This document shows, in pieces, positions 1 to 64,000 of a stretch of 64,000 nt of DNA (its first letter is position 1; each line of letters begins with the position of its first letter). Location of the stretch: positions 60,709 to 124,708 of the forward strand of contig NZ_CM002299.1 in NCBI RefSeq assembly GCF_000153125.2. Direction: 5' to 3'. Both the position numbers and the translations under genes were made by a program. Origin of the DNA: Congregibacter litoralis KT71. GTDB lineage: Bacteria > Pseudomonadota > Gammaproteobacteria > Pseudomonadales > Halieaceae. The notes beneath the pieces were generated by a model. It was not told the origin of the DNA. It did not search any database and saw only the letters and a list, made by a program, of their open reading frames with translations.

Positions 1-7
1 GCAATAA

Positions 8-112
8 CTACAGTACATATAAGATACCGAAACCGATCATGTCCAGAAGTACTACCGCAAAGAGCAGGAGTCCGTGACGGCGAAAGTCCGGCCTGGCATC
101 CGACAGATTAAT
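8..112 (-). CDS. Possible 34-residue single-helix membrane protein (ATT start)
   Basis: Directly downstream of, and in the same frame as, the UbiX-family gene there is a short open stretch encoding a soluble, charged N-terminus (SDARPDFRRHG) followed by one strongly hydrophobic segment (LLLFAVVLLDMIGFGILYVL) and a TAG stop. There is no ATG or GTG in frame. An ATT codon at 112-110 stands seven bases after CAGGG, a good ribosome-binding sequence, so a rare ATT start is possible. The alternative is that this is just the tail of a non-coding stretch, or that it belongs to a gene running out of frame through sequence variation. No family is recognised. The hydrophobic pattern is too clean to ignore but too short to be sure of. 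Confidence 0.25.
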   Translation of the reverse strand: MNLSDARPDFRRHGLLLFAVVLLDMIGFGILYVL

Positions 113-115
113 GGC

Positions 116-673
116 TCATCCCTGCCAACGGCTGATGGCGGTATCGCTGATGCCAAATAGATCCAGACTGCGCCCGACGCTCTGGGTGACCGATTCATCG
201 AGACTCTTGATGCCGGTGTAAAACGCCGGCACCGGCGGGGCAATCACCGCGCCCATTTCCGACAAGGCCGTCATGGTCCTCAGGTGCCCCGTGTGCAGGG
301 GTGTTTCGCGGACCATGAGCACCAGGCGGCGACGCTCCTTAAGTACCACATCAGCCGCCCGCGTGAGCAGCGTGGAGGTAACGCCCGTGGCAATTTCCGA
401 CATGGTACGCACGGAGCAGGGAGCGATGAGCATGCCATCGGTAATAAAAGACCCGCTGGCGATAGCGGCACCCACATTTTTGACCGGGTACACCACGTCA
501 GCGTGGGACTTGAGCTCTTCAGCACTCATATCGAGTTCGTGATGCAGGGTCAGCTCTGCGGACTTACTCATCACCAGGTGAGATTCAACACCGACTTCCT
601 TGAGCATTTGCAGAGCCCGCAGGCCCATAACAATCCCCGAGGCTCCACTGATACCGACGATAATTCTTCGCAT
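116..673 (-). CDS. ubiX: UbiX/BsdB-type flavin prenyltransferase
   Basis: This family joins a dimethylallyl group to FMN, making the prenylated FMN cofactor used by UbiD-type decarboxylases. The 185-residue length is usual. Visible motifs are the N-terminal GISGASGIVMG nucleotide-binding turn, GSFITDGMLIAPCSVRT, LLTRAADVVLKERR and RETPLHTGHL, with the PPVPAFY segment near the end. The AAIASGSF/TDGM and TRAADVVLKER segments resemble the B subunit of hydroxyarylic-acid decarboxylases (BsdB/Pad1 type) more than the ubiquinone-pathway enzyme, as I remember those sequences. The start at MRRIIVG is chosen because the further 16 residues upstream are outside the family. No ubiD-like gene is in the window. 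It lies last in a minus-strand run behind a CoA ligase and a hydrolase, which points to catabolism of an aromatic acid rather than ubiquinone synthesis; that is inference. Confidence 0.85.
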   Translation of the reverse strand: MRRIIVGISGASGIVMGLRALQMLKEVGVESHLVMSKSAELTLHHELDMSAEELKSHADVVYPVKNVGAAIASGSFITDGMLIAPCSVRTMSEIATGVTSTLLTRAADVVLKERRRLVLMVRETPLHTGHLRTMTALSEMGAVIAPPVPAFYTGIKSLDESVTQSVGRSLDLFGISDTAISRWQG

Positions 674-753
674 GACTGCTCCTACTCTGTGGGGCAGCAC
701 TCTAGCAGGACCAACCCCCAAGGCACAGTGACGGCTGTCGGCTCAGCCTCGCG

Positions 754-1641
754 TCAGGCGGGGTCCACCCCGGCAAAAAAGTCGTCAATGGCCGCCACAG
801 CAACCGGTTCATCCAGCATGGGTGCATGACCTCGATCCGGCACATTAACCACCTCGAGGCCCGGAGCAATCGTCTGCATCTTCTCCACGCAGTCAAGCGC
901 CAGCAAATCCGTCATCGCGCCGCGGATCAGAAGCATGGGCATGGACGCCATATTGGTAAACAAAGGCCATAGATCCGGCGGGACGGCATTGGCATCCGCT
1001 TCCAACACCGCCTGGGCAATCGCAGGATCATGAGCAATCTGCGGTACACCGTCGACTTCCCGATACAAGCCTTTGGTAAAACGCAGCCACTCCTCCTCGC
1101 TATAAAGGGGAAAGGCCACCTCGTTAATCTCCCGGGTCTGGGCTACCGCATCGTCCCAACTGCGAATCTCGCGATGTTTGCCCACGTAGTTTTTAATGCG
1201 ATCGAGACCCACAGGGTCCAGCTCGGGACCAATGTCGTTGAACACGATACCCGCGAAGCGCGAGGGCTGCATGTTGGCCATGAGCATGGCCATCAACCCC
1301 CCCATGGAGGTACCGATCACCAGCACCTTTTCCAGCTTGAGCTTGTCCAAGAGGATGAACATGTCGCCGACATAGGTGGCCGGTGTGTAGTTTGCGGGGT
1401 TGCTGTCGTAATCGGACAAACCCCGACCGCGCTGATCAACGCTGATCACCCGCCGGTCTTTGGCCAGATGTGCCGCAATCCACTCAAAATCCGCAGAATT
1501 GCGGGTAAGCCCGTGCATACACAACACCGGCACAAGACTTGAGCCCTCGGTCCCGGGGTAGTCCCGGGCATAGAGCCTCAGACCATCGGCGCTCTCGTAC
1601 CAGACATCCTCATAAAGGGCTCTTGTACGATCTTCAGCCAT
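754..1641 (-). CDS. Alpha/beta-hydrolase
   Basis: A 295-residue alpha/beta-hydrolase fold enzyme. The oxyanion segment is CMHGLTRNSADFEW near residue 40, the nucleophile elbow is GTSMGG near residue 115, and the catalytic histidine is in DRGHAPMLDEP close to the C-terminus; an acidic residue before it (LLALD) may complete the triad. There is no signal peptide, so it should act in the cytoplasm. The start at 1641 has GGAG nine bases upstream; an ATG five codons earlier is possible. It overlaps the end of the upstream CoA ligase gene by 8 bases, so the two are co-transcribed and probably translationally coupled. It may cleave an ester or a ring-fission product in the same pathway; the substrate cannot be read from sequence. 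Confidence 0.85.
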   Translation of the reverse strand: MAEDRTRALYEDVWYESADGLRLYARDYPGTEGSSLVPVLCMHGLTRNSADFEWIAAHLAKDRRVISVDQRGRGLSDYDSNPANYTPATYVGDMFILLDKLKLEKVLVIGTSMGGLMAMLMANMQPSRFAGIVFNDIGPELDPVGLDRIKNYVGKHREIRSWDDAVAQTREINEVAFPLYSEEEWLRFTKGLYREVDGVPQIAHDPAIAQAVLEADANAVPPDLWPLFTNMASMPMLLIRGAMTDLLALDCVEKMQTIAPGLEVVNVPDRGHAPMLDEPVAVAAIDDFFAGVDPA

Positions 1642-3199
1642 AGCGCTTATCTCCATAGTGTTTCCGTAATTCGCGCTTGAGTATCTTGCCATTGGGATTG
1701 CGCGGCAACTCCTCCACGGCAATGCAGTCGGCCAGGCGTTGCTGCTTACCCAGACGCTGGTTTGCCCACTCGAGGAGTGCGGCCATGGTAAGGCTGTCAT
1801 CGCGCACCACCACCAGGGCAATGGGCGTTTCACCCCAGCGCTCACTGCTCGCGCCGATGACCGCCACGTCCGCAATACCTTCATGGGTAACCAACAGCGC
1901 TTCGATATCCTGGGGGTAAATATTCTGGCCGCCGGAGAGAATCATGTCTTTCTTGCGGTCCACGATGTAGAGAAAACCCTGGGCATCGAGATGCCCGATA
2001 TCGCCGGACCGCAACCAGACCTGACCATGCCCATCCACGTAGCGGGCGTCGGCGTTGGCATCCTCACGCTGCCAGTAGCCGGGCATGGTAATCCTTCCCC
2101 GGGAAACGACCTCCCCGGCTTCACCATCAGCACAGGGTTTGTCATCTTCGCCGACGATGAGAATGTCTGTGCCTACCAGGGGCTTACCCACGGAAGACCA
2201 GCGACCCTCGGCATCTTCCGGGTCCAGGGTTGTGATAATCCCCTCCGTGAGACCGTAGAGTTCGATAATGCCGCACGGGAAGGTTTCAAAAATCGCCCGC
2301 TTCAGACCCTCATGAAGGGGCGACCCACAGCTCATCATCGCATGCATGCTCGACAGATCATGGGGCGAGGCAACCTGTGCCTCCAGGACTCGCTGGAACT
2401 GTATGGGCACCATGGCCGTGTGGGTGATCCCCTCGGATTCCACTGTTTTCAAAAACGCCGCGGCATCAAAGCGAGGGTGTACCACCAGGGTGCCACCCGC
2501 CAACAGGGTACACAGCATCGCGACCCAGGAGATGTTGGAATACAAACCTATGGTCAGCAGAGTTCGCGCACCACCGTGATAACGAAGGGCGATGGACAGG
2601 TCATAGGCCCAGTCCCGACGACCACCGTGGGAATGGAGGATTCCCTTGGGCAGCCCCGTAGTCCCCGAGCTATAGATGATGTTCAGCGGTGAATCGTGAG
2701 CAAGGGGCACGGCCGGCAGCGTATCCGGCTGCTTCGCACTGATACGGTCTATGGTTTGCCAGACCGGAGCATCAACATCCGTGGTAACTGCGTCGGTGAT
2801 GCAGACAAGGTCGCCGGGCAGCCGGGGCAAAAGCCTGTCAAAGCGTGCGCGGTGCTCCTCGCTGACGATCAGTGCGCGAATATCCGCATCGCCGAGCATA
2901 GCGACAATAGCGTCATCGGCTACGGAGGTGTTCAGGGGTACGGAGACAGCCCCCGAGGCCAAGGTGCCAAACAAAGCCGTCAGCATGGAGTAAGCATTGC
3001 CCATGAAGACTCCGACGCGATCGCCGGGTTGCACGCCAGCGCCTAGAAGCCCATGGGCAAAACGGTGATTGTCGGCGACAAACTCGCGCCAGGATTTTCG
3101 CTCATCACCGCTGACAACCGCTGTTCGCTCGGATCGCCAACGCCCATGGAGCGCAAGAATCTCGGGCAACAAGGGAGAGGGCGCAGGAAATTCACGCAT
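1634..3199 (-). CDS. AMP-forming acyl/aryl-CoA synthetase
   Basis: A member of the ANL superfamily (521 residues), which activates a carboxylic acid with ATP to an acyl-AMP and then forms a CoA thioester. The P-loop-like motif IIYSSGTTGLPKGILHSHGG is near residue 175, the ELYGLTEG motif near 320, the hinge region DRKKDMILSGGQNIYP near 420, and the catalytic lysine is in NPNGKILKREL near the end. No signal peptide or membrane segment. ATG at 3199 follows GGAG by nine bases; a GTG one codon earlier also reads in frame. It sits 57 bases behind the TonB-dependent receptor gene and overlaps the hydrolase gene after it, so it belongs to the receptor's operon. The substrate is unknown; medium-chain or aromatic acids are the usual choices. 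Confidence 0.9.
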   Translation of the reverse strand: MREFPAPSPLLPEILALHGRWRSERTAVVSGDERKSWREFVADNHRFAHGLLGAGVQPGDRVGVFMGNAYSMLTALFGTLASGAVSVPLNTSVADDAIVAMLGDADIRALIVSEEHRARFDRLLPRLPGDLVCITDAVTTDVDAPVWQTIDRISAKQPDTLPAVPLAHDSPLNIIYSSGTTGLPKGILHSHGGRRDWAYDLSIALRYHGGARTLLTIGLYSNISWVAMLCTLLAGGTLVVHPRFDAAAFLKTVESEGITHTAMVPIQFQRVLEAQVASPHDLSSMHAMMSCGSPLHEGLKRAIFETFPCGIIELYGLTEGIITTLDPEDAEGRWSSVGKPLVGTDILIVGEDDKPCADGEAGEVVSRGRITMPGYWQREDANADARYVDGHGQVWLRSGDIGHLDAQGFLYIVDRKKDMILSGGQNIYPQDIEALLVTHEGIADVAVIGASSERWGETPIALVVVRDDSLTMAALLEWANQRLGKQQRLADCIAVEELPRNPNGKILKRELRKHYGDKRYG

Positions 3200-3256
3200 C
3201 ACAACATTCTCCAGAAAAAATCCCGCGCCACCCCCAGGGGCAGCGCAGGCAAGTGT

Positions 3257-5542
3257 TTACTGGAAGCGATACTCGACGGTCACATAGCCCGTTGTGGGGG
3301 GACCGAAGAAAACCGTGGTGTTGTTCTCCAGACCCAGGGAAGACGGGCAACCGCTGGTACCAAAGCAATAACCGGCGGTGCGGTATTCCTCGTCCGTGAG
3401 GTTTTTGCCGTAGAGGCCCACGAGCCAGTGATCGTCGCCGCTGGTCCACACGATGCTGGCGTTAAGAAGACCGTAGGCCTCCTGATCAATATCCTCCGAG
3501 GCAATCTCAAACTGCTGGACATCACCCTTGTAGGAGTAATTGGTATTGATCAGCAGGTTGCCGCCAGCCAGATCCGTGTTGTAGTTCAGCCCGATAAACA
3601 CCATTTCTTCCGGCGTGTTCTGGATATCCCGATCATCAGAGACATCAATGTCACCGACAAGATATTCCTTGAAGGAGGCATCCAGGAAGCTGGCGGAGAA
3701 CTGCATGCTGAAGTTCTCCGTGAGGAGCAGGTTGCCCTCGATCTCGATACCGGAAATCTCTGATTGCCCGGCGTTAGTCACGGTACCGACGAAGCTGTCG
3801 TTGACGCCATCACCGTCACTGTCCACACCGACGGAACCGGGGATCTGCATGTCCTGGTAGTCGCTGTAGAACAGGGCGACGTTGGTGATTGCCCGACCAT
3901 CCCACCAGGTGGATTTCAGGCCTACTTCCCAGGAATCCAGCTCTTCGGGATCAAAACCCTGCTCCACCGCGGGGGTCGCAAAGTTGGCGCCCCGGGGATC
4001 GAAGCTACCGGCTTTCCAGCCCTGGCTATAGCCACCGTAGATCTTAATATCGTCGGTGAGCGCGTAGCTCAGATTGGCCCGTGGAGAGAAGTCGTAGTAG
4101 GTTCGCTCGGCTTCATAATCGCTGGTTGCCGCGAGCAAAATGGCGCTGTCGTTCCCGAAGAACGGCGAGCCAGTTCCCAGGTAGGTGCCGCGGAAGATAT
4201 CCGCGCTGCGCTCATCCTCAGTGTAACGCCCGCCCACGGATAGAGACCAGCGGTCCGTCAGCTCATAGGTTAGATCGCCGAATACGGACCAGGAGTCTGT
4301 CTCGACCACGCCGCCGGTATAGGCCGTAAGACCACCGGGGGCGAGGAGTCCGAGGACAACGTCAAAATCGTTGGCGGCTTCCGCATCCAGATAGTAGTAA
4401 CCCAGCACGAGGTTCCAGCGATCGGTATTCCACAGCAGCTGGAACTCCTGGCTGAATTGCTCGTTGTCGTAGATTACCGGGGCGTCAAAGTCCGGCGAGG
4501 CGAGGCTGTCAAAGTCGATCACCGACTCCGTAAAGTCTTCCCGGCCAGCGGTGATGGAGCGCAAGGTGATGGTATCGCTCAGATTCCAGTCGACGGAGGC
4601 GGACCAGCCCTCGGCTTCTACCTGGTTGTTACCGTTAATGCCTGCGGTGGTGGGTAGTACGCTGGCACCGGCGTTGGTGTCAAAAACATCGCTCGGAGAC
4701 GGGGTGCCACTAATAGCGCCGGGATAAGGTCTCCAGCCCGCCACGGCCGATGATTGATCATCCGTGTTGTCGTAGGCCAGGCGGATAAGGAAGTTCTCAT
4801 TGGGCTCCCACTCTGCGGACAGGCGGTAACCAAAAATATCCTTGTCGTATTGCTCGCCGCCGGTAAACAGATTGTCACCAAAGCCGTCGCGATTGAAGGA
4901 AGCGACCGTTGCACCCACGCGGAAAGTATCCGTAACGGGCACGGACACGGTTCCCACGAGATCTGCCTGGTTATAGGTACCATAGGAGGCACGTACACTG
5001 GCCTCGAACTCATCGGAGAGACGACGGGTGACGTATTTGATCGCCCCGCCCACGGCATTACGGCCGTAGAGCGTGCCCTGGGGCCCCCGGAGCACCTCGA
5101 TACGCTCTACATCGTAGATGTCCAGCAAAGCGCCCTGGGGCCTGGCCATGTAAACATCGTCAAGATAGAGGGCAACACCCTGCTCGAAACCGGCGAGGGG
5201 ATCCTGCTGACCTACGCCCCGGATAAAGGCGGTGAGCGTTGTATTGGTGGCTCGGGACGGCTCCAGGGTGACACTGGGTACAGACTGCGCCAGCTCGGTG
5301 ATGTCCTGGGATCCTGCGAGGCGCAGAGCGTCACCGCTGAGGGAGGTGACCGCAATGGGCACGTCCTGAAGATTTTCCGCACGGCGTCTTGCCGTCACCA
5401 GAACCTCTTCGAGAGCAAAGCTGGGCTCTTCGGATTGCGCGGATACCAGAGGCGATGCAGCGGCCGACAACAGCAGGGAAGCAACGGTTGTGGCAGCAAA
5501 TAGGGGTTTACGAGCAGTCGTTTTATGCGGCATGGCGGACAC
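3257..5542 (-). CDS. TonB-dependent outer-membrane receptor
   Basis: A 761-residue receptor with a signal peptide cleaved about residue 35 (SPLVSAQSEE), a TonB box-like segment (ALEEVLVTARR), a plug domain with VERIEVLRGPQGTLYGRNAV near residues 145-165, and a beta-barrel that ends in the aromatic YVTVEYRFQ expected for outer-membrane insertion. Such receptors take up substrates using the proton motive force through TonB-ExbB-ExbD. Its sequence is of the FecA/CirA-like class widespread in marine and sphingomonad genomes, where many members carry carbon sources rather than iron. Two TTCAAC-N4-GTTGAA palindromes lie 100-145 bases upstream of the start. It heads a run with the CoA ligase, hydrolase and UbiX-family genes, so its ligand is probably their substrate; that is inference. 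Confidence 0.93.
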   Translation of the reverse strand: MSAMPHKTTARKPLFAATTVASLLLSAAASPLVSAQSEEPSFALEEVLVTARRRAENLQDVPIAVTSLSGDALRLAGSQDITELAQSVPSVTLEPSRATNTTLTAFIRGVGQQDPLAGFEQGVALYLDDVYMARPQGALLDIYDVERIEVLRGPQGTLYGRNAVGGAIKYVTRRLSDEFEASVRASYGTYNQADLVGTVSVPVTDTFRVGATVASFNRDGFGDNLFTGGEQYDKDIFGYRLSAEWEPNENFLIRLAYDNTDDQSSAVAGWRPYPGAISGTPSPSDVFDTNAGASVLPTTAGINGNNQVEAEGWSASVDWNLSDTITLRSITAGREDFTESVIDFDSLASPDFDAPVIYDNEQFSQEFQLLWNTDRWNLVLGYYYLDAEAANDFDVVLGLLAPGGLTAYTGGVVETDSWSVFGDLTYELTDRWSLSVGGRYTEDERSADIFRGTYLGTGSPFFGNDSAILLAATSDYEAERTYYDFSPRANLSYALTDDIKIYGGYSQGWKAGSFDPRGANFATPAVEQGFDPEELDSWEVGLKSTWWDGRAITNVALFYSDYQDMQIPGSVGVDSDGDGVNDSFVGTVTNAGQSEISGIEIEGNLLLTENFSMQFSASFLDASFKEYLVGDIDVSDDRDIQNTPEEMVFIGLNYNTDLAGGNLLINTNYSYKGDVQQFEIASEDIDQEAYGLLNASIVWTSGDDHWLVGLYGKNLTDEEYRTAGYCFGTSGCPSSLGLENNTTVFFGPPTTGYVTVEYRFQ

Positions 5543-5641
5543 CTGTAACGTTATAAGTTATATGAGTGCCGTGTGTCCCGGCACATTGTTTTTCTTCAAC
5601 GATCGTCTTGCCTGATCGCTTTGCGTAGCTGATACGATTTA

Positions 5642-5687
5642 TTCAACATCCGTTGAATAACACCTAGCGTATTCAACAGTTGTTGAA
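5642..5687. promoter_or_regulatory. Pair of TetR-type operators
   Basis: Two 16-base palindromes, TTCAACATCCGTTGAA (5642-5657) and TTCAACAGTTGTTGAA (5672-5687), share the pattern TTCAAC-N4-GTTGAA. Their centres are 30 bases apart, close to three helical turns, so both would face the same side of the DNA. They lie between the 3' end of the symporter gene and the TonB-dependent receptor start (5542), so they can only serve the receptor operon. The third copy is beside the tetR-family gene at 7184, which is the obvious source of the binding protein. Confidence 0.75.
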
Positions 5688-5704
5688 GTGTCAAGATGTG
5701 AATT

Positions 5705-7150
5705 TTACACCTCGCCCTCACCGTGGCGTGCTTCGCCGCGAGTCAGCGCAAGCCCTCCCAAACCAAAAACCAGGGACGCAAAAATGCCGTAGGTCGCGGA
5801 GATTGCAGGATTCGCAATCCCCACAATCAGGTTGAAAAACAGGTGGAGCCCCAGTCCAAGGCCGGCGGCGCCCGCCACAACCCAGAGGGGAATATGCCGG
5901 CGCACGAGGACCCCGAAAAGCACCGGCACCAGGGATGCCGCCGCCAGTCCGTAGACGCCCTTTTGCGCAAACAGTCCGATCAGGGGCGGCGGATTCCAGG
6001 CCAGGACAACACCCACGATACCGACGGCTATGAGCACCCAGCGCGAGAGCACGAGCCCGTTGCTGGCCTCACTGGCCAGGGGCTTCACGATGTCGTTCAC
6101 CACCATGGCCGATAGTGCGACGAGGATTCCGTCCAGGGTGCTCATTCCCGCAGCAAGGAGCGTGAGGAAGATAAACACGAGCACGTATTCACCCCAGGCG
6201 GAGCTGCCGAACTCATGGAGCAGATACTCGCGAACCACCGTGTCCTGCGCGTCGATCTCGAGGCCGGCGAGACGGGCGTAGAAACCCAGCATCAGCATGA
6301 GGGTAAAGAGACTGCCCACCACCGCCGTCGTCGCAATAAACTTCCCCACGTCCTTTTCGCTACGCAGATATAGCACCTTGGTCAGAATATGCGGCTGCAA
6401 CATAAGTGCAAAGGTCACGACAAAACCGCTGACAAATACGGAAAAGAAGCTGAAATACAGGCTGCTGCTCTGATTGAATGCCTGGGCGTAGTCTTCGCCC
6501 ACAGCGCGCAGAGCCCCGGCGGGATCACCGGCGAAGTACTTGAACCCCTGGAAGAACAGCACCACGGTGACTGCCAGCATCATGATGCCCTGCAGCGTAT
6601 TGGTGTAGGCGTGGGCGTAGGTGCCGCCCATGAGGACATAGGAAAAGACGAACAGGAGCACCAGCACCAGGGCGGTTTTCTGCTCCATGGGGAACAGCCC
6701 CGTCATCAGCAGGCTGCAGCCTACGAGGATCAGCACCACAAAGGTAATGGACAGCAGATTGATGAAAGCAAAAAACAGGCTGAAGCCGCGATGGTTGTAG
6801 CGGTAGTAAATCCACTGGGGGATAGTGAGGGCGCTGCCCGCCTCTCCCAGACGGAGAAATCCGCGGGCCAACACCAAAAACGCACTGAGAATACCCAGGG
6901 AGCCCGCAACCCCAAAGTGCAGGTAGGCAGAGAGGCCGTGCTCGTAGACAAACCCGGGGTTGATCACAAAGGTCGCCGTGGATGATATGGAGGCCGCGAG
7001 GGTGATGCCCACCAGATAGGGACTCATATCCTTGTTGCCGATGGCAAAACCCTCGACGTCGCGCGTGCGTCGCATACCGACGTAGGACAGCCAGTACACC
7101 ACGCCGACGTATCCGAAAGTTAGGGCATACTTGAAGAACTCGGCAGACAT
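5705..7150 (-). CDS. Sodium:solute symporter (SSS family)
   Basis: An inner-membrane transporter of 481 residues with about 13 hydrophobic segments. The start (KYALTFGYVGVVYWLSYVGM), the DVEGFAIGNKDMSPYLVGIT loop and the ISSTATFVINPGFVYEHGL segment are typical of the SSS family, which couples Na+ to uptake of monocarboxylates, amino acids, sugars or other small molecules. It lies between the receptor and the divergent tetR-family gene, with the palindrome TTCAACAAGCGTTGAA 34 bases before its start codon, so it should be under the same control as the receptor. The receptor would bring the ligand across the outer membrane and this protein across the inner membrane. The substrate is not evident, but the neighbouring CoA ligase suggests an organic acid. 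Confidence 0.9.
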   Translation of the reverse strand: MSAEFFKYALTFGYVGVVYWLSYVGMRRTRDVEGFAIGNKDMSPYLVGITLAASISSTATFVINPGFVYEHGLSAYLHFGVAGSLGILSAFLVLARGFLRLGEAGSALTIPQWIYYRYNHRGFSLFFAFINLLSITFVVLILVGCSLLMTGLFPMEQKTALVLVLLFVFSYVLMGGTYAHAYTNTLQGIMMLAVTVVLFFQGFKYFAGDPAGALRAVGEDYAQAFNQSSSLYFSFFSVFVSGFVVTFALMLQPHILTKVLYLRSEKDVGKFIATTAVVGSLFTLMLMLGFYARLAGLEIDAQDTVVREYLLHEFGSSAWGEYVLVFIFLTLLAAGMSTLDGILVALSAMVVNDIVKPLASEASNGLVLSRWVLIAVGIVGVVLAWNPPPLIGLFAQKGVYGLAAASLVPVLFGVLVRRHIPLWVVAGAAGLGLGLHLFFNLIVGIANPAISATYGIFASLVFGLGGLALTRGEARHGEGEV

Positions 7151-7183
7151 TGTTGTTATTTCCCGGCGATTTCTGACAGACTA

Positions 7184-7199
7184 TTCAACAAGCGTTGAA
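7184..7199. promoter_or_regulatory. TetR-type operator between symporter and regulator genes
   Basis: TTCAACAAGCGTTGAA matches the TTCAAC-N4-GTTGAA pattern of the two sites before the receptor gene. It is in the intergenic space between the divergent symporter (start 7150) and tetR-family (start 7272) genes, close enough to the symporter start to cover its promoter. One bound repressor could therefore control the symporter and its own gene. Confidence 0.75.
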
Positions 7200-7271
7200 G
7201 ATACAAGGCAATCTCTGGCGGGTGTTCGGGATAAACGTTCCCCGGACCACCGCCGGGTACAGGGAGTCTCC

Positions 7272-7916
7272 ATGCCTAAGAAAACAAACGTGCCAAAGCG
7301 AGACCGGATTCTGGATGCCGCGGAAGAGCTGTTTGCTGAACACGGCTACGATGGCGTAACCCTGAGACGCATCGCCACAAGCGCCGGTGTGGACGTCGCC
7401 CTGGCGAACTATCACTTCGGAAAGAAACTGGATCTTTTTCAGGCCGTGTTTAATCGCCGCGCTGAATTACTCAACGGCGCGCGCCTCGAAGCCCTCCATG
7501 CCTGTCAGGAATCATCGGGCGCGAAGGGGCCCAGTGTGGAGCAGATTATCGAAGCTTTCCTCCGGCCTCTGGAGATCGCCCAGGAGACCGGCGACGAAGG
7601 CTGGCGCCACTATCTCGCCCTCATCGCCTACATCAACAATTCCCCCTACTGGGGGCCCCGTATGATGTCATCACTGTTTGACGAGCTGGTTCAGGAATTC
7701 ATCAAAGCGTTGAAAAAAGCCCTGCCCAAAGCCAGTGAAGCGGACATTTACTGGTGCTATCACAACCTGTCCGGGGCTTTGACACTGACCCTCGCCAATA
7801 CCGGCCGTATCGACAAGCTGTCCCGGGGACAGTGCCACAGCGCCGACTTCCGGGCCGCCTACGATCACATGATTCCCTTCACCGCCGCGGGATTTCGGAA
7901 AATCTGCGAGGGCTAA
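7272..7916 (+). CDS. TetR-family transcriptional regulator
   Basis: A 214-residue regulator. The N-terminal helix-turn-helix is clear: KRDRILDAAEELFAEHGYDG, then LRRIATSAGVDVALANYHFG, followed by the linker KKLDLFQAVFNRRAELL. The C-terminal ligand-binding half (about residues 80-214) is diverged, as usual. The ATG at 7272 is preferred because AGGGAG lies six bases before it and the HTH begins directly after; an open frame extends 47 codons further upstream but runs through the operator. The HTH resembles that of PsrA-type regulators, whose known sites (CAAAC-spaced-GTTTG) are close in form to the palindromes here. It probably represses the symporter gene and the receptor operon until a pathway intermediate, perhaps an acyl-CoA, releases it; that is inference. 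Confidence 0.9.
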   Translation: MPKKTNVPKRDRILDAAEELFAEHGYDGVTLRRIATSAGVDVALANYHFGKKLDLFQAVFNRRAELLNGARLEALHACQESSGAKGPSVEQIIEAFLRPLEIAQETGDEGWRHYLALIAYINNSPYWGPRMMSSLFDELVQEFIKALKKALPKASEADIYWCYHNLSGALTLTLANTGRIDKLSRGQCHSADFRAAYDHMIPFTAAGFRKICEG

Positions 7917-7932
7917 ACGGCCCCGGGCTTGA

Positions 7933-9453
7933 TCACTCGGTAATGAAAGCTGCCAGATCCTTGCGGAACTTGCTCATGGATGCGGGATGCAGATACATCA
8001 TGTGGCCCGCCTCATAGAGTTCCAGGCTGAGGTTTTCGCGCAGCGCCGGAGGCAGATTGATGTGATCCATGAAGTACTTGGTGGCGCCGTAAGGCGTCGC
8101 CAGGTCGTAAAGACCCTGCTGCACCAGCACCCGCATGTGGGGGTTCTGGGTCATGGCATGGGCCAGATCCACCGCAGTATTGGGCACGGGAGCCTCGCCC
8201 CCACCGGGCCGTTTGTGCGCCTGATCCCAATCGCGATAGAGGCCGGCTGACCCCACATAGCGTCGATCGGTTTTCACCCCCAGGACCTCGCGGTAGTAGT
8301 CGTTAAAGGTGGCCAGGAATGCGGGGCCCACGGAGGGGAAGAAGGGGTCGTAGCGGAAGCTCTCGGCATTGTGCTCGATGCCATCCCCCATAAAACGGGC
8401 ATCAATACGGCCCACGGTCTTGCGCCGGTCCCGGAGGAGCTCCTTGGCAAAGCGCTGTTCATTGATACGAAGATTCGCGCGATCCCAGTACTCGGCACTG
8501 ATGCCCGTAAAACGCTCCATCTCAGCCAGGACAGCGTTACGCTCTTCCGCCGTGGCGCTGTGCCCCTTGAGGAGCAGCGTGGCGTAGTCACCGCGGGCAA
8601 ACTCATCCGCCTCAGCGATAAACGCCATGAGGTCGTCCGGGCGCTCGTCGATAGCCTCGTGGAACCAGGCGGCCGCGGCATAGGTGCTGAAGTAATTAAC
8701 GAAGGGCAGATCGTTTTCCGTGTAGGCATTACCCGCAATAAAATCCATATAAGGCGACACCAGAATGACACCGTTCAGTGCCATGCTGTGACGGGTCAGC
8801 AGGGTGTAGGCCACACCGCCGGAGCGAACGCCACCGTAGCTCTCACCCAGAAGATACTTCGGTGACTGCCATCGACCGTTATCGGATACGTAGCGGGCGA
8901 TGAAATTGGAAACGGACTCGATGTCGTTATCCACGCCCCAGAAGTCTTCCCCCTTGGCGTCGCCGACGGGGCGAGAGAACCCCGTGCCCACGGGATCAAT
9001 CATGACCAGATCCGCCTTGTCGAGCACAGAAAACTCGTTGTTCACGCGCAGGAAGGGCCCCCGGGTGTTGAATTCAAGATCGTCTACCTGGGTGCGCTGG
9101 GGGCCGAGAATACCCATGTGAAGCCACATGGATGCAGAACCGGGGCCACCGTTATAGGCGAACATGATGGGACGCGTCTTTTTATCACCGCCTTTGCGGA
9201 CGTAGGCGGTATAGCCAAAGTGAGCAATGGCCTTACCGTCGTCATCCTTCATCTCGAGGGTGCCGGCGGTGGCGGTGTATTCAATGGTCTTTCCATCAAT
9301 GCGCACGGACCCGGTGCTTTCTGCATGGAGGAGCGCCGGTATGTCCACTCCGTCGCTGTCCGGCTCTTCGTGATGGGCAGCGAAGCCCGATGAGCTGCCA
9401 CACAGGGCAACTGTCAGGGTCAGAACAGGGAGCATTGCTCGCGACAAATTCAT
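7933..9453 (-). CDS. S10-family serine carboxypeptidase, exported
   Basis: A 506-residue protein of peptidase family S10, which removes C-terminal residues from peptides. A signal peptide (LPVLTLTVALCGSSSGFAA) predicts a periplasmic or secreted enzyme. The substrate-binding segment FAYNGGPGSASMWLHMG lies near residue 100, the nucleophile is in LLGESYGGVRSGG near residue 205, the aspartate probably in QGLYDLATPYGA near 445, and the histidine in YEAGHMMYLHP near 485. It converges with the TetR-family gene, 16 bases between stops, and has its own promoter region upstream. It may serve extracellular peptide use; there is no evidence that it belongs to the ligand pathway of its neighbours. Confidence 0.88.
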   Translation of the reverse strand: MNLSRAMLPVLTLTVALCGSSSGFAAHHEEPDSDGVDIPALLHAESTGSVRIDGKTIEYTATAGTLEMKDDDGKAIAHFGYTAYVRKGGDKKTRPIMFAYNGGPGSASMWLHMGILGPQRTQVDDLEFNTRGPFLRVNNEFSVLDKADLVMIDPVGTGFSRPVGDAKGEDFWGVDNDIESVSNFIARYVSDNGRWQSPKYLLGESYGGVRSGGVAYTLLTRHSMALNGVILVSPYMDFIAGNAYTENDLPFVNYFSTYAAAAWFHEAIDERPDDLMAFIAEADEFARGDYATLLLKGHSATAEERNAVLAEMERFTGISAEYWDRANLRINEQRFAKELLRDRRKTVGRIDARFMGDGIEHNAESFRYDPFFPSVGPAFLATFNDYYREVLGVKTDRRYVGSAGLYRDWDQAHKRPGGGEAPVPNTAVDLAHAMTQNPHMRVLVQQGLYDLATPYGATKYFMDHINLPPALRENLSLELYEAGHMMYLHPASMSKFRKDLAAFITE

Positions 9454-9482
9454 AGATCTCTCCGTGGGTTATCGGTTTGGGC

Positions 9483-9845
9483 TCACGATCCCGGCGGCGC
9501 CGAGATGGCCAGTTCGTGCTGAAAATCCTTTTCTATCTGCTGCTGCAGTTCGTAGCGCCCCGTGCCGCGCCGCTCTGTGGAGTCACGCATGCGATCCCGA
9601 TAGCGCTGCTTGCGGTTGGACGCCACGGCAGCTGCAAAACGCTCCGGTTCGAGCTCCCCGGCGATGAGTGCCTCCACCACGGCGATGTCCACACCAAGAC
9701 GATAGGCGATGCGATTGGGGCGTATCTGGTGCGCGTGAAACTTCGCTACGGCCGCCAGCTGCTCGTCGGGACTGAGGGTACAGACCCTCGAATAGCCAAA
9801 AGGAGGCGACGGCGTGCGGGTATCCTGGGGACTACGATCAGACAT
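9483..9845 (-). CDS. Small protein with HTH-like segment, unknown function
   Basis: A 120-residue soluble protein that I do not recognise. The first 25 residues are polar and proline-rich. A helix-turn-helix-like stretch follows, roughly residues 27-65 (LSPDEQLAAVAKFHAHQIRP, then NRIAYRLGVDIAVVEALIAG), and after it a very basic helix (ASNRKQRYRDRMRD). This could be a small DNA-binding protein or a remnant of a resolvase-like domain. No signal peptide or membrane segment. It lies 29 bases downstream of the carboxypeptidase start and is divergent from the aldehyde dehydrogenase gene, with a 108-base gap that may hold promoters for both. Confidence 0.65.
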   Translation of the reverse strand: MSDRSPQDTRTPSPPFGYSRVCTLSPDEQLAAVAKFHAHQIRPNRIAYRLGVDIAVVEALIAGELEPERFAAAVASNRKQRYRDRMRDSTERRGTGRYELQQQIEKDFQHELAISAPPGS

Positions 9846-9884
9846 CGGCGCTTTCTAGCATCGCGCTGTGCGCATAGCAAGGAA

Positions 9885-9915
9885 TTGGTCAGAAAACGCG
9901 CAATCCGACTATACT
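9885..9915 (+). promoter_or_regulatory. Likely sigma-70 promoter of the aldehyde dehydrogenase gene
   Basis: TTGGTC at 9885-9890 and TATACT at 9910-9915 are separated by 19 bases, a little longer than ideal. The -10 element is five of six to consensus. It is followed 38 bases later by the ATG at 9954, with GGAG in the ribosome-binding position. Confidence 0.45.
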
Positions 9916-9953
9916 AGCGCACTACAACTTATAACGATTAATGGAGAATAACC

Positions 9954-11414
9954 ATGAACGCACCGCAAACTGCGACAAATGTTGCCGATGCCGAAATGCT
10001 CATGCAGAGCACCCTTGAGGCGCAGCGCAGCGACTACATTTCCGAGGGTAGCGTCAGTGCCGCTACTCGCCGCGATCGCCTCCAACGCGGTATCGATGTG
10101 TGCGTTAAATATCAGGACAAAATGATCGACGCCCTGAATACGGATTTCAGCTGTCGTCCCCGGGAAGTGACCCTCCTGACCGACGTCGCCGCGTCGATCA
10201 CACCCATGAAGCACTGCATGAAGCGCCTCGAGAAGTGGATGCGCCCGGAAAAGCGCCCCACGATGTTTCCTCTCAATCTTCTGGGCGGTCGCTCCTCCAT
10301 TGAGTATCAACCCCTGGGCGTTGTCGGCGTGATTTCTCCCTGGAACTTTCCCGTCAACCTGACCTTTGGCCCCCTGGCAGGCATTTTGGCGGCAGGCAAC
10401 CGGGCCATGATCAAGCCTTCAGAATTTACCCCGGCCACCTCGGAAGTCATGGCGGAAATGGTTGCCGAGGCCTGGGACGAAAAAGAAGTCGCGATTTTCA
10501 CCGGAGGCCCGGAAGTCGGTCAGGCATTCTCCGGACTCCCCTTCGACCACATGATTTTCACCGGCGCCACCAGCATCGCCCGACACATCATGGCCGCCGC
10601 CGCCCGAAATCTGGTTCCCGTTACCCTGGAGCTCGGAGGCAAGTCACCGGTGATTATCTCCCGGGACGTAGACCTCAAGATGGCCGCCCAGCGCATCATG
10701 CTGGGCAAAACGCTGAACGCCGGGCAGATCTGTCTGGCACCGGATTACCTCATGGTGCCCGAAGAGCGTTTGAGCGAGGTGGTGGAGACTCTCAAGGCCG
10801 TGACCGAGGAAATGTATCCCAAGCTCCTCGATAACCCCGAGTACACTTCCATCGTTAACGAGCGTCATTTTCAGCGTCTGAACAGCTATCTGGCGGATGC
10901 GGCAGAGCGCGGCGTCACCGCCACGCCCATCAACCCCGCCAACGAGGACTTTTCCACCCAGAACGGGACCTTCAAGATTCCCCCGACCCTGGTGGTAAAT
11001 CCCCCGGAAGGCAGCAAAGTGATGGAAGAAGAAATCTTCGGCCCGCTTCTGCCGATCCGCACCTACAAGGAGTTCTCCGAGACCATCGACTACGTCAACG
11101 CCCATCCACGGCCCCTGGGTGCTTACTACTTCGGCAAGAACAAAGACGAAGAAGAAGCGGTACTCAAGCGCACCACCTCCGGCGGTGTCACGGTGAATGA
11201 CGTCATCATGCATATCATGCAGGAAGAGCTGCCCTTTGGTGGCGTCGGACCCAGCGGTATGGGCTCCTATCATGGCCATGACGGCTTCAAAACCTTCAGC
11301 CATGCCAAGTCCGTTTACCGCCAGTCGCGCTTCAATATCGGCAAGCTGGGAGGCATGCTGCCTCCCTACAATTCAGCGACGGAAAAGACCATCAAGATGC
11401 AGGTCAAAAACTAA
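9954..11414 (+). CDS. Coniferyl-aldehyde-type NAD(P)-dependent dehydrogenase
   Basis: An aldehyde dehydrogenase of 486 residues that oxidises an aldehyde to its acid in the cytoplasm. The cofactor-site motif GVVGVISPWNFPVNL is near residue 125, VTLELGGKSPV (with the general base glutamate) near 225, and the catalytic cysteine is in NAGQICLAPDY near 260; the C-terminal GGVTVNDVIMHIMQEELPFG segment is typical of the coniferyl-aldehyde dehydrogenase (CalB) branch. Members of that branch also act on aliphatic aldehydes, so the name is not proof of substrate. It stands alone with its own promoter. The nearby UbiX/BsdB-type enzyme and CoA ligase make an aromatic role attractive but unproven. Confidence 0.88.
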   Translation: MNAPQTATNVADAEMLMQSTLEAQRSDYISEGSVSAATRRDRLQRGIDVCVKYQDKMIDALNTDFSCRPREVTLLTDVAASITPMKHCMKRLEKWMRPEKRPTMFPLNLLGGRSSIEYQPLGVVGVISPWNFPVNLTFGPLAGILAAGNRAMIKPSEFTPATSEVMAEMVAEAWDEKEVAIFTGGPEVGQAFSGLPFDHMIFTGATSIARHIMAAAARNLVPVTLELGGKSPVIISRDVDLKMAAQRIMLGKTLNAGQICLAPDYLMVPEERLSEVVETLKAVTEEMYPKLLDNPEYTSIVNERHFQRLNSYLADAAERGVTATPINPANEDFSTQNGTFKIPPTLVVNPPEGSKVMEEEIFGPLLPIRTYKEFSETIDYVNAHPRPLGAYYFGKNKDEEEAVLKRTTSGGVTVNDVIMHIMQEELPFGGVGPSGMGSYHGHDGFKTFSHAKSVYRQSRFNIGKLGGMLPPYNSATEKTIKMQVKN

Positions 11415-11453
11415 GTACCGGCAGGGACCCAGGGGCGGCTTTTCGACCTGACC

Positions 11454-12515
11454 GTGGGGCGCACAGAAAACACCCGCCCGCGGTCTCTCGGTTTCCTGGG
11501 GTCGCTTTGTCTGCTAACCGTCATCGGCTTGGGAGGGTGCTCAATGACAACTGAACGCCCGATTATCATCGCCCACCGCGGCGCCAGTGCCTATCTTCCC
11601 GAGCACACCCTGCCCGCCAAGGCCATGGCCCATGCCCTGAAAGCGGACTTTATCGAGCAGGATGTGGTGCTGACCGCCGACGGCGTGCCCATCGTGCTCC
11701 ACGATATTCACCTGGACTCCACGACCAACGTGGCCACGGTATTTCCGGATCGCGCCCGGGAAGATGGCCGTTTTTATGCCATCGACTTTACCCTGGCGGA
11801 GATTCGCCAACTTCGCGCCCATGAACGACGGGGCGCAGACGGTAAGGCGGTGTTCCCCGAGCGCTTTCCCGCCATGGAGGGCCTGTCGGGGGTGCCCACC
11901 CTGGCCGAGGAAATTGCCCTCATTGACGGACTGAACCGCAGCAGCGATCACTGCGCGGGGATCTATGTCGAAATGAAGGGCAGCGCCTTTCATCATCGCG
12001 AAGGCCACGACCTGCCTGCAGCGGTCCTGAAGGTTCTTCAGGATAGCGGCTGGGCAGAGCGCCGGGACCTGGTGTTTCTCCAGAGCTTTGAGCCCGAGGC
12101 CCTGCGTCAGCTGAAGTATGAACACAAAACGGTACTACCGCTGATTCAGCTCATCGCTGAAAACGCCTGGGATGAGACTGGGCTCGTCGATTTCGACAAG
12201 CTGCGCAGCGACGAGGGGCTCGATGCGGTAGCCCAATACGCGGATGGCATCGGTCCCTGGCTCATGCAGCTTTATACCGGTGTCGACGATCGCGGAGTGC
12301 CGCAACTGACGGATCTGGCGAAACGTGCGCAGGAGCGGGGTCTGCTCGTTCACCCCTACACCTTCCGGGCGGACCAGTTGCCCCCGGGGATCGAGAGCTT
12401 TTCCGAGCTTCATCGCCTGTTTTTTCAGGATTTGCAGGTGGACGGGGTGTTCAGCGATTTCCCCGACCGCAGTCGTGCGCTCAGCCTGAAGTTCTCCGCC
12501 CGGACATCACCCTAG
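11454..12515 (+). CDS. glpQ: Glycerophosphodiester phosphodiesterase, lipoprotein
   Basis: A GDPD-family enzyme of 353 residues that releases glycerol-3-phosphate from glycerophosphodiesters. The catalytic barrel begins at IIIAHRGASAYLPEHTLPA (substrate His-Arg and Glu) near residue 37, with FIEQDVVLTADGVPIVLHD after it (metal-binding Glu/Asp and second catalytic His). The N-terminal LGFLGSLCLLTVIGLGGC is a lipoprotein signal ending in a usable lipobox, so I keep the GTG start at 11454; an ATG at 11544 would give a cytoplasmic form without it. The family of periplasmic GlpQ enzymes fits the length. It follows the aldehyde dehydrogenase gene by 39 bases and may be in its transcript, without an obvious functional link. 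Confidence 0.87.
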   Translation: MGRTENTRPRSLGFLGSLCLLTVIGLGGCSMTTERPIIIAHRGASAYLPEHTLPAKAMAHALKADFIEQDVVLTADGVPIVLHDIHLDSTTNVATVFPDRAREDGRFYAIDFTLAEIRQLRAHERRGADGKAVFPERFPAMEGLSGVPTLAEEIALIDGLNRSSDHCAGIYVEMKGSAFHHREGHDLPAAVLKVLQDSGWAERRDLVFLQSFEPEALRQLKYEHKTVLPLIQLIAENAWDETGLVDFDKLRSDEGLDAVAQYADGIGPWLMQLYTGVDDRGVPQLTDLAKRAQERGLLVHPYTFRADQLPPGIESFSELHRLFFQDLQVDGVFSDFPDRSRALSLKFSARTSP

Positions 12516-12622
12516 GCTGTTCGGAATATTTTTCAGCTCGCCACAAGATAAGGGAGACTCAGCCTGATCACTCGGCAGAATTGTCAGAAATCTGAAGTTT
12601 TGAACTGTCGGGGGCGGGCGCT

Positions 12623-12997
12623 TTGAACTACGATGAAGCGCGTCATTATTTGCTGGACCGTCCGGAGTGCTGGGAAGATTATCCCTTTGGTCCCGGCGTC
12701 GCTGTCTTCAAGGTGATGGATAAAATGTTTGCCACCTTGGGCACCGAAAACGGGGTGGCGCGCACCAACCTCAAGTGCGATCCCGACGAGGCGATGATGC
12801 TCCGGGACATTTTTGACGCCGTGCTCCCGGGCTATCACATGAACAAGCGCCACTGGAACACGGTGCTTCTCGATGGCAGCATTCCCCGCAGCGAGATCGA
12901 GCGCATGATCGACAGCTCCTACGCGCTGGTTGTGCAGGGACTGCCGAGCAAACAACGCAAAGCCCTACAAATGAGAACAGGTCAGAACATCACGTGA
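12623..12997 (+). CDS. MmcQ/YjbR-family protein
   Basis: A 124-residue small cytoplasmic protein of the YjbR/MmcQ (CyaY-like fold) family. The pattern of the N-terminus (ARHYLLDRPECWEDYPFGP), the DKMFATLG strand, NLKCDPDEA and the C-terminal GYHMNKRHWNTV followed by SYALVVQGL are all characteristic. Its biochemical role is not established; the family includes DNA-binding and stress-related members. Translation appears to start at a TTG, preceded by a G-rich stretch. Its stop codon overlaps the pyruvate kinase GTG start by four bases (GTGA), so the two are translationally coupled. Confidence 0.8.
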   Translation: MNYDEARHYLLDRPECWEDYPFGPGVAVFKVMDKMFATLGTENGVARTNLKCDPDEAMMLRDIFDAVLPGYHMNKRHWNTVLLDGSIPRSEIERMIDSSYALVVQGLPSKQRKALQMRTGQNIT

Positions 12998-14442
12998 GTA
13001 CCAAGGTCAATCGACGCACCAAAATCGTAGCCACCATCGGCCCCGCCAGCGAAAGCGCCGACGCCATAGGCCGCTTACTGGAGGCGGGGGTTGACGTGTT
13101 CCGTCTTAACTTCAGCCACGGCAGCGTGGACCAGCACGCTGCGGTCGCCGATCGTATCCGCAAGCAGTCCGCCGTGCATGGCCGTTACGTGGGCATACTG
13201 GCAGATCTCCAGGGCCCGAAGATTCGCATCAGCAGCTTCAGCGCGGGGAGCATTAAACTCAGCGTGGGTGACCGCTTCCGCCTGGACAGTCATCTTGGTG
13301 AAGATGATGGTGACCAGCGCGGCGTCAGCTTCAGCTATCTGCCCATGCTCGACAGTCTGGAGCAGGGCGACGTTCTCTTGCTGGACGACGGCCGTATCCG
13401 CCTGCGCGTCGATGACGTGGAAGAGGCCGCTGTGGACTGCACGGTGACCGTGGGCGGAAAACTGGGATCGAAAAAAGGTATTAACCGGCTGGGGGGTGGC
13501 ATCGCCGCGCCCGCTCTCACGGAAAAGGATATCGACGATATCGCTGGACTCGGCCGCATCGGACCGGATTACGTTGCCATCTCCTTTGTTTCCAGTCTCG
13601 AGGACATCGAGCACGCCAAGGCATTGCTGGCAGCGCAAAATCTGTCCGTCGCCGTAATTGCAAAGATCGAGCGCGCTGAAGTGGTGGCCGACGAGGATAT
13701 CCTCAACGGCATTCTTGGCGCATCGGACGGTGTCATGGTGGCCCGGGGGGACCTGGGTGTTGAGGTCGGTGATGCGGAACTTATTGGTATCCAGAAGGAC
13801 CTCATCTCCCGGGCGCGACGCCGGGACCGTTTGGTGATCACCGCCACACAGATGATGGAGTCCATGATCAGCAGCTCCATGCCGACCCGCGCCGAGGTCT
13901 TTGATGTCGCCAATGCGGTGCTCGACGGCACCGACGCGGTGATGCTCTCGGCCGAGACCGCCGTGGGCGAATACCCCGTGGAAGTGGTAAAAGCCATGGC
14001 GGATGCGGCTCTCGGAGCGGAGCGACACCCGGTGGCACGGACCTCCCGCTACCGCCTGGAACGCCAGTTTGAAAGCGCCCAGGAAACCATCGCCATGTCG
14101 GCGATTTATGCCGCTAACCACTACAGCAATGTCCGTGGTATTGCCTGCCTGACGGAATCGGGCACAACGCCGTTACTGATGTCGCGCCTCAGCTCCGGCC
14201 TGCCTATCTTTGCCCTGTCCGATAAACCCAGCACGCTCTCAAAGCTCAGTCTGTGCCGGGGCGTCATTCCTCTTTACTTTGATGCGGTTTCCTTCGAAAA
14301 GGAGGACATCGAGCTTCGTGCCATTGAATATCTGCGCGACAACGACCTTCTCTCCAAGGGAGACGCCCTGCTCATGACCCGGGGGGAGGTTGTGGGTACC
14401 GCGGGGGGCACCAATATGATGAAAATACTGCCCGTAAAATAA
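12994..14442 (+). CDS. pyk: Pyruvate kinase
   Basis: Pyruvate kinase (482 residues) transfers phosphate from phosphoenolpyruvate to ADP, giving pyruvate and ATP. Motifs in order: TKIVATIGPAS at the start, VFRLNFSHGS near residue 35, the K-containing VIAKIERAE near 220, VARGDLGVEVG near 250 and the signature ITATQMMESMI near 285, followed by PTRAEVFDVANAVLDGTDAV. The C-terminal domain ends with GGTNMMKI. Start is GTG within GTGA, overlapping the YjbR gene. It lies apart from the fba-pgk-epd-tkt group in this window. The absence of a second isozyme cannot be judged from one window. Confidence 0.95.
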   Translation: MSTKVNRRTKIVATIGPASESADAIGRLLEAGVDVFRLNFSHGSVDQHAAVADRIRKQSAVHGRYVGILADLQGPKIRISSFSAGSIKLSVGDRFRLDSHLGEDDGDQRGVSFSYLPMLDSLEQGDVLLLDDGRIRLRVDDVEEAAVDCTVTVGGKLGSKKGINRLGGGIAAPALTEKDIDDIAGLGRIGPDYVAISFVSSLEDIEHAKALLAAQNLSVAVIAKIERAEVVADEDILNGILGASDGVMVARGDLGVEVGDAELIGIQKDLISRARRRDRLVITATQMMESMISSSMPTRAEVFDVANAVLDGTDAVMLSAETAVGEYPVEVVKAMADAALGAERHPVARTSRYRLERQFESAQETIAMSAIYAANHYSNVRGIACLTESGTTPLLMSRLSSGLPIFALSDKPSTLSKLSLCRGVIPLYFDAVSFEKEDIELRAIEYLRDNDLLSKGDALLMTRGEVVGTAGGTNMMKILPVK

Positions 14443-14839
14443 GCGTTACTGCCGGAGTTTTCCTGTCATATTGCCGCGAGCGCAAAGTACCGGGTAGTGC
14501 TACACTTGAGTGGCTGCCTTGAGCAGCAGGTTTATCCGGACACCGACACAAGAACGAAAAGTACACACGTTGTTGAACACGAAATCTTACCGACGGCCCT
14601 CGCAGGCTCTGCGTTTCTCTATTTCCTACACCATTGCAGGCCGGGGACACATTCCTCTGTCGGCATCTGGCTGTGGGTCATTCAGACCCGCACCATCTGC
14701 AAGCGCTTAAGGTTGAGAGAGTAGGTAACGTCGTTATCCGGTGTAAGTACTCTAGAAACCGCTTAGCCCACAGTGATCTCCAAGGCGTAAAACGCGCGGC
14801 AGACAAATAAGGCGGCGGCGAAATTAAAGGTAAAAAAGT
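14443..14839 (+). other. Long non-coding leader before the cold-shock gene
   Basis: These 397 bases contain no convincing gene. The open frames present on either strand have no recognisable protein pattern. Seen are an extended -10-like TGCTACACT at 14498-14506 without a good -35, and a hairpin (TGTGGGTC, loop ATTCA, GACCCGCA) at 14672-14692. Cold-shock genes of the CspA type are known to carry long structured 5' untranslated regions that act as RNA thermosensors, so the region may be the csp leader; no known RNA family is recognised. Confidence 0.4.
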
Positions 14840-15046
14840 ATGTCGACAGTAACCGGTACCGTAAAGTGGTTTAACGAATCCAAAGGCTTTGGCTTCATCG
14901 AGCGTGAAGGCGGCCCAGACGTTTTCGTTCACTTCAGTGCTATCAAGGGCGATGGGTTTAAAACGCTGACAGATGGTCAGAAAGTGGAATTCACGGTCAC
15001 GGACGGTCAAAAAGGCCCCCAAGCAGAGGACGTGGTTGCTGTCTGA
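14840..15046 (+). CDS. CspA-family cold-shock protein
   Basis: A 68-residue single cold-shock domain. [20 protein letters not shown] contains the RNP1 motif (KGFGFIE), and VFVHFSAI is RNP2; both bind single-stranded RNA or DNA. Family members melt RNA secondary structure at low temperature or in stationary phase. The length is that of CspA/CspD-type proteins. The gene is preceded by a 397-base leader, AAGG before the start, and followed 45 bases later by a strong intrinsic terminator, so it is monocistronic. Which cold-shock paralogue it corresponds to is not clear. Confidence 0.95.
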
Positions 15047-15090
15047 CAGTACTACGAACATCCAATTCCGTTCTCAGGGACGGAATCAGA

Positions 15091-15113
15091 AGCCCCGGAA
15101 ACGGGGCTTTTTT
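15091..15113 (+). terminator. Intrinsic terminator after the cold-shock gene
   Basis: AGCCCCG-GAAA-CGGGGCT followed by TTTTTT: a seven-base-pair GC-rich stem, tetraloop and uridine run, 45 bases after the csp stop. Confidence 0.92.
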
Positions 15114-15154
15114 AATGGTGCGGCGCAAAGCACGCACAACACACAGGGATAACG

Positions 15155-15613
15155 ATGTCGACATCAATGGGAGAGCTTGTCAGGGAGGGTAACTGGCAGG
15201 GCGTAGAAGCATTGTTCAACGAAATGGAGTTTGTCCGCCGCCTGGGTCTGGTTGTAGACCTCTCGGATCCGGAGAAGCCCCGGGGTGATGTCCGCACCAT
15301 CGAGTCCTATCATCTGGGGGGCATTGGTCAGGACTTCGTCAACGGCGCGGTGACTTCCGGCGTTATTGATATTGTTTTGGGCCTCACGGGATTGCCCTTT
15401 GCCGAGATGGGCTACTTCGCCACGCGCAATCTACAGATCGATCTGACGCTGCCCGTGGAAAAAGACGGTTTTTATGTCACCGCCCGCGCCACCAGTCGCA
15501 TCGGTAAAAACCTCTTTGCCGAGGCCACGGTGTTCAACCCAAACGGCGAACCCCGGGTTCATGCCACGGGCGTCGTACGTATCGGCATTCGCGGAGCCCA
15601 GGCAGCGACTTAA
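15155..15613 (+). CDS. PaaI-like hotdog-fold thioesterase
   Basis: A 152-residue hotdog-fold protein that probably hydrolyses acyl- or aryl-CoA thioesters. Seen are the GGIGQDFVNGAVTSGVIDIV helix with the central acidic/asparagine positions typical of PaaI/4HBT proteins, followed by the strands YFATRNLQIDLTLPVEKD, GFYVTARATSRIGKNLFAEA and VHATGVVRIGI. No signal peptide. The ATG at 15155 is after CAGGGA. It is between the cold-shock gene's terminator and the M28 peptidase and has no evident operon partner. The substrate is unknown. Confidence 0.75.
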   Translation: MSTSMGELVREGNWQGVEALFNEMEFVRRLGLVVDLSDPEKPRGDVRTIESYHLGGIGQDFVNGAVTSGVIDIVLGLTGLPFAEMGYFATRNLQIDLTLPVEKDGFYVTARATSRIGKNLFAEATVFNPNGEPRVHATGVVRIGIRGAQAAT

Positions 15614-15697
15614 GCCACCTTCATTTAGACCCCAGGGCTTTTTTCCCACAGCAGCGGCTATGGCACACTGAACGCTGAGCTAATCAGGAATCAATTC

Positions 15698-17116
15698 ATG
15701 AACAGAGTAACGGTACATTCATTCAAGGCAGCGCTCTGCCTGATGCTATCGGGCATGGCCCTCACACCCACGGCCTGGGGCCAGGACCAGGAGCTGATGC
15801 TTAGTGAAGGCAGCATCGAACACGCAAAAATGCTGCGGGACACGGCAATGCAGGGGTCCATGGCCTATGAAATCGTCGAGTCGCTCACCACGGAAGTGGG
15901 TCCCCGACTCGCGGGTACCGCCGCGGAAGCCCGCGCCCGTGACTGGGCTGTTGCCAAGTTGGAATCTCTGGGTTTTGACGGCGTACGTGTTGAGCCTTTC
16001 ACCATCGAGGGCTGGGAGCGGGGCGCAGAGAGCGCAGAGCTCATCGACCCCTACCCGCAGCCCCTGTCCTTTACGACGCTCGGCGGATCCGTAGCCACGC
16101 CGGACTCGGGCATCGAAGCGGATGTGGCGTTTTTTGCTACGCTCGCAGACCTTGAGGCCGCGGCCCCGGGAAGTCTCGAGGGCAAGATTGCCTTTGTTTC
16201 CCATGCCATGCAGAAAACCCAGGATGGATCGTCCTACGGTTTTCACGGCCGCCTCCGGCGCTCCGGCGCAAGCATTGCCGCCAGCAAGGGTGCCGTGGCA
16301 ATTCTCATCCGCTCCATCGGCACAGATTCCCACCGCATGCCCCACACGGGCTCCATGCGGTACGATCCTGAGATCGGGAAGATTCCCGCTGCGGCGCTGT
16401 CCAACCCCGACGCGGATCAGCTCGAACGCATTCATGCCCGGGGCGAGACCATGCGCGTACGCTTGAACGTTCAGCCGATATTCACCGGCGAGAGCGAGAC
16501 GGGCAATGTCATCGTGGATATCCGCGGCACGGAGCACCCGGATGAGGTCGTGATTATCGGCGGCCACCTCGATAGCTGGGATCTCGGCACCGGCGCTATT
16601 GACGATGGTGCGGGCATTGGCATCGCAACAGCCGCCGCCAAACTTATCCTTGATAGCGGAAAGCGTCCCAAGCGAAGCATTCGTCTGATTTTCTGGGGCG
16701 CTGAGGAAGTGGGTTTGCTGGGGGGCTTTGCCTACCTCGAACGCCACAAAAAGGATCTCGACAAGCAGATCATAGGCACCGAGAGCGACTTTGGTGCGGG
16801 TAAAATCTGGCAGCTCAATTCCCGGGTCAGTGCAGAAGCCCAGCCCCTGGTGGACAAAATGGCGGAGCTATTGGCACCCATCGGCGTTGCGCCTGGGAGC
16901 AGCGACTCGCCGGGCGCCGGTCCTGACCTGACACCCCTGGTGCGGGCGGGTATGCCCTCCCTTCGACTGAATCAGGATGGCCGCGACTACTTCGACCTCC
17001 ATCACACCCCGGATGACACCCTGGACAAGATAAATCCCCACGACCTGGATCAGAACGTCGCCGCTTTCGCCGTGTTTGCCTGGCTGGCAGCGGACACGGG
17101 GCTCAGCTTTAAATAG
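15698..17116 (+). CDS. M28-family zinc aminopeptidase, exported
   Basis: A 472-residue metallopeptidase of family M28 (with an inserted PA domain around residues 130-260). An N-terminal signal peptide ends near GMALTPTAWG, so it acts in the periplasm or outside. The two-zinc site is visible: GGHLDSWDLGTGAIDDGAG (His, Asp) near residue 290, GAEEVGLLGG (Glu pair) near 340, the aspartate of TESDFGAG near 365, and the histidine of FDLHHTPDDTLD near 440. The family includes eukaryotic plasma glutamate carboxypeptidase and bacterial aminopeptidases. It seems monocistronic and converges with the thiolase gene. Confidence 0.92.
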   Translation: MNRVTVHSFKAALCLMLSGMALTPTAWGQDQELMLSEGSIEHAKMLRDTAMQGSMAYEIVESLTTEVGPRLAGTAAEARARDWAVAKLESLGFDGVRVEPFTIEGWERGAESAELIDPYPQPLSFTTLGGSVATPDSGIEADVAFFATLADLEAAAPGSLEGKIAFVSHAMQKTQDGSSYGFHGRLRRSGASIAASKGAVAILIRSIGTDSHRMPHTGSMRYDPEIGKIPAAALSNPDADQLERIHARGETMRVRLNVQPIFTGESETGNVIVDIRGTEHPDEVVIIGGHLDSWDLGTGAIDDGAGIGIATAAAKLILDSGKRPKRSIRLIFWGAEEVGLLGGFAYLERHKKDLDKQIIGTESDFGAGKIWQLNSRVSAEAQPLVDKMAELLAPIGVAPGSSDSPGAGPDLTPLVRAGMPSLRLNQDGRDYFDLHHTPDDTLDKINPHDLDQNVAAFAVFAWLAADTGLSFK

Positions 17117-17137
17117 GCCTTAGTCTCCTACCCCGCC

Positions 17138-18373
17138 TCATACCCCACCTACACCCACCACCAGGCTCGCGCAGGTGGTGGTACTGCCGCCAAGGTTAAA
17201 GGTGATCATGTTTTCGGCGCCGGCAATCTGAGCGGCGCCGGCTTTGCCCGTTACCTGCCGCGCGCAGTCCAGGGCCATGCGTACCCCCGTCGCCCCGACG
17301 GGATGCCCCAGTCCGATCAGCCCACCGCTGGCATTGACCGGAAAACTGCCGTCCGCCGCGATGGTGCCGTCTTCCACCGCCTTCCAGGACTCACCGGGTG
17401 CTGTAAGCCCGCAATGATCCAAGGCCATGTACTCGGTGATAGTAAAACAATCGTGGGTTTCGAGGCCGTCCAGCGCTGTGATCTGAGAGACATTGGCACG
17501 GCGCAGGGCGTCCGTGATGGTATCTGCCGCGTGGGGAAACAGCAGAGGCTGCCCCTCACTGAGGGCAAGCTTCTGCTCCAACAGCAGGGGTGCCGAGCGA
17601 TGGCCCCAGCCCTTGATCCGGGGAACATCCCCAAGGGCGACGCCCTGTTTCTGCGCATGCTCCCGGGCAACACGTTCACTCACAAGAATCACGCAGGCAG
17701 CGCCGTCAGTGATCTGTCCGCAATCCAGTTTACGGACCCGACCTTCAATCACGGGGTTGAGCTTGTCATCCTCACCGAAACAACCCGAGGGGAACTGCCA
17801 GTCCCGGGATTGGGCGTTTGGATTTCGCTGCGCGTTTCCAAAATTGATCTCCGCGATGCGCGCCAGGTGTTCATGCTTGAGTCCGTGGCGCTTTTCGTAC
17901 TCCTCGCTGATGCGATCAAAAAGAAAAGGCCAGGGATAATCGCAGTCAGTGGCCTCTTCGCCATGCCACACCGCAGCACCCAGATGTTCAGCACCGGTTT
18001 TTCCGTCTACGTTACGCATGAGTTCGATACCCAGAACACAGGCCACGTCATAGTGTCCCGCTTCTATGTCACGCATGGCGGACAACATGGCAATGGAGCC
18101 CGAGGCACAGGCCGCCTCATGGCGCGAGGTGGGTATGCCGTTTAACTCGGGAAACACATGGGCAAAGAAGCCTCCCATCAGTCCCTGGCCGCAGAAGAGA
18201 TCGGCCACGAAGTTACCCACATGTCCCACTTCGATGCGCGCCGGATCAATGGCCGCATCCTTCACCGCCGCCTCCATGACTTCACGGAACATGGCGTAGA
18301 TATCCAGGCCTTCGCGGTTCCAGTTCCGCGCAAAATCCGTTTGGGCGCCGCCTAACAAGTACACCGCAGTCAT
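17138..18373 (-). CDS. Thiolase / acetyl-CoA acetyltransferase family
   Basis: A 411-residue thiolase-fold enzyme. The nucleophilic cysteine is in HEAACASGSIAMLSAM near residue 95, and the C-terminal GLIGLGHPVGATGVRMAL carries the catalytic His; the DGLETHDCFTITEYMALDH segment is typical of SCP2-like and fadA/acat-type thiolases used in beta-oxidation or steroid side-chain removal. The usual second active-site cysteine motif (CxG) is not obvious: the end has NLGGSTTTCASLVVG. GGAGTAAGACC precedes the ATG at 18373. It follows a CoA ligase gene by 120 bases on the same strand, which suggests acyl chain degradation. The acyl donor is unknown. Confidence 0.88.
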   Translation of the reverse strand: MTAVYLLGGAQTDFARNWNREGLDIYAMFREVMEAAVKDAAIDPARIEVGHVGNFVADLFCGQGLMGGFFAHVFPELNGIPTSRHEAACASGSIAMLSAMRDIEAGHYDVACVLGIELMRNVDGKTGAEHLGAAVWHGEEATDCDYPWPFLFDRISEEYEKRHGLKHEHLARIAEINFGNAQRNPNAQSRDWQFPSGCFGEDDKLNPVIEGRVRKLDCGQITDGAACVILVSERVAREHAQKQGVALGDVPRIKGWGHRSAPLLLEQKLALSEGQPLLFPHAADTITDALRRANVSQITALDGLETHDCFTITEYMALDHCGLTAPGESWKAVEDGTIAADGSFPVNASGGLIGLGHPVGATGVRMALDCARQVTGKAGAAQIAGAENMITFNLGGSTTTCASLVVGVGGV

Positions 18374-18493
18374 GGTCTTACTCCTGAAATTATCAACTCG
18401 TGAACCTTCCTGTCTTGTTGTTTGCAAGGCAGGGCGGCGCTGCCGTAGCTGCCCTCCCCACCCGACCGGCTGCCCGTTAACAGCCTATCGTCT

Positions 18494-20188
18494 TTAGCGC
18501 TTTTCCACCTGCTCGCGAAGGGCATTGCGCAGGACCTTCCCCAGGGGGTTGCGGGGCAGGGAGGAAAACACTTCCAGGCGCTCGGGCAGTTTAAAGCGAG
18601 CCAGGCCCTTATCGCGGAGAAAATCCCGCAAGGCATCCAGGGTAGGCGCCTCACTATCCTCCAAGATTACAAGGCAGGCGCAGATCCGCTCCCCCAGATC
18701 GTCGTCGGCGTAGGCGCAAACAGCGGCTTCTGCCAAGCCGGGCATGCTCTCCAGCAAACTATCGATTTCGCTGGGCGAAAGCTTCGTGCCACCGCGATTA
18801 ATAATATCTTTGCAACGACCAACGATGCGGTAGTGACTGGGTTTGTCAGGGCAGATCTCTACGAGATCCCCACTTCTAAAAAACCCGTCGGCGGTAAACA
18901 CCCCATCACCATCGTGATTCAGATAGCCGTCAAATACCCCGGGGCCATCAACGACCAGTTCACCGGGAACCCCGGCTTCGGTGACGGTCGCTCCGGTCTC
19001 TACATCATCGATACGTGTGAGCATGGCATCGGGCGCAAAGCTTTCAAAGCTCATACCCGGCGCCCCCAGCCGGGGAAAGAGCTGCGCGCGATCCGCTGGG
19101 GAAGGGGAATTAGCGGGTGTCGCGATAAGCCCGATCCCCTCGTTGGAGCCGTAAAAGTTGATGATGGGCTTTCCGAAGTCGCTCTCAAAGACCTCAATCA
19201 TAGCGGGTGACAGGGGCACAGAGCCCGAACCAATGACCCGCAGGGCAGAAAAGTCGAACTGATTCCACATCTCGGCTTGCTGCGCGAGGCGATTGAGCAG
19301 CGGTGGTGGCGCCAGGGTGAAGTTAATGGACTCCTCCTGCAACTGCTGCAGATAAAGGGGGATGTCCAGGGGGTGGTGAAGCACCAGGGTGCAGTTGCAC
19401 AGCGCCGAAGGGAACAGGAATCCCCCCAGGGCCGCCATATTGATCATGGGAAAGGGCGACAGTAAGCGCTCGCCATCGCGATACTCGGCGGCGTGGGCGG
19501 TGATCCTACCCTGGGCGATCCACATATTGTGACTGCGGGGAACGCCCTTGGGCGTGCCCGTGGTCCCTGAGGTCCAGGCGATGGTCAGGATAGCGTTGGG
19601 ATCATTGGCCCACTCTGGCGTTGACTCACTGCTCCCACCCACCCCGGCAAACACATCAAGATCCGCGAGAACATCGATCACAGGCGTATCCGACAGCACC
19701 TCGCGCGCCTGTGCCGCAAGATCAGCGCCGCGCAACTCGCCCACGGTGATAAACGCTGCGGGATGCAGCTCGGCGGCAAAATGCGAAATCTCATGGGCGG
19801 CGTACTGAACGGCAATAGGCGATATCACTGCGCCAAGCTTGTTGAGGGCGTAATACAGCACAATCAATTCTGAGGTGTTCGGGAGTTGAAGTATCACCGC
19901 ATCGCCGGGAGTGATTCCGCGAGCCTGTAACGCCAGGGCACAGGCGGAGCTCGCCTCATCGAGTTGACGAAGGGTGAGACGTCGGGGAGAAACCCCCATG
20001 AGCGACGCTTTATCCGGCTGATCCACCACCGCTTCGCGATCCGGGTGGCTACGCGCGTTGTTTGCAAGAAGTCCATGCAGGGTCTGAGTACCCCACAGAC
20101 CGGCATCGAGGTAGTGCTTGGTCCTGTGCAAGCGGTTATCCGGAACTTTGAAGCGGCGCGGCGTGGCGCGACTCAAGCTGTCACTCAT
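18494..20188 (-). CDS. AMP-forming acyl-CoA synthetase
   Basis: An ANL-superfamily ligase, 564 residues from the ATG at 20188 (a GTG three codons upstream is also open). The adenylate motif TIAWTSGTTGTPKGVPRSHN is near residue 205, INFYGSNEGIG near 345, the hinge and C-terminal subdomain IVGRCKDIINRGGTKLSPSE near 450, and the catalytic lysine in PRNPLGKVLRNAL near the end. It joins CoA to a carboxylic acid in the cytoplasm. It is clearly different from the ligase at 1634-3199 (different lengths and motif details). The thiolase gene after it, same strand, fits an oxidative degradation route; the specific acid is unknown. Confidence 0.9.
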   Translation of the reverse strand: MSDSLSRATPRRFKVPDNRLHRTKHYLDAGLWGTQTLHGLLANNARSHPDREAVVDQPDKASLMGVSPRRLTLRQLDEASSACALALQARGITPGDAVILQLPNTSELIVLYYALNKLGAVISPIAVQYAAHEISHFAAELHPAAFITVGELRGADLAAQAREVLSDTPVIDVLADLDVFAGVGGSSESTPEWANDPNAILTIAWTSGTTGTPKGVPRSHNMWIAQGRITAHAAEYRDGERLLSPFPMINMAALGGFLFPSALCNCTLVLHHPLDIPLYLQQLQEESINFTLAPPPLLNRLAQQAEMWNQFDFSALRVIGSGSVPLSPAMIEVFESDFGKPIINFYGSNEGIGLIATPANSPSPADRAQLFPRLGAPGMSFESFAPDAMLTRIDDVETGATVTEAGVPGELVVDGPGVFDGYLNHDGDGVFTADGFFRSGDLVEICPDKPSHYRIVGRCKDIINRGGTKLSPSEIDSLLESMPGLAEAAVCAYADDDLGERICACLVILEDSEAPTLDALRDFLRDKGLARFKLPERLEVFSSLPRNPLGKVLRNALREQVEKR

Positions 20189-20344
20189 AAGACCCACGTG
20201 CAGTTATTAGCGTTATCGGGCGACCCAGTCTAGGTGAGCCTCGGCAACCCCGCAAGAACTCGGGGGCGCGCTTCCTGACAACTGGCGGCCGCGCGCTGTC
20301 ACGGCGTTTTGTGGAAGTCTGTGTGGGGTTTTTGGGTGCTGGAA

Positions 20345-20374
20345 ACAAAAAACCCACCGTGAAAGGTGGGTTTC
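20345..20374 (-). terminator. Intrinsic terminator of the TonB2 operon
   Basis: On the minus strand, AAACCCACC, loop TTTCAC region, GGTGGGTTT is followed by TTTTGTTTCC. The stem ends 22 bases after the stop codon of the TPR gene, closing the seven-gene run. The tail is moderate rather than perfect. Confidence 0.85.
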
Positions 20375-20395
20375 TAAAAACTCTGCCGCGATGCT

Positions 20396-21748
20396 TTAGT
20401 CTGCGTCAGCAGCCAGGCTCTTCTGACGCTCCAGTTCGGAGTTCATGTACTTAATCCACTGATCGGCGTACTTCTTGGAGCGCTCATCACGACCCGCCGC
20501 GCGGAAGGCGTCCCGTGCCTTGGCGTATTGATCAGTATTGAAGTAGGCCATGCCCAGAACCAGCCGTGCGTTGTCGGGGCGCTTAACACCACCGCGATCC
20601 AGACCCTTGGTGATCGCCTCTATGGCCTTTTCATTCTGGTCTGCATCCAGATAGATGTTGCCAAGACGGGCATACAGATCCCCATCATCAGACATGGATG
20701 CCGCTTTTTCCATCGCGGGAATCGCATCGGCCACTTCCTGCGCCTGACGCAGGGCTCCGGCCAGCAACTCCCAGTTCTTGGAGTTGTCCTGAACAATGTC
20801 TTCGGCGAGTCCTTCCTTTAATACCACCGCCGCTTTGTAAGGCACCTCGGCGTTCAGGAATAGCGACGCCATGTTGCGATATTCGCCGTCCTTTTCCAGC
20901 ATGTCCTGGACGTAGGCGGTTTCCATGGCACCCAGCTGACGGGCTTCCTTGTTTTGCTCGGAATACATAAAGCTGAGCTGCACCCAGTACTGCTTCTTGG
21001 GATAAAAAGTAATGAGTTGCCGGAGGGTTCCCGTCGCCTCATCAACCATATTCAGCTCGGCGTAGAGAAAACGCTGGAGGTTGTACCACTGCTCCTTGGG
21101 AATCTTGCCCTTGGAATCAAAGTCATCAATGGCGATATTGATGTTCTTGAGCGCTTCGTTGTAGTCCTTGAGTTGGTAGTAACCCTGAGCCAGCAAGACA
21201 TAGGCGGTAGCGTTGGGGGTGTCCGTCATCTGGAACCACTTCTGCAGTGCATCAATGCCCTGTTCCCAACGCTCCTGAACAAAGTACAGCTGCGCTACGG
21301 TGAATCGGGTATTGATCTCCATGGCCAGAGGGATGTCCGGCTGCTTGATCACGTTCTCGTAGGATTGGAGCGCCGAGGTGTAATCTTCGTTGGAGTAGTG
21401 AATAAAGGCGTAAAGGTTGTAGACATTCGCCAGCTCGTAGCTGTTGAGTTCATTGTCGCGGCGACCGGCCAACATCGCGTCCAGCACGCTGGCGGCCGTA
21501 GCCAGGTCCTTGGCTTCGGCCGCGGCCTGCGCTTCCGCAAGCTTCTCGTAGACCTTGTTTCTCAAGGCAGGCGTACGACGAGTTTCCTGCTCCTGCTTCG
21601 GTTGCGCATCTTGCGCCTGGGCTTCGGCAATACCGCTCACAACGGGCCCAAGGGCCGTCTGGGAAACCACAATCTGTGCGGCAACTACGGGCAGTGCCAG
21701 CAGAAAACTTCTGACGCCAACATTCATCGCGCGTTTTGTGAAATTCAT
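20396..21748 (-). CDS. TPR protein of the TonB2 operon
   Basis: A 450-residue protein with an N-terminal signal/membrane segment (SFLLALPVVAAQIVVSQTAL), an acidic Gln/Ala-rich linker, then tetratricopeptide repeats across about residues 80-440, e.g. ATAYVLLAQGYYQLKDYNEA, DLYARLGNIYLDADQNEKAI and ARLVLGMAYFNTDQYAKARD. TPRs mediate protein contacts, and in Vibrio and Alteromonadales TonB2 loci a periplasmic TPR protein closes the operon and is needed for TonB2 function, as I recall. Here it is the last gene, followed by a terminator. It is predicted to sit in the periplasm, possibly anchored in the inner membrane. Confidence 0.85.
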   Translation of the reverse strand: MNFTKRAMNVGVRSFLLALPVVAAQIVVSQTALGPVVSGIAEAQAQDAQPKQEQETRRTPALRNKVYEKLAEAQAAAEAKDLATAASVLDAMLAGRRDNELNSYELANVYNLYAFIHYSNEDYTSALQSYENVIKQPDIPLAMEINTRFTVAQLYFVQERWEQGIDALQKWFQMTDTPNATAYVLLAQGYYQLKDYNEALKNINIAIDDFDSKGKIPKEQWYNLQRFLYAELNMVDEATGTLRQLITFYPKKQYWVQLSFMYSEQNKEARQLGAMETAYVQDMLEKDGEYRNMASLFLNAEVPYKAAVVLKEGLAEDIVQDNSKNWELLAGALRQAQEVADAIPAMEKAASMSDDGDLYARLGNIYLDADQNEKAIEAITKGLDRGGVKRPDNARLVLGMAYFNTDQYAKARDAFRAAGRDERSKKYADQWIKYMNSELERQKSLAADAD

Positions 21749-21818
21749 AACCTTGCCTTCGCTTGTTTACGCTAACCGGGCTCCGGGTGTGCCGGAGCGC
21801 CTTTTAATCTCTCAAGTC

Positions 21819-22424
21819 TTACTGCTCAAGTTCGTAGGTGAACTTGTTCTGTACCCCGGCCACCTCAATTGCTTCGCCGTCTACCACGCGAGGCTTGTAC
21901 TTAAACTTCTCGGCAGCTTTTACCGATGCACGCTCAAAAACACCGGACGGTGCGCAGTCAACCGGCAGGGGATCACGAATCGATCCACTCTTGGTGACCG
22001 TGTACTCCACAATGCAGTAACCCGTGATACCACGCGTCTGTGCGCGCCGGGGATAGATCGGCGCCACTTTTACGATGGGAAGGTATTCACCGTCACCGGA
22101 GGACATACCGCTGCTGCTGATCTGGACATCAACACCGGCATTTGGTGCGATGTTTGCGACATCCATGTCCGTATCAAAGTCGATCTCGAGGGGCTCCAGT
22201 TCCGGGGGTGGCTCCTCGGGGTCTTCAACCTTCTCGGGCTTTAGTTCCTTGGTGTTGACTTCAATTTCACGCTCTGGAACAACGATATCGGCGATCTTGC
22301 GGCCTTTTGTGTCTTCCTGTTCGTAATCTTTGTCAATGAGGCTCTGCATAAGAAAGAAGAGACCAAAGGCCACGGGTATGGCGACAATGGCACCTATAAA
22401 CGCACGAACAAATGAATTTCCCAT
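21819..22424 (-). CDS. tonB: TonB2-type energy transducer
   Basis: A short TonB of 201 residues, the protein that carries energy from ExbB-ExbD to outer-membrane receptors. An N-terminal membrane anchor covers about residues 8-27 (AFIGAIVAIPVAFGLFFLMQ). A compact acidic-proline linker (EDPEEPPPELEPLE) replaces the long proline-lysine rods of classical TonB. The C-terminal domain begins about residue 110 (YLPIVKVAPIYPRRAQTRGI), includes GYCIVEYTVTKSGSIRD, and ends in VAGVQNKFTYELEQ. Two cysteines there may form a disulfide. It lies 5 bases behind exbD and before the TPR gene. Confidence 0.92.
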   Translation of the reverse strand: MGNSFVRAFIGAIVAIPVAFGLFFLMQSLIDKDYEQEDTKGRKIADIVVPEREIEVNTKELKPEKVEDPEEPPPELEPLEIDFDTDMDVANIAPNAGVDVQISSSGMSSGDGEYLPIVKVAPIYPRRAQTRGITGYCIVEYTVTKSGSIRDPLPVDCAPSGVFERASVKAAEKFKYKPRVVDGEAIEVAGVQNKFTYELEQ

Positions 22425-22429
22425 AACGA

Positions 22430-22852
22430 TTACGCCTCGTCATCCGTTGAGATACAGGGCGGCGACGTCAACTGGTCACGGACCGCGTCGTACAGGTCCT
22501 CGACCACGTAGGCCGGCGTGTCCTGATCTACCTGAATCACCATGTTTGCCTGGGGGGCTTCCTTCTTGGCGATCTCAACCAATTGGGAGGCACGCTCCAT
22601 GGGCACCTTGTTCTTGTTGTAGTAGATATCGCCCTTGTCATCAACCGCAAAAATGATCGTGCCGCGGTCACAGGCAATGGTCGTAGCAGCCTGGGGCTTG
22701 AAAATCTCGATGCCCGGCTCTTTTACAAAAGAAGAAGTCACGATAAAGAAGATCAACATGATAAAAACCACGTCGAGCATTGGGGTCAGGTCGATCTGAC
22801 CCGCTTCGCCGTCCGCGGCTTTTCGTTTGGCAGCGCTTTCTTGCAAGCTCAT
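22430..22852 (-). CDS. exbD: ExbD-family protein (second copy)
   Basis: A 140-residue proton-channel subunit. The single membrane helix, DLTPMLDVVFIMLIFFIV, has the essential aspartate (LD) near residue 27; the rest is a periplasmic domain (KGDIYYNKNKVPMERA and MVIQVDQDTPAYVVEDL). With ExbB it uses the proton gradient to drive TonB. It differs from the adjacent ExbD in the C-terminal half, so the two are paralogues rather than a recent duplicate. Only one base separates the two genes. Confidence 0.92.
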   Translation of the reverse strand: MSLQESAAKRKAADGEAGQIDLTPMLDVVFIMLIFFIVTSSFVKEPGIEIFKPQAATTIACDRGTIIFAVDDKGDIYYNKNKVPMERASQLVEIAKKEAPQANMVIQVDQDTPAYVVEDLYDAVRDQLTSPPCISTDDEA

Positions 22853-22853
22853 A

Positions 22854-23261
22854 TTACTTACGCTCCCCGCTAGCCCAGTTGATCGCTCCGGCCCCCGCCT
22901 CTCGCGCCGAATCGGCGACTTCGACGACGGTGTTGGCTTTCGCGCCCTTGTCGACCTTGATGCTTACGGCCTGCTCGGGATCCGCAGCCAGTAGCCGCTG
23001 GATATTCGCCCGCACGGCGCGCGCATCTACCCGACGGTTTTCCATCCAGATTTGGTCATCAGATTGAATGCGCACGAGAATACTCGTGGCGTCCGAAGGA
23101 TCCGAGTTGGTGTTATCGGGACGATTGATCTCGATACCCGCTTCCTTGATAAACGAAGCGACCACGATAAAGAAGATGAGCATGATAAACACCACGTCCA
23201 ACATGGGCGTGAGGTCGATCTCAGCTCCTTCGTCTTCCTGCTTTTTAACAAGTTTGCGCAT
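22854..23261 (-). CDS. exbD: ExbD-family protein (first copy)
   Basis: A 135-residue paralogue of its neighbour, with the helix DLTPMLDVVFIMLIFFIVVA and the same aspartate, plus a periplasmic part containing VRIQSDDQIWMENRRVDA and EQAVSIKVDKGAKANTVVEV. The membrane helix is nearly identical in the two while the periplasmic parts are diverged, which suggests a mixed ExbD oligomer, or different partners in the periplasm. It lies 64 bases behind the exbB gene; that gap holds a short duplicated GAATCAGTG but no visible promoter. Confidence 0.92.
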   Translation of the reverse strand: MRKLVKKQEDEGAEIDLTPMLDVVFIMLIFFIVVASFIKEAGIEINRPDNTNSDPSDATSILVRIQSDDQIWMENRRVDARAVRANIQRLLAADPEQAVSIKVDKGAKANTVVEVADSAREAGAGAINWASGERK

Positions 23262-23325
23262 GTATTAAATACCTGTTCGTACCTGTTGCTACGGGTCAGT
23301 GACCCGAGAATCAGTGGTTCGCGAA

Positions 23326-23844
23326 TCAGTGATCAGACGTCAGCTGGTCCTCGAGCAATTCCTGCTCGCGATCGGCAATACGCTGAATATAAGTGTTGGC
23401 AAATAGCCCCGAGAGTGCGGCCACCATACCCGCCATAGTGGGAATCGTGGCCCGCTCGACACCGCCCGCCATGGACTTGGCATCACCACCACCGGTCACG
23501 GCCATCACGTTAAACACCTCGATCATCCCCGTCACCGTGCCCAGCAGCCCGAGAAGGGGGCACAGGGCAACAAGCGTGGTGATCACATTGAGGTTGGCGT
23601 GAATATCCTCGCGACTGACGGACAGCAACTGCGACCGGATTTGTTTGGCGTTCCAGGACTTGCGCTCAGAGCGCGACTCCCAGGCATTGATGGTCTCAAA
23701 GACCTCTTTGCGCCATACAAAGGTGAAGAACCACAGTCGCTCAAAGATCAGGGTCCACATAACGAAGACCAGGATCGCGATGAGCCAGAGCACATTCCCG
23801 CCTTTATCCATAAAGGCGAGAATGGTTTCCAGGAAGCCTCCCAT
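23326..23844 (-). CDS. exbB: ExbB-family proton channel subunit (small)
   Basis: A 172-residue MotA/TolQ/ExbB protein: an N-terminal membrane helix (GGNVLWLIAILVFVMWTLIF), a cytoplasmic loop, then a two-helix channel module (VITTLVALCPLLGLLGTVTG and ATIPTMAGMVAALSGLFANT). In the complex five such subunits surround an ExbD dimer in the inner membrane. It is shorter than E. coli ExbB, as is usual for TonB2-type ExbB2. It is 17 bases behind the large ExbB-like gene and probably forms one complex with it and the two ExbDs. Confidence 0.93.
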   Translation of the reverse strand: MGGFLETILAFMDKGGNVLWLIAILVFVMWTLIFERLWFFTFVWRKEVFETINAWESRSERKSWNAKQIRSQLLSVSREDIHANLNVITTLVALCPLLGLLGTVTGMIEVFNVMAVTGGGDAKSMAGGVERATIPTMAGMVAALSGLFANTYIQRIADREQELLEDQLTSDH

Positions 23845-23861
23845 GCTTAGCAGCCTCCCGC

Positions 23862-25286
23862 TTACTTGGAGCTGGCTTCGGAGTGCGCAGCAACAATACC
23901 CGTCGCCTGCTCAGTCAACACATGGATGATGCGCTGGGCGCGACCATTAACCAATGTGTGCAGCAGAACCGTCGGGATCGCAACCAGCAGACCAAGAACC
24001 GTGGTGATCAAGGCACCGGAGATACCGCCGGCCATTGCCTTGGGATCGCCCGCACCAAAGATGGTGATGGCCTGGAAGGTGATGATCATACCGGTCACCG
24101 TTCCGAGGAGACCCATGAGCGGGGCGACCGCGGCGATGATCTTGAGCAGGGTGAGGCCGGATTCGAGTTTCGGTGTCTCGCGCATAACCGCTTCGGACAT
24201 CTTCAGCTCGAGGGTCTCGAGATCCATGCTGGGGTTGTCTTCGTGAACCTTCAGCACACGACCCAGAGGGTTGTTGTCGTTGGCCTTGTCAGACTTGAGC
24301 TGCTTGCTCACTTTGGCGCTTACACCGGTGAGAACCAGTACCCGGAAGATCGCCAGAAGGAATGCGAAGGCACCAACCGCCGTAATCGCATAGCCGACAT
24401 AACCACCCTGGTGCCAGCGCTCTTCCAGATTGGGGCTGTCAATGATCGCCGCGAGGAAGGAGCCACCGGTGGGACCCGTGGGGTCGATACCGAAGCGGTG
24501 CATGCCGCTGGAGGCATTCGCAAGCTCCGCTGCCCAGGACGTGTAGTTGCCGGAAGGCTGACGAGGCAGTACCGCGAGGTGGTCGTTGTCGTAGGCCAGG
24601 TAGTTACCCTCGGTATCGATCACGTTGAAAGCGCCGATGCGCACTACGTCGCGGGGAGCACGCTCACCGGAGGCTGTGGCCACTTCGGTGTTAAAGGAAA
24701 CCACCTTGCCGGTTTCGGTGATCTCGCGAAGCATCTCGTACCAGACACGCTCGATTTCTTCGATGTTCGGCAGACGGTCTGAGGTGCTCATCTTGTCGAT
24801 AAGTTCCTCAAGGAACAGGCCGCGATCGGGATACTGTGCGGAAACCAGAGACACCTCGAGGTTCGACTTGAGGTCGCCGGACGCGGCGGTGAGGTGGCCA
24901 AACAGTTCTGTCAGGGCACCCAGACGCTCACGGAGCTGCTCCTGCTTGTCAGCAATAAGAAGCTCGTTTGCTTCAAAGGTATCTTCAAGCTCAGCGGAAC
25001 GACGCTCTTCACGGGCGCGCTCTGCTTCTGCGTCCTTCAGCATCTGTGCCTGATTCGCTTTGGCAGCAGCAAAACGCTGCTCACGCTGGCGGTTCTCAGA
25101 AGCCTCGGTCACCTGGCCCTGTTTGACGAATTCGAGGAGCTCATTGAGGTTCTCAGCGGCTTCAGCGCGGAGATCGGGCTCCGGCGCTGCCGGTGCCGCA
25201 GCATCATCCTGCGCCATGACGGAACTGCTCATCGCGACCAAACCACCCAGAACGAGGGCGGAAACCATATTGTTAAGCGATTTCAT
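23862..25286 (-). CDS. ttpC: TtpC-like large ExbB/TolQ protein with coiled coil
   Basis: A 474-residue protein: signal peptide (ALVLGGLVAMSSSVMAQ), a periplasmic coiled-coil (about residues 45-135, rich in Arg, Glu, Ala, e.g. QREQRFAAAKANQAQML), a periplasmic domain, then a membrane helix near 305-325 and the ExbB-like channel region (TLLKIIAAVAPLMGLLGTVT and SGALITTVLGLLVAIPTVLL) at about 385-450. In Vibrio TonB2 systems this protein, TtpC, links the ExbB/D complex to TonB2 and is required for uptake. Its ATG overlaps the stop of the DUF3450 gene by one base (TAATG), showing translational coupling. Confidence 0.9.
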   Translation of the reverse strand: MKSLNNMVSALVLGGLVAMSSSVMAQDDAAAPAAPEPDLRAEAAENLNELLEFVKQGQVTEASENRQREQRFAAAKANQAQMLKDAEAERAREERRSAELEDTFEANELLIADKQEQLRERLGALTELFGHLTAASGDLKSNLEVSLVSAQYPDRGLFLEELIDKMSTSDRLPNIEEIERVWYEMLREITETGKVVSFNTEVATASGERAPRDVVRIGAFNVIDTEGNYLAYDNDHLAVLPRQPSGNYTSWAAELANASSGMHRFGIDPTGPTGGSFLAAIIDSPNLEERWHQGGYVGYAITAVGAFAFLLAIFRVLVLTGVSAKVSKQLKSDKANDNNPLGRVLKVHEDNPSMDLETLELKMSEAVMRETPKLESGLTLLKIIAAVAPLMGLLGTVTGMIITFQAITIFGAGDPKAMAGGISGALITTVLGLLVAIPTVLLHTLVNGRAQRIIHVLTEQATGIVAAHSEASSK

Positions 25287-26071
25287 TATTGCGCCTCCGG
25301 TGCAGCGATGGGCATGTTAAGAAGTTCGATAGTGGCGGTCTTCTTGGCGATACGAACACCCTTGCGGATCGCCGCAGAGTATTCACCCGAATCCAGGGGC
25401 TCCCAGCTGCGGGTGTTGTTGTTCCACACGCCGGCTTCAGCGCCGTCCGATGACTGATAAACCAGAGCGATACGGCCGATGCGCAGGAAGTCCACATCGC
25501 GGGCGCCATTGCCCAGATCAATGGTGTCGCTGTAGGTCTCGAACCCGCGACCGTACTGCAGCTCGATGTTGTAAGCCTCCAGCACCTGGCGGAACTTCTC
25601 AGCAACGGTCAGATCGGAACGGTCGACATTGGTCTTGAGGAATTCGATACGCTGGCGGCGCTCTTCAAGGTTGAAGGGCACGTCCATCTCAACAAACTGC
25701 TCCAGACCATCGATCATGCGGATGACCAGCGGAGTCATTTGCCGCTGGATAATTGTCACCTGGTCGATGGAATCGTCGATGTCAGCGATGCGGCGCAGCT
25801 GATTGTCGATTTGCCGTTGGAGACGGGCGTTGTAGACGCGCAGACCGTCGATCTGCTTCATGACTGTTTTGTAGTCGTCGAGCAGATTGCGGGTTTCGTC
25901 TGCAAGACGATCTACCTTCGCCTGGGACTCGCGGGCGGCCGTGGTTTTCTGGGCACTGACCTCGAGTATGTTGTCGAGTGTGCTTGTCTGCGCAGACGCT
26001 GCCAGCCCCACGAGGGCGGACAGTGAGGCTACGGCGACAAGCAGCACATTCTTCAGTCGATAGCTAGTCAT
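25286..26071 (-). CDS. DUF3450 periplasmic coiled-coil protein
   Basis: The first gene of the TonB2 operon, 261 residues. A signal peptide ends about residue 27 (ASLSALVGLAASAQ). A long coiled coil covers about residues 30-110 (SQAKVDRLADETRNLLDDYK, RLQRQIDNQLRRIADIDDSI), followed by a smaller globular part ending with AIRKGVRIAKKTATIELLNM. DUF3450 proteins are regularly found just upstream of ttpC-exbB2-exbD2-tonB2, but no biochemical role is known. AGGAAG ten bases before the ATG is the ribosome-binding site. The 235-base gap upstream should contain the operon promoter; none is obvious by eye. Confidence 0.88.
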   Translation of the reverse strand: MTSYRLKNVLLVAVASLSALVGLAASAQTSTLDNILEVSAQKTTAARESQAKVDRLADETRNLLDDYKTVMKQIDGLRVYNARLQRQIDNQLRRIADIDDSIDQVTIIQRQMTPLVIRMIDGLEQFVEMDVPFNLEERRQRIEFLKTNVDRSDLTVAEKFRQVLEAYNIELQYGRGFETYSDTIDLGNGARDVDFLRIGRIALVYQSSDGAEAGVWNNNTRSWEPLDSGEYSAAIRKGVRIAKKTATIELLNMPIAAPEAQ

Positions 26072-26306
26072 GGGAATTGTGCTTCCTGTGTCGAGAGAAA
26101 TGTGAACTGTTCTTTTTGATTGCAGTTGAGACCAAATGTCGGACTTGGACCAACTGAATTAGTCGTAGACCGGGCCGGAGATATAAGCAGATAAAATGGC
26201 TGATTTCAAACAACTGATGTTGCCATTTTTGGGTAACTGCCAATCTGTGTAGTTAGGTAACACCTTTTTGACCCCGGGTAACGCTTTCCCGGGAATTTGC
26301 CAAAAG

Positions 26307-26822
26307 TCACGGCTTACGCCGCGTGTATTCAAGAAACGTGTGCGCCGGGGTCCCGTCTTCCTCTGCGTTCTCCTGCCGCGCCACCTCCTCCCACTCGCCC
26401 CAGTCTATGCCGGTCAAAAAAGCATCCCCGGCGGGCTCCGCGTGCACGCGGGTGAGGTACAGACGACTTGCCCGGGGCAGCGCCAGCGCATAAATCTGGG
26501 CACCACCGATGACCATGAGCTCGTCGCTGCCATCGATGAGCGCGATACTTTCTGCAAGCGCAATGGCGTCATCGAGACTCTCCACGCTGCGCACGCCCTC
26601 GGCTTCGTAGCCGGGATCCCGGCTGATAACGATGTTCGTGCGCCCGGGGAGCGGCCTGCCGATGGATTCGAAGGTGAGGCGCCCCATAAGGATCGGTTTT
26701 CCCATGGTTGTGCGCTTGAAATGGGCGAGATCCCCGGGAACATCCCAGGGGAGCGCATTGTTGCGGCCGATCACCCCATTGTCGGCTGCGGCCACAATCA
26801 CGGCGATGGGAAGATCACTCAT
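26307..26822 (-). CDS. folA: Dihydrofolate reductase
   Basis: Dihydrofolate reductase (171 residues) makes tetrahydrofolate with NADPH, replacing the folate oxidised by thymidylate synthase. The N-terminal [20 protein letters not shown] and [20 protein letters not shown] carry the substrate tryptophan and aspartate, followed by [20 protein letters not shown] and the NADPH-binding [11 protein letters not shown]. It ends with FLEYTRRKP. Its start overlaps thyA's stop (ATGA, four bases): an operon of thymidylate synthase and its folate-recycling partner. Type I chromosomal enzyme; nothing suggests trimethoprim resistance. Confidence 0.95.
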
Positions 26823-27652
26823 ACCGCCACCGGAGCAGGAATCGCGGGGTGGGGATTGTAGCCACTCAACTCGAAGTCCTCAAAACGGTAATCGTAGATG
26901 CTGTCGGGTTTACGCAGGATGGCAAGAGTGGGCAAGGGCCGGGGCTCCCGCGACAGCTGCTCCTGCACCTGCTCCATGTGATTGAGATACAGGTGGGAGT
27001 CGCCGGTGCTCACAACAATTTCACCGGGCTCGAGATCAGCCTGCTGGGCCAGCATCATCACCAGCACAGCCAGACTCGCCATGTTGAAGGGCAGGCCCAG
27101 AAAGCTGTCGCTGGAACGGATATACAGCTGTGCCGAGAGCTTTCCCTCGGCGACGTAGAACTGATACAGGAGGTGGCAGGGGGGCAAGGCCATGCGCCCT
27201 GCCCGGGCATTTTCCTGGGGGCTCAGGGACTCATCAGGGAGATACTCGACGTTCCAGGCATGGAACAGGATCCGCCGGCTGTCCGGACGATGGCGCAAAC
27301 AGTCGAGGACGTATTCGATCTGATCGACCTCGCCGCCATCCTGCGTCGGCCAGGCGCGCCACTGCTTGCCATACACGGGGCCCAGATCACCGGTCTCCGT
27401 GGCCCATTCGTTCCAGATACTCACACCGTGTTCCTGCAGCCAGGCGACGTTGGTATCGCCATTGAGAAACCAGATGAGCTCGTTGATGATGCTACGCAAA
27501 TGCACCTTCTTGGTGGTGAGAAGGGGAAAACCGTCGGCCAGGTTATGGCGGAACTGCCGTCCGAAGACGGACAGCGTGCCGGTGCCCGTCCGATCCTCCT
27601 TGCGGACGCCGTTTTCAAGAATATCCCTCAGCAGGTCGTGGTACTGGCGCAT
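26819..27652 (-). CDS. thyA: Thymidylate synthase
   Basis: A ThyA of 277 residues, converting dUMP to dTMP with methylenetetrahydrofolate. Sequence landmarks: [20 protein letters not shown] and [20 protein letters not shown] at the start, [20 protein letters not shown], the catalytic cysteine in [14 protein letters not shown] near residue 160, [19 protein letters not shown] and [12 protein letters not shown]. The C-terminal residues [10 protein letters not shown] close over the active site. The start is the ATG of MRQYHDLL; 17 further upstream residues in the open frame lie outside the family. It is 10 bases behind lgt, in the usual gammaproteobacterial order lgt-thyA-folA. Confidence 0.96.
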
Positions 27653-27662
27653 GAACGCTCCC

Positions 27663-28466
27663 CTATCGTTTTGACGCTGGCGTGGCGGTTCGCAGAAAAG
27701 CAAACCACAGCATGTAAAGTCCCAGCAGAATCATCGGTACACAAAGTATCTGCCCGCGGGTCATCCAACCGAAGGCCTGAATGCCCAGGTGCGCATCGGG
27801 CTCGCGAAAAAACTCCGCCGCAAAACGCAGGAGTCCATAGCCAAGGGCAAACACTCCGGACACCGCCCAGGTGGGTCGCGGTCGGCTGCTGAACCAGAAC
27901 AGAATTACGAAGAGCAGAATGCCCTCCAGGGCAAATTGGTAAAGTTGCGAGGGGTGACGGGCAATCTGGAGGGGATCCCGGGGAAACACCATCGCCCAGG
28001 GAACATCGGCGGCCCGTCCCCAAAGCTCCTGCCCGATAAAATTACCCAGACGCCCCAGGGCAAGGCCCAAGGGCGCGAGAGGCGCCACAAAATCCAGCAG
28101 AGGACCAAAGGCGATAGTCTGTCGGCGGGCATACCAGAAGGTCGCAATGATTACGCCCAGCATACCGCCGTGAAAGGACATTCCCCCCTCCCATACCCGG
28201 AGTAGCCAGCTGGGATCCTGCGCCAGACGCTCGCCCCCATAAAAAATCGCGTAACCCATACGTCCCCCGAGAACCACGCCCAGAGCGGCATAGAACAGCA
28301 GATCATCCACCTGCTCCCGGGAGACGGGCGAATCCGCGCGGCGACTGCGCTTGGCCGCCAGGCCCCAGGCGAAAGCCAGTCCTGCGAGATACGTCAGGCC
28401 ATACCAATGAATCTGCAGGGGCCCCAGAGCGACGGCGACGGGGTCAATTTCGGGATAGGTCAGCAT
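27663..28466 (-). CDS. lgt: Prolipoprotein diacylglyceryl transferase
   Basis: Lgt (267 residues) moves diacylglycerol from phosphatidylglycerol to the lipobox cysteine of prolipoproteins, in the inner membrane. The signature [14 protein letters not shown] is near residue 145 with the essential Arg and Asn; about seven membrane segments are visible, and the first [20 protein letters not shown] includes the conserved histidine and tyrosine. It is essential in most gram-negatives. It is the first gene of lgt-thyA-folA here. A 210-base gap separates it from the divergent NRDE gene. Confidence 0.95.
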
Positions 28467-28676
28467 GGTTACGACGCTTAAGAAGGCTCAGAGAAGGATT
28501 TCTGCTAAGGATCACCCACACGATACACTGTTTCAAAAAGCTGCAGGGAGCTGCAAAAAACGGTACAAACAGCTCGCAGCAACTCCGGGGAGAAAATACC
28601 GTATCCGGGGAAAACTGCGCGCCGCCCATTATCGGGCAGCGTTGAACGATCTACAAATAATGCGAGTGAGCTTTTC

Positions 28677-29453
28677 ATGTGTCTGATCGTTTTTGCCTGG
28701 CAACAGCACCCCACCGCATCCCTGCTGCTGGCGGCCAACCGCGACGAGTTCCATGAACGCCCCGCCGCGGCCGCTCATTACTGGGAAGATGCACCACAGC
28801 TTCTTGCCGGCAGAGACCTTCAGGCGGGGGGCACCTGGCTGGGCGTCAGTCGCGGGGGCCGCTTCGCCGCCATCACTAACATCCGCGACCCCGCCGCAGA
28901 AGCCGGCGGCGCGCCTCGCACCCGGGGGGAGCTGACAACGGATTTTCTCACCGCTACCCAGACCCCCGGTGACTACCTCGCCGAGGTCGCCGGGCGCCGG
29001 AACGACTATCAGGGCTTTAATCTTCTGGTCGGTGACCGTGACAGTCTCTGGTACCTCCACGGGAACCGCGATGAGCCTTCAGCGCCCGAACCCCTGGCAC
29101 CGGGCATTTACGGCTTGAGTAATGCGGCCCTGGACGTCCCCTGGCCAAAGGTGCAGCGGGCCCGTCATCGTCTGCAGGATGCTATGGCAGCAAAGCAGCT
29201 CCCCGACCACGAGGTGCTCAGAACCTGTCTCAATGATCGCAGTCTCGCAGCCCCCGAGGCGCTGGAAAAACAGCATCTCTCCGGCGCCATGGCGCGACAG
29301 CTGTCCGCCCAGTTCATCGTCACACCCCGTTATGGCACCCGCTGCTGCACAACCCTGCGGCAGCACACAAACGGAAAACTTGAGTTTCAGGAGCAGCGCT
29401 TTGATAGCCGGGGGGAACTCCAGGGCACCGAGGTTTTTGCGCTGCAGGTCTGA
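28677..29453 (+). CDS. NRDE/TANGO2-family protein
   Basis: A 258-residue protein of the NRDE family (named for the Asn-Arg-Asp-Glu motif), homologous to eukaryotic TANGO2. The N-terminal MCLIVFAWQQHPTASLLLAA precedes ANRDEFHERP at residues 21-30; LLAGRDLQAGGTWLGVSRGG, FAAITNIRDP and GFNLLVGD follow, with the cysteine at position 2 that makes it a candidate Ntn-type nucleophile. The end has TPRYGTRCCTTL. The biochemical role is unsettled; heme or lipid handling is proposed for TANGO2. It is alone on the plus strand between lgt and ptsP, breaking the ptsP-lgt order. Confidence 0.87.
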   Translation: MCLIVFAWQQHPTASLLLAANRDEFHERPAAAAHYWEDAPQLLAGRDLQAGGTWLGVSRGGRFAAITNIRDPAAEAGGAPRTRGELTTDFLTATQTPGDYLAEVAGRRNDYQGFNLLVGDRDSLWYLHGNRDEPSAPEPLAPGIYGLSNAALDVPWPKVQRARHRLQDAMAAKQLPDHEVLRTCLNDRSLAAPEALEKQHLSGAMARQLSAQFIVTPRYGTRCCTTLRQHTNGKLEFQEQRFDSRGELQGTEVFALQV

Positions 29454-29461
29454 CCGAGGAA

Positions 29462-31732
29462 CTAGTCGATAGGGGTCGGAACCATCTGCTGGAGGTCCCG
29501 CTCGCGGAAGAACGCGCTGAGGCGCTCCTCCACCGCCTGACCGCTATCCATCTGCCGCACCTCCGCAAGCAGTGCCCGGGCGTCGCTGGCGGTAATGGAG
29601 CGCACGGCATGCTTCACCCGGGGCAGGCTGGTGACGTTCATGGACAGCACGTCGTAACCCATGGCCAGAAGAAGCACCGCCGCCTGGGGATTGCCTGCAA
29701 GCTCACCGCAGATACTCACCTGTTTGCCCTCGGCGCGGGCACCCTCGGCGACCAAAATGAGCGCCTCGAGGAGCGCGGGATGGAAAGCATGATAGAGATC
29801 CGACACCCGCGCGTTGTTGCGATCCACCGCCAGGAGGTACTGGGTTAAATCGTTACTGCCCACGGATAGAAAATCGACGCGGCGCGCCAGCGCCCGCGCC
29901 TGGTAGACCGCCGAAGGCACCTCAACCATGACCCCGATGGGCGGCATGGGAACGCTCAGGCCCTCTTCCTCGAGCTCCCGGTGACTTCGGTGAATAAGGC
30001 TCAGAGCCTCCTCCAGCTCGGGAATATTACTGATCATGGGAAGCATGATGCGCAGGTTGCCCAGCCCCTCATTCGCCTTGAGCATGGCTCGCACCTGGGC
30101 GAGGAGTATCTCCGGGTGATCCAGGGTAACGCGTATCCCGCGCCAGCCGAGAAACGGGTTTTCCTCCTCGATGGGAAAATAAGGCAGTGCCTTGTCGCCG
30201 CCCACATCCAGGGTCCGCATGGTGACCGGACGGGGGGCAAACGCCTCGAGCTGCTCCCGATAAATCTGTCGCTGCTCTTCCTCAGAAGGAAAACGCTCCC
30301 GCATGAGGAAGGGCACCTCCGTGCGATACAGACCCACCCCCTCGGCACCGCGCTCCAGGGAACGCGCAACATCAGCCATGAGCCCCGTGTTGACCCACAG
30401 AGGGAGGCGATGCTCATCGAGGGTTATGCTGGGTAAATCCCGGAGGCTCTCGAGCCCCTTGTTGAGCTCGGCGTCCTGGTCGGCGATCACCTGGAAACGC
30501 CGAATACCTGCCGCCGTGGGATTGAGGTGCACGTTGCCGTTGTAGCCATCCACTACAACAGACATATCGCGAAGACGCTTATAGGGTAGATCCACGGCAC
30601 CCATCACCGTGGGGATGCCCATGGCCCGGGCGAGGATGGCCACGTGGGAGTTGCTTGAGCCGCGCACGGAGATCAGTCCCACCAGCCGGTCCCGGGGAAT
30701 CTCCCCAAGCATGGACGCAGTGAGTTCTTCACTCACGAGAATGGTTTTTTCGGGAAACTCGTGATTATCGCGTTGATCGGCCTGGAGATAGCCCAGCACC
30801 CGCTCACCGAGATCCTTCACATCCACGGCACGCTCACGGAGATAGCTGTGCTCCATGGCTTCAAAGTGGCGGATGTGCTCGATCATGACCTGCGCCAATG
30901 CGCCCTGGGCCCACACGCCGGATTTGATGAGCGACGCCACTTCGCCACCGATTCTCGAATCATCAAGAATGCCCAGGTACACATCAAAGAGAGCGAGATC
31001 TTCCGGGCTCAGCTTATCGCGAAGGTTTTCCGCCACGGACTCAATATCGATGCGCACCTGGGACAGGGCCTGCTTGAAAGCGCGAAGCTCTCCGCGGCGG
31101 TCATCGCTGGACTGGCGGGGCACGGCGTAGAGATCCGCCACGGGGGACATGACAACCGCCGTGCCAATGGCGATGCCCGGCGCCCCGGGCACACCGCTGA
31201 TGCGGGCGTAGGTGCTGTCGCGTTCGGGACTGCTCTCATCGGGGACTTCGCCCGTAACCCGGGCGTGGGCGATGGCGCCGGAGAGTTGCGCCGACATGGT
31301 GACCAGAAAGGCTTCTTCCGCCTCATCAAAGCGGCGGCGGCGCGCCTGCTGTACCACTAATACACCGAGAACCTCACGCTGATGAATGATGGGCACGCCC
31401 AAAAAAGCGTGGAAGGATTCTTCGCCGATGTTGGGCAGTAACTGAAAATTCGGGTGGAGCTCGGCATCTTCAAGGTTGACGGGCTCTCCCCGCTCGGCGA
31501 CCAGACCCACAAGACCCTCACCGGGCGCCAGGGAAAGGCGCCCCACCTGGGAGGCATTGAGCCCTTCCGTGGCCCGGAACACGTAGCGGCTTTCGTTGCG
31601 TCCGCGGATATAAACGCTGCAGACCTCCGTCCCCATGGCCATGCGTACCCGGGATACGATGATGCCGAGCACCTCATCGAGGGACTCGGCAGCGTTGACC
31701 TCCAGGACGATATTGCGCAGAACTTCCAGCAT
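29462..31732 (-). CDS. ptsP: PTS enzyme I-Ntr, PEP-protein phosphotransferase
   Basis: PtsP (756 residues) starts the nitrogen-related phosphotransferase chain by taking phosphate from phosphoenolpyruvate. The N-terminal GAF domain covers about residues 1-155 (VYIRGRNESRYVFRATEGLN), the EI N-domain follows, with the phospho-histidine in SSNSHVAILARAMGIPTVMG near residue 355, and the PEP-binding barrel is in the C-terminal half (RTEVPFLMRERFPSEEEQRQ, DFLSVGSNDLTQYLLAVDRN, SICGELAGNP). The conserved pair rppH-ptsP is kept: the ptsP ATG lies two bases after the rppH stop. The partners NPr and EIIA-Ntr are not in the window. Confidence 0.95.
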   Translation of the reverse strand: MLEVLRNIVLEVNAAESLDEVLGIIVSRVRMAMGTEVCSVYIRGRNESRYVFRATEGLNASQVGRLSLAPGEGLVGLVAERGEPVNLEDAELHPNFQLLPNIGEESFHAFLGVPIIHQREVLGVLVVQQARRRRFDEAEEAFLVTMSAQLSGAIAHARVTGEVPDESSPERDSTYARISGVPGAPGIAIGTAVVMSPVADLYAVPRQSSDDRRGELRAFKQALSQVRIDIESVAENLRDKLSPEDLALFDVYLGILDDSRIGGEVASLIKSGVWAQGALAQVMIEHIRHFEAMEHSYLRERAVDVKDLGERVLGYLQADQRDNHEFPEKTILVSEELTASMLGEIPRDRLVGLISVRGSSNSHVAILARAMGIPTVMGAVDLPYKRLRDMSVVVDGYNGNVHLNPTAAGIRRFQVIADQDAELNKGLESLRDLPSITLDEHRLPLWVNTGLMADVARSLERGAEGVGLYRTEVPFLMRERFPSEEEQRQIYREQLEAFAPRPVTMRTLDVGGDKALPYFPIEEENPFLGWRGIRVTLDHPEILLAQVRAMLKANEGLGNLRIMLPMISNIPELEEALSLIHRSHRELEEEGLSVPMPPIGVMVEVPSAVYQARALARRVDFLSVGSNDLTQYLLAVDRNNARVSDLYHAFHPALLEALILVAEGARAEGKQVSICGELAGNPQAAVLLLAMGYDVLSMNVTSLPRVKHAVRSITASDARALLAEVRQMDSGQAVEERLSAFFRERDLQQMVPTPID

Positions 31733-31734
31733 GT

Positions 31735-32238
31735 TCAGGAGTCCTGCCTGCCGGATGCCAGGCGACCCAGCAGAGGCACGGCGAGTTCCTTCAAGGCGCG
31801 GCGGTACACCTCACGCTTGAAATAGACCACCTGGTTCAGGGGATACCAGTAGGATACCCACTGCCAGTGGTCGAACTCCGGTTTCGCATTGTGCGCCAGA
31901 CTCACCGCCTCATCCGGCGCAAGCATGCGAAGGAGATACCACTTCTGTTTTTGACCTATGCAAAGAGGCTGCTGGCCTTTTCGTTGATACTGCTTCGGGA
32001 GGCGATAGCGCAGCCAGCCCCGGGTGCAGCCGAGGAGTTCCACATGCCCCGGGCCCAGACCCACCTCTTCTTCCAGCTCACGATAAAGCGCCTCCTCCGG
32101 CTTTTCACCATCGTTGACACCGCCCTGGGGAAATTGCCAGGCGTCGCGACCGCCCACTCGACGCGCCCATAGAAGTCGTCCGTCATCATTGGTGATGACG
32201 ATACCGACATTGGGCCGAAAGCCCTGCGCATCGATCAT
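31735..32238 (-). CDS. rppH: RNA pyrophosphohydrolase (Nudix)
   Basis: RppH (167 residues) removes pyrophosphate from the 5' end of transcripts and so exposes them to RNase E. The Nudix box is complete: [20 protein letters not shown], then [22 protein letters not shown] begins the fold; WQFPQGG precedes the box; QKWYLLRML and [20 protein letters not shown] are characteristic of the bacterial enzyme. The start at [10 protein letters not shown] matches the family; the 15 codons upstream in frame do not. It leads ptsP in a two-gene unit and diverges from the HAD phosphatase gene. Confidence 0.95.
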
Positions 32239-32450
32239 GAGTACTCTGTCCGGAGTGACAAGGAATCGCTGATTGTTCCACAAATACGTGCAACTGAGAA
32301 TTGCGACGCTTTTGCGTGGTCAGCTACCCTTGCGCCCGGGCCTTTTTATCAGACCCTTTCAGCGCTTTTTCAGGCGCAGCATACCGTGCAGTGCCGGGCA
32401 GGCTGAGAACTGCATTCCGGGCTGTACCCCAAGCCATCATAGGACCTCTC

Positions 32451-33107
32451 ATGACGCTCGCAATTTTTGATCTCGACAACACGCTCATCGCCGGAGACAG
32501 CGATCATCTCTGGGGGGAGTTTCTGTGCACCGAGGGTCTGGTGGATGCCGAGACCTTCCGAGCCGGCAACGAGCAGTTCTATGCGGACTACCAGCGCGGC
32601 GCACTCGATATCGAGGCCTATCTGGCCTTCGCCCTGGCGCCCCTTGCGGGGCGCAGCCCCGACGCCCTCAAAGAGCTGCAGACAAAATTCATCCGGGAAT
32701 GTATCCGGCCCATCATGCTCCCTGCAGCGACATCGCTCCTTAAAAAGCATCGGCAGCGTGGCGATCGCCTCCTCATCATCACCGCGACCAATGAGTTCGT
32801 AACCACTCCCATCGCCAGAGAACTGGGCGTCGATGAGTTGCTGGGCTGTGCCGTGGAGATTGAGAAGGGTCTGCTCACCGGCAGACCCACAGGGACACTC
32901 ACTTACCGGGAGGGCAAGGTGAAGCGTCTCAAAGAGTGGTTAAACAGGAACGGGGAAACGCTGGAAGGCGCCTGCTTCTACAGCGACTCCCACAACGATC
33001 TGCCTTTGCTCGAGGTGATAGATAACCCCGTGGTTGTAGATGGAGACCCCACCCTGACAGCCATTGCCGCAGAGCGCGGCTGGCCCCGGATCAGCCTCCG
33101 CCGGTAA
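32451..33107 (+). CDS. HAD-IB phosphatase (SerB-like)
   Basis: A haloacid-dehalogenase-type phosphatase (218 residues). MTLAIFDLDNTLIAGDSDHL has the nucleophilic Asp and the general acid Asp of motif I; RLLIITATNEFVTTPIA is motif II (Thr), and CFYSDSHNDLPLL motif IV with the magnesium aspartates. It belongs to the HAD subfamily IB (TIGR01490-like) rather than to true SerB, since the C-terminal and cap regions are shorter. The ATG at 32451 follows AGGA. A gene of this kind lies next to rppH in Pseudomonas also. The substrate is not known; phosphoserine-type or lipid phosphate activity is possible. Confidence 0.85.
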   Translation: MTLAIFDLDNTLIAGDSDHLWGEFLCTEGLVDAETFRAGNEQFYADYQRGALDIEAYLAFALAPLAGRSPDALKELQTKFIRECIRPIMLPAATSLLKKHRQRGDRLLIITATNEFVTTPIARELGVDELLGCAVEIEKGLLTGRPTGTLTYREGKVKRLKEWLNRNGETLEGACFYSDSHNDLPLLEVIDNPVVVDGDPTLTAIAAERGWPRISLRR

Positions 33108-33133
33108 CGAAGCGTCCGGGGCTTCAGGAAGCG

Positions 33134-33529
33134 CTAGTCTTCGTCAGCGCAGTGGGACTTGTAGGCCTCCGCATCCATCAGCAGGGTCTGCACTTCTTCC
33201 AGATCCTGGGGTTGGAGGCGAAAAAACCAGCCATCGTGGTAAGCATCGCCGTTCACTGTTTCCGGCGCATCTTCCAGGGCGCTGTTGACCGCGACCACGG
33301 TGCCCGTGATGGGCGCATAAATGTCTGAAGCCGCTTTTACGGACTCCACTACACCCGCTTCGTCACCGGCAGCAAGTTCGGCGCCCTCTTCGGGGAGCTC
33401 TACGAAAACCACGTCCCCGAGAGCTTCCTGGGCGTGATCGCTGATACCGACGGTCACGGTGCCGTCGTCTTCCACCCGTGCCCACTCGTGACTGCGGGCG
33501 AACCGCAACTCTGGAAGAACCTGACTCAT
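33134..33529 (-). CDS. gcvH: Glycine cleavage system H protein
   Basis: The lipoyl carrier of the glycine cleavage complex (131 residues); its swinging lipoyl-lysine carries the aminomethyl group between P, T and L proteins. The lysine is in [20 protein letters not shown] near residue 65. The N-terminal [20 protein letters not shown] and the middle [17 protein letters not shown] are standard. GcvT and GcvP are not adjacent: the ubiI gene lies upstream (75-base gap), and the HAD gene converges from the other side. In many relatives gcvTHP follows ubiI; here only H remains, so the other genes must be elsewhere. Confidence 0.95.
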
Positions 33530-33604
33530 TGACCTACCCCTGAATAGAAAAAACGTATTCTAGCTGCGGTCCCGTAAAACTCAACGCAGCTCCTCTGGAA
33601 AACT

Positions 33605-34846
33605 TCAGCTGACACCCATGGCCTGACGAATAATCTGCCGCTTGACCCGCGGCATCGCGGCGACGGCACGCATGCCCGTGTTCCGCAACCAGCGCAGGGG
33701 CGGTGTGTCCTGCTCGAAGAGGCGCTTGAACCCATCCATGGCTGCCATCATTGCCAGGTTGTCGCCCTTTCGGCGCCGTTGATAGCGCGCGAGCACGTCC
33801 TCCCGCCCCGGATCCAGGCCCCGGCCCAGGGCGGTATTCAATTCTTCGGCCAGTACCTGCACATCGGCCAGACCCAGGTTGATGCCCTGCCCCGCGAGGG
33901 GATGGATGGTATGCGCGGCATCTCCCACCAGGGCGACGCCGGGGAGCACATAGTCCACGGCGTGGCGCTGCCGCAAGGGGAAAGCCTTGCGCGCTGCGCA
34001 GGCAGTCACCTTTCCCAGCACGTGCTCACTGGCCTGGCCCAAAGCCTCCCCGAAGGCTTCATCATCCAGCGCGATTATATCGTCGGCCAGATGCTCCTCG
34101 ATTGACCAGACGATGGAGCAGAGCCGGTCCTCGGGGCTATCCAGAGGCAGCAGAGCCAGGGGCCCGGACTGCAGAAACCGCTGCCAGGCCGTGTCCTGAT
34201 GGCCCTTCTCAAAGGCAACGGTCGTCACAATGGCGCGATGCCCGTACTCCCATTCCCGGGTGGGCATGCCCAGCATCTGGCGCGTAGGCGAGAGCGCACC
34301 ATCCGCCGCAATAAGCAGTCCACAGCGCAGGCGCGTACCGTCCTCAAGCGTCAGCAAGCTGCGTCGGGCCTCGTCCCCCGTGTCCGGGCCGGGGCTGCGC
34401 TCGATAGTAGCGAGGCGGGCAGGCGCCATGACGCGCAGACCCCCAAGGCTGCGGACCCGCTGGGCGAGGGCAGCAGTGATGATGCGGTTTTCGACAATGC
34501 TACCGAGGGAGGGGGCAGACACCTCCTGAGCATCGAACTCGATACGTCCGGTACCTTCAGCGTCCCAGACGGTCATATGACGATAAGGGCAGCTGCGGGC
34601 CGCTTCGATGGCAGGCCAGGCACCGAGCGCCTGCAAAAAATCGATGGAACGCGGTGTGAGGGCACTCACCCGCGCATCGTAGTCAGCCGGGGCAGCGCCC
34701 TCCAGGGTTGGCAGCCGGGGCAGCTCCCGAGCCTCGAGCACCGCCACGGAACATCCGGAATCTGCCAGCGCTGCGGCGGCGGCGAGCCCCGCTATACCAC
34801 CACCGACAATGGCAATGTCGACGGTGTCTTCCCGGGGATCAACCAT
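33605..34846 (-). CDS. ubiI: UbiI/VisC-type FAD-dependent ubiquinone hydroxylase
   Basis: A flavoprotein monooxygenase of 413 residues in ubiquinone synthesis, probably acting on C5 of the ring. DIAIVGGGIAGLAAAAALAD is the FAD-binding turn; DYDARVSALTPRSIDFLQAL follows, GLLIAADGALSPTRQMLG is the DG motif, and GDAAHTIHPLAGQGINLGL is the second FAD motif. The form DYDARVSALT fits UbiI/UbiF more than UbiH, which is the next gene upstream. The start used is MVDPRED because the upstream open frame overlaps ubiH by too much; this start overlaps the ubiH stop by eight bases. UbiF or UbiM cannot be ruled out. Confidence 0.85.
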   Translation of the reverse strand: MVDPREDTVDIAIVGGGIAGLAAAAALADSGCSVAVLEARELPRLPTLEGAAPADYDARVSALTPRSIDFLQALGAWPAIEAARSCPYRHMTVWDAEGTGRIEFDAQEVSAPSLGSIVENRIITAALAQRVRSLGGLRVMAPARLATIERSPGPDTGDEARRSLLTLEDGTRLRCGLLIAADGALSPTRQMLGMPTREWEYGHRAIVTTVAFEKGHQDTAWQRFLQSGPLALLPLDSPEDRLCSIVWSIEEHLADDIIALDDEAFGEALGQASEHVLGKVTACAARKAFPLRQRHAVDYVLPGVALVGDAAHTIHPLAGQGINLGLADVQVLAEELNTALGRGLDPGREDVLARYQRRRKGDNLAMMAAMDGFKRLFEQDTPPLRWLRNTGMRAVAAMPRVKRQIIRQAMGVS

Positions 34847-36086
34847 GACGCGCCTCCAACGCCGCCATACCGGCAGCCTGTTGCACAAATTCGCGGCGAA
34901 GAAGGGGAAACATATCCATACCCGACAGCGCCAGGTCACGCCCCAGGGACAGCAGGGGGTCGCTGACCATAAACAGATTGGGCAGCCCATCACTTGCGGC
35001 GATGGTCTGGGCCTGATCGCGCTGGCGATCCCGGGAATAGCCCGCAAGTAGATTGGTATCGCCCACTGCCCTACCCTCTGGTACTGCCCGTGCCAGGGTC
35101 TGGCTCAGAGCCGCCGCATCGCGAAGCGCCAGATTGAATCCCTGCCCTGCCACCGGGTGCAGGGCATGCGCTGCATTGCCCAAGACCACGCAAGCGCGGC
35201 GGACCTGCTCCAGGGCCTCGGTCAACGCCAGGGGGTAGCTGTGCCGGTCGCCCACGCGCTCCACCCGACCCAGGCGATAGCCAAAGGCCTCGATCAGTGC
35301 CCGGGAGAAGCTGCTCTCGTCGGCGATTTCCAGAGCAGCGGCCTCCGCGGGCTCCAGGGTCCAGACCAGGGCCATGCGGTGAGCGGCCTGATCCGAGGGA
35401 GGAAGCGGCAGCAGCGCCAGGGGACCCGTGGCCGTAAAGCGCTCATAGGCGCAGCCCCCGTGATCTTTTTCAAAGGCCAGATTGGCGATCAGGGCGCTCT
35501 GCCCGTAGCTCTTGCGCTGGGTCAGGAAGCCCAGCTTGCTCCGTAAACCCGACTCGGCACCGTCAGCAATCACCAGTAAATCAGCGTCCAACTCTTCGTC
35601 CCGGAGGCTTACCCGCATGCCCGGTCCCGCGGGCGCCGCGTCCGTCACCTGATCGGGACAACGCATAACAATCCGGGGACAATCCTGAACCGCGGCAAGG
35701 AGCGTGCGCCCAAGGCAGGGGTTTTCCACTACCCAGCCCAGGGCATCCCACCCCTGCTCTTTGCCCGAGAGGAGACTGCTGCCAAAACGCCCGCGACGGG
35801 AGACGTGAATCTCATTGATGGGAGCGAGGCCCGGGAGGAGCGATGGCCAGAGACCCAGCTCCCGATAGAGCGTCGCCGTGCTGTAACTCAACGCGGTGGA
35901 GCGCGCGTCAAAGGAGGGGTGGTAATCCGCAGGCGCTGCGTCGGACGCCGGCAATGCGCGACCCTCGACAACGGTGATGATCGGTTCGCCGGGGAGCTGC
36001 CGGTGAAGCAGCAGGGCCAGGCTCAGGCCCACCATGCCACCACCGGCAATAAGAATATGGTTTTCCTGCGCGCTCACCCCATCCAT
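34839..36086 (-). CDS. ubiH: UbiH 2-octaprenyl-6-methoxyphenol hydroxylase
   Basis: A FAD-dependent hydroxylase (415 residues) of ubiquinone synthesis. HILIAGGGMVGLSLALLLHR binds FAD; FDARSTALSYSTATLYRELG, INEIHVSRRGRFGSS and ALGWVVENPCLGRTLL are particular to UbiH; LVIADGAESGLRSKLG and VVLGNAAHALHPVAGQGFNL are the DG and GD-like motifs (here GNAAH instead of the usual GDAAH). Its start overlaps the pepP end by 13 bases and its end overlaps ubiI, so pepP-ubiH-ubiI are one transcript, as in Pseudomonas and E. coli. Confidence 0.92.
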   Translation of the reverse strand: MDGVSAQENHILIAGGGMVGLSLALLLHRQLPGEPIITVVEGRALPASDAAPADYHPSFDARSTALSYSTATLYRELGLWPSLLPGLAPINEIHVSRRGRFGSSLLSGKEQGWDALGWVVENPCLGRTLLAAVQDCPRIVMRCPDQVTDAAPAGPGMRVSLRDEELDADLLVIADGAESGLRSKLGFLTQRKSYGQSALIANLAFEKDHGGCAYERFTATGPLALLPLPPSDQAAHRMALVWTLEPAEAAALEIADESSFSRALIEAFGYRLGRVERVGDRHSYPLALTEALEQVRRACVVLGNAAHALHPVAGQGFNLALRDAAALSQTLARAVPEGRAVGDTNLLAGYSRDRQRDQAQTIAASDGLPNLFMVSDPLLSLGRDLALSGMDMFPLLRREFVQQAAGMAALEARHG

Positions 36087-37432
36087 TCCTCTATCTCGTC
36101 ACAGCTCCGGGGCAAGCCCTTGCTGAGCAGTTCGTAACCCGCTTCCGTTATCACCACATCGTCCTCTATCCGGATACCGATACCCCGCCAGGCTGCAGGT
36201 ACATCGTGATTATCGGGGGCGACGTAGATGCCCGGTTCCACGGTAAGCGCCATGCCCGGCTCCAACTGTCGCCACTCGCCGCCGGGGCGGTAATCACCCA
36301 CGTCGTGCACATCCAGGCCCAGCCAATGCCCCACGCGATGCATATAAAAATCCTGGTAGGCCCCTTCTTCGATAAGCCGGCTCACCTTGCCGCGGAGCAA
36401 TCCCAGATCCACAAGACCGCTGGTAATGACATCGACAGTAGCAGAATGTGCGGCGTTCCAGTCACGACCGGGAGCCAGGGCCGCAAAAGCCGCCTCCTGG
36501 GCAGCCAGGGTCAGATCGTAGAGGGCCCGCTGCCGCCGGCTAAAGCGCCCGCTTACGGGGAAGGTCCGGGTGACATCCGCGGCATAGCCGCGATACTCGC
36601 ACCCCGCATCGATAAGGACTAAGTCGCCGCGCCGGAGCTTCTGCTGATTGCTGGTGTAGTGCATGGTGCAGGCATTGCTTCCACCGGCAACAATGCTGGG
36701 GTAGGCGGCGTGGCGGGCACCATGACGGGCGAACTCATGAAGCAGCTCCGCCTCCAGCTCGAACTCGTGCATCCCCACCCGACATTGACGCATGGCCCGA
36801 CGGTGACCCAGGGCCGTGATAGCGGCGGCCTGGCGGAGCTGGCGGATTTCCGCTGCGGACTTGTACAAGCGCTGCTCATGGAGCAGGTGATCAAGATCCG
36901 TGAACTCCCCCGGAGGAGCAGCACCGGCGGCCACCTTGCTGCGAATGCTGTTTACCCAGGCCATCACGCGGGTATCGAATTCGCGACTGCGGCCCATAGA
37001 GTAGTAGACGCGATCGCGACCCTCAATTAAGCCGGGCAGAATGTCGTCAATATCCGACAGGGGAAAGGCATCGTCTGCGTCAAACTGTTCGCAGGCCTCT
37101 TCGGCCCCTACCCGCTGCCCATGCCAGAGTTCTTCCACGGGATCTTTCTCATGGCAAAAAAGCACATACTCCCCGTGCTCGCGACCCGGGAGAAAAACGG
37201 CGACGGCATCGGGCTCGGGAAATCCCGTGAGGTAATGAAAGTCGCTGTCCTGGCGGAAGGGAAACTCCGTATCGCGACTTCGGGTTGCGACGGAGGCGGC
37301 GGTGACGATGGCAATGCTGTTGTCCTCAAGCATTCCCAGGAGATGATGTCGCCGCCGGCGGAATTCACCGCGGGGAACGTTGGCAACGCGCTCGGAAAGC
37401 TCTGGATCCGATAGCGACTGGGCTTCCGTCAT
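36074..37432 (-). CDS. pepP: Xaa-Pro aminopeptidase P
   Basis: PepP (452 residues), a manganese aminopeptidase that removes an N-terminal residue before proline. The N-terminal creatinase-like domain has DTEFPFRQDSDFHYLTGFPE. The catalytic M24B domain shows the metal ligands: VLIDAGCEYRGYAADVTRTF near residue 260, YMHRVGHWLGLDVHDVG near 350, ALTVEPGIY near 390 and GIRIEDDVVIT near 415. It is 22 bases behind the ygfB gene and precedes ubiH. Confidence 0.94.
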   Translation of the reverse strand: MTEAQSLSDPELSERVANVPRGEFRRRRHHLLGMLEDNSIAIVTAASVATRSRDTEFPFRQDSDFHYLTGFPEPDAVAVFLPGREHGEYVLFCHEKDPVEELWHGQRVGAEEACEQFDADDAFPLSDIDDILPGLIEGRDRVYYSMGRSREFDTRVMAWVNSIRSKVAAGAAPPGEFTDLDHLLHEQRLYKSAAEIRQLRQAAAITALGHRRAMRQCRVGMHEFELEAELLHEFARHGARHAAYPSIVAGGSNACTMHYTSNQQKLRRGDLVLIDAGCEYRGYAADVTRTFPVSGRFSRRQRALYDLTLAAQEAAFAALAPGRDWNAAHSATVDVITSGLVDLGLLRGKVSRLIEEGAYQDFYMHRVGHWLGLDVHDVGDYRPGGEWRQLEPGMALTVEPGIYVAPDNHDVPAAWRGIGIRIEDDVVITEAGYELLSKGLPRSCDEIEEWMG

Positions 37433-37454
37433 TCGTCTCTCATGCGCCCTTTAT

Positions 37455-38060
37455 TCAGCCATCATTAGAGCGGGGGACAGGGGCATCTCCGCCCACACCG
37501 GCATCGAGCATGACGTTCATGGCAGCCACCCGCAGATACTCGTACAGCTCGTAATAAGCCTCTTCCGCCGCGTTACTGTCCTCTTCCTCGTCATCATCGA
37601 TGGCAGCCTGGGAAATGGCGGCAAAATCCCGCAGGGCCTCGGCGCTGTCGGGGAGCACCGCATCGCCCTGGCCTTCGGACTTTACCCGGGCCTGGGCATA
37701 GCCGCTGAGGAAGCCGCGACACCATTGGGCCATGGCCTCGATGCGCTGGGAGAGCTCCAGCTCCTCGTCGGGAAGCAATGGCTGGAAATCAAAGGAACCC
37801 TCACCGATGCTCTCCACGGCCCGGGCGCGCAGGGTCCCTACCGCATCGGCCATGGAGCCATGGAGGGAGATATCCAGCGCCTGTTCCAGCTCTGCCATCA
37901 GAGCTTCTTCACCGCCGCGCAGGCCCCCGCCAAGGAGGCCGCAAAGACAGCCGTGCAGCTCTGCGGGAGACAGCATTTCGCCCTGCTCCAACAGAGAATT
38001 TGCGAGCTCATCAAAAAATCCCGCGATCGAATCAGTCGGATGCGGATCGAAAATAGACAA
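37455..38060 (-). CDS. ygfB: YgfB/UPF0149-family protein
   Basis: A 201-residue cytoplasmic protein of the UPF0149 family. GEMLSPAELHGCLCGLLGGG at residues 30-50, the MAQWCRGFLSGYAQA segment and the DDDEEEDSNAAEEAYYELYE acidic stretch followed by YLRVAAMNVML are diagnostic. The open frame runs 27 codons further upstream without resembling the family; TTG at 38060, with GGAA before it, gives the length seen in relatives. Its molecular role is not settled; in Pseudomonas aeruginosa YgfB has been linked to control of the ampDh3 beta-lactam route. Divergent from the zapA unit. Confidence 0.8.
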   Translation of the reverse strand: MSIFDPHPTDSIAGFFDELANSLLEQGEMLSPAELHGCLCGLLGGGLRGGEEALMAELEQALDISLHGSMADAVGTLRARAVESIGEGSFDFQPLLPDEELELSQRIEAMAQWCRGFLSGYAQARVKSEGQGDAVLPDSAEALRDFAAISQAAIDDDEEEDSNAAEEAYYELYEYLRVAAMNVMLDAGVGGDAPVPRSNDG

Positions 38061-38152
38061 TGTGATTTCCAGAGCGCGTCCGCGCCGTTGACCTGCCTGA
38101 ATACGGACCCTATAGTGCCGACAACCCTCGGCGTCGCGCAAGTCATGTCTGC

Positions 38153-38362
38153 ATGTCTGATGATGTTCTGAAAACTCTGGAAGACAAGATCGATCAACTC
38201 ATCGGTCTGTGCGCCCAGCTCAATCTGGAAAATCAGGCTCTCAAGCAGGAGAATCTGAACTTCCAGCAGGAGCGCAGGGATCTCATTGCCAAGAACGACC
38301 TGGCCCGGGCCCGCGTCGAGGCCACCCTGCAACGCCTGCGCAGCATGGAGGCGGCATCATGA
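38153..38362 (+). CDS. Small coiled-coil protein (TIGR02449 family)
   Basis: A 69-residue, all-helical protein with heptad leucines: DKIDQLIGLCAQLNLENQAL, KQENLNFQQERRDLIAKNDL. It belongs to the small family regularly placed just before zapA in Pseudomonas and relatives and looks like a ZapB-type coiled coil, so it may assist ZapA at the division ring; that is inference. Its TGA overlaps the ATG of zapA by four bases (ATGA), and it shares the intergenic region with ygfB. No signal sequence. Confidence 0.82.
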   Translation: MSDDVLKTLEDKIDQLIGLCAQLNLENQALKQENLNFQQERRDLIAKNDLARARVEATLQRLRSMEAAS

Positions 38363-38718
38363 GCGCCAGTACTTTTTCCGTCACCATCCTCGAAAAAGAG
38401 TATCAGGTCGCCTGTCCCAAGGATCAGCAGGCTGAGTTGCTCTTGTCCGCACGTCACCTGGACGAGCAGATGCGGGCGATCCGCGCCACGGGCAAAGTTA
38501 TCGGTCTGGAGCGCATTGCCGTAATGGCCGCACTGAATATCAGTCACGAACTGCTGCAGGCCCGCAATGGCGTTGCCGCCGGGGATAAAGACAAGGCCAC
38601 AGAAAGTAACAAAACCGGCGACAAGAAGGTCGACGCTGCCGATACCGCGAGCATCGCCGGGCTCAACGCCAAGCTTGATGAAGCCCTTCATCAACTCCGT
38701 CAGCTCGAAATAGGCTGA
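38359..38718 (+). CDS. zapA: Cell division protein ZapA
   Basis: ZapA (119 residues) binds and bundles FtsZ filaments at the division site. The N-terminal globular part has VTILEKEYQVACPKDQQAEL and LLSARHLDEQMRAIRATGKV, followed by GLERIAVMAALNISHELL and a C-terminal coiled coil (IAGLNAKLDEALHQLRQLEI). The start at 38359 overlaps the stop of the coiled-coil gene, so the two are coupled. The 6S RNA begins about 55 bases after its stop, the standard gammaproteobacterial order zapA-ssrS-ygfA. Confidence 0.93.
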   Translation: MSASTFSVTILEKEYQVACPKDQQAELLLSARHLDEQMRAIRATGKVIGLERIAVMAALNISHELLQARNGVAAGDKDKATESNKTGDKKVDAADTASIAGLNAKLDEALHQLRQLEIG

Positions 38719-38759
38719 TCAATCCCCGGAGCGCTGCGTAAGGCGCTCTTCAAATACGC

Positions 38760-38765
38760 TATACT
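38760..38765 (+). promoter_or_regulatory. -10 element for 6S RNA
   Basis: TATACT stands seven bases before the predicted first base of the 6S RNA terminal stem; the -35 region around 38737 is poor (CGTAAG). A five-of-six -10 at the right distance is the whole evidence. Confidence 0.5.
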
Positions 38766-38772
38766 TGCTCCC

Positions 38773-38950
38773 GGTCCCTGGTGCATTTGCCAGACATTCT
38801 GTCCTCGAGCCGATAAAGTGTTAACCGGGGGTGACCGATGACGTTGGTGTGCAAGTCCGGCATGACCGGGAAGCCTGATACGTCACGGGAGCCACCACCT
38901 TGAATCTATCGGGTTCAAGGGCCGTACCGTCAGCGGTGCTCCGGGTACCG
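38773..38950 (+). ncRNA. ssrS: 6S RNA
   Basis: 6S RNA mimics an open promoter and binds sigma-70 RNA polymerase in stationary phase. Similarity to E. coli 6S is clear by eye: CGAGCCGATA in the 5' part, GTTGGTGTGCAAGTCCGG, CCGGGAAGCCT, and the CACCTTGAA ... GGGTTCAAGGGC hairpin in the 3' part. The ends pair: GGTCCCTGGTGCA (38773-38785) with GTGCTCCGGGTACC near 38936-38949, with a G-U pair and two mismatches. A seven-T run follows at 38952-38958. Length about 178 bases, and location between zapA and ygfA, are as expected. The exact ends are estimated. Confidence 0.9.
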
Positions 38951-38984
38951 ATTTTTTTGTGGGCTTTTAAGCAGGCCAGCCCTT

Positions 38985-39638
38985 ATGCCAGTGTTTCAGC
39001 CAGCAGCTAATTCCCCAGACAAGTCCGCAGCCAAATCCGCAGCCAAGTCCGGAACCAATTCCGCAGCTAATCCAACGCTCTCCCGCCAGGCCTGCCGCTC
39101 GCATCTTCGCCAACAACGTCGCGCTATTGCCCCGTCCTACGCCCGGGAGGCCGGCGAGCGTGTCGCCCACTATCTCCGCAACAGCAGCTTTTGGAGCGCG
39201 GACCATATAGCGCTTTACCTCGCCAACGACGGCGAATTAGATCCCGCGGTTATCGCCAGGGCCGCCCGGTCATCAGGCAAGCATCTTTATCTACCCGTGA
39301 TCACCGCCGAGGCCATGGCGTTTTGTGAATGGCGCACGGATGAGCCCCTCCGGCCCAATCGCTTCGGCATCGGCGAACCCACAGGGACGCCCGTTCCCCC
39401 AAGGGATCTGCAGCTGGTCATACTCCCCACCGTCGGCTGGACGGCAAGGGGGTTTCGCCTGGGGATGGGCGGCGGCTATTACGATCGGTTTTTCGGGAGT
39501 AAGCAGGCATCATCGGCGAAACGCGTGGCGCTCGCCTACGATTGCCAACGCGATGATGCGTTGGAGCAATTAAAGGAAGCGTGGGATCAGCCCCTGGACG
39601 CCGTGCTTACAGAAAGTGGAATTCTGCGCCTGGATTAA
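38985..39638 (+). CDS. ygfA: 5-formyltetrahydrofolate cyclo-ligase
   Basis: A 217-residue enzyme that converts 5-formyl-THF to 5,10-methenyl-THF using ATP. SRQACRSHLRQQRRAIAPSY is the conserved N-terminal helix; the nucleotide-binding GFRLGMGGGYYDRFF near residue 165 is diagnostic, with LVILPTVGWTARG before it. The first 32 residues are unusual: a run KSAAKSAAKSGTNSAAN made by a 12-base tandem repeat, which should form a disordered tail. The co-location with 6S RNA is the normal arrangement and probably gives a common transcript. A later start is possible if the repeat tail is not translated. Confidence 0.92.
   Translation: MPVFQPAANSPDKSAAKSAAKSGTNSAANPTLSRQACRSHLRQQRRAIAPSYAREAGERVAHYLRNSSFWSADHIALYLANDGELDPAVIARAARSSGKHLYLPVITAEAMAFCEWRTDEPLRPNRFGIGEPTGTPVPPRDLQLVILPTVGWTARGFRLGMGGGYYDRFFGSKQASSAKRVALAYDCQRDDALEQLKEAWDQPLDAVLTESGILRLD
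39021..39068 (+). repeat. Four copies of a 12-base tandem repeat inside ygfA
   Basis: AAGTCCGCAGCC, AAATCCGCAGCC, AAGTCCGGAACC and AATTCCGCAGCT stand in a row and in frame, encoding (K/N)S(A/G)(A/T) units. Flanking sequence before the first copy (CAGCTAATTCCC) looks like a further degraded copy. The unit is a multiple of three, so copy-number change would keep the frame. Confidence 0.85.
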
Positions 39639-39667
39639 TCAGCGCCGGTTTGCTCAAGCGTGCGGAG

Positions 39668-39814
39668 CTAGCGCTCCAGAATCACACCTGCCTGCAAGGG
39701 TGACGGCGGCGCAGCCACCGAGGAATTAGCGGATACAGGCGGCATCAAGGTGATCACCACACCCAGCCCGAAGACGGCGGTGAGGACTAACAACATATCA
39801 GGTCGCTGTTTCAC
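39668..39814 (-). CDS. Small exported or membrane-anchored protein, 48 residues
   Basis: A short gene below usual length limits. From GTG at 39814, with GGAA seven bases before it, it reads MKQRPDMLLVLTAVFGLGVV, then ITLMPPVSANSSVAAPPSPL and QAGVILER, ending at TAG. A charged N-terminus followed by one hydrophobic helix and a short Ala/Pro/Ser tail is the pattern of a signal-anchored small protein. Function unknown. It lies 214 bases downstream of ilvA on the same strand, converging with ygfA, in an otherwise empty 390-base gap. The rest of that gap (39639-39667, 39815-40028) shows nothing else. Confidence 0.6.
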   Translation of the reverse strand: MKQRPDMLLVLTAVFGLGVVITLMPPVSANSSVAAPPSPLQAGVILER

Positions 39815-40028
39815 GATAGTTTCCGTTTTATTAACTGCGTTCCTGCCGCTTCACGTTGCGCTGTTTCCTTGCAAGAAGTCATTACAAAACCTCATTGCAA
39901 CGATGCATTACCTATCGCGCGTTCGTGCACCGAACAGGAATGTTTGGTGACTTTTTTGTTACTAAGTCACGAATATGTCATGGAATACTTGACAGAGCAA
40001 GACGTCTGCAAAGACGGGCCCTGGGGAA

Positions 40029-41564
40029 TTAGTGCCCGCTATCAGGCGAACCGAGGTATAAACGGTAGGCCGCATTGTCTGTTTCGTCCCAATAGCGGTA
40101 GCCGATGGCGTCGAGGCAGGCGCGCGCCTCAGAGCGTTCTTTCGGGCCCACCTGCATACCGACGAGAATTCTTCCGTAAGCCGCACCGTGATTGCGATAG
40201 TGGAACAGGGAGATGTTCCAGCGCTGCCCCAGGCCCGAGAGGAACTTCAATAGCGCCCCGGGTCGCTCAGGGAATTCCACGCGATAAACCCGCTCACCAC
40301 CCACTCCCTCGGGTGCGAGACCGCCCACCATATGGCGGATGTGGAGCTTGGCCATTTCGTTGTCCGTGAGGTCTTCACACTCGTAACCCTCCCCGGCCAA
40401 CTGGTCAATGAGCGCCTTGAGGTCTTCACCGCCGGGCTCCACGGTCACACCCACAAACACCCGTGCATCTTTGGCACTGCTGTAACGGTAATTGAATTCC
40501 GTGATGTTCCGTCGACCGATGCTGTTGCAGAACTTTCGGAACGCGCCGGGTTTTTCCGGAATTGTCACGCTGATAACGGCCTCGCGCTTTTCACCAATTT
40601 CCGTGCGCTCGGAGATGTAACGCAAACGATCAAAGTTAGTGTTGGCGCCACTGAGAACTGCCAGCAACTGCTGGCCCTCAATACCCTCGCGCTCCACATA
40701 CTTCTTGAGGCCCGCAAGGGCGAGGGCGCCCGCGGGCTCAGCGATGCCGCGGGTGTCCTCAAAAATGTCCTTGATAGCCGCGCACATTTCATCGGTACTG
40801 GCGGTGATGACTTCATCCACGGTGTGACGAATCACCCGAAAGGTCTCTTTGCCTACCTGGGCCACGGCACAACCATCGGCAAACAGACCCACCTCGGGCA
40901 AGGTCACCCGCCGGCCACGCTCCAGCGCAGTTTTCAGACAGGCGGCATCCTCAGGCTCGACGCCAATGATTTTTGTCTTGGGCCAGACATAGCGGATGTA
41001 GGCCGCCATGCCGGCCAGGAGACCACCGCCGCCCACGGGCACAAACACCGCATCCAGAGGCTCCTGATGCTGCCGCACGATCTCCATGCCCACGGTGCCC
41101 TGGCCGGCAATGACATCGGGATCGTCAAAGGGGTGCACATAGGTGAGATCTTTTTCCTTCACCAGCTTTTGCGCATGGGTGGAGGCCTCATCAAAATTAT
41201 CCCCATGCAGGACCACGTGAGCACCGCGACTGCGCACCGCGTCCACCTTGATGCTCGGCGTTGTTCGCGGCATGACAATGGTCGCCGACACGCCCATGCG
41301 CTGGGCGGCCATGGCAAGACCCTGAGCGTGATTTCCCGCGGAGGCCGCTATCACGCCCCGCTCCCGCTGCTCCGGGCTCAGGCGATGCATTTTGTTATAG
41401 GCACCGCGAAGCTTGAAGGAGTAGACCGGCTGGAGATCCTCGCGCTTGAGCCACACGCTGTTTTTAAAGCGTTTGGACAGGAGAAGGGCCTGATCCACGG
41501 GGGTCTCCCGCGCCACGTCATAGACGCGCGCGTCAAGAATCCGCTTGATGTAGGACTCGGGCAT
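40029..41564 (-). CDS. ilvA: Biosynthetic threonine ammonia-lyase
   Basis: IlvA (511 residues) deaminates threonine to 2-oxobutanoate, the first step of isoleucine synthesis. The PLP lysine is in [20 protein letters not shown] near residue 55; [34 protein letters not shown] and the cofactor-binding [12 protein letters not shown] follow. Two ACT-like regulatory domains cover about residues 330-511 ([20 protein letters not shown] and [20 protein letters not shown]), marking the long, isoleucine-inhibited form. It diverges from rpiA over a 210-base gap, the same neighbour as in Pseudomonas. Confidence 0.95.
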
Positions 41565-41774
41565 AAGAGGTCAATCAAAAATAGAACGGGCATAGTAATG
41601 CAGCAGCAGCTCACTTGCAGCCGGGGTTTTCGGCAGTCTTGCAGCCCCCGGCCCCAAATATTCGTCGCGAAGGCCTCCCGACGGCCATCCACCGCGGGTA
41701 CACTGCTTCTCGCAGGCAACCCACTTTCAACCCACCTTCAACCCGCACGCAATGCAAACAACCCGGAGAAGCCC

Positions 41775-42467
41775 ATGGATCAGGACAGTCTCAAACTCAA
41801 GGTCGCCCGGGCTGCCCTGGATATTGTGCAACCCGGTCTTGAGTCCGGCACGGTGCTGGGTATTGGTACAGGCTCAACGGCAAACATGTTTATCGATTTG
41901 CTGGGAGAGGTCGCTCACCTCTTTGATGGCGCCGTTGCCAGCTCCGAAGCCAGCGCCGAGCGTCTCAAATCCCACAACATTCCCGTCTATGACCTCAATG
42001 CCGTGGATCGAATATCGGTCTATGTGGATGGCGCCGACGAGTGCAACGAAGCGCTTCAGTTAATCAAAGGGGGCGGTGCGGCCCTCACCCGGGAGAAGAT
42101 TGTTGCCGCCGTGGCCAAGGAGTTCATCTGCATTGCCGATGAGAGTAAATGGGTGCCGGTGCTGGGGGCATTCCCCCTTCCCGTGGAGGTGATTCCCATG
42201 GCCCGCAGTCATGTTGCCCGGGAGATCGTTAAACTGGGCGGCGACCCCATCCTTCGCGAGGGGGTGGTGACGGACAACGGCAACGTGATCCTGGATGTTT
42301 ACAATTTTTCCATCGCCCAGCCCCTGGCCATGGAAGCCCGGATCAACGGCATCGTCGGTGTTGTCTGCAACGGTCTCTTTGCCCTGCGCCCCGCCGACCG
42401 CCTGCTCCTGGGAACCGCAGACGGCGTGCGCGATCTCAGGCGTCCAGCATCTTCCCTGGATTCATAA
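41775..42467 (+). CDS. rpiA: Ribose-5-phosphate isomerase A
   Basis: RpiA (230 residues) interconverts ribose-5-phosphate and ribulose-5-phosphate. [17 protein letters not shown] binds the phosphate; [37 protein letters not shown] and [20 protein letters not shown] carry the catalytic Asp, Glu and Lys. The ATG at 41775 follows GGAGAA. A much longer open frame extends upstream through the antisense of ilvA but is not coding. Its 3' end overlaps the end of the convergent dehydrogenase gene by 32 bases. Confidence 0.95.
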
Positions 42468-43845
42468 TCCCCGCCGGGTCAAAAACGCGCTTGAGCTGCG
42501 CCATGAGCCGAATCTCCGCCTCACCGCGACTGAAACCGAGATAAGGTTTTTTCAACAATCCCACCCCATGTTCCGCCGAAATACTGCCGCCGTGGCGGGC
42601 AACAGACTCAAAAACCCCCTGACTCACGGCACCACAGCGAGTCTGGAATTCCTCCATGGGCATGGCATCAGGCTTGAGAATATTCAGGTGCACATTGCCA
42701 TCACCGATGTGGCCGAACCAGATAATCTCAAAGCCAGGATAGTTAGCGCTAACTATCTCCTCAACCTCTGTAAGCAGTGACGGAACTCGAGCCACTGTCG
42801 TAGAAATGTCATTTTTATAGGGCGTCCAGCGGGCGATGGTCTCGGAGATATCCTCCCGTAAACGCCACAGGGACGTGGCCTGGGCGAGGCTCTGGCTCAT
42901 AACGCCATCCTCCACCCAGCCGCTCTCGACGCAGTGCTCAAAGCACTCCATGGCGGCGGTCTCAGCGGCATCGTCCGGCTTCTCGAATTCCAGCAGGGCG
43001 TAGTACGCCGTGGCCGTGGCAAAAGGTCGCGACAGGCCCTGGTGCTCAATCACCTTTGCAAGGGCTTCCTCGGAGAAAAACTCGAAAGCCTCAAGACGCA
43101 CACGATCCCGGAAGGCTCTCAAAACCTCCATAATTGATGCCATGTCGGGCGTGCCCAGCACCATCACCGCGCGCTCCGCAGGCTGCGCCTCCAAACGCAT
43201 GGTCGCCTCAACGATGAGACCGAGGGTACCCTCGGAGCCAATCATGAGATGCCTGAGATCGTAGCCCGCATTGTTTTTGATGAGGCCGCGATTTAAATCC
43301 AGGAGTTCGCCGGTGCCGGTAACCACCTTGAGCCCCGCAACCCAGTCCCGGGTCATGCCATAGCGAATCACCTTGATGCCCCCGGCGTTCGTGGCGATGT
43401 TGCCACCAATCTGGCTGGAACCGCTGGACGCAAAATCCACGGGATAAAAAAGACCCTGGGCCTCGGCAAACGCCTGGAGCTGCGCCGTCACGACCCCCGC
43501 CTCACAGCGCACCGTGCGATCCGTGGCATCAAAGTCGGATATGGCGTTCATGCGATCCATGGCAATCACCAGTTCGCCGTTGGCAGCTACGGCCCCTGCC
43601 GACAAACCGCTGCGACCGCCGGACGGAACCAGCGCCACCTGCTCATCACAGGCCCAACGCACCACGGCCTGCACCTCCTCGATGGATGATGGAAGGACTA
43701 CCGCAGCGGGGTTGGGCTCGTAGACGCGCGTCCAGTCCCGCCCGTAGTTCTGGCGGGACTCCTCATCGGTGCGCAGGGCTTTTGCACCCACCAGCGATGC
43801 CAGGGAATCAAGTTGACTTGGGCTTAACACGGGCTCTCCGGACAC
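42436..43845 (-). CDS. FAD-linked D-2-hydroxyglutarate dehydrogenase
   Basis: A 469-residue flavoprotein of the GlcD/D2HGDH family. FAD-binding parts are [18 protein letters not shown] near residue 75 and [20 protein letters not shown] near 145; metal and substrate residues are in [16 protein letters not shown] near 380 and [17 protein letters not shown] near 430. The family also contains D-lactate and glycolate oxidases. I favour D-2-hydroxyglutarate because it stands back to back with serA: SerA-type dehydrogenases make D-2-hydroxyglutarate by reducing 2-oxoglutarate, and a dedicated oxidase removes it, a coupling known from Pseudomonas. The product quinone or electron acceptor is not evident. 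It converges on rpiA with a 32-base overlap. Confidence 0.85.
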
Positions 43846-43999
43846 TCTTTGAACATCAATACTTGTGGCAATTTTAAAGGGTTTGGGGCACCCAAAACGC
43901 CGCCGCGGCGTATGCTACCATGCGCCGCCGCGCGCCCCGGACACGGGGTTTATCGCCCTCAAATACCCCGCACATTGATTCGAACAGAGTTTTTCAGCC

Positions 44000-45229
44000 A
44001 TGGCCCAGCAATCCCTTGAAAAAAGCAAAATCCGCATCCTGTTGTTGGAGGGCGTGCACCCCTCGGCCATTGAAACCCTCAATCGTGCGGGCTATTTCAA
44101 TATCGAACATCACAGCAAGTCCCTGCCTGCGGAGGAACTGAAGGCAGCGATTGCCAATGCGCATTTTGTGGGTATCCGCTCCCGCACCCAGCTGAGCGAA
44201 GACATTCTGGATGCGGCACCGAAGCTCATCGCCATCGGCTGCTTCTGCATCGGTACCAACCAGGTAGATCTTGAGGCCGCGACGCGCCGGGGCATTGTGG
44301 TCTTTAACGCGCCCTTCTCGAACACCCGCAGCGTCGCCGAGCTGGTGATTGCCGAGGCGATTCTCCTCCTGCGGGGCCTGCCGGCAAAGAACGCCGCAGC
44401 CCATCGCGGAGAGTGGCAGAAGTCCGCCGCCAACTCCTATGAAATACGCGGCAAACGCCTGGGTATTATCGGCTACGGCAATATCGGCATGCAGCTGGGG
44501 GTTATTGCCGAGGGTCTCGGGATGCGGGTGCAATTCCACGATGTGGTTAATCGCCTGCCTCTGGGCAACGCACAGCAGGTACTGGGTCTGGATTCATTGC
44601 TCGCCAACTCTGACGTGGTGAGCCTTCACGTACCTGAAACAAGCTCCACGGAAAACATGATCGGCGCCCGGGAACTCGCCCTGATGCCCGAGGGGAGTAT
44701 CCTCATCAACGCGTCGCGCGGTACCGTCGTGGATATCGACGCTCTCGCCGCCGCATTGGAAAGCGGTCACATCAGTGGCACGGCGATCGACGTGTTCCCC
44801 GTGGAGCCCCGGTCCAATGACGATGAATTCCTGTCGCCCCTTCGGAACTACGACAATGCCTTCCTTACCCCCCACGTGGGCGGCAGTACCATGGAAGCGC
44901 AGGCCAATATCGGTGGCGAGGTTGCCGAGAAACTGTCCCGCTATTCTGACAACGGTACGACCACCAGTTCGGTTAATATGCCTGAAGTGGCGTTGCCGGA
45001 ACATGATGGCAGTCACCGTTTACTCCATATTCATCGGAACGTTCCTGGTGTGATGGGTGCCATTAACAACATTTTTTCAGATATTGGCGTCAATATCGCT
45101 GCACAATACCTGCAGACCAATGAACACGTGGGTTATGTCGTGATCGACATCGATGCTGAATACTCGGAAGTCGCCCTCGAGAGATTGACGGCGCTGGAAA
45201 CCACATTACGGTGTCGGGTACTGTTTTAG
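44000..45229 (+). CDS. serA: D-3-phosphoglycerate dehydrogenase
   Basis: SerA (409 residues) starts serine synthesis by oxidising 3-phosphoglycerate. KIRILLLEGVHPSAIETLNR begins the chain; VGIRSRTQLSEDIL and IGCFCIGTNQVDL carry substrate residues; RLGIIGYGNIGMQLGVIAEG binds NAD; the catalytic Arg is in INASRGTVVDIDALA, and the His in LTPHVGGSTMEAQ. The C-terminal ACT domain (NVPGVMGAINNIFSDIGVNI) is the serine sensor of the E. coli-type enzyme. The promoter region is shared with the divergent dehydrogenase gene, so joint regulation is possible. Confidence 0.95.
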   Translation: MAQQSLEKSKIRILLLEGVHPSAIETLNRAGYFNIEHHSKSLPAEELKAAIANAHFVGIRSRTQLSEDILDAAPKLIAIGCFCIGTNQVDLEAATRRGIVVFNAPFSNTRSVAELVIAEAILLLRGLPAKNAAAHRGEWQKSAANSYEIRGKRLGIIGYGNIGMQLGVIAEGLGMRVQFHDVVNRLPLGNAQQVLGLDSLLANSDVVSLHVPETSSTENMIGARELALMPEGSILINASRGTVVDIDALAAALESGHISGTAIDVFPVEPRSNDDEFLSPLRNYDNAFLTPHVGGSTMEAQANIGGEVAEKLSRYSDNGTTTSSVNMPEVALPEHDGSHRLLHIHRNVPGVMGAINNIFSDIGVNIAAQYLQTNEHVGYVVIDIDAEYSEVALERLTALETTLRCRVLF

Positions 45230-46626
45230 ACAACCGCAGGGACAGTGTTTTTAAAGGGGGTCGTGGGGCCTTCCTACACTGTTTTGCCGCATGCAGGCTG
45301 GCGTGCATCACCGCCGCTCTGACTACTTTTGCGCCCTTGTCGGTCGCGCAGTTTGTCGACGGTGATGGCACCCAGTGCTGCTCCTCCCTCAACCCCCAAT
45401 ATCCTGCGCCTACCTATTACGGCGCGAGCATGTTTCGGGACGACGATCCCCGCGCTGCGGCAAAGTTTCTTATTGCCGAGCCCATGGATCCGCCGGCGCC
45501 TTCCAAAGAACTACTGGAAGTTCTGGAACAGCAGGAGCTGGACAACGGACCCATGTCCCCTACCCTCGCCCCCACCATGGAGAATCTGGGTGCCGCCTAT
45601 CTTGCGGAAGGTCGTGAGCGGGAGGCGTTGAAAGCCTTCAGCCGTGGCGTCCATCTTGCGCGGGTGAATGGCGGACTCTATACCCCGGCTCAGATCGCCA
45701 TGCTCGAGCAGATCATTTCCATCCATGTACGCAATGGCAACTACGCAGCGGCGGATGATCAGCAGGCGTATCTTTACCGGGTCAAGCGCTTCGGGCAGCA
45801 GCACTCGGGCAACGACGAACTCCGTGAGGCCACGCTGCGCTACGCCGACTGGATGCGCGGCGTCTACCTGGGCGATATCGACTATCAGCGCTTCCCAAGA
45901 CTGGTAGGCATCAATGATCTCTACGATGAGGCCATCGACGAAATCGTGGCCGATCAGGGCGAAACAAGCGCGGAACTCCTCAGCTACCTGGACGGGAAAA
46001 TTGCCCTGTCCTATCTCGTATCCGTTTACCCCGGAGAGCGGGAAACGGGCTTCCGTGCCTCCGCCGCCCCCCTGGCGGGCTTTGACGTCGCGAGCGAAGC
46101 GCAGTTGCGCTTCTGGCGGTTGCAGGAAAACAACTTCCGCTACGGACTGGAGTCCCTCCAGCGGAAAAAGGCGGTCGTCGCGGCGCAAGCGGATAGCAGC
46201 CCGGAGGATAAGGCCAACGCCCATCTCGCCATTGCAGATTGGTATCAGTGGCATCGCCGGTACGCGCCGGCAGTACGCATTTACAAAGAAGCCTGGGCTA
46301 TCATGGCAGGTAAGCCCGGCAGCGAAATCTGGTTCGAAAAAACCTTTGGAGAACCCCTGGAACTGCCGGAAGAAACGGTCTTCAATCCCGGCGCTGTGCC
46401 CGTAGGGACCACAACCCTGGCGGAGGTGGTTATCGACTTCTCGGTCTCGCGACACGGCGAGGCCGTGAATATCGATATCGCCACGGACGCCACCGGTGAA
46501 GACGCCAAGTCCGCAAAAAACCGCGCTTACAAATACCTGCGCAGCATACGCTTCAGGCCCCGCCTTGAAGATGGCAAGGTGGTTATGGCGGAGAATATGC
46601 AGCGGACCTACAAGATAAGGTACTGA
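45211..46626 (+). CDS. Exported TPR protein with TonB-like C-terminal domain
   Basis: A 471-residue protein of mixed make-up. After a GTG start inside the serA 3' end, an N-terminal signal-like segment (CRLACITAALTTFAPLSVAQ) precedes two adjacent cysteines. The middle, about residues 95-390, has TPR-like helical pairs (APTMENLGAAYLAEGREREA, ANAHLAIADWYQWHRRYAPA). The last 75 residues (LAEVVIDFSVSRHGEAVNID ... SIRFRPRLEDGKVVMAENMQ, RTYKIRY) have the strand-helix-strand pattern of the TonB C-terminal domain, but there is no membrane anchor with a proline rod. I think it is periplasmic and may contact a TonB-dependent receptor. The GTG start is the only in-frame candidate that keeps the signal. 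It is 2 bases before the next gene. Confidence 0.65.
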   Translation: MSGTVLDNRRDSVFKGGRGAFLHCFAACRLACITAALTTFAPLSVAQFVDGDGTQCCSSLNPQYPAPTYYGASMFRDDDPRAAAKFLIAEPMDPPAPSKELLEVLEQQELDNGPMSPTLAPTMENLGAAYLAEGREREALKAFSRGVHLARVNGGLYTPAQIAMLEQIISIHVRNGNYAAADDQQAYLYRVKRFGQQHSGNDELREATLRYADWMRGVYLGDIDYQRFPRLVGINDLYDEAIDEIVADQGETSAELLSYLDGKIALSYLVSVYPGERETGFRASAAPLAGFDVASEAQLRFWRLQENNFRYGLESLQRKKAVVAAQADSSPEDKANAHLAIADWYQWHRRYAPAVRIYKEAWAIMAGKPGSEIWFEKTFGEPLELPEETVFNPGAVPVGTTTLAEVVIDFSVSRHGEAVNIDIATDATGEDAKSAKNRAYKYLRSIRFRPRLEDGKVVMAENMQRTYKIRY

Positions 46627-46628
46627 CC

Positions 46629-47804
46629 ATGGCGGCGAGTCCTGAGCTGAAACAAGTCATCGTTGAGTCCCAGACACTGCTGCGGCAGGGCGATGCCCGC
46701 GGTGCCCTGGCGTACCTGCAAAGCCTGGCACCTCAGCTGGGCGGTCACGTGGACTTCCACATGAATGTCGCTATTGCCCATCGCAATCTGGGGCAGCTCG
46801 CTTCCGCCATCAAAGCCCTGAACGCCGCGCTGGCCATTGACCCCTATGCGTTTATGCCCATGCTGTCCAAGGGCGCGATTCTTGAGCAGATGGGTGATTT
46901 AAGAACCGCAGCCGAGGTCTATAAGGACGTATTGCGTATCGCCCCGGGCGACGCGGAACTGCACGACTCCCTCCGTCCGCCCCTTGCCCGCGCCCAAACG
47001 GTGGTCAATGAGCAGGCCGCGGCGATGGCCGCACATTTTCGCGATACCCTGGGCCCCTTGATGCAGGAGCATCGAGGCGAGCCCCTGGCACGCTTTGAAG
47101 AATGTATGGATGTGGTGGCCGGCGTAAAGCGGGTGTACAACGCAGAGCCCGTGCAGGTGCATTACCCCCGCCTTCCCGCGATACCGTTTTTTGATCGCAG
47201 TTACTTTCCCTGGTTTGAGACTCTCGAGGCCGCCACCCAGACCATTCAGGGTGAGCTCAAAGCACTGATGGAAGAGGGCTTGCCCGGGTTCAAGCCCTAT
47301 GTGCAGTACGCACCGGGCACGCCGGAAAATCAGTTCAAGCCGCTGAACCACTCGGACAACTGGAGCTCGCTGTGGCTATGGAAGGACGGCCAGCCCCAGA
47401 AAGAAGCCATGGCCCGATGCCCGGAAACCACCGCCGTGCTCGAACAACTCCCCCTCGCCGATCAGCCGGATTTTGCACCGACGGCGCTGTTTTCGGCACT
47501 CGCCCCGCACACGAAGATACCGCCCCATACGGGTTCCACCAACACCCGTCTGCTGGTGCACCTGCCTCTGGTACTACCCGGGCCTGCGGGCTTTCGTGTG
47601 GGAAATGAAACACGGGAATGGCGCATCGGCGAAGCCTGGGCCTTTGATGACACCATCGAGCACGAAGCCTGGAACGACGCCGATGAGACCCGGGTCATCA
47701 TGATCTTTGATATCTGGAACCCGCTCCTGAGCGCCGCAGAGCGCAGCATGATTTCTGCGCTGCTCGGTGCCCATCGTGACTGGCTGGTGGGCGCCGGGGG
47801 ATAG
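46629..47804 (+). CDS. TPR protein with aspartyl/asparaginyl beta-hydroxylase domain
   Basis: A 391-residue cytoplasmic protein. TPR repeats occupy about residues 5-125 (HMNVAIAHRNLGQLASAIKA, MPMLSKGAILEQMGDLRTAA). From about 180 the sequence is of the AspH (aspartyl/asparaginyl beta-hydroxylase) family of 2-oxoglutarate oxygenases: SALAPHTKIPPHTGSTNTRL has the first iron histidine near residue 300, and GEAWAFDDTIEHEAWNDADE the second near 345, with RVIMIFDIWNP following, the arginine binding 2-oxoglutarate. Bacterial members hydroxylate lipid A or protein/peptide Asp/Asn; TPR-fused forms probably act on proteins. It is coupled to the preceding gene (2-base gap) and converges with the sulfotransferase gene. 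Confidence 0.85.
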   Translation: MAASPELKQVIVESQTLLRQGDARGALAYLQSLAPQLGGHVDFHMNVAIAHRNLGQLASAIKALNAALAIDPYAFMPMLSKGAILEQMGDLRTAAEVYKDVLRIAPGDAELHDSLRPPLARAQTVVNEQAAAMAAHFRDTLGPLMQEHRGEPLARFEECMDVVAGVKRVYNAEPVQVHYPRLPAIPFFDRSYFPWFETLEAATQTIQGELKALMEEGLPGFKPYVQYAPGTPENQFKPLNHSDNWSSLWLWKDGQPQKEAMARCPETTAVLEQLPLADQPDFAPTALFSALAPHTKIPPHTGSTNTRLLVHLPLVLPGPAGFRVGNETREWRIGEAWAFDDTIEHEAWNDADETRVIMIFDIWNPLLSAAERSMISALLGAHRDWLVGAGG

Positions 47805-47819
47805 CAATAGAAGCGGCGG

Positions 47820-49400
47820 CTAGTCGCTTACCTCTCCTCCCGCGCTCTTCAATCGCTGACGGAGATCATCAAAACGGGCACCGCCACGCGCCGCCACACC
47901 CAGGGAGTCGCGATGAAGGGGCGGCAGGACTTTTGAAGCACTCAACAGGGTGTTTATGGACGCCACATCCGGATCGAGCATTCCCTCTTCAAACGCCAGA
48001 TCGCAAAAGTCCAGCATGCGCCGCGTCGATCCCTCGCTGTCGGTGACCAGCTCCTCATAGCGCACATCGAGAATGCTCCCGGGAAACAGACTGTGCCAAT
48101 GCTCCATCTGCGCCCGATAGCTGAGGTAGTAATTCACCAGCTCATCAAGATTGTAGGAATAACTGTGTGCACCAAACACCAGGGTTTTGTACGCCGAGTA
48201 AAGCGTATCCAGGGGGTCGCGATGCATATGAATGATTTTTGCGCCGGGCAGGGCGGTGAGAATATGCCCGCAGTACAGAAAGTTGAAGGATGTGCAGTCC
48301 ACAAAGCGCGGGCCATCACCAACGCGTTCCCGGGCCGCCATGCTGTAGCGCCGGCCCAGCTCGGCAAAATCGACGGCCAGGGTCGCCTCGGCGTCCGAAA
48401 CCTCCGCGGGCGCCGCATCCTTGGCGAGGACACCGAGGAATCGCCGAAAATGCCCCAACTCCCCCCCTGGCGTGATCGCACTGTGCTTTGCGAGGACACG
48501 CTCGACCAGGCGTAAGCCCGTGCGGGGCATGCCCAGGACAAAAATCGGTCCGGGTTCTTCTGCACCCCGCGTCAACGATGCAAGCCGCGATGCGTCAAAG
48601 GTATCGCGGATATCTTCCTGTGCACCCAACTCCACCGCCTCATCGTAGTTCACCAGCTTGCGATAGGTTTGTGCGCCAGCGTCATAGGCCGCAAACGACT
48701 CTTTGTAATCACCAAGGTCCTCAAACTCCTTAGCCATGGCGTAGCAGGCAATGGCCGTGAGGAGTGGCTCCGTGGATTTGCGAATAATATTTCGAAGGGC
48801 TTGAATGTGATTGTTGTTTTCGGACCAGCGTCGCAACTGCGAACGCAAATGTAGCGCTCCGGGATCCGTTGGCGATTTCTCAAGGACTTGCGCCAGATGC
48901 TTTTCGGACTCGTCCGTTAAATCCAGCTGCGCCTCGGAAACGGCGAGCAAATACAGTAACTGCTGACTATCAGGGTTCTTGTCCCGGGCGATGAGGAGAC
49001 AGTTTCGCGCCTCCTTAAGCTGACCAAGCTCCGTAAAGGTTTGGGACAAGGCCGCCAGCTCCGGCTCCTTTGCTTCGAGTAAATCCACCGCCCGGGCACA
49101 GTTCAAAGCCCGCTGGGACTGACCCGCAAAGAGACAGAGCTGCGCTTTGCGCAACAAAATGCGCGGACTATCGGCAAGGTCCTCGGGGAGGGCATCAAGA
49201 TGACGTAAAGCTGCGATTGCATCTCCCCGCAAACTTTCAACATCCGACGCCAGATAACGCACTTCAAGCTGCTCAGGAAAGCGACGCAAAAGCTCCTGGG
49301 CCACAGCATCGGCGTCTTCCAGTTGTCGAGCCTCGATAAACTGCGAACCTTCGTTGAGCAGATCCTGCAAGCTCGCCTCGCTTTGGGAAGTGGTGTTCAT
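47820..49400 (-). CDS. TPR-sulfotransferase fusion
   Basis: A 526-residue protein with TPR repeats over about residues 10-250 (VAQELLRRFPEQLEVRYLAS, LLYLLAVSEAQLDLTDESEK) and a sulfotransferase domain from about 285. The 5'-phosphosulfate loop is IFVLGMPRTGLRLVERVLAK, the 3'-phosphate site AKIIHMHRDPLDTLYSAYKT near residue 390, so it should use PAPS. These TPR-sulfotransferases are common in marine gammaproteobacteria and alphaproteobacteria; their acceptors are unknown, and tyrosyl-protein, peptide or glycan sulfation are possible. No signal peptide, so it modifies something in the cytoplasm. It is 24 bases behind the oxygenase gene 49425-51257, and both are on the same strand. Confidence 0.88.
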   Translation of the reverse strand: MNTTSQSEASLQDLLNEGSQFIEARQLEDADAVAQELLRRFPEQLEVRYLASDVESLRGDAIAALRHLDALPEDLADSPRILLRKAQLCLFAGQSQRALNCARAVDLLEAKEPELAALSQTFTELGQLKEARNCLLIARDKNPDSQQLLYLLAVSEAQLDLTDESEKHLAQVLEKSPTDPGALHLRSQLRRWSENNNHIQALRNIIRKSTEPLLTAIACYAMAKEFEDLGDYKESFAAYDAGAQTYRKLVNYDEAVELGAQEDIRDTFDASRLASLTRGAEEPGPIFVLGMPRTGLRLVERVLAKHSAITPGGELGHFRRFLGVLAKDAAPAEVSDAEATLAVDFAELGRRYSMAARERVGDGPRFVDCTSFNFLYCGHILTALPGAKIIHMHRDPLDTLYSAYKTLVFGAHSYSYNLDELVNYYLSYRAQMEHWHSLFPGSILDVRYEELVTDSEGSTRRMLDFCDLAFEEGMLDPDVASINTLLSASKVLPPLHRDSLGVAARGGARFDDLRQRLKSAGGEVSD

Positions 49401-49424
49401 GTCAATCCTCAGGTAAGGAGCCCA

Positions 49425-51257
49425 TCAGGCTCCGGGGAGTAAATCGAAGGCCACGGTTATACGCGGCTGATGGGAATGAAAAGGCAGGGTGCCGTGCCAC
49501 ATATAGGATGGGAATAGCACCAGGGTGCCGACCACGGGTTTGACGACGCGACGGGGAGCAAGATCCAGTCCCAGCTCGATCATGGGTGTGCCAAATTGAA
49601 TATGCCCCTCGGTGCCCTCACCCTGCTGCACCTCATCGGGTAGAGAAATATACAGCGCCGAACTCACCCAGCCTTCGGGATGAATATGGTTGGCATGGTA
49701 GCCCTGATCCCGGAGACGCACAGACCAGGCACCTGCCATACGTAGGTCCCGGGCTCGCTGAGGGCGGGTATTGCGACACCAGAAGGGGTGATCTTCATCG
49801 GTGGGCATGGTTTGCAGCGCACTGGCAATAGCGAGCTGCAACTGGGTCTCCAAACCGCGGAGGAGAGACTCCTTGAGTCGGAACAAAAAACCGTTGGTCT
49901 GGGTGCCGCCGCGAACACTTTGCTCGATAGGCTGGGCGTTGCTGTGATGCAATCCCTCAAGGACTCGGGTGAGCTCGGCAAAATAAGCCTCCCGCGTCGC
50001 ATACTCCGGCGGCGCAGGCACCTCTACGGGCACCACCATGCGTTGGTAATCCAGGAGCCAGTCTTCCCGGGGGTCACCCAGAAGCTGCAGGGCCGTGCCA
50101 CGATAGGCCAGCAAAGTCTGATCAAAGGGCGCTTTGAGCAACCACTGTGCGCACAGGCTCTCGGCGCGTTCCGCTTCCTTGCAGCGCAGTAGCTGCATTG
50201 CGTAATAGTGTTGGACATAGCTGTCATCGGGATTGGCGAGGCTGATCTGTTCCAAGCGGTTCAGAGCCTCACTCTTTTCGCCCCGCTGAGCCATATCCAG
50301 GGCGCCCAACACCTGCAGACTGGGCGTCTCGGGACAGCCCAGACGCTGGGCGTCCCGGAGGGTTTCTTCCACCCTGGACTCCTCGCCCAAACGCTTCATG
50401 AGCTGCACGAGGGTCTGCCACAGGGCCGGGTTGCGAGGCTCCCGCTTCACCGCCGCGCGCAGCTTCTCCAGATGATCGCGCTGTGCACCGGAACTGAAAC
50501 TCAATTGCGCGGCGGTGCGCTGGAGCAAGGGATGCCCCGGAAAGCGCTCCACCCCCGTATTGGCACAGGCCAGGGCCGCCTCTATGTCGCCGGCATCGAG
50601 CAATGCCTCAGCCCTGTTGCGATAGAGATCCGGTTGATCAAAGCCCAGCTTGAGCGCCTGCTCATAGGCCGCGGCAGCTTCCACAAAGTCACACTCCTGA
50701 CGCAGGAGCTGCGCGAGGGAGTAATGAAGCCGGGACGCCTTGGGGTTGTGCCCGATGCCCTGCCGGCAGAGCGCCAGGGCCTGCGCCACGTCGCCCTGCT
50801 TCTGGGCAATCGCCGCCGCAAGCTCCCAAAGAGGCGGCGCCTGGGGGGCAAGCTCCGTTGCCTTGGTGATGCAACGCTGAGCCTCTTGCCAGGACTCCTG
50901 CTGGTAATGCAGTCGTGCCAGCGCCTGCCAGACTTCCGGCGAATTTGGCGCGCCGGCCAGGGCCTGTTGAAGCTGATCCTGAGCCTCGGCAAAACGTCCC
51001 TGGTTCCGCAAAAATGTTGCGTAAGCCAACATAGCCTGCGGCTGTCCCGGGGATGCCGCAATCGCCGCCCGAAAACTCCCGTCGGCTCCCACAAGATCAC
51101 CAGACTGCTGCTGCCCCAGGGCCAGAAGCTGCAGGGCATTGGCCTCTCCGGGCATCTGCTGGAGGAGCTGCTGGCATAACCTCGCACAGTCTGCCCCTTT
51201 GCCAGCTCGCAGCATCTGGTGGGCCTGTTGCAATGCCTGACGGTAATTCGGGTTCAC
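49425..51257 (-). CDS. TPR protein with 2OG-Fe(II) oxygenase domain
   Basis: A 610-residue protein with at least eight TPR-like units over about residues 5-400 (MLRAGKGADCARLCQQLLQQ, LLAYATFLRNQGRFAEAQDQ-type pairs) and a C-terminal 2-oxoglutarate oxygenase of the PF13759-like class. DQGYHANHIHPEGWVSSALY has the iron His residues near 524 and 526, GTLVLFPSYMWHGTLPFHSH the distal histidine near 588, and QPRITVAFDLLPGA the arginine for 2-oxoglutarate. No signal peptide. It stands 24 bases before the sulfotransferase gene, same strand, and 503 bases from the receptor gene. Hydroxylation of a protein or peptide is the likely reaction. Confidence 0.87.
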   Translation of the reverse strand: MNPNYRQALQQAHQMLRAGKGADCARLCQQLLQQMPGEANALQLLALGQQQSGDLVGADGSFRAAIAASPGQPQAMLAYATFLRNQGRFAEAQDQLQQALAGAPNSPEVWQALARLHYQQESWQEAQRCITKATELAPQAPPLWELAAAIAQKQGDVAQALALCRQGIGHNPKASRLHYSLAQLLRQECDFVEAAAAYEQALKLGFDQPDLYRNRAEALLDAGDIEAALACANTGVERFPGHPLLQRTAAQLSFSSGAQRDHLEKLRAAVKREPRNPALWQTLVQLMKRLGEESRVEETLRDAQRLGCPETPSLQVLGALDMAQRGEKSEALNRLEQISLANPDDSYVQHYYAMQLLRCKEAERAESLCAQWLLKAPFDQTLLAYRGTALQLLGDPREDWLLDYQRMVVPVEVPAPPEYATREAYFAELTRVLEGLHHSNAQPIEQSVRGGTQTNGFLFRLKESLLRGLETQLQLAIASALQTMPTDEDHPFWCRNTRPQRARDLRMAGAWSVRLRDQGYHANHIHPEGWVSSALYISLPDEVQQGEGTEGHIQFGTPMIELGLDLAPRRVVKPVVGTLVLFPSYMWHGTLPFHSHQPRITVAFDLLPGA

Positions 51258-51283
51258 AGGGGCTGTAGGGTCCTTTCGATCAT

Positions 51284-51660
51284 TAATGGGTCATCGCGAC
51301 GCCAGCGAAGAAGGCGTGACTTGCGGAGCGAGCGTCACCCGCCAAAGCGAGAGTAGCAAGTCGCGCCTGATTCGCGGATTTGTGCGCGTCCTAGCGGACT
51401 ATTTTAAAGCCAAACCCATGGTAATAGTCGCCAACGAAGGCCAACTTACTCCATTCGCTGGATTGGGGGGACGCTCATTGCGTAACTTGCCCCTCGTTGG
51501 CTTACTTCTCTCGCTAGTGGGGGGGGACGCTCGTTACGTAAATTGCCGCTCGCTGGCTTACGCACGGACCTTGCCAACTGCGGTCAGCTCAGTGGACGTG
51601 GTTTGCGAAGCGAGCGTCACCCAACTTAGCGAGTGCAGTAAATCGCGGCTACTGAGCTGA
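51284..51660. repeat. Patch of diverged direct repeats
   Basis: An AT/GC-mixed stretch with no convincing gene but clear internal repeats. Copies A are at 51328-51365 and 51610-51647 (both begin GCGAGCGTCACCC; 30 of 38 bases match). Copies B are at 51465-51505 and 51521-51561 (both begin GGGGGGACGCTC and end GGCTTAC; 36 of 41 match), 56 bases apart. GACGCTC in B is the reverse complement of GAGCGTC in A, so A and B may be opposite-orientation members of one family. An open frame through it (51286-51660) has repeated SVTRQSESSKSRL-like text, as expected of translated repeat DNA. Probably a dispersed intergenic repeat. The rest of the 503-base gap holds a terminator. Confidence 0.7.
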
Positions 51661-51695
51661 CCAGCCTGACGTCAAAGGTTGGCCAACGTTCAGGC

Positions 51696-51722
51696 AAAAA
51701 AAAGGGCCGACAATGTCGGCCC
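51696..51722 (-). terminator. Intrinsic terminator of the TonB-dependent receptor gene
   Basis: Read on the minus strand, GGGCCGACATTGTCGGCCC followed by eight T: an eight-base-pair stem with a short loop. It lies 38 bases after the receptor stop and closes that transcript. Confidence 0.93.
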
Positions 51723-51760
51723 TTGGGTTCTGCAAGGCGGGGATATACCCCGCCAAGGGA

Positions 51761-54625
51761 TCAGAACTGGATCGTACCACCCAGGAACCAGTACTGGCCC
51801 AGGGGATCGTAGATACCGGGGTAAGTGTTACCGTTCTCACGAGCGGTTACACCCTGGTATACGAAGGGAGGATCTTCGTCCAGCACGTTGTTGATACCGA
51901 AGCGCAGAGTCGCGGTGTCGGTAACAGCCCAGGTTGCTGAGATATCGAAGTAGTTGAAATCGTCGATATCGTTAGGCACGTCGGTGAACTCCTGCGTAGA
52001 TCCAGCGACATGACGCCAGATAATGTTCGCATTCACGTTCCAAGGAGTCGCCCAGGTAGCCTGGAAACGATTCTTCAGATCGGGAGTTGGGATCTGACAT
52101 GCACCACCGTAGGTGCCTTCACAGCCAACCACGCCCGCACCAGGATATTCTTCCTGATCGTAGGCCAGTACAAAGCCCGCGATGTTGGCGATGTTAACGG
52201 TACCCATGTCGCCGATATCGAAGTTGTAGTTGATCTCAACGTCGACACCTTCAACCAGCAAGAAACCGATGTTGGTGCTGGCGGCGTTAATGCCGTTAGT
52301 CGGACTTGCCTGACCCAGCCACAAGGTGTCGAGCTGACCACGATTAACCTGGTCACAGAACGCTGCATCACCCGTCTCGATACACTGGAGGAGAGTCGTC
52401 TCTTCCTGAATACCCTGGATGGCGCCAGTGATTTCGATTTCGTAGTAGTCAACGCTCAGCTGAAGGCCTTCGATGAAGCTAGGCTGCCAGATTGCACCCA
52501 GGGTGTAAGTATCAGCCTCTTCGGGCTCGAGTTCCGTAGAACCACCGCCGGTAGAGTTGTACTGCGCCGCAGGGCTATCTTCCGGACCACCTTGATCCCA
52601 GATTGCGCGAGATACACCGGAACGAGCACACTGCTCAAAGGTGTAGCCGCTCAGGCTGAGGTTGTCGCCCGGGTTGGCCTTATTACAGGGGTCACGGTCC
52701 ATAGCGAACAGACCTGCACTATCCGGCTCAAACAGATCAACAATGTTCGGCGCACGAACGGCGCGCTGGTAGCTACCGCGAACCTTGATGTCGTCGTTGA
52801 TATCCCAGCTGGCAGCAATCTTGTAGGTATCAGTCGTGTTACCCGTGCTGTAGTCAGAGTAGCGGAAACCAAGATCCAGCACCAAAGCCTGCACAAGCGG
52901 CGCATCTTCGATGACAGGAACGCTGGCCTCGAAGTAGATCTCGTTTACGTCGTAACGACCGTCAACGGGAACAGGTACACCGAATCCGCCGGCATCGCCA
53001 CGAGCAGCGTTGTCAGACAAACCATAGGTCAGGCTCTCTTCGCGGTATTCCGCACCGGCAACAATCTCAATACCGCTTTCCGCGAAGGGAGAAGCAATAC
53101 CGTAGTCACCGAGGCTGCCCTGGACATAACCCATCAGAACTTCCTGAGTGGTGCGGCCGTTCTCATAAACTACCTGAGAGAAGTAAGCAGTCGCCTCGTC
53201 AGTAACGCCACCTGTCTGATAGACATTGTAGGGAACACACTCGCTGTTGCCAGACTCACAGCCGATGGTGCCATCATCATTGACAACCGCGTTCAGTGCT
53301 TCTTCAACACGGATCAGGTCAACATAGTTGGTGTTACGGTTGGTCATGTTCACTTCAGCGTACTGATACGACACGTCGTAACGCCAGGAGTCGTTGATGT
53401 CGCCACGAAGACCGAACACACCGCGGTAAGTCGTGTGACGCAGAGCACCCTTACGTGGGCCACCCTCTACGTTACGACGACCGAGAGTTGCGCTGAATCG
53501 ATCATCAGGTGATGTACATCCGGCAACACCCAACTGCTGTGCGGACAGAAGCGGGTTGTCACAGTTCAGGTCATCAAACGTTCGGAAGAACACACCGGAG
53601 GGACCAAACTGCGTGTCGGACTTGGTGTCCATGAACATCAGCTCGGTGTACGCCTCTACGTTCTCGTTGATGTCGTAGTGAGCAAAGGTGCCCATGGTGG
53701 TACGACGATCAGGACGCTGGAAGAAAGACGGCGCGGCAAAGTTAAAGCCGGGGCCACGACCTTCCAGGAACTCGTTTCCTTCGGTGCGGTAGTTGGTGCC
53801 ACCGATGATCCAGGAGCCGGACTGGTTGGTACCGGAACCCAGACACTCGCCGCTGCTTCGTACAGGACAGGCAGAAGTGTCACGAGCCGCCTGTGTAACA
53901 CCTTCGATATCACGATAGGTCAGGAAGGCAGTAGCGTTACCACGACCGTTGTCGAAGTTGCCACCCATGATCATGGTCATGTCGTACTGGTCACCGTCTG
54001 TAGCAGTGCCCGTCGCGAAGGGCTGGCCCGCACGCTCGGCAGCACCGGCTACCAGACCGCCGTCGTTGTCAGCGCGGAATTGACCGGCCTGAACGTCAAG
54101 CTTAATACCTTCGAAATCATCAATCATGATGAAGTTAACAACACCCGCTACAGCGTCGGCGCCGTAGGTGGATGATGCACCACCGGTCAGTACTTCGACG
54201 CGCTCAATCAACTGACCTGGGATCAGGTTGATGTCCGCAGCGTTAGACGCGCTGTTAGGTGAACCAGCAGGCAAACGACGTCCATTCATCAGTACCAGCG
54301 TACGCTGGGAACCGAGGTTACGAAGCTGGAGGGTAGCAGTACCCACGGCTTCAATAGCCTGACCAGACGACTGATCGAGAGAGATAGCTGGAATAGCGGC
54401 GAGGGCATCCTCGACACGAGTCAGGCCGGTGAAGCGAAGCTGTTCCGCATCGAGCTGAGTAACTGGGCTTGAAGAGACGAGGTTGGCACGCTGAATACGC
54501 GAACCGGTTACGACAACTTCTTCTACCAGCTGCTCATCCTGGGCGTTGACCGGAGCCATTCCCATCGCGAACGCTGCGCCGACGGCGGCACTGACCGCCA
54601 TCGTTAGCGGTTTTTTATGCAACAT
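51761..54625 (-). CDS. TonB-dependent receptor, cysteine-pair-rich
   Basis: A 954-residue outer-membrane receptor. Signal peptide to about residue 28 (AVSAAVGAAFAMGMAPVNAQ), TonB-box-like QLVEEVVVTGSRIQRANL, plug domain with LGSQRTLVLMNGRRLPAGSP and ERVEVLTGGASSTYGADAVA, and a long barrel ending in DPLGQYWFLGGTIQF. It belongs to the class with SPVTQLDAEQLRFTG-type plugs frequent in Alteromonadales and Halieaceae. Six cysteine pairs with short spacing lie in barrel loops (e.g. CPVRSSGEC, CESGNSEC, CIETGDAAFC, CEGTYGGAC), suggesting disulfide-closed external loops. The minus-strand TGTGTAATAT near 54700 is a possible extended -10. The gene is monocistronic (terminator behind it), but next to the TPR-oxygenase and -sulfotransferase genes. 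Confidence 0.93.
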   Translation of the reverse strand: MLHKKPLTMAVSAAVGAAFAMGMAPVNAQDEQLVEEVVVTGSRIQRANLVSSSPVTQLDAEQLRFTGLTRVEDALAAIPAISLDQSSGQAIEAVGTATLQLRNLGSQRTLVLMNGRRLPAGSPNSASNAADINLIPGQLIERVEVLTGGASSTYGADAVAGVVNFIMIDDFEGIKLDVQAGQFRADNDGGLVAGAAERAGQPFATGTATDGDQYDMTMIMGGNFDNGRGNATAFLTYRDIEGVTQAARDTSACPVRSSGECLGSGTNQSGSWIIGGTNYRTEGNEFLEGRGPGFNFAAPSFFQRPDRRTTMGTFAHYDINENVEAYTELMFMDTKSDTQFGPSGVFFRTFDDLNCDNPLLSAQQLGVAGCTSPDDRFSATLGRRNVEGGPRKGALRHTTYRGVFGLRGDINDSWRYDVSYQYAEVNMTNRNTNYVDLIRVEEALNAVVNDDGTIGCESGNSECVPYNVYQTGGVTDEATAYFSQVVYENGRTTQEVLMGYVQGSLGDYGIASPFAESGIEIVAGAEYREESLTYGLSDNAARGDAGGFGVPVPVDGRYDVNEIYFEASVPVIEDAPLVQALVLDLGFRYSDYSTGNTTDTYKIAASWDINDDIKVRGSYQRAVRAPNIVDLFEPDSAGLFAMDRDPCNKANPGDNLSLSGYTFEQCARSGVSRAIWDQGGPEDSPAAQYNSTGGGSTELEPEEADTYTLGAIWQPSFIEGLQLSVDYYEIEITGAIQGIQEETTLLQCIETGDAAFCDQVNRGQLDTLWLGQASPTNGINAASTNIGFLLVEGVDVEINYNFDIGDMGTVNIANIAGFVLAYDQEEYPGAGVVGCEGTYGGACQIPTPDLKNRFQATWATPWNVNANIIWRHVAGSTQEFTDVPNDIDDFNYFDISATWAVTDTATLRFGINNVLDEDPPFVYQGVTARENGNTYPGIYDPLGQYWFLGGTIQF

Positions 54626-54881
54626 ATTTAATTCCCCTGTGAAGTGAGATGTTGGCCTTGCCCATACGACTGAAGGCAGGGTTTTACCAACTGCGCCTGA
54701 TATTACACATTCTCAAACAGTGTTGATTGTGAAAAATTCACACGAATGGGTCAAAGAGCAGGCAAGTTTCATGGACTTAGCGTAGACAATTCATGCCCCA
54801 TGAGAGGTATAAAACGGTACGCTGAAGGTAAACCCGTGCTTCTCGACGCTTGTCTCGAAGCCTATAAGGAAGCATAGAGCT

Positions 54882-55364
54882 TCAGTCGACGACCTGCGTG
54901 ACACCAATGCTCTTGTCGACATCGACCAGGGTCATCTTGAAAAAGCCCGCCCAGTTCTTGTTGATAATGACCTCGGGGTTGGCAGGACCGCGGTAGGGAT
55001 AACGACCGGACAGTCGCTGCTTCCAGACCTGGCCGTTCTCCAGGCGGAAAATGGTTTTCCCGGTCCAGCCCGAGAAATCACCCACAATACGACTTCTTAC
55101 CTCGTAGTTCTTTTTTGCCTCGCGCACCTCACTGGTCGCCTGGAGCACCTGCGCGTCTCCTGCGGTGTACTGGATCAGCCACTCCGTGAGGGCATCCAGC
55201 TCCTTACCCGAGAGCTTGTCGAGACCTGTGTTTTCGAACTCTTCCACGGTCATCAGTTTTTTAAAACCGGGAAAGTCGTCTTCGGCGGCGAGGGTGCCGG
55301 ACCCGCCGGCTATAAGAAGTGCACCCAAAAAGACGCGGTTGATGCTGTTGGTAAGGGCAGACAT
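54882..55364 (-). CDS. Small exported protein, unknown function
   Basis: A 160-residue protein with a signal peptide (SINRVFLGALLIAGGSGTLA) ending near residue 27. The mature part begins with acidic and Lys residues (EDDFPGFKKLMTVEEFENTG), contains GKELDALTEWLIQYTAGDAQ and a core VGDFSGWTGKTIFRLENGQV followed by RYPYRGPANPEVIINKNWAG. The end TLVDVDKSIGVTQVVD is plausible for a small beta-barrel (SH3- or OB-like) domain, typical of bacterial exported proteins of unknown role. It does not match a named family that I recognise. It stands alone, divergent from the marC-like gene. Confidence 0.75.
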   Translation of the reverse strand: MSALTNSINRVFLGALLIAGGSGTLAAEDDFPGFKKLMTVEEFENTGLDKLSGKELDALTEWLIQYTAGDAQVLQATSEVREAKKNYEVRSRIVGDFSGWTGKTIFRLENGQVWKQRLSGRYPYRGPANPEVIINKNWAGFFKMTLVDVDKSIGVTQVVD

Positions 55365-55545
55365 AAAGAAACCTGTTAGCTAACGGTGAATAGAGGAAGT
55401 CTAGCAAATGAATCTGCACACCCGACTATACGCTGGCGACTATTCACCGCGTCAGCGCGGGCTCTATACTGATCCCCGCACGTCGGTCTCTACCATTCGA
55501 GGTCCTCGCCGACCCACTTTTAAGAACAACCGCAAGGAATAACGC

Positions 55546-56145
55546 GTGGACACCCTTCTCAGCGCCTTTATCACCCTGGTCCTCGTTATGGATCCCCTGG
55601 GTAACGTGCCGATATTCCTCTCGGTACTCAAGGACGTGGAGGGAAAGCGACGCTATTGGGTTATTTTTCGCGAGCTACTCATCGCCCTCGCCGTATTACT
55701 GCTGTTTCTCTACGGCGGCAGCGCTGCTTTGGAGGCCATGGGGCTGCGACAGGAATCCATCAGCGTCGGCGGTGCGATCATTTTGTTCCTCATCGCGATC
55801 CGCATGATTTTCCCGTCGCCCTACGGACTTCTGGGCGATACCCCGGATGGCGAACCTTTTATTGTGCCCCTGGCGATTCCGGCGGTTGCGGGCCCGTCAT
55901 CCCTGGCCATTGCCATGCTCATGGTCAACACCGACCCCACGCGCATGACGGAGTGGACCATCGCTCTCGTGGGCGCCTGGGCGGTATCCGCCTGCATTCT
56001 GATGACGTCGCCGCTCCTGTTAAAAGCCCTGGGAAACCGCGGACTCATGGCCATGGAGCGCCTCATGGGGATGATTCTGGTGATTATCGCCGTGCAGATG
56101 TTTTTTGAAGGTGTTTCCACCTCACTGCACCTCGTGGGCGAATAA
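55546..56145 (+). CDS. MarC-family inner-membrane protein
   Basis: A 199-residue, six-helix membrane protein of the MarC/YhgN family. LSAFITLVLVMDPLGNVPIF, with the conserved PLGNVP, is the start; EALGLRQESISVGG-like MGLRQESISVGGAIILFLIA follows, then PLAIPAVAGPSSLAIAMLMV with the PAxAGP motif, and the C-terminal helix MILVIIAVQMFFEGV. The GTG start follows AAGGA. The biological function is unknown despite the historical name linked to multiple antibiotic resistance. It converges with the aldolase gene. Confidence 0.92.
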   Translation: MDTLLSAFITLVLVMDPLGNVPIFLSVLKDVEGKRRYWVIFRELLIALAVLLLFLYGGSAALEAMGLRQESISVGGAIILFLIAIRMIFPSPYGLLGDTPDGEPFIVPLAIPAVAGPSSLAIAMLMVNTDPTRMTEWTIALVGAWAVSACILMTSPLLLKALGNRGLMAMERLMGMILVIIAVQMFFEGVSTSLHLVGE

Positions 56146-56167
56146 CAGCTGCCCCCTGGCCGGATAG

Positions 56168-57232
56168 CTAGCGGATTTCCGGCACCAGCTCCCCGGCGTC
56201 ATAGCGCTCCTGCATGGTATCGAGGGACAAGACCTTGATTTTGCTGGCATTTCCCGCGGTTCCGAAAGCCTCATAGCGCGCAATGCAAATATCGCGCATG
56301 GCAACCTGGGTTTCTTTTAGGTACTTACGGGGGTCGAATTCCGCGGGATTGTGGGCGAGAAAACGCCGCACCGCGCCCGTGGACGCGAGACGCAGATCCG
56401 TATCGATGTTGACCTTTCGCACGCCGTGGCGGATCCCTTCCTGAATTTGCTCCACAGGTACGCCGTAGGTCTCGGGAATTTCACCACCGTATTCGTTGAT
56501 GATTTCCAGCCAGTCCTGCGGCACCGATGAGGAACCGTGCATCACAAGATGGGTCCCGGGTATCCGCGCATTGATTTCCTTGATGCGATCAATGGCGAGA
56601 ATGTCCCCCGTGGGAGGCCTGGTGAACTTGTAGGCCCCGTGACTGGTACCACAGGCGATGGCCAGCGCGTCCACTTCCGTGGCTTTTACAAAGGCCGCAG
56701 CCTCCTCAGGGTCGGTCAGCAATTGATCGTGGGTAAGTTTGCCCGCTGCGCCGGAGCCGTCTTCTTCGCCGGCTTCACCGGTCTCCAGGGACCCCAGGCA
56801 ACCGAGCTCGCCCTCAACGGATACGCCACAGGCGTGAGCCATGGCCACCGCGGTGCGGGTCACGTCGACGTTGTAGTCATAGTCCATGGGCGTTTTACCG
56901 TCCTCTCCCAGAGAGCCGTCCATCATCACGGAACTAAAGCCCAGGGCAATGGAGCGCTGGCAGATCGCGGGCGACATGCCGTGATCCTGATGCACTACCA
57001 CGGGAATATGGGGAAACTCGCGCATGGCCGCTTCCATGAGGGCCCGCAGAAAGGGCGCGCCGGCGTATTTCCGGGCGCCGGCGCTGGCCTGCATGATGAC
57101 CGGCGAATCCGTTGCATCCGCCGCTTCCATGATTGCCCGGGTCTGCTCCAGATTGTTGACGTTAAAGGCAGGAACTCCGTAATCATGTTCTGCTGCATGG
57201 TCCAGCAGTTGGCGCAGGCTGATCAAAGCCAT
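56168..57232 (-). CDS. fba: Class II fructose-bisphosphate aldolase
   Basis: A zinc-dependent aldolase (354 residues) of the Calvin-cycle-like subtype used in glycolysis and gluconeogenesis. [20 protein letters not shown] and [20 protein letters not shown] begin it; [20 protein letters not shown] has zinc His and Asp; [10 protein letters not shown] and [13 protein letters not shown] the other metal and phosphate residues; [20 protein letters not shown] follows. The start at 57232 has GGGAG upstream; more than 90 codons of open frame before it are non-coding. It closes the tkt-epd-pgk-fba operon after a 70-base gap. Confidence 0.95.
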
Positions 57233-57302
57233 GTGTGCTCTCCCTGAATAATCAAAACGATGGGGTCGGGCGATGGGCGCTGCCCTTGGGGGCCGAGGAG
57301 GC

Positions 57303-58475
57303 TCATTGCTCGAGCGCTCGCTCCTCAAGGACCGCCACCGCCGGCAGCACTTTGCCCTCGACATACTCGAGAAAGGCGCCGCCACCCGTGGATATGTAAG
57401 AGACCTTATCGGCAATGGCAAACTTGTCAATCGCTGCGAGGGTATCGCCACCGCCAGCCAGGGAAAATGCGACGCTGTCCGCAATTGCGCGGGCCAGGGA
57501 CTCCGTACCCCCGGCAAAACTGTCGAATTCAAAAACTCCCACGGGGCCGTTCCAGAGGATGGTGCCGGCGTTTTTCAGAAGATCGCCCATTGCCGCGGCA
57601 GACTCGGGTCCGATATCGAGAATCATGTCCTCGGGACCCACCTCATCCACCGCACAGCGGCGTGGCTCAGCGTCCTCGGCGAAGGCCGTCGCAGTCACGA
57701 CATCTGTGGGCAGAGGGATATGCGTTTTGGCCCCGATGCGCCGGGCCTCATCCAGAAGATCGTGCTCGCAGAGGGACTTGCCCACGGGATGCCCCGCCGC
57801 GGCGAGAAAGGTATTGGCGATACCGCCACCGACAATGAGCTGGTCGACCTTGTCCGAGAGCGCGTCCAGCACCTCAAGCTTCGTGGACACCTTGGACCCG
57901 CCGACGATGGCGACCATGGGCCGGGCGGGGCTGGCTAGAGCTTTCTCCAGCGCCTCCAGTTCGCCCGCGAGGAGCGGACCCGCGCAGGCCTGCGCCGCAA
58001 ATCGCGCGACGCCATGGGTCGACGCCTGAGCGCGATGGGCGGTGCCGAAGGCATCCATCACGAACACATCGCAAAGCGCGGCATAAGCCTTTGCCAGCTC
58101 ATCGGTGTTTTTCTTCTCACCGACGTTAAAGCGGACGTTTTCCAGGAGCACCACCTCACCAGCGTTGACGGTGACGCCCTCGCGCCAGTCCGCCACCAGG
58201 CGCACAGGAAGGTCGAGGAGGGTGCTCAAATGCTCAGCGACGGGCCCCAGGGAAAACTGCTCGTCGTAGTCGCCCTCCACGGGTCTGCCCAGATGCGACA
58301 TGAGCATGACCTGCGCCCCGGCATCCAGGGCTTTTTGAATCGTGGGCACCGCGGCGCGAATGCGCGCATCGGAACTGACCTTGCCATCTTTTACCGGGAC
58401 ATTGAGATCTTCCCGTATCAGCACCCGCTGGCCATCAAGGGAGAGCGCTTCCATACGCTGGACTTTAAGACTCAT
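57303..58475 (-). CDS. pgk: Phosphoglycerate kinase
   Basis: Pgk (390 residues) transfers phosphate between 1,3-bisphosphoglycerate and [18 protein letters not shown] at the start, [53 protein letters not shown] and the C-terminal [20 protein letters not shown] are conserved. The ATG at 58475 follows AGGAG; a longer open frame reaches into epd and is not used. It is four bases behind epd. This order epd-pgk-fba is the standard gammaproteobacterial one. Confidence 0.96.
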
Positions 58476-58479
58476 AGGC

Positions 58480-59502
58480 TTACTTCTCCTGAGGAAGGTC
58501 GGACCAGTAACGGGCGACATCGAGCATCCGGTTGGCGTAGCCCCACTCGTTGTCAAACCAGGTCAGCACCTTGACCAGCCGGCTTCCGCTCACGCGCGTT
58601 TGGCAGGCATCGATAATACTGGAACGAGAATCGCGGTTGAAATCGCAGGAGGCCAGGGGCTCCTCCGTATAACCCAGCACGCCGTTAAAGCCGCCCGCTG
58701 CGGCCTCGCAAAGAGCGCGATTCACATCAGCCACGCTCACATCTTCCTTTGTCACGATCGTAAGATCCATGGCCGAGACGTTGAGGGTGGGCACGCGCAG
58801 GGCCTGGGCAGTAAAGCGCCCCGCCAGCGCCGGCAGAATGCGCTCCACGCCCAGTGCCAGACCCGTATCCACGGGAATGATGGACTGCCCCGCGGCGCGG
58901 GTCTTTCTGAGATCCGTATTGTGATAGGCATCCAGCACCGGCTGGTCATTCATCGCCGAGTGAATCGTGGTGATCGTGCCGTGCTCGATCCCGAAGGCCT
59001 CATCGAGGGCCGCAATAACGGGAACAATCCCGTTGGTGGTACAGGAGGCCGCGGACACCACGCTATGGGCGCCGCGAAGGCTGTGGTGATTGACGCCAAA
59101 AACCACCGTAGCATCCACATCGGGCTCCGCCGGCTGGGAAAACAGTACGCGCCTGGCACCGGCCCTGAGGTGCGCCTCCGCCGTCAGACGGTCCGAAAAA
59201 GCCCCGGAGCATTCCAGCAGCATATCCACGCCGATAGTGCTCCAGTCCAGGTTGCTGACGCTCTCTTCCCGCAGGAGTGTTTTCGCCTGGCCATTGATAC
59301 ACAGGCGATCATCGCGCAACTCAACGGTGCCCGGGAATCGGCCATGGGTGGAGTCATAGCGGGTGAGGTGTGCGACGGTATTGGCGTCCGCCAACTCGTT
59401 GATCGCCACCACCTGCATGGCATCACGGTGCGGGCTTTCCTGGAGGGCACGGAGAAGGGTGCGGCCAATACGCCCGTAACCGTTGATGGCAAGCCGCAGC
59501 AT
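58480..59502 (-). CDS. epd: Erythrose-4-phosphate dehydrogenase (GAPDH fold)
   Basis: A 340-residue GAPDH-family enzyme. [20 protein letters not shown] binds NAD; the catalytic cysteine is in [20 protein letters not shown]. The next stretch [20 protein letters not shown] differs from true GAPDH (which has a THAYTGDQ-like loop) and agrees with E. coli Epd, as does [14 protein letters not shown] at the end. Epd makes 4-phosphoerythronate for pyridoxal phosphate synthesis; some relatives serve as GAPDH. No separate gap gene is in the window. It lies between tkt and pgk, four to five bases from each. Confidence 0.87.
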
Positions 59503-59506
59503 GGGC

Positions 59507-61504
59507 CTAAATAGACTCCAGAACCTCGGTCACCACGGCGCAAACGTTATCCACGGTAAAGCCAAACTGTTCAAACAGCTCGCCCGCCGGGGCGGACTCA
59601 CCAAAGGTACTCATACCGACGATGCGACCATCGAGTCCCACATATTTATGCCAGTAGTCCACGTGGGCCGCCTCGACGGCGACGCGAGCCAGACAATCGC
59701 TGGGCAGCACCGATTCCCGATAGGCCGCGTCCTGCTGCTCAAATACCTCGGGGCAGGGCATGGACACCACGCGGATAGCGCGATCTGCCAGGGCATCAGC
59801 GGCTTTCATAGCCAGGCCCACTTCGGAACCCGTCGCAATCAGGATCGCTTCCGGCGCGCCGTCACAATCGCGGAGTACATAGCCACCCCGGGCAACGTCA
59901 GCGACCTGCTCCGCACTGCGGCCCTGGTGGGGCAGACCCTGACGGGAAAAGACCAGGGCCGAGGGACCGTCCGCGCGTTCCACGGCGGCCTTCCAGCACA
60001 CGGCGGACTCCACGGCGTCACAGGGGCGCCAGGTATGTAGCCCCGGCGTGGCGCGAAGGGCGGTTAACTGCTCCACGGGCTGGTGCGTAGGACCGTCTTC
60101 GCCGAGACCAATGGAGTCATGGGTGTACACAAAAATGCAGCGTTGACGCATTAACGCCGCCATACGCACCGCGTTGCGGGCATATTCCATGAAGATCAGG
60201 AAGGTAGCGCCGTAGGGAATAAACCCCCCGTGCAGGGCGATACCGTTCATGATGGCGGACATACCGAACTCGCGAACACCGTAATAAATGTAGTTGCCCG
60301 CGGCGTCATCGGCGTTTACGCCTTGAGATCCCGACCAGAGAGTCAAATTGGAACCCGCAAGATCCGCAGACCCACCCATCAACTCGGGAAGCAGAGGTCC
60401 CAGGGCATTGATGGCATTTTGCGAGGCCTTGCGGGACGCGATGGATTCGCCCGCGGCCTGACATTCGTTGATATAGGCCTGGGCTTTGGCGGAAAAATCC
60501 GACGGCAACTCGCCTGCAAGCCGCCGCTCGAGCTCTGCGGCCAACTCGGGATGCGCCTCCCGATAGCGGTCCATTGCAGCGTTCCAGCTGGCTTCATGGG
60601 CCTCACCGGCGGCTTTTGCATCCCAGCCGGCGTAGACATCGTCGGGGATTGTGAAGGCATCGTGCTCCCATCCGATGGCTTTACGCGTTGCTGCGATTTC
60701 GTCGGCTCCCAGGGGTGCACCATGGGTTGCGGCGGTGCCTTCTTTATTGGGAGCACCCTTGCCGATCACCGTGCGACAACAGATGAGTGTCGGACGGGAA
60801 CTGTCTGCCCGCGCCGCCTCAGTGGCCGCCTTGATCGCCGCGGGATCATGCCCATCAACGCCGGCAATCACTTGCCAGCCGTAGGCCTCAAAGCGCTTGG
60901 GGGTATCGTCGCTGAACCAGGCCGCAACCTCACCGTCAATGGATATGCCGTTGTCGTCGTAATAGGCGATGAGCTTACCCAACCCCAGAGTTCCGGCCAG
61001 AGAGCAAACCTCATGGGATATACCCTCCATCAGGCAGCCATCTCCCACAAACGCGTAGGTAAAGTGATCAATAACCTCATGGTCACCGCGATTAAACTGC
61101 GCGGCCAGCGCCTTCTCCGCAATCGCCATACCGACGGCGTTGCTGATGCCCTGACCCAGAGGGCCGGTCGTGGTTTCAATGCCCGGCGCGTAACCGTATT
61201 CGGGGTGGCCCGGCGTCTTGCTGTGAAGCTGGCGGAAGTTTCTGAGCTCTTCCATGGGCAGATCGTAGCCCGTCAAATGCAGCAGTGAGTAAATCAGCAT
61301 GGAGCCATGGCCGTTAGAGAGCACAAAGCGGTCACGGTTGGGCCAGTCGGGGTTTTGCGGGTTGTGGCGCAAAAAGCCGTTCCAGAGCACTTCGGCAATA
61401 TCGGCCATTCCCATAGGCGCACCGGGGTGGCCACTGTTGGCCTGCTGAACGGCATCCATGGAAAGAGCGCGAATGGCGTTCGCGAGGTCTGTTTGACGGG
61501 TCAT
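59507..61504 (-). CDS. tktA: Transketolase
   Basis: A thiamine-diphosphate enzyme (665 residues) of the pentose phosphate pathway. [20 protein letters not shown] and [20 protein letters not shown] at the start, the TPP motif [20 protein letters not shown] and [16 protein letters not shown] follow; the middle domain has [20 protein letters not shown] with catalytic histidines and [10 protein letters not shown]; the C-terminal domain begins [20 protein letters not shown]. It heads the operon with epd, pgk and fba. Its promoter is in the 233-base gap shared with the divergent ArsR-methyltransferase gene. AGGA is before the ATG. Confidence 0.96.
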
Positions 61505-61682
61505 GCTGAGTCCTGAGGAGTCGACGCGGGGCGCGCATTATCCGGCAAGCGACGCCGGGGGTAAACCGAGTATCCATGGGCGCTTTTCACAAAGATGGGA
61601 CTTCAGTCAGGAATACTCGGTCCCCCTGTCACGCATTTTTGGCACTCGAGCCCGACCCGGACCATTAAACGCGACGGAAAGT

Positions 61683-61712
61683 AATCTATATCAAAATTCC
61701 TTGATATAGATT
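61683..61712. promoter_or_regulatory. Perfect palindrome, likely ArsR-family operator
   Basis: AATCTATATCAA (61683-61694), six-base spacer AATTCC, then TTGATATAGATT (61701-61712): 12-base arms with no mismatch. The right arm contains TTGATA, the -35 element of the promoter described next, so binding should block transcription of the ArsR-methyltransferase-metK operon. Confidence 0.85.
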
Positions 61713-61728
61713 GAGTTGCTGCTACACT
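61701..61728 (+). promoter_or_regulatory. Promoter of the ArsR-methyltransferase-metK operon
   Basis: TTGATA (61701-61706), 16-base spacer, TACACT (61723-61728) with TGC before it as an extended -10. The ATG at 61738 is only ten bases after the -10, so transcription would begin within two to four bases of the start codon: a nearly leaderless mRNA. The -35 lies in the palindrome's right arm. Confidence 0.65.
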
Positions 61729-61737
61729 CGGCGCCCT

Positions 61738-62739
61738 ATGAATTCGGCTGCCCCCCATCCCCTGTCTCCGGCCGAGACAGAAGACCTCCAGACTCAGCTC
61801 GCCAGCCTGTGCAAGGCGGCGGCAGATAGCCTGCGTCTGCGCATTCTGCGGGTACTGCGCCACGATGCCATGGATGTGTCCGAGCTCTGCGCCGTTCTGG
61901 ATGTCCGTCAGCCTGCTCTAAGCCACCATCTCAAGCTCATGAGTGCTGCTGGTCTGCTGTGCAGCCAACGGGACGGCAACCATATTTTTTACCGCCGTCA
62001 GGAGCTAGGGGTCGACGAGCCCTTCGCAGCGCTGCAGCAGGCGCTACTGGCTGCCGCGGACACCCTCGAGCTGGACCGGAATGAGGAAGCGCGGCGGGAG
62101 GAACTCCAGCGGCAGCGGGAGCAGAACTCCCTCGACTTCTTCACCAACAATGTGTCGCGCTTTCGCGAGCAGCAGGATCTTATCGCTGCGCCGGAGCGCT
62201 ATGCCAGCGCCGTCAACAGTCTCCTCAATGCCCTCCCCGTTACCCGGCGCAAAACTGCCCTGGAAGTGGGCCCCGGCGATGGCTGGCTGCTACCCCGCCT
62301 CTGCGGGCAGTTCGACAGGGTCGTTGCTCTGGACAATGCGCCGGCCATGCTCGACAGCGCAAGAGCCACGGCGGCGGCTCTGGACAACATCGAGTTTGTC
62401 CTCGGCGACACCCGCCACGAGGTACTGTCATCACTGCGCGCCGACCTGATTGTCATCAACATGGTGCTTCATCACACACCGGACCCCGCCACCACCTTGC
62501 GGGAAGCAGCCAGCGCGCTCGCGCCGGGCGGCGTGCTCCTGATCACGGAACTCTGCGAGCACCAGCAGGGCTGGGCGCGGGAAAACTGCGGAGACCTGTG
62601 GCTGGGTTTTGCACCGGAGTTGCTTGGGGACTGGGCCGCCGCCGCAGGCCTTAAGGAGCTCACGGGCAGCTATCTGGGGCAACGAAACGGATTCAAATTA
62701 CAGCTGCGCCTCTTCGGTGCAGCAAAAAATACATCTTAG
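61738..62739 (+). CDS. ArsR-family regulator fused to SAM-dependent methyltransferase
   Basis: A 333-residue two-domain protein. Residues 10-100 are an ArsR winged helix (SLRLRILRVLRHDAMDVSEL, then CAVLDVRQPALSHHLKLMSA). From about 165 a class I methyltransferase follows: ALEVGPGDGWLLPRLCGQFD binds SAM, then VALDNAPAMLDSAR and VINMVLHHTPDPATTLREAA. The fold suggests that SAM or S-adenosylhomocysteine is the signal. It lies 19 bases before metK, as in Pseudomonas (a comparable gene adjoins metK). Regulators of the SahR type control SAM-cycle genes in proteobacteria; this may be a relative, but the assignment is by recall. Catalysis by the methyltransferase part is not proven. Confidence 0.85.
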   Translation: MNSAAPHPLSPAETEDLQTQLASLCKAAADSLRLRILRVLRHDAMDVSELCAVLDVRQPALSHHLKLMSAAGLLCSQRDGNHIFYRRQELGVDEPFAALQQALLAAADTLELDRNEEARREELQRQREQNSLDFFTNNVSRFREQQDLIAAPERYASAVNSLLNALPVTRRKTALEVGPGDGWLLPRLCGQFDRVVALDNAPAMLDSARATAAALDNIEFVLGDTRHEVLSSLRADLIVINMVLHHTPDPATTLREAASALAPGGVLLITELCEHQQGWARENCGDLWLGFAPELLGDWAAAAGLKELTGSYLGQRNGFKLQLRLFGAAKNTS

Positions 62740-62758
62740 ATTGTTATAAGGAACAACT

Positions 62759-63913
62759 ATGAGCGAGTACGGCATCTTCACCTCGGAATCGGTGTCCGAG
62801 GGACACCCGGACAAAATGGCCGATCAGATTTCTGACGCGGTGCTGGACCATATCCTGACGGACGACAAGGATGCGCGGGTCGCCGTTGAGACCATGGTGA
62901 AAACCGGCATGGTTGTGGTCGCCGGCGAAGTAACCACGAGCACCTATGTCGACCTCGAAGAGATCGTTCGCGACGTGGTGTTGGACATCGGCTACAACAG
63001 CTCTGACGTGGGCTTTGATGGCGCTTCCTGTGCCGTACTCAACGCCATCGGCAAACAGTCCCACGATATCGCCATGGGCGTCGATGAGGGCGAAGAAAAA
63101 GAACAGGGCGCTGGCGACCAGGGTCTCATGTTCGGCTATGCAAGCAACGAGACCGACGTGCTGATGCCCGCGCCGATTTACTACTCCCACCGTCTGGTAG
63201 AGCGTCAGGCCCAGCTTCGCAAGGACGGCAGCCTGAGCTGGCTGCGCCCCGACGCGAAAAGCCAGGTAACCCTGCGCTACGACAATGGCAAGCCCGTCGC
63301 GGTCGATGCCGTTGTGCTATCCACGCAGCACGACGCCGAAGTCTCCCAGGCGGACATCCGCGAAGCGGTGATGGAAATGATCGTTAAGGACGTACTGCCT
63401 GCCGAGTGGCTCCACGCCGACACGCAATACCATATCAATCCCACGGGCCAGTTCATCATCGGGGGTCCCGTGGGTGATTGCGGACTCACGGGCCGCAAGA
63501 TCATCGTAGACACCTACGGCGGCATGGCCCGTCACGGCGGCGGCGCTTTCTCCGGCAAGGACCCTTCCAAAGTGGACCGCTCGGCAGCGTATGCCGGACG
63601 CTATGTCGCCAAGAACATCGTTGCCGCAGGCCTCGCCGAGCGCTGCGAAATCCAGGTCTCCTACGCCATCGGAGTAGCGGAACCAACTTCTATCTCCGTC
63701 AACAGCTTTGGCACCGGCAAGATCGATGACCTGCGCATCGTCGAGCTGGTCCGCGAACATTTTGACCTCAGACCCAAGGGACTCATCGACATGCTCGACC
63801 TCAAGCGTCCTATCTACCGCGCGACCGCGGCCTACGGACACTTTGGCCGCGAAGAGCCGAACTTCAGCTGGGAGCGTACGGACAAGGCGGAAGCTTTGAA
63901 GGCGGCGATTTAG
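62759..63913 (+). CDS. metK: S-adenosylmethionine synthetase
   Basis: MetK (384 residues) makes S-adenosylmethionine from methionine and [23 protein letters not shown] has the ATP-binding His; [19 protein letters not shown] and [20 protein letters not shown] are standard, followed by [20 protein letters not shown], the P-loop-like signature. It ends [20 protein letters not shown]. An AAGGAA ribosome-binding site is eight bases before the ATG. It follows the ArsR-methyltransferase gene by 19 bases, so both are expected under the palindrome. The 87 bases left after its stop contain nothing recognisable. Confidence 0.97.
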
Positions 63914-64000
63914 CGGGTACTGAGAAACTGGTTAATACAGGATTTAGAAACTTTTGGCGTCTGTCTCAGGCATGGCGCTCTCGGTTGGTGCGGTAGGGGC

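Follow-up and report, generated by a model that had tools for sequence, protein, structure and literature searches.

Why should genes for TPR proteins carrying hydroxylase, oxygenase and sulfotransferase domains lie beside the gene of a TonB-dependent receptor (TBDR), and what might their products modify? The question is raised by a locus in the genome of Congregibacter litoralis KT71 (4.35 Mb, one contig), located in a window of 64,000 nucleotides, by which we mean the whole stretch of DNA that was analysed.

Gene content and layout of the locus

Domain searches confirmed the original prediction of TPR genes with AspH, PF13759 and sulfotransferase domains near a 954-residue TBDR. According to gene and domain annotation, the cassette is flanked by serA and marC and includes the following features:

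45211–46626, + strand: TPR protein with a TonB-like C-terminal region and a hydrophobic N-terminus (PF13424 24.5 bits, cut-off of 30.1 not reached)
46629–47804, + strand: TPR-AspH, TPR repeats plus a PF05118 hydroxylase domain (144.6 bits)
47820–49400, − strand: TPR-sulfotransferase (ST; PF13469 135.1 bits), open reading frame intact, P-loop and Lys motif lost
49425–51257, − strand: TPR oxygenase (OG) with a PF13759 2OG-Fe(II) domain (81 bits), His/Arg core kept
51702–51724, − strand: terminator-like hairpin 3' of the receptor gene, 10 pairs followed by a T run
51761–54625, − strand: TBDR, 954 aa, 12 Cys (PF00593 100.8 bits, PF07715 68.8 bits)
54882–55364, − strand: duf160, 160 aa, hydrophobic N-terminus, no Pfam or NCBIfam match

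A gap of 2 bases separates the TPR/TonB-like gene from the AspH gene. Genome-wide, PF13759 and PF05118 occur in one gene each, the two being neighbours. The hairpin after the receptor gene suggests that OG and ST probably form their own unit here, apart from the TBDR, although terminator-like sites overall were not more numerous in the scan than in shuffled sequence. Both plug and barrel domains are present in the receptor, whose description as cysteine-rich holds only modestly (12 Cys in 954 residues). The putative secreted partner duf160, which travels with the receptor, was absent from the earlier account of this locus.

N-terminal hydropathy, a crude measure rather than a trained predictor, separated the products into two groups: the TBDR, duf160 and the TonB-like protein have hydrophobic N-termini and are probably exported, while AspH, ST and OG have none and so probably act in the cytoplasm. 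The TonB-like C-terminus proposed for the first protein is plausible but weak. PF03544 was matched, under its cut-off, by 4 of 9 C-terminal pieces from the family and gave no match for the window copy; the structure model ends in a strand-strand-helix-strand arrangement with a mean pLDDT of only 65.6, and no TonB fold was found among its structure matches, which listed mainly TPR proteins.

Conservation within the host family

Among 140 sampled genomes of the host family, 64 contained AspH relatives (E ≤ 1e-25) and 45 the cassette TBDR type (E ≤ 1e-120). A close receptor orthologue, defined as a TBDR match at E ≤ 2.6e-237, was present in 32 genomes. In 27 of them (hand count) AspH lay no more than 5 kb away on the same contig; of the remaining five, two carried AspH elsewhere (G141, G138) and three had no AspH match at E ≤ 1e-25 (G250, G160, G152). 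The closest AspH on a named contig, among those found in a search that possibly excluded records of the host's own genome, belonged to gamma proteobacterium NOR5-3 (69% identity).

In the 39 family-level AspH regions fetched (against 64 positive genomes, and including two contigs labelled Woeseiaceae), genes within 9 kb of AspH comprised TBDR in 32, duf160 in 26, ST in 20 and OG in 18, with seven regions having none of the main partners. The duf160 gene adjoined a receptor of the window type in most family loci fetched and was not detected in the DNA examined for the Woeseiaceae cassettes. Some lineages displayed accessory genes, namely a methyltransferase, a transglutaminase-TPR lipoprotein, FecR with a second TBDR, and a small lipoprotein. 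Seventeen genomes (hand count) in a set of 23, chosen partly for cassette presence and therefore not unbiased, carried a PF13759 gene whose frame spans at least 535 codons, and in all 17 this gene was within about 7 kb of a strong PF05118 gene.

Recurrence outside the family

A less biased sample was obtained from AspH matches at E ≤ 1e-40, present in 14 of 369 genomes of the class and 29 of 398 genomes of the phylum, from which 48 AspH regions were analysed, the window's own locus and one G255 fragment being excluded. Expectations were calculated from ST matches and first-look TBDR candidates, on the assumption that genes are spread evenly over genomes of rounded size. ST was found within 9 kb of AspH in 17 of the 48 loci against 1.13 expected (maximum of 400,000 simulations 9), and TBDR in 18 against 7.52 expected (P = 1.3e-4). 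Both were near AspH in 14 loci, and eight loci from eight genomes (two pairs of which fall in one family each) combined ST, TBDR and a PF13759 oxygenase, the latter in its TPR form in five and in a short form in three (L085, L089, L090). Of the 48 AspH loci, all outside the family, 26 had no partner nearby, which argues against a fixed unit.

When the phylum was searched with OG instead, this gene was detected in 27 of 398 genomes at 33 places, with a TBDR within 9 kb at 21 of them (15 of the 27 regions newly retrieved, and 6 earlier ones) and AspH at only 6. OG and AspH co-occurred in 14 of the 398 genomes (Fisher P = 4e-11, or 3e-10 without the host genome, kinship not corrected).

Gene order was also retained at a distance. 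L074, L076 and L080 all have the TBDR-OG-ST series convergent with AspH, although their AspH shares only 31–32% identity with that of the window; PF13661 oxygenase genes lie between these genes in L074, and a gene of similar size stands at the matching place in L080. Loci L008 and L011 carry an AspH-ST-OG-TBDR set in a different context, and their copies nest among Halieaceae copies in all four gene trees (exact sister varying, some supports low), which fits movement as a block, although both come from metagenome bins and may be mislabelled. In an AspH tree of 91 rows built by a quick method, cassette loci were spread over the deep clades, and the presence of a TBDR neighbour changed state at least 17 times.

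A chance neighbourhood of unrelated TPR genes would agree with their position on both strands, which had been raised as a sign of chance, and with the terminator-like site between TBDR and OG-ST; TBDRs are moreover numerous, so that a TBDR neighbour taken alone is common. The placement on both strands is largely answered by the convergent order conserved in the three distant loci, and both the ST enrichment and the recurrence of the set in other contexts and orders refute the chance explanation, which we regard as extremely improbable. Co-occurrence with receptors of the window's subclass had been put forward as a check across genomes, and the outcome was positive both in the family and in the wider sample. 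The recurrence of the cassette and its link to TBDRs are more than chance.

Properties of the three enzymes

The two metal-binding His and the residues by which human AspH binds 2OG are all present in the PF05118 domain of the cassette AspH, with catalytic residues H300, R307, H311, H345 and R355 kept. Human AspH, the aspartate/asparagine beta-hydroxylase (PDB 6yyu, 5jqy, 5apa), was its best match over both domains, sharing fold, TPR plus catalytic layout and active-site residues; the structure model could be fitted over both domains, TPR preceding the catalytic domain, with a different inter-domain angle (rmsd 12.8 over 308 residues). Unlike human AspH, the cassette protein is bacterial, has no hydrophobic N-terminus and is linked to a TBDR, and the human-type EGF consensus is absent from the window's cassette proteins. 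The lipid hydroxylases LpxO and OlsC have the PF05118 fold in common with it but differ in that the cassette protein has a TPR domain and scores far under the cut-offs of both NCBIfam equivalogs (OlsC 99.8 bits, cut-off 450; LpxO 60.2 bits, cut-off 500). Known substrates of human AspH are protein domains. For a TPR-AspH of human layout a polypeptide is the most natural substrate reading, with hydroxylation of Asp or Asn predicted, and to this extent the original proposal that a protein or peptide is modified gains support.

In OG, the conserved His and Arg of the catalytic core were present in 26 of 26 aligned sequences. This core is shared with PF13759/TIGR02466 proteins (PDB 2rg4, 3bvc), from which OG differs by its long TPR fusion; its score against TIGR02466 was 45.3 bits, under the cut-off of 62.5.

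The sulfotransferase presented a different case. The window copy has lost the Thr/Ser hydroxyl pair of the PAPS loop, where GLR is found, as well as the conserved Lys, with DC in place of DK. The roles of the P-loop Thr/Ser pair and of this Lys are those established in TPST. These losses render sulfation doubtful in the host genome, where ST is probably not catalytic judging by its motifs, and active sulfation was rejected as the default reading; of the three chemistries first proposed, the sulfation is thus unsupported here. Its sequence showed weak similarity to that of a protein-tyrosine sulfotransferase (PDB 8w5z; E = 0.0017). Enzymes of that kind, including RaxST, which acts on RaxX, are likewise of PF13469 type; the cassette ST differs from them in its TPR fusion, in the degenerate motifs of the window copy and in that no RaxX-like precursor was seen.

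Search for a substrate

Comparison of 24 receptors with AspH and 5 without it disclosed no convincing Asp or Asn position tracking AspH presence, the best being N284 (0.88 with versus 0.40 without). No Tyr or Ser/Thr position was found to track AspH or ST presence, and contrasts for OG in this comparison were confounded with clade. One EGF-type consensus match was noted in a receptor of L095.

Small ORFs in the gaps between cassette genes were examined in 22 regions, and none among the matches listed stood out as a conserved precursor; those listed consisted mainly of fragments of known genes, frames antisense to them, and the SapC and PF13661 genes. Neither maturation, protease or export genes nor lipid genes were seen among the cassette genes identified. 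The host genome encodes at least 33 TBDRs.

Possible functions of the cassette

Probable cytoplasmic enzymes, TPR domains on all three of them and an AspH of human layout together make modification of a polypeptide before export the most economical reading. We tentatively favour, without rating it as probable, a conserved receptor-linked cassette for TPR-guided polypeptide modification before export, acting most likely on the receptor precursor or on the secreted partner duf160. TPR domains would hold the unfolded polypeptide in the cytoplasm, AspH would hydroxylate Asp or Asn and OG another residue, and the modified product would then be exported. Where relatives have retained the ST motifs, their sulfotransferase would add sulfate, whereas that of the host genome may be undergoing decay or serve as a binding scaffold. 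As the non-enzyme component common to cassette variants, the receptor is the leading substrate candidate, and duf160 ranks second; the choice of these two also reflects that no precursor-peptide gene stood out.

The enzymes could instead modify a lipid or small molecule, like LpxO and OlsC, to which AspH has the sub-cut-off similarity given above; sulfotransferases, too, often act on small molecules. Against this stand the TPR domains on all three enzymes, human AspH as the best two-domain match and the lack of lipid genes among the recognised cassette members, and we consider it decidedly unlikely. Action of the hydroxylases in trans on a range of proteins, several TBDRs among them perhaps, with receptor adjacency being regulatory or historical, would accommodate both the AspH genes standing alone in 26 of the 48 sampled loci and the large number of TBDRs in the host; the tight linkage to one receptor lineage within the family speaks against it, leaving it unlikely.

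Rather doubtful, too, is a scenario in which a small peptide from another part of the genome is the target of the enzymes and is imported or sensed by the receptor, as in lasso-peptide loci. TPR enzymes and a receptor would suit peptide handling, and in a published list (PMC10040529) an aspartyl beta-hydroxylase and sulfotransferases bear cluster numbers next to that of a lasso-peptide B2 protein, a numbering that we take to indicate adjacency. The results for precursor ORFs and for maturation, protease and export genes in the cassettes weigh on the other side.

Pre-export modification of the receptor or its partner could extend further, in that cytoplasmic TPR-guided hydroxylases (human-AspH type, PF13759, PF13661) and sulfotransferases may form a widespread proteobacterial system that marks a TBDR or a secreted partner, tuning ligand binding or phage/bacteriocin recognition; we regard this generalisation as possible but somewhat doubtful. 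If the receptor or its partner bears hydroxyl or sulfate marks, bacterial outer-membrane proteins would gain a layer of post-translational control absent from the literature found, exerted by an enzyme that shares the layout of human AspH. The cassette would also offer a bacterial setting for asking what TPR-AspH recognises, and might give a function to many TPR oxygenase and sulfotransferase genes that at present have none. The receptor linkage is solid, and the gene set is a concrete one in marine bacteria.

Relation to described systems

The enzymes come from known families and stand here in a recurring, receptor-linked arrangement. In the literature searched, with subscription papers largely outside it, we found no description of the gene combination, its TBDR link or its spread, nor of hydroxyl or sulfate marks on TBDRs.

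TBDR accessory clusters with SapC exist, such as the nix genes of Xanthomonas. SapC likewise adjoins some of the cassettes (L011, L074, L076), and is not found among the cassette genes of the window. Distant relatives add PF13661 oxygenases, some of them matching Ofd1_CTDD, together with SapC, and the cassette may therefore be one of a broader set of TBDR accessory clusters.

Sulfotransferase decay or loss and accessory genes of the cassette

The TPR-sulfotransferase gene was found in different states across the window and related loci of other genomes. Its motifs were degenerate in the window copy (47820-49400, minus strand) and in L006, the gene was absent from L007 and L041, and the motifs were intact in L008-L011 and L042-L044, a distribution indicating decay or loss of the sulfotransferase within one lineage.

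The 500-base spacer separating the PF13759 oxygenase gene from that of the TonB-dependent receptor carried a near-identical 20-base sequence twice (51321-51340, this copy with one mismatch, and 51603-51622). The chance expectation for such a pair was 0.01 for the whole window, and the two copies are perhaps a repeat element.

Oxygenases of the PF13661 type adjoined the cassette in L074, L075, L080, L091, L098 and L127, some of them with Ofd1_CTDD matches, and SapC (PF07277) was present in L011, L074 and L076. Within 21 kb of Proteobacteria bacterium SZAS-87 (L012), the AspH-type hydroxylase gene was accompanied by several receptor copies, three TPR-sulfotransferases and two short PF13759 oxygenases.

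In several cassettes of the window's family (L047, L049-L052, L054-L056 and others), the gene for the 160-aa protein was adjoined by a FecR gene and a second TonB-dependent receptor. A small lipoprotein family (L052:11568-11921 and relatives), sharing the two-cysteine motif CK..I.TGTRIG.RVCK, was located near the receptor in several loci.

Neighbouring cluster numbers 1738-1748, as they appear in Table 2 of PMC10040529, comprise lasso-peptide B2, nucleotidyltransferase, sulfotransferases, aspartyl beta-hydroxylase, PqqD and asparagine-synthase-related proteins; judged from these table entries, a hydroxylated or sulfated lasso peptide is a possible product.
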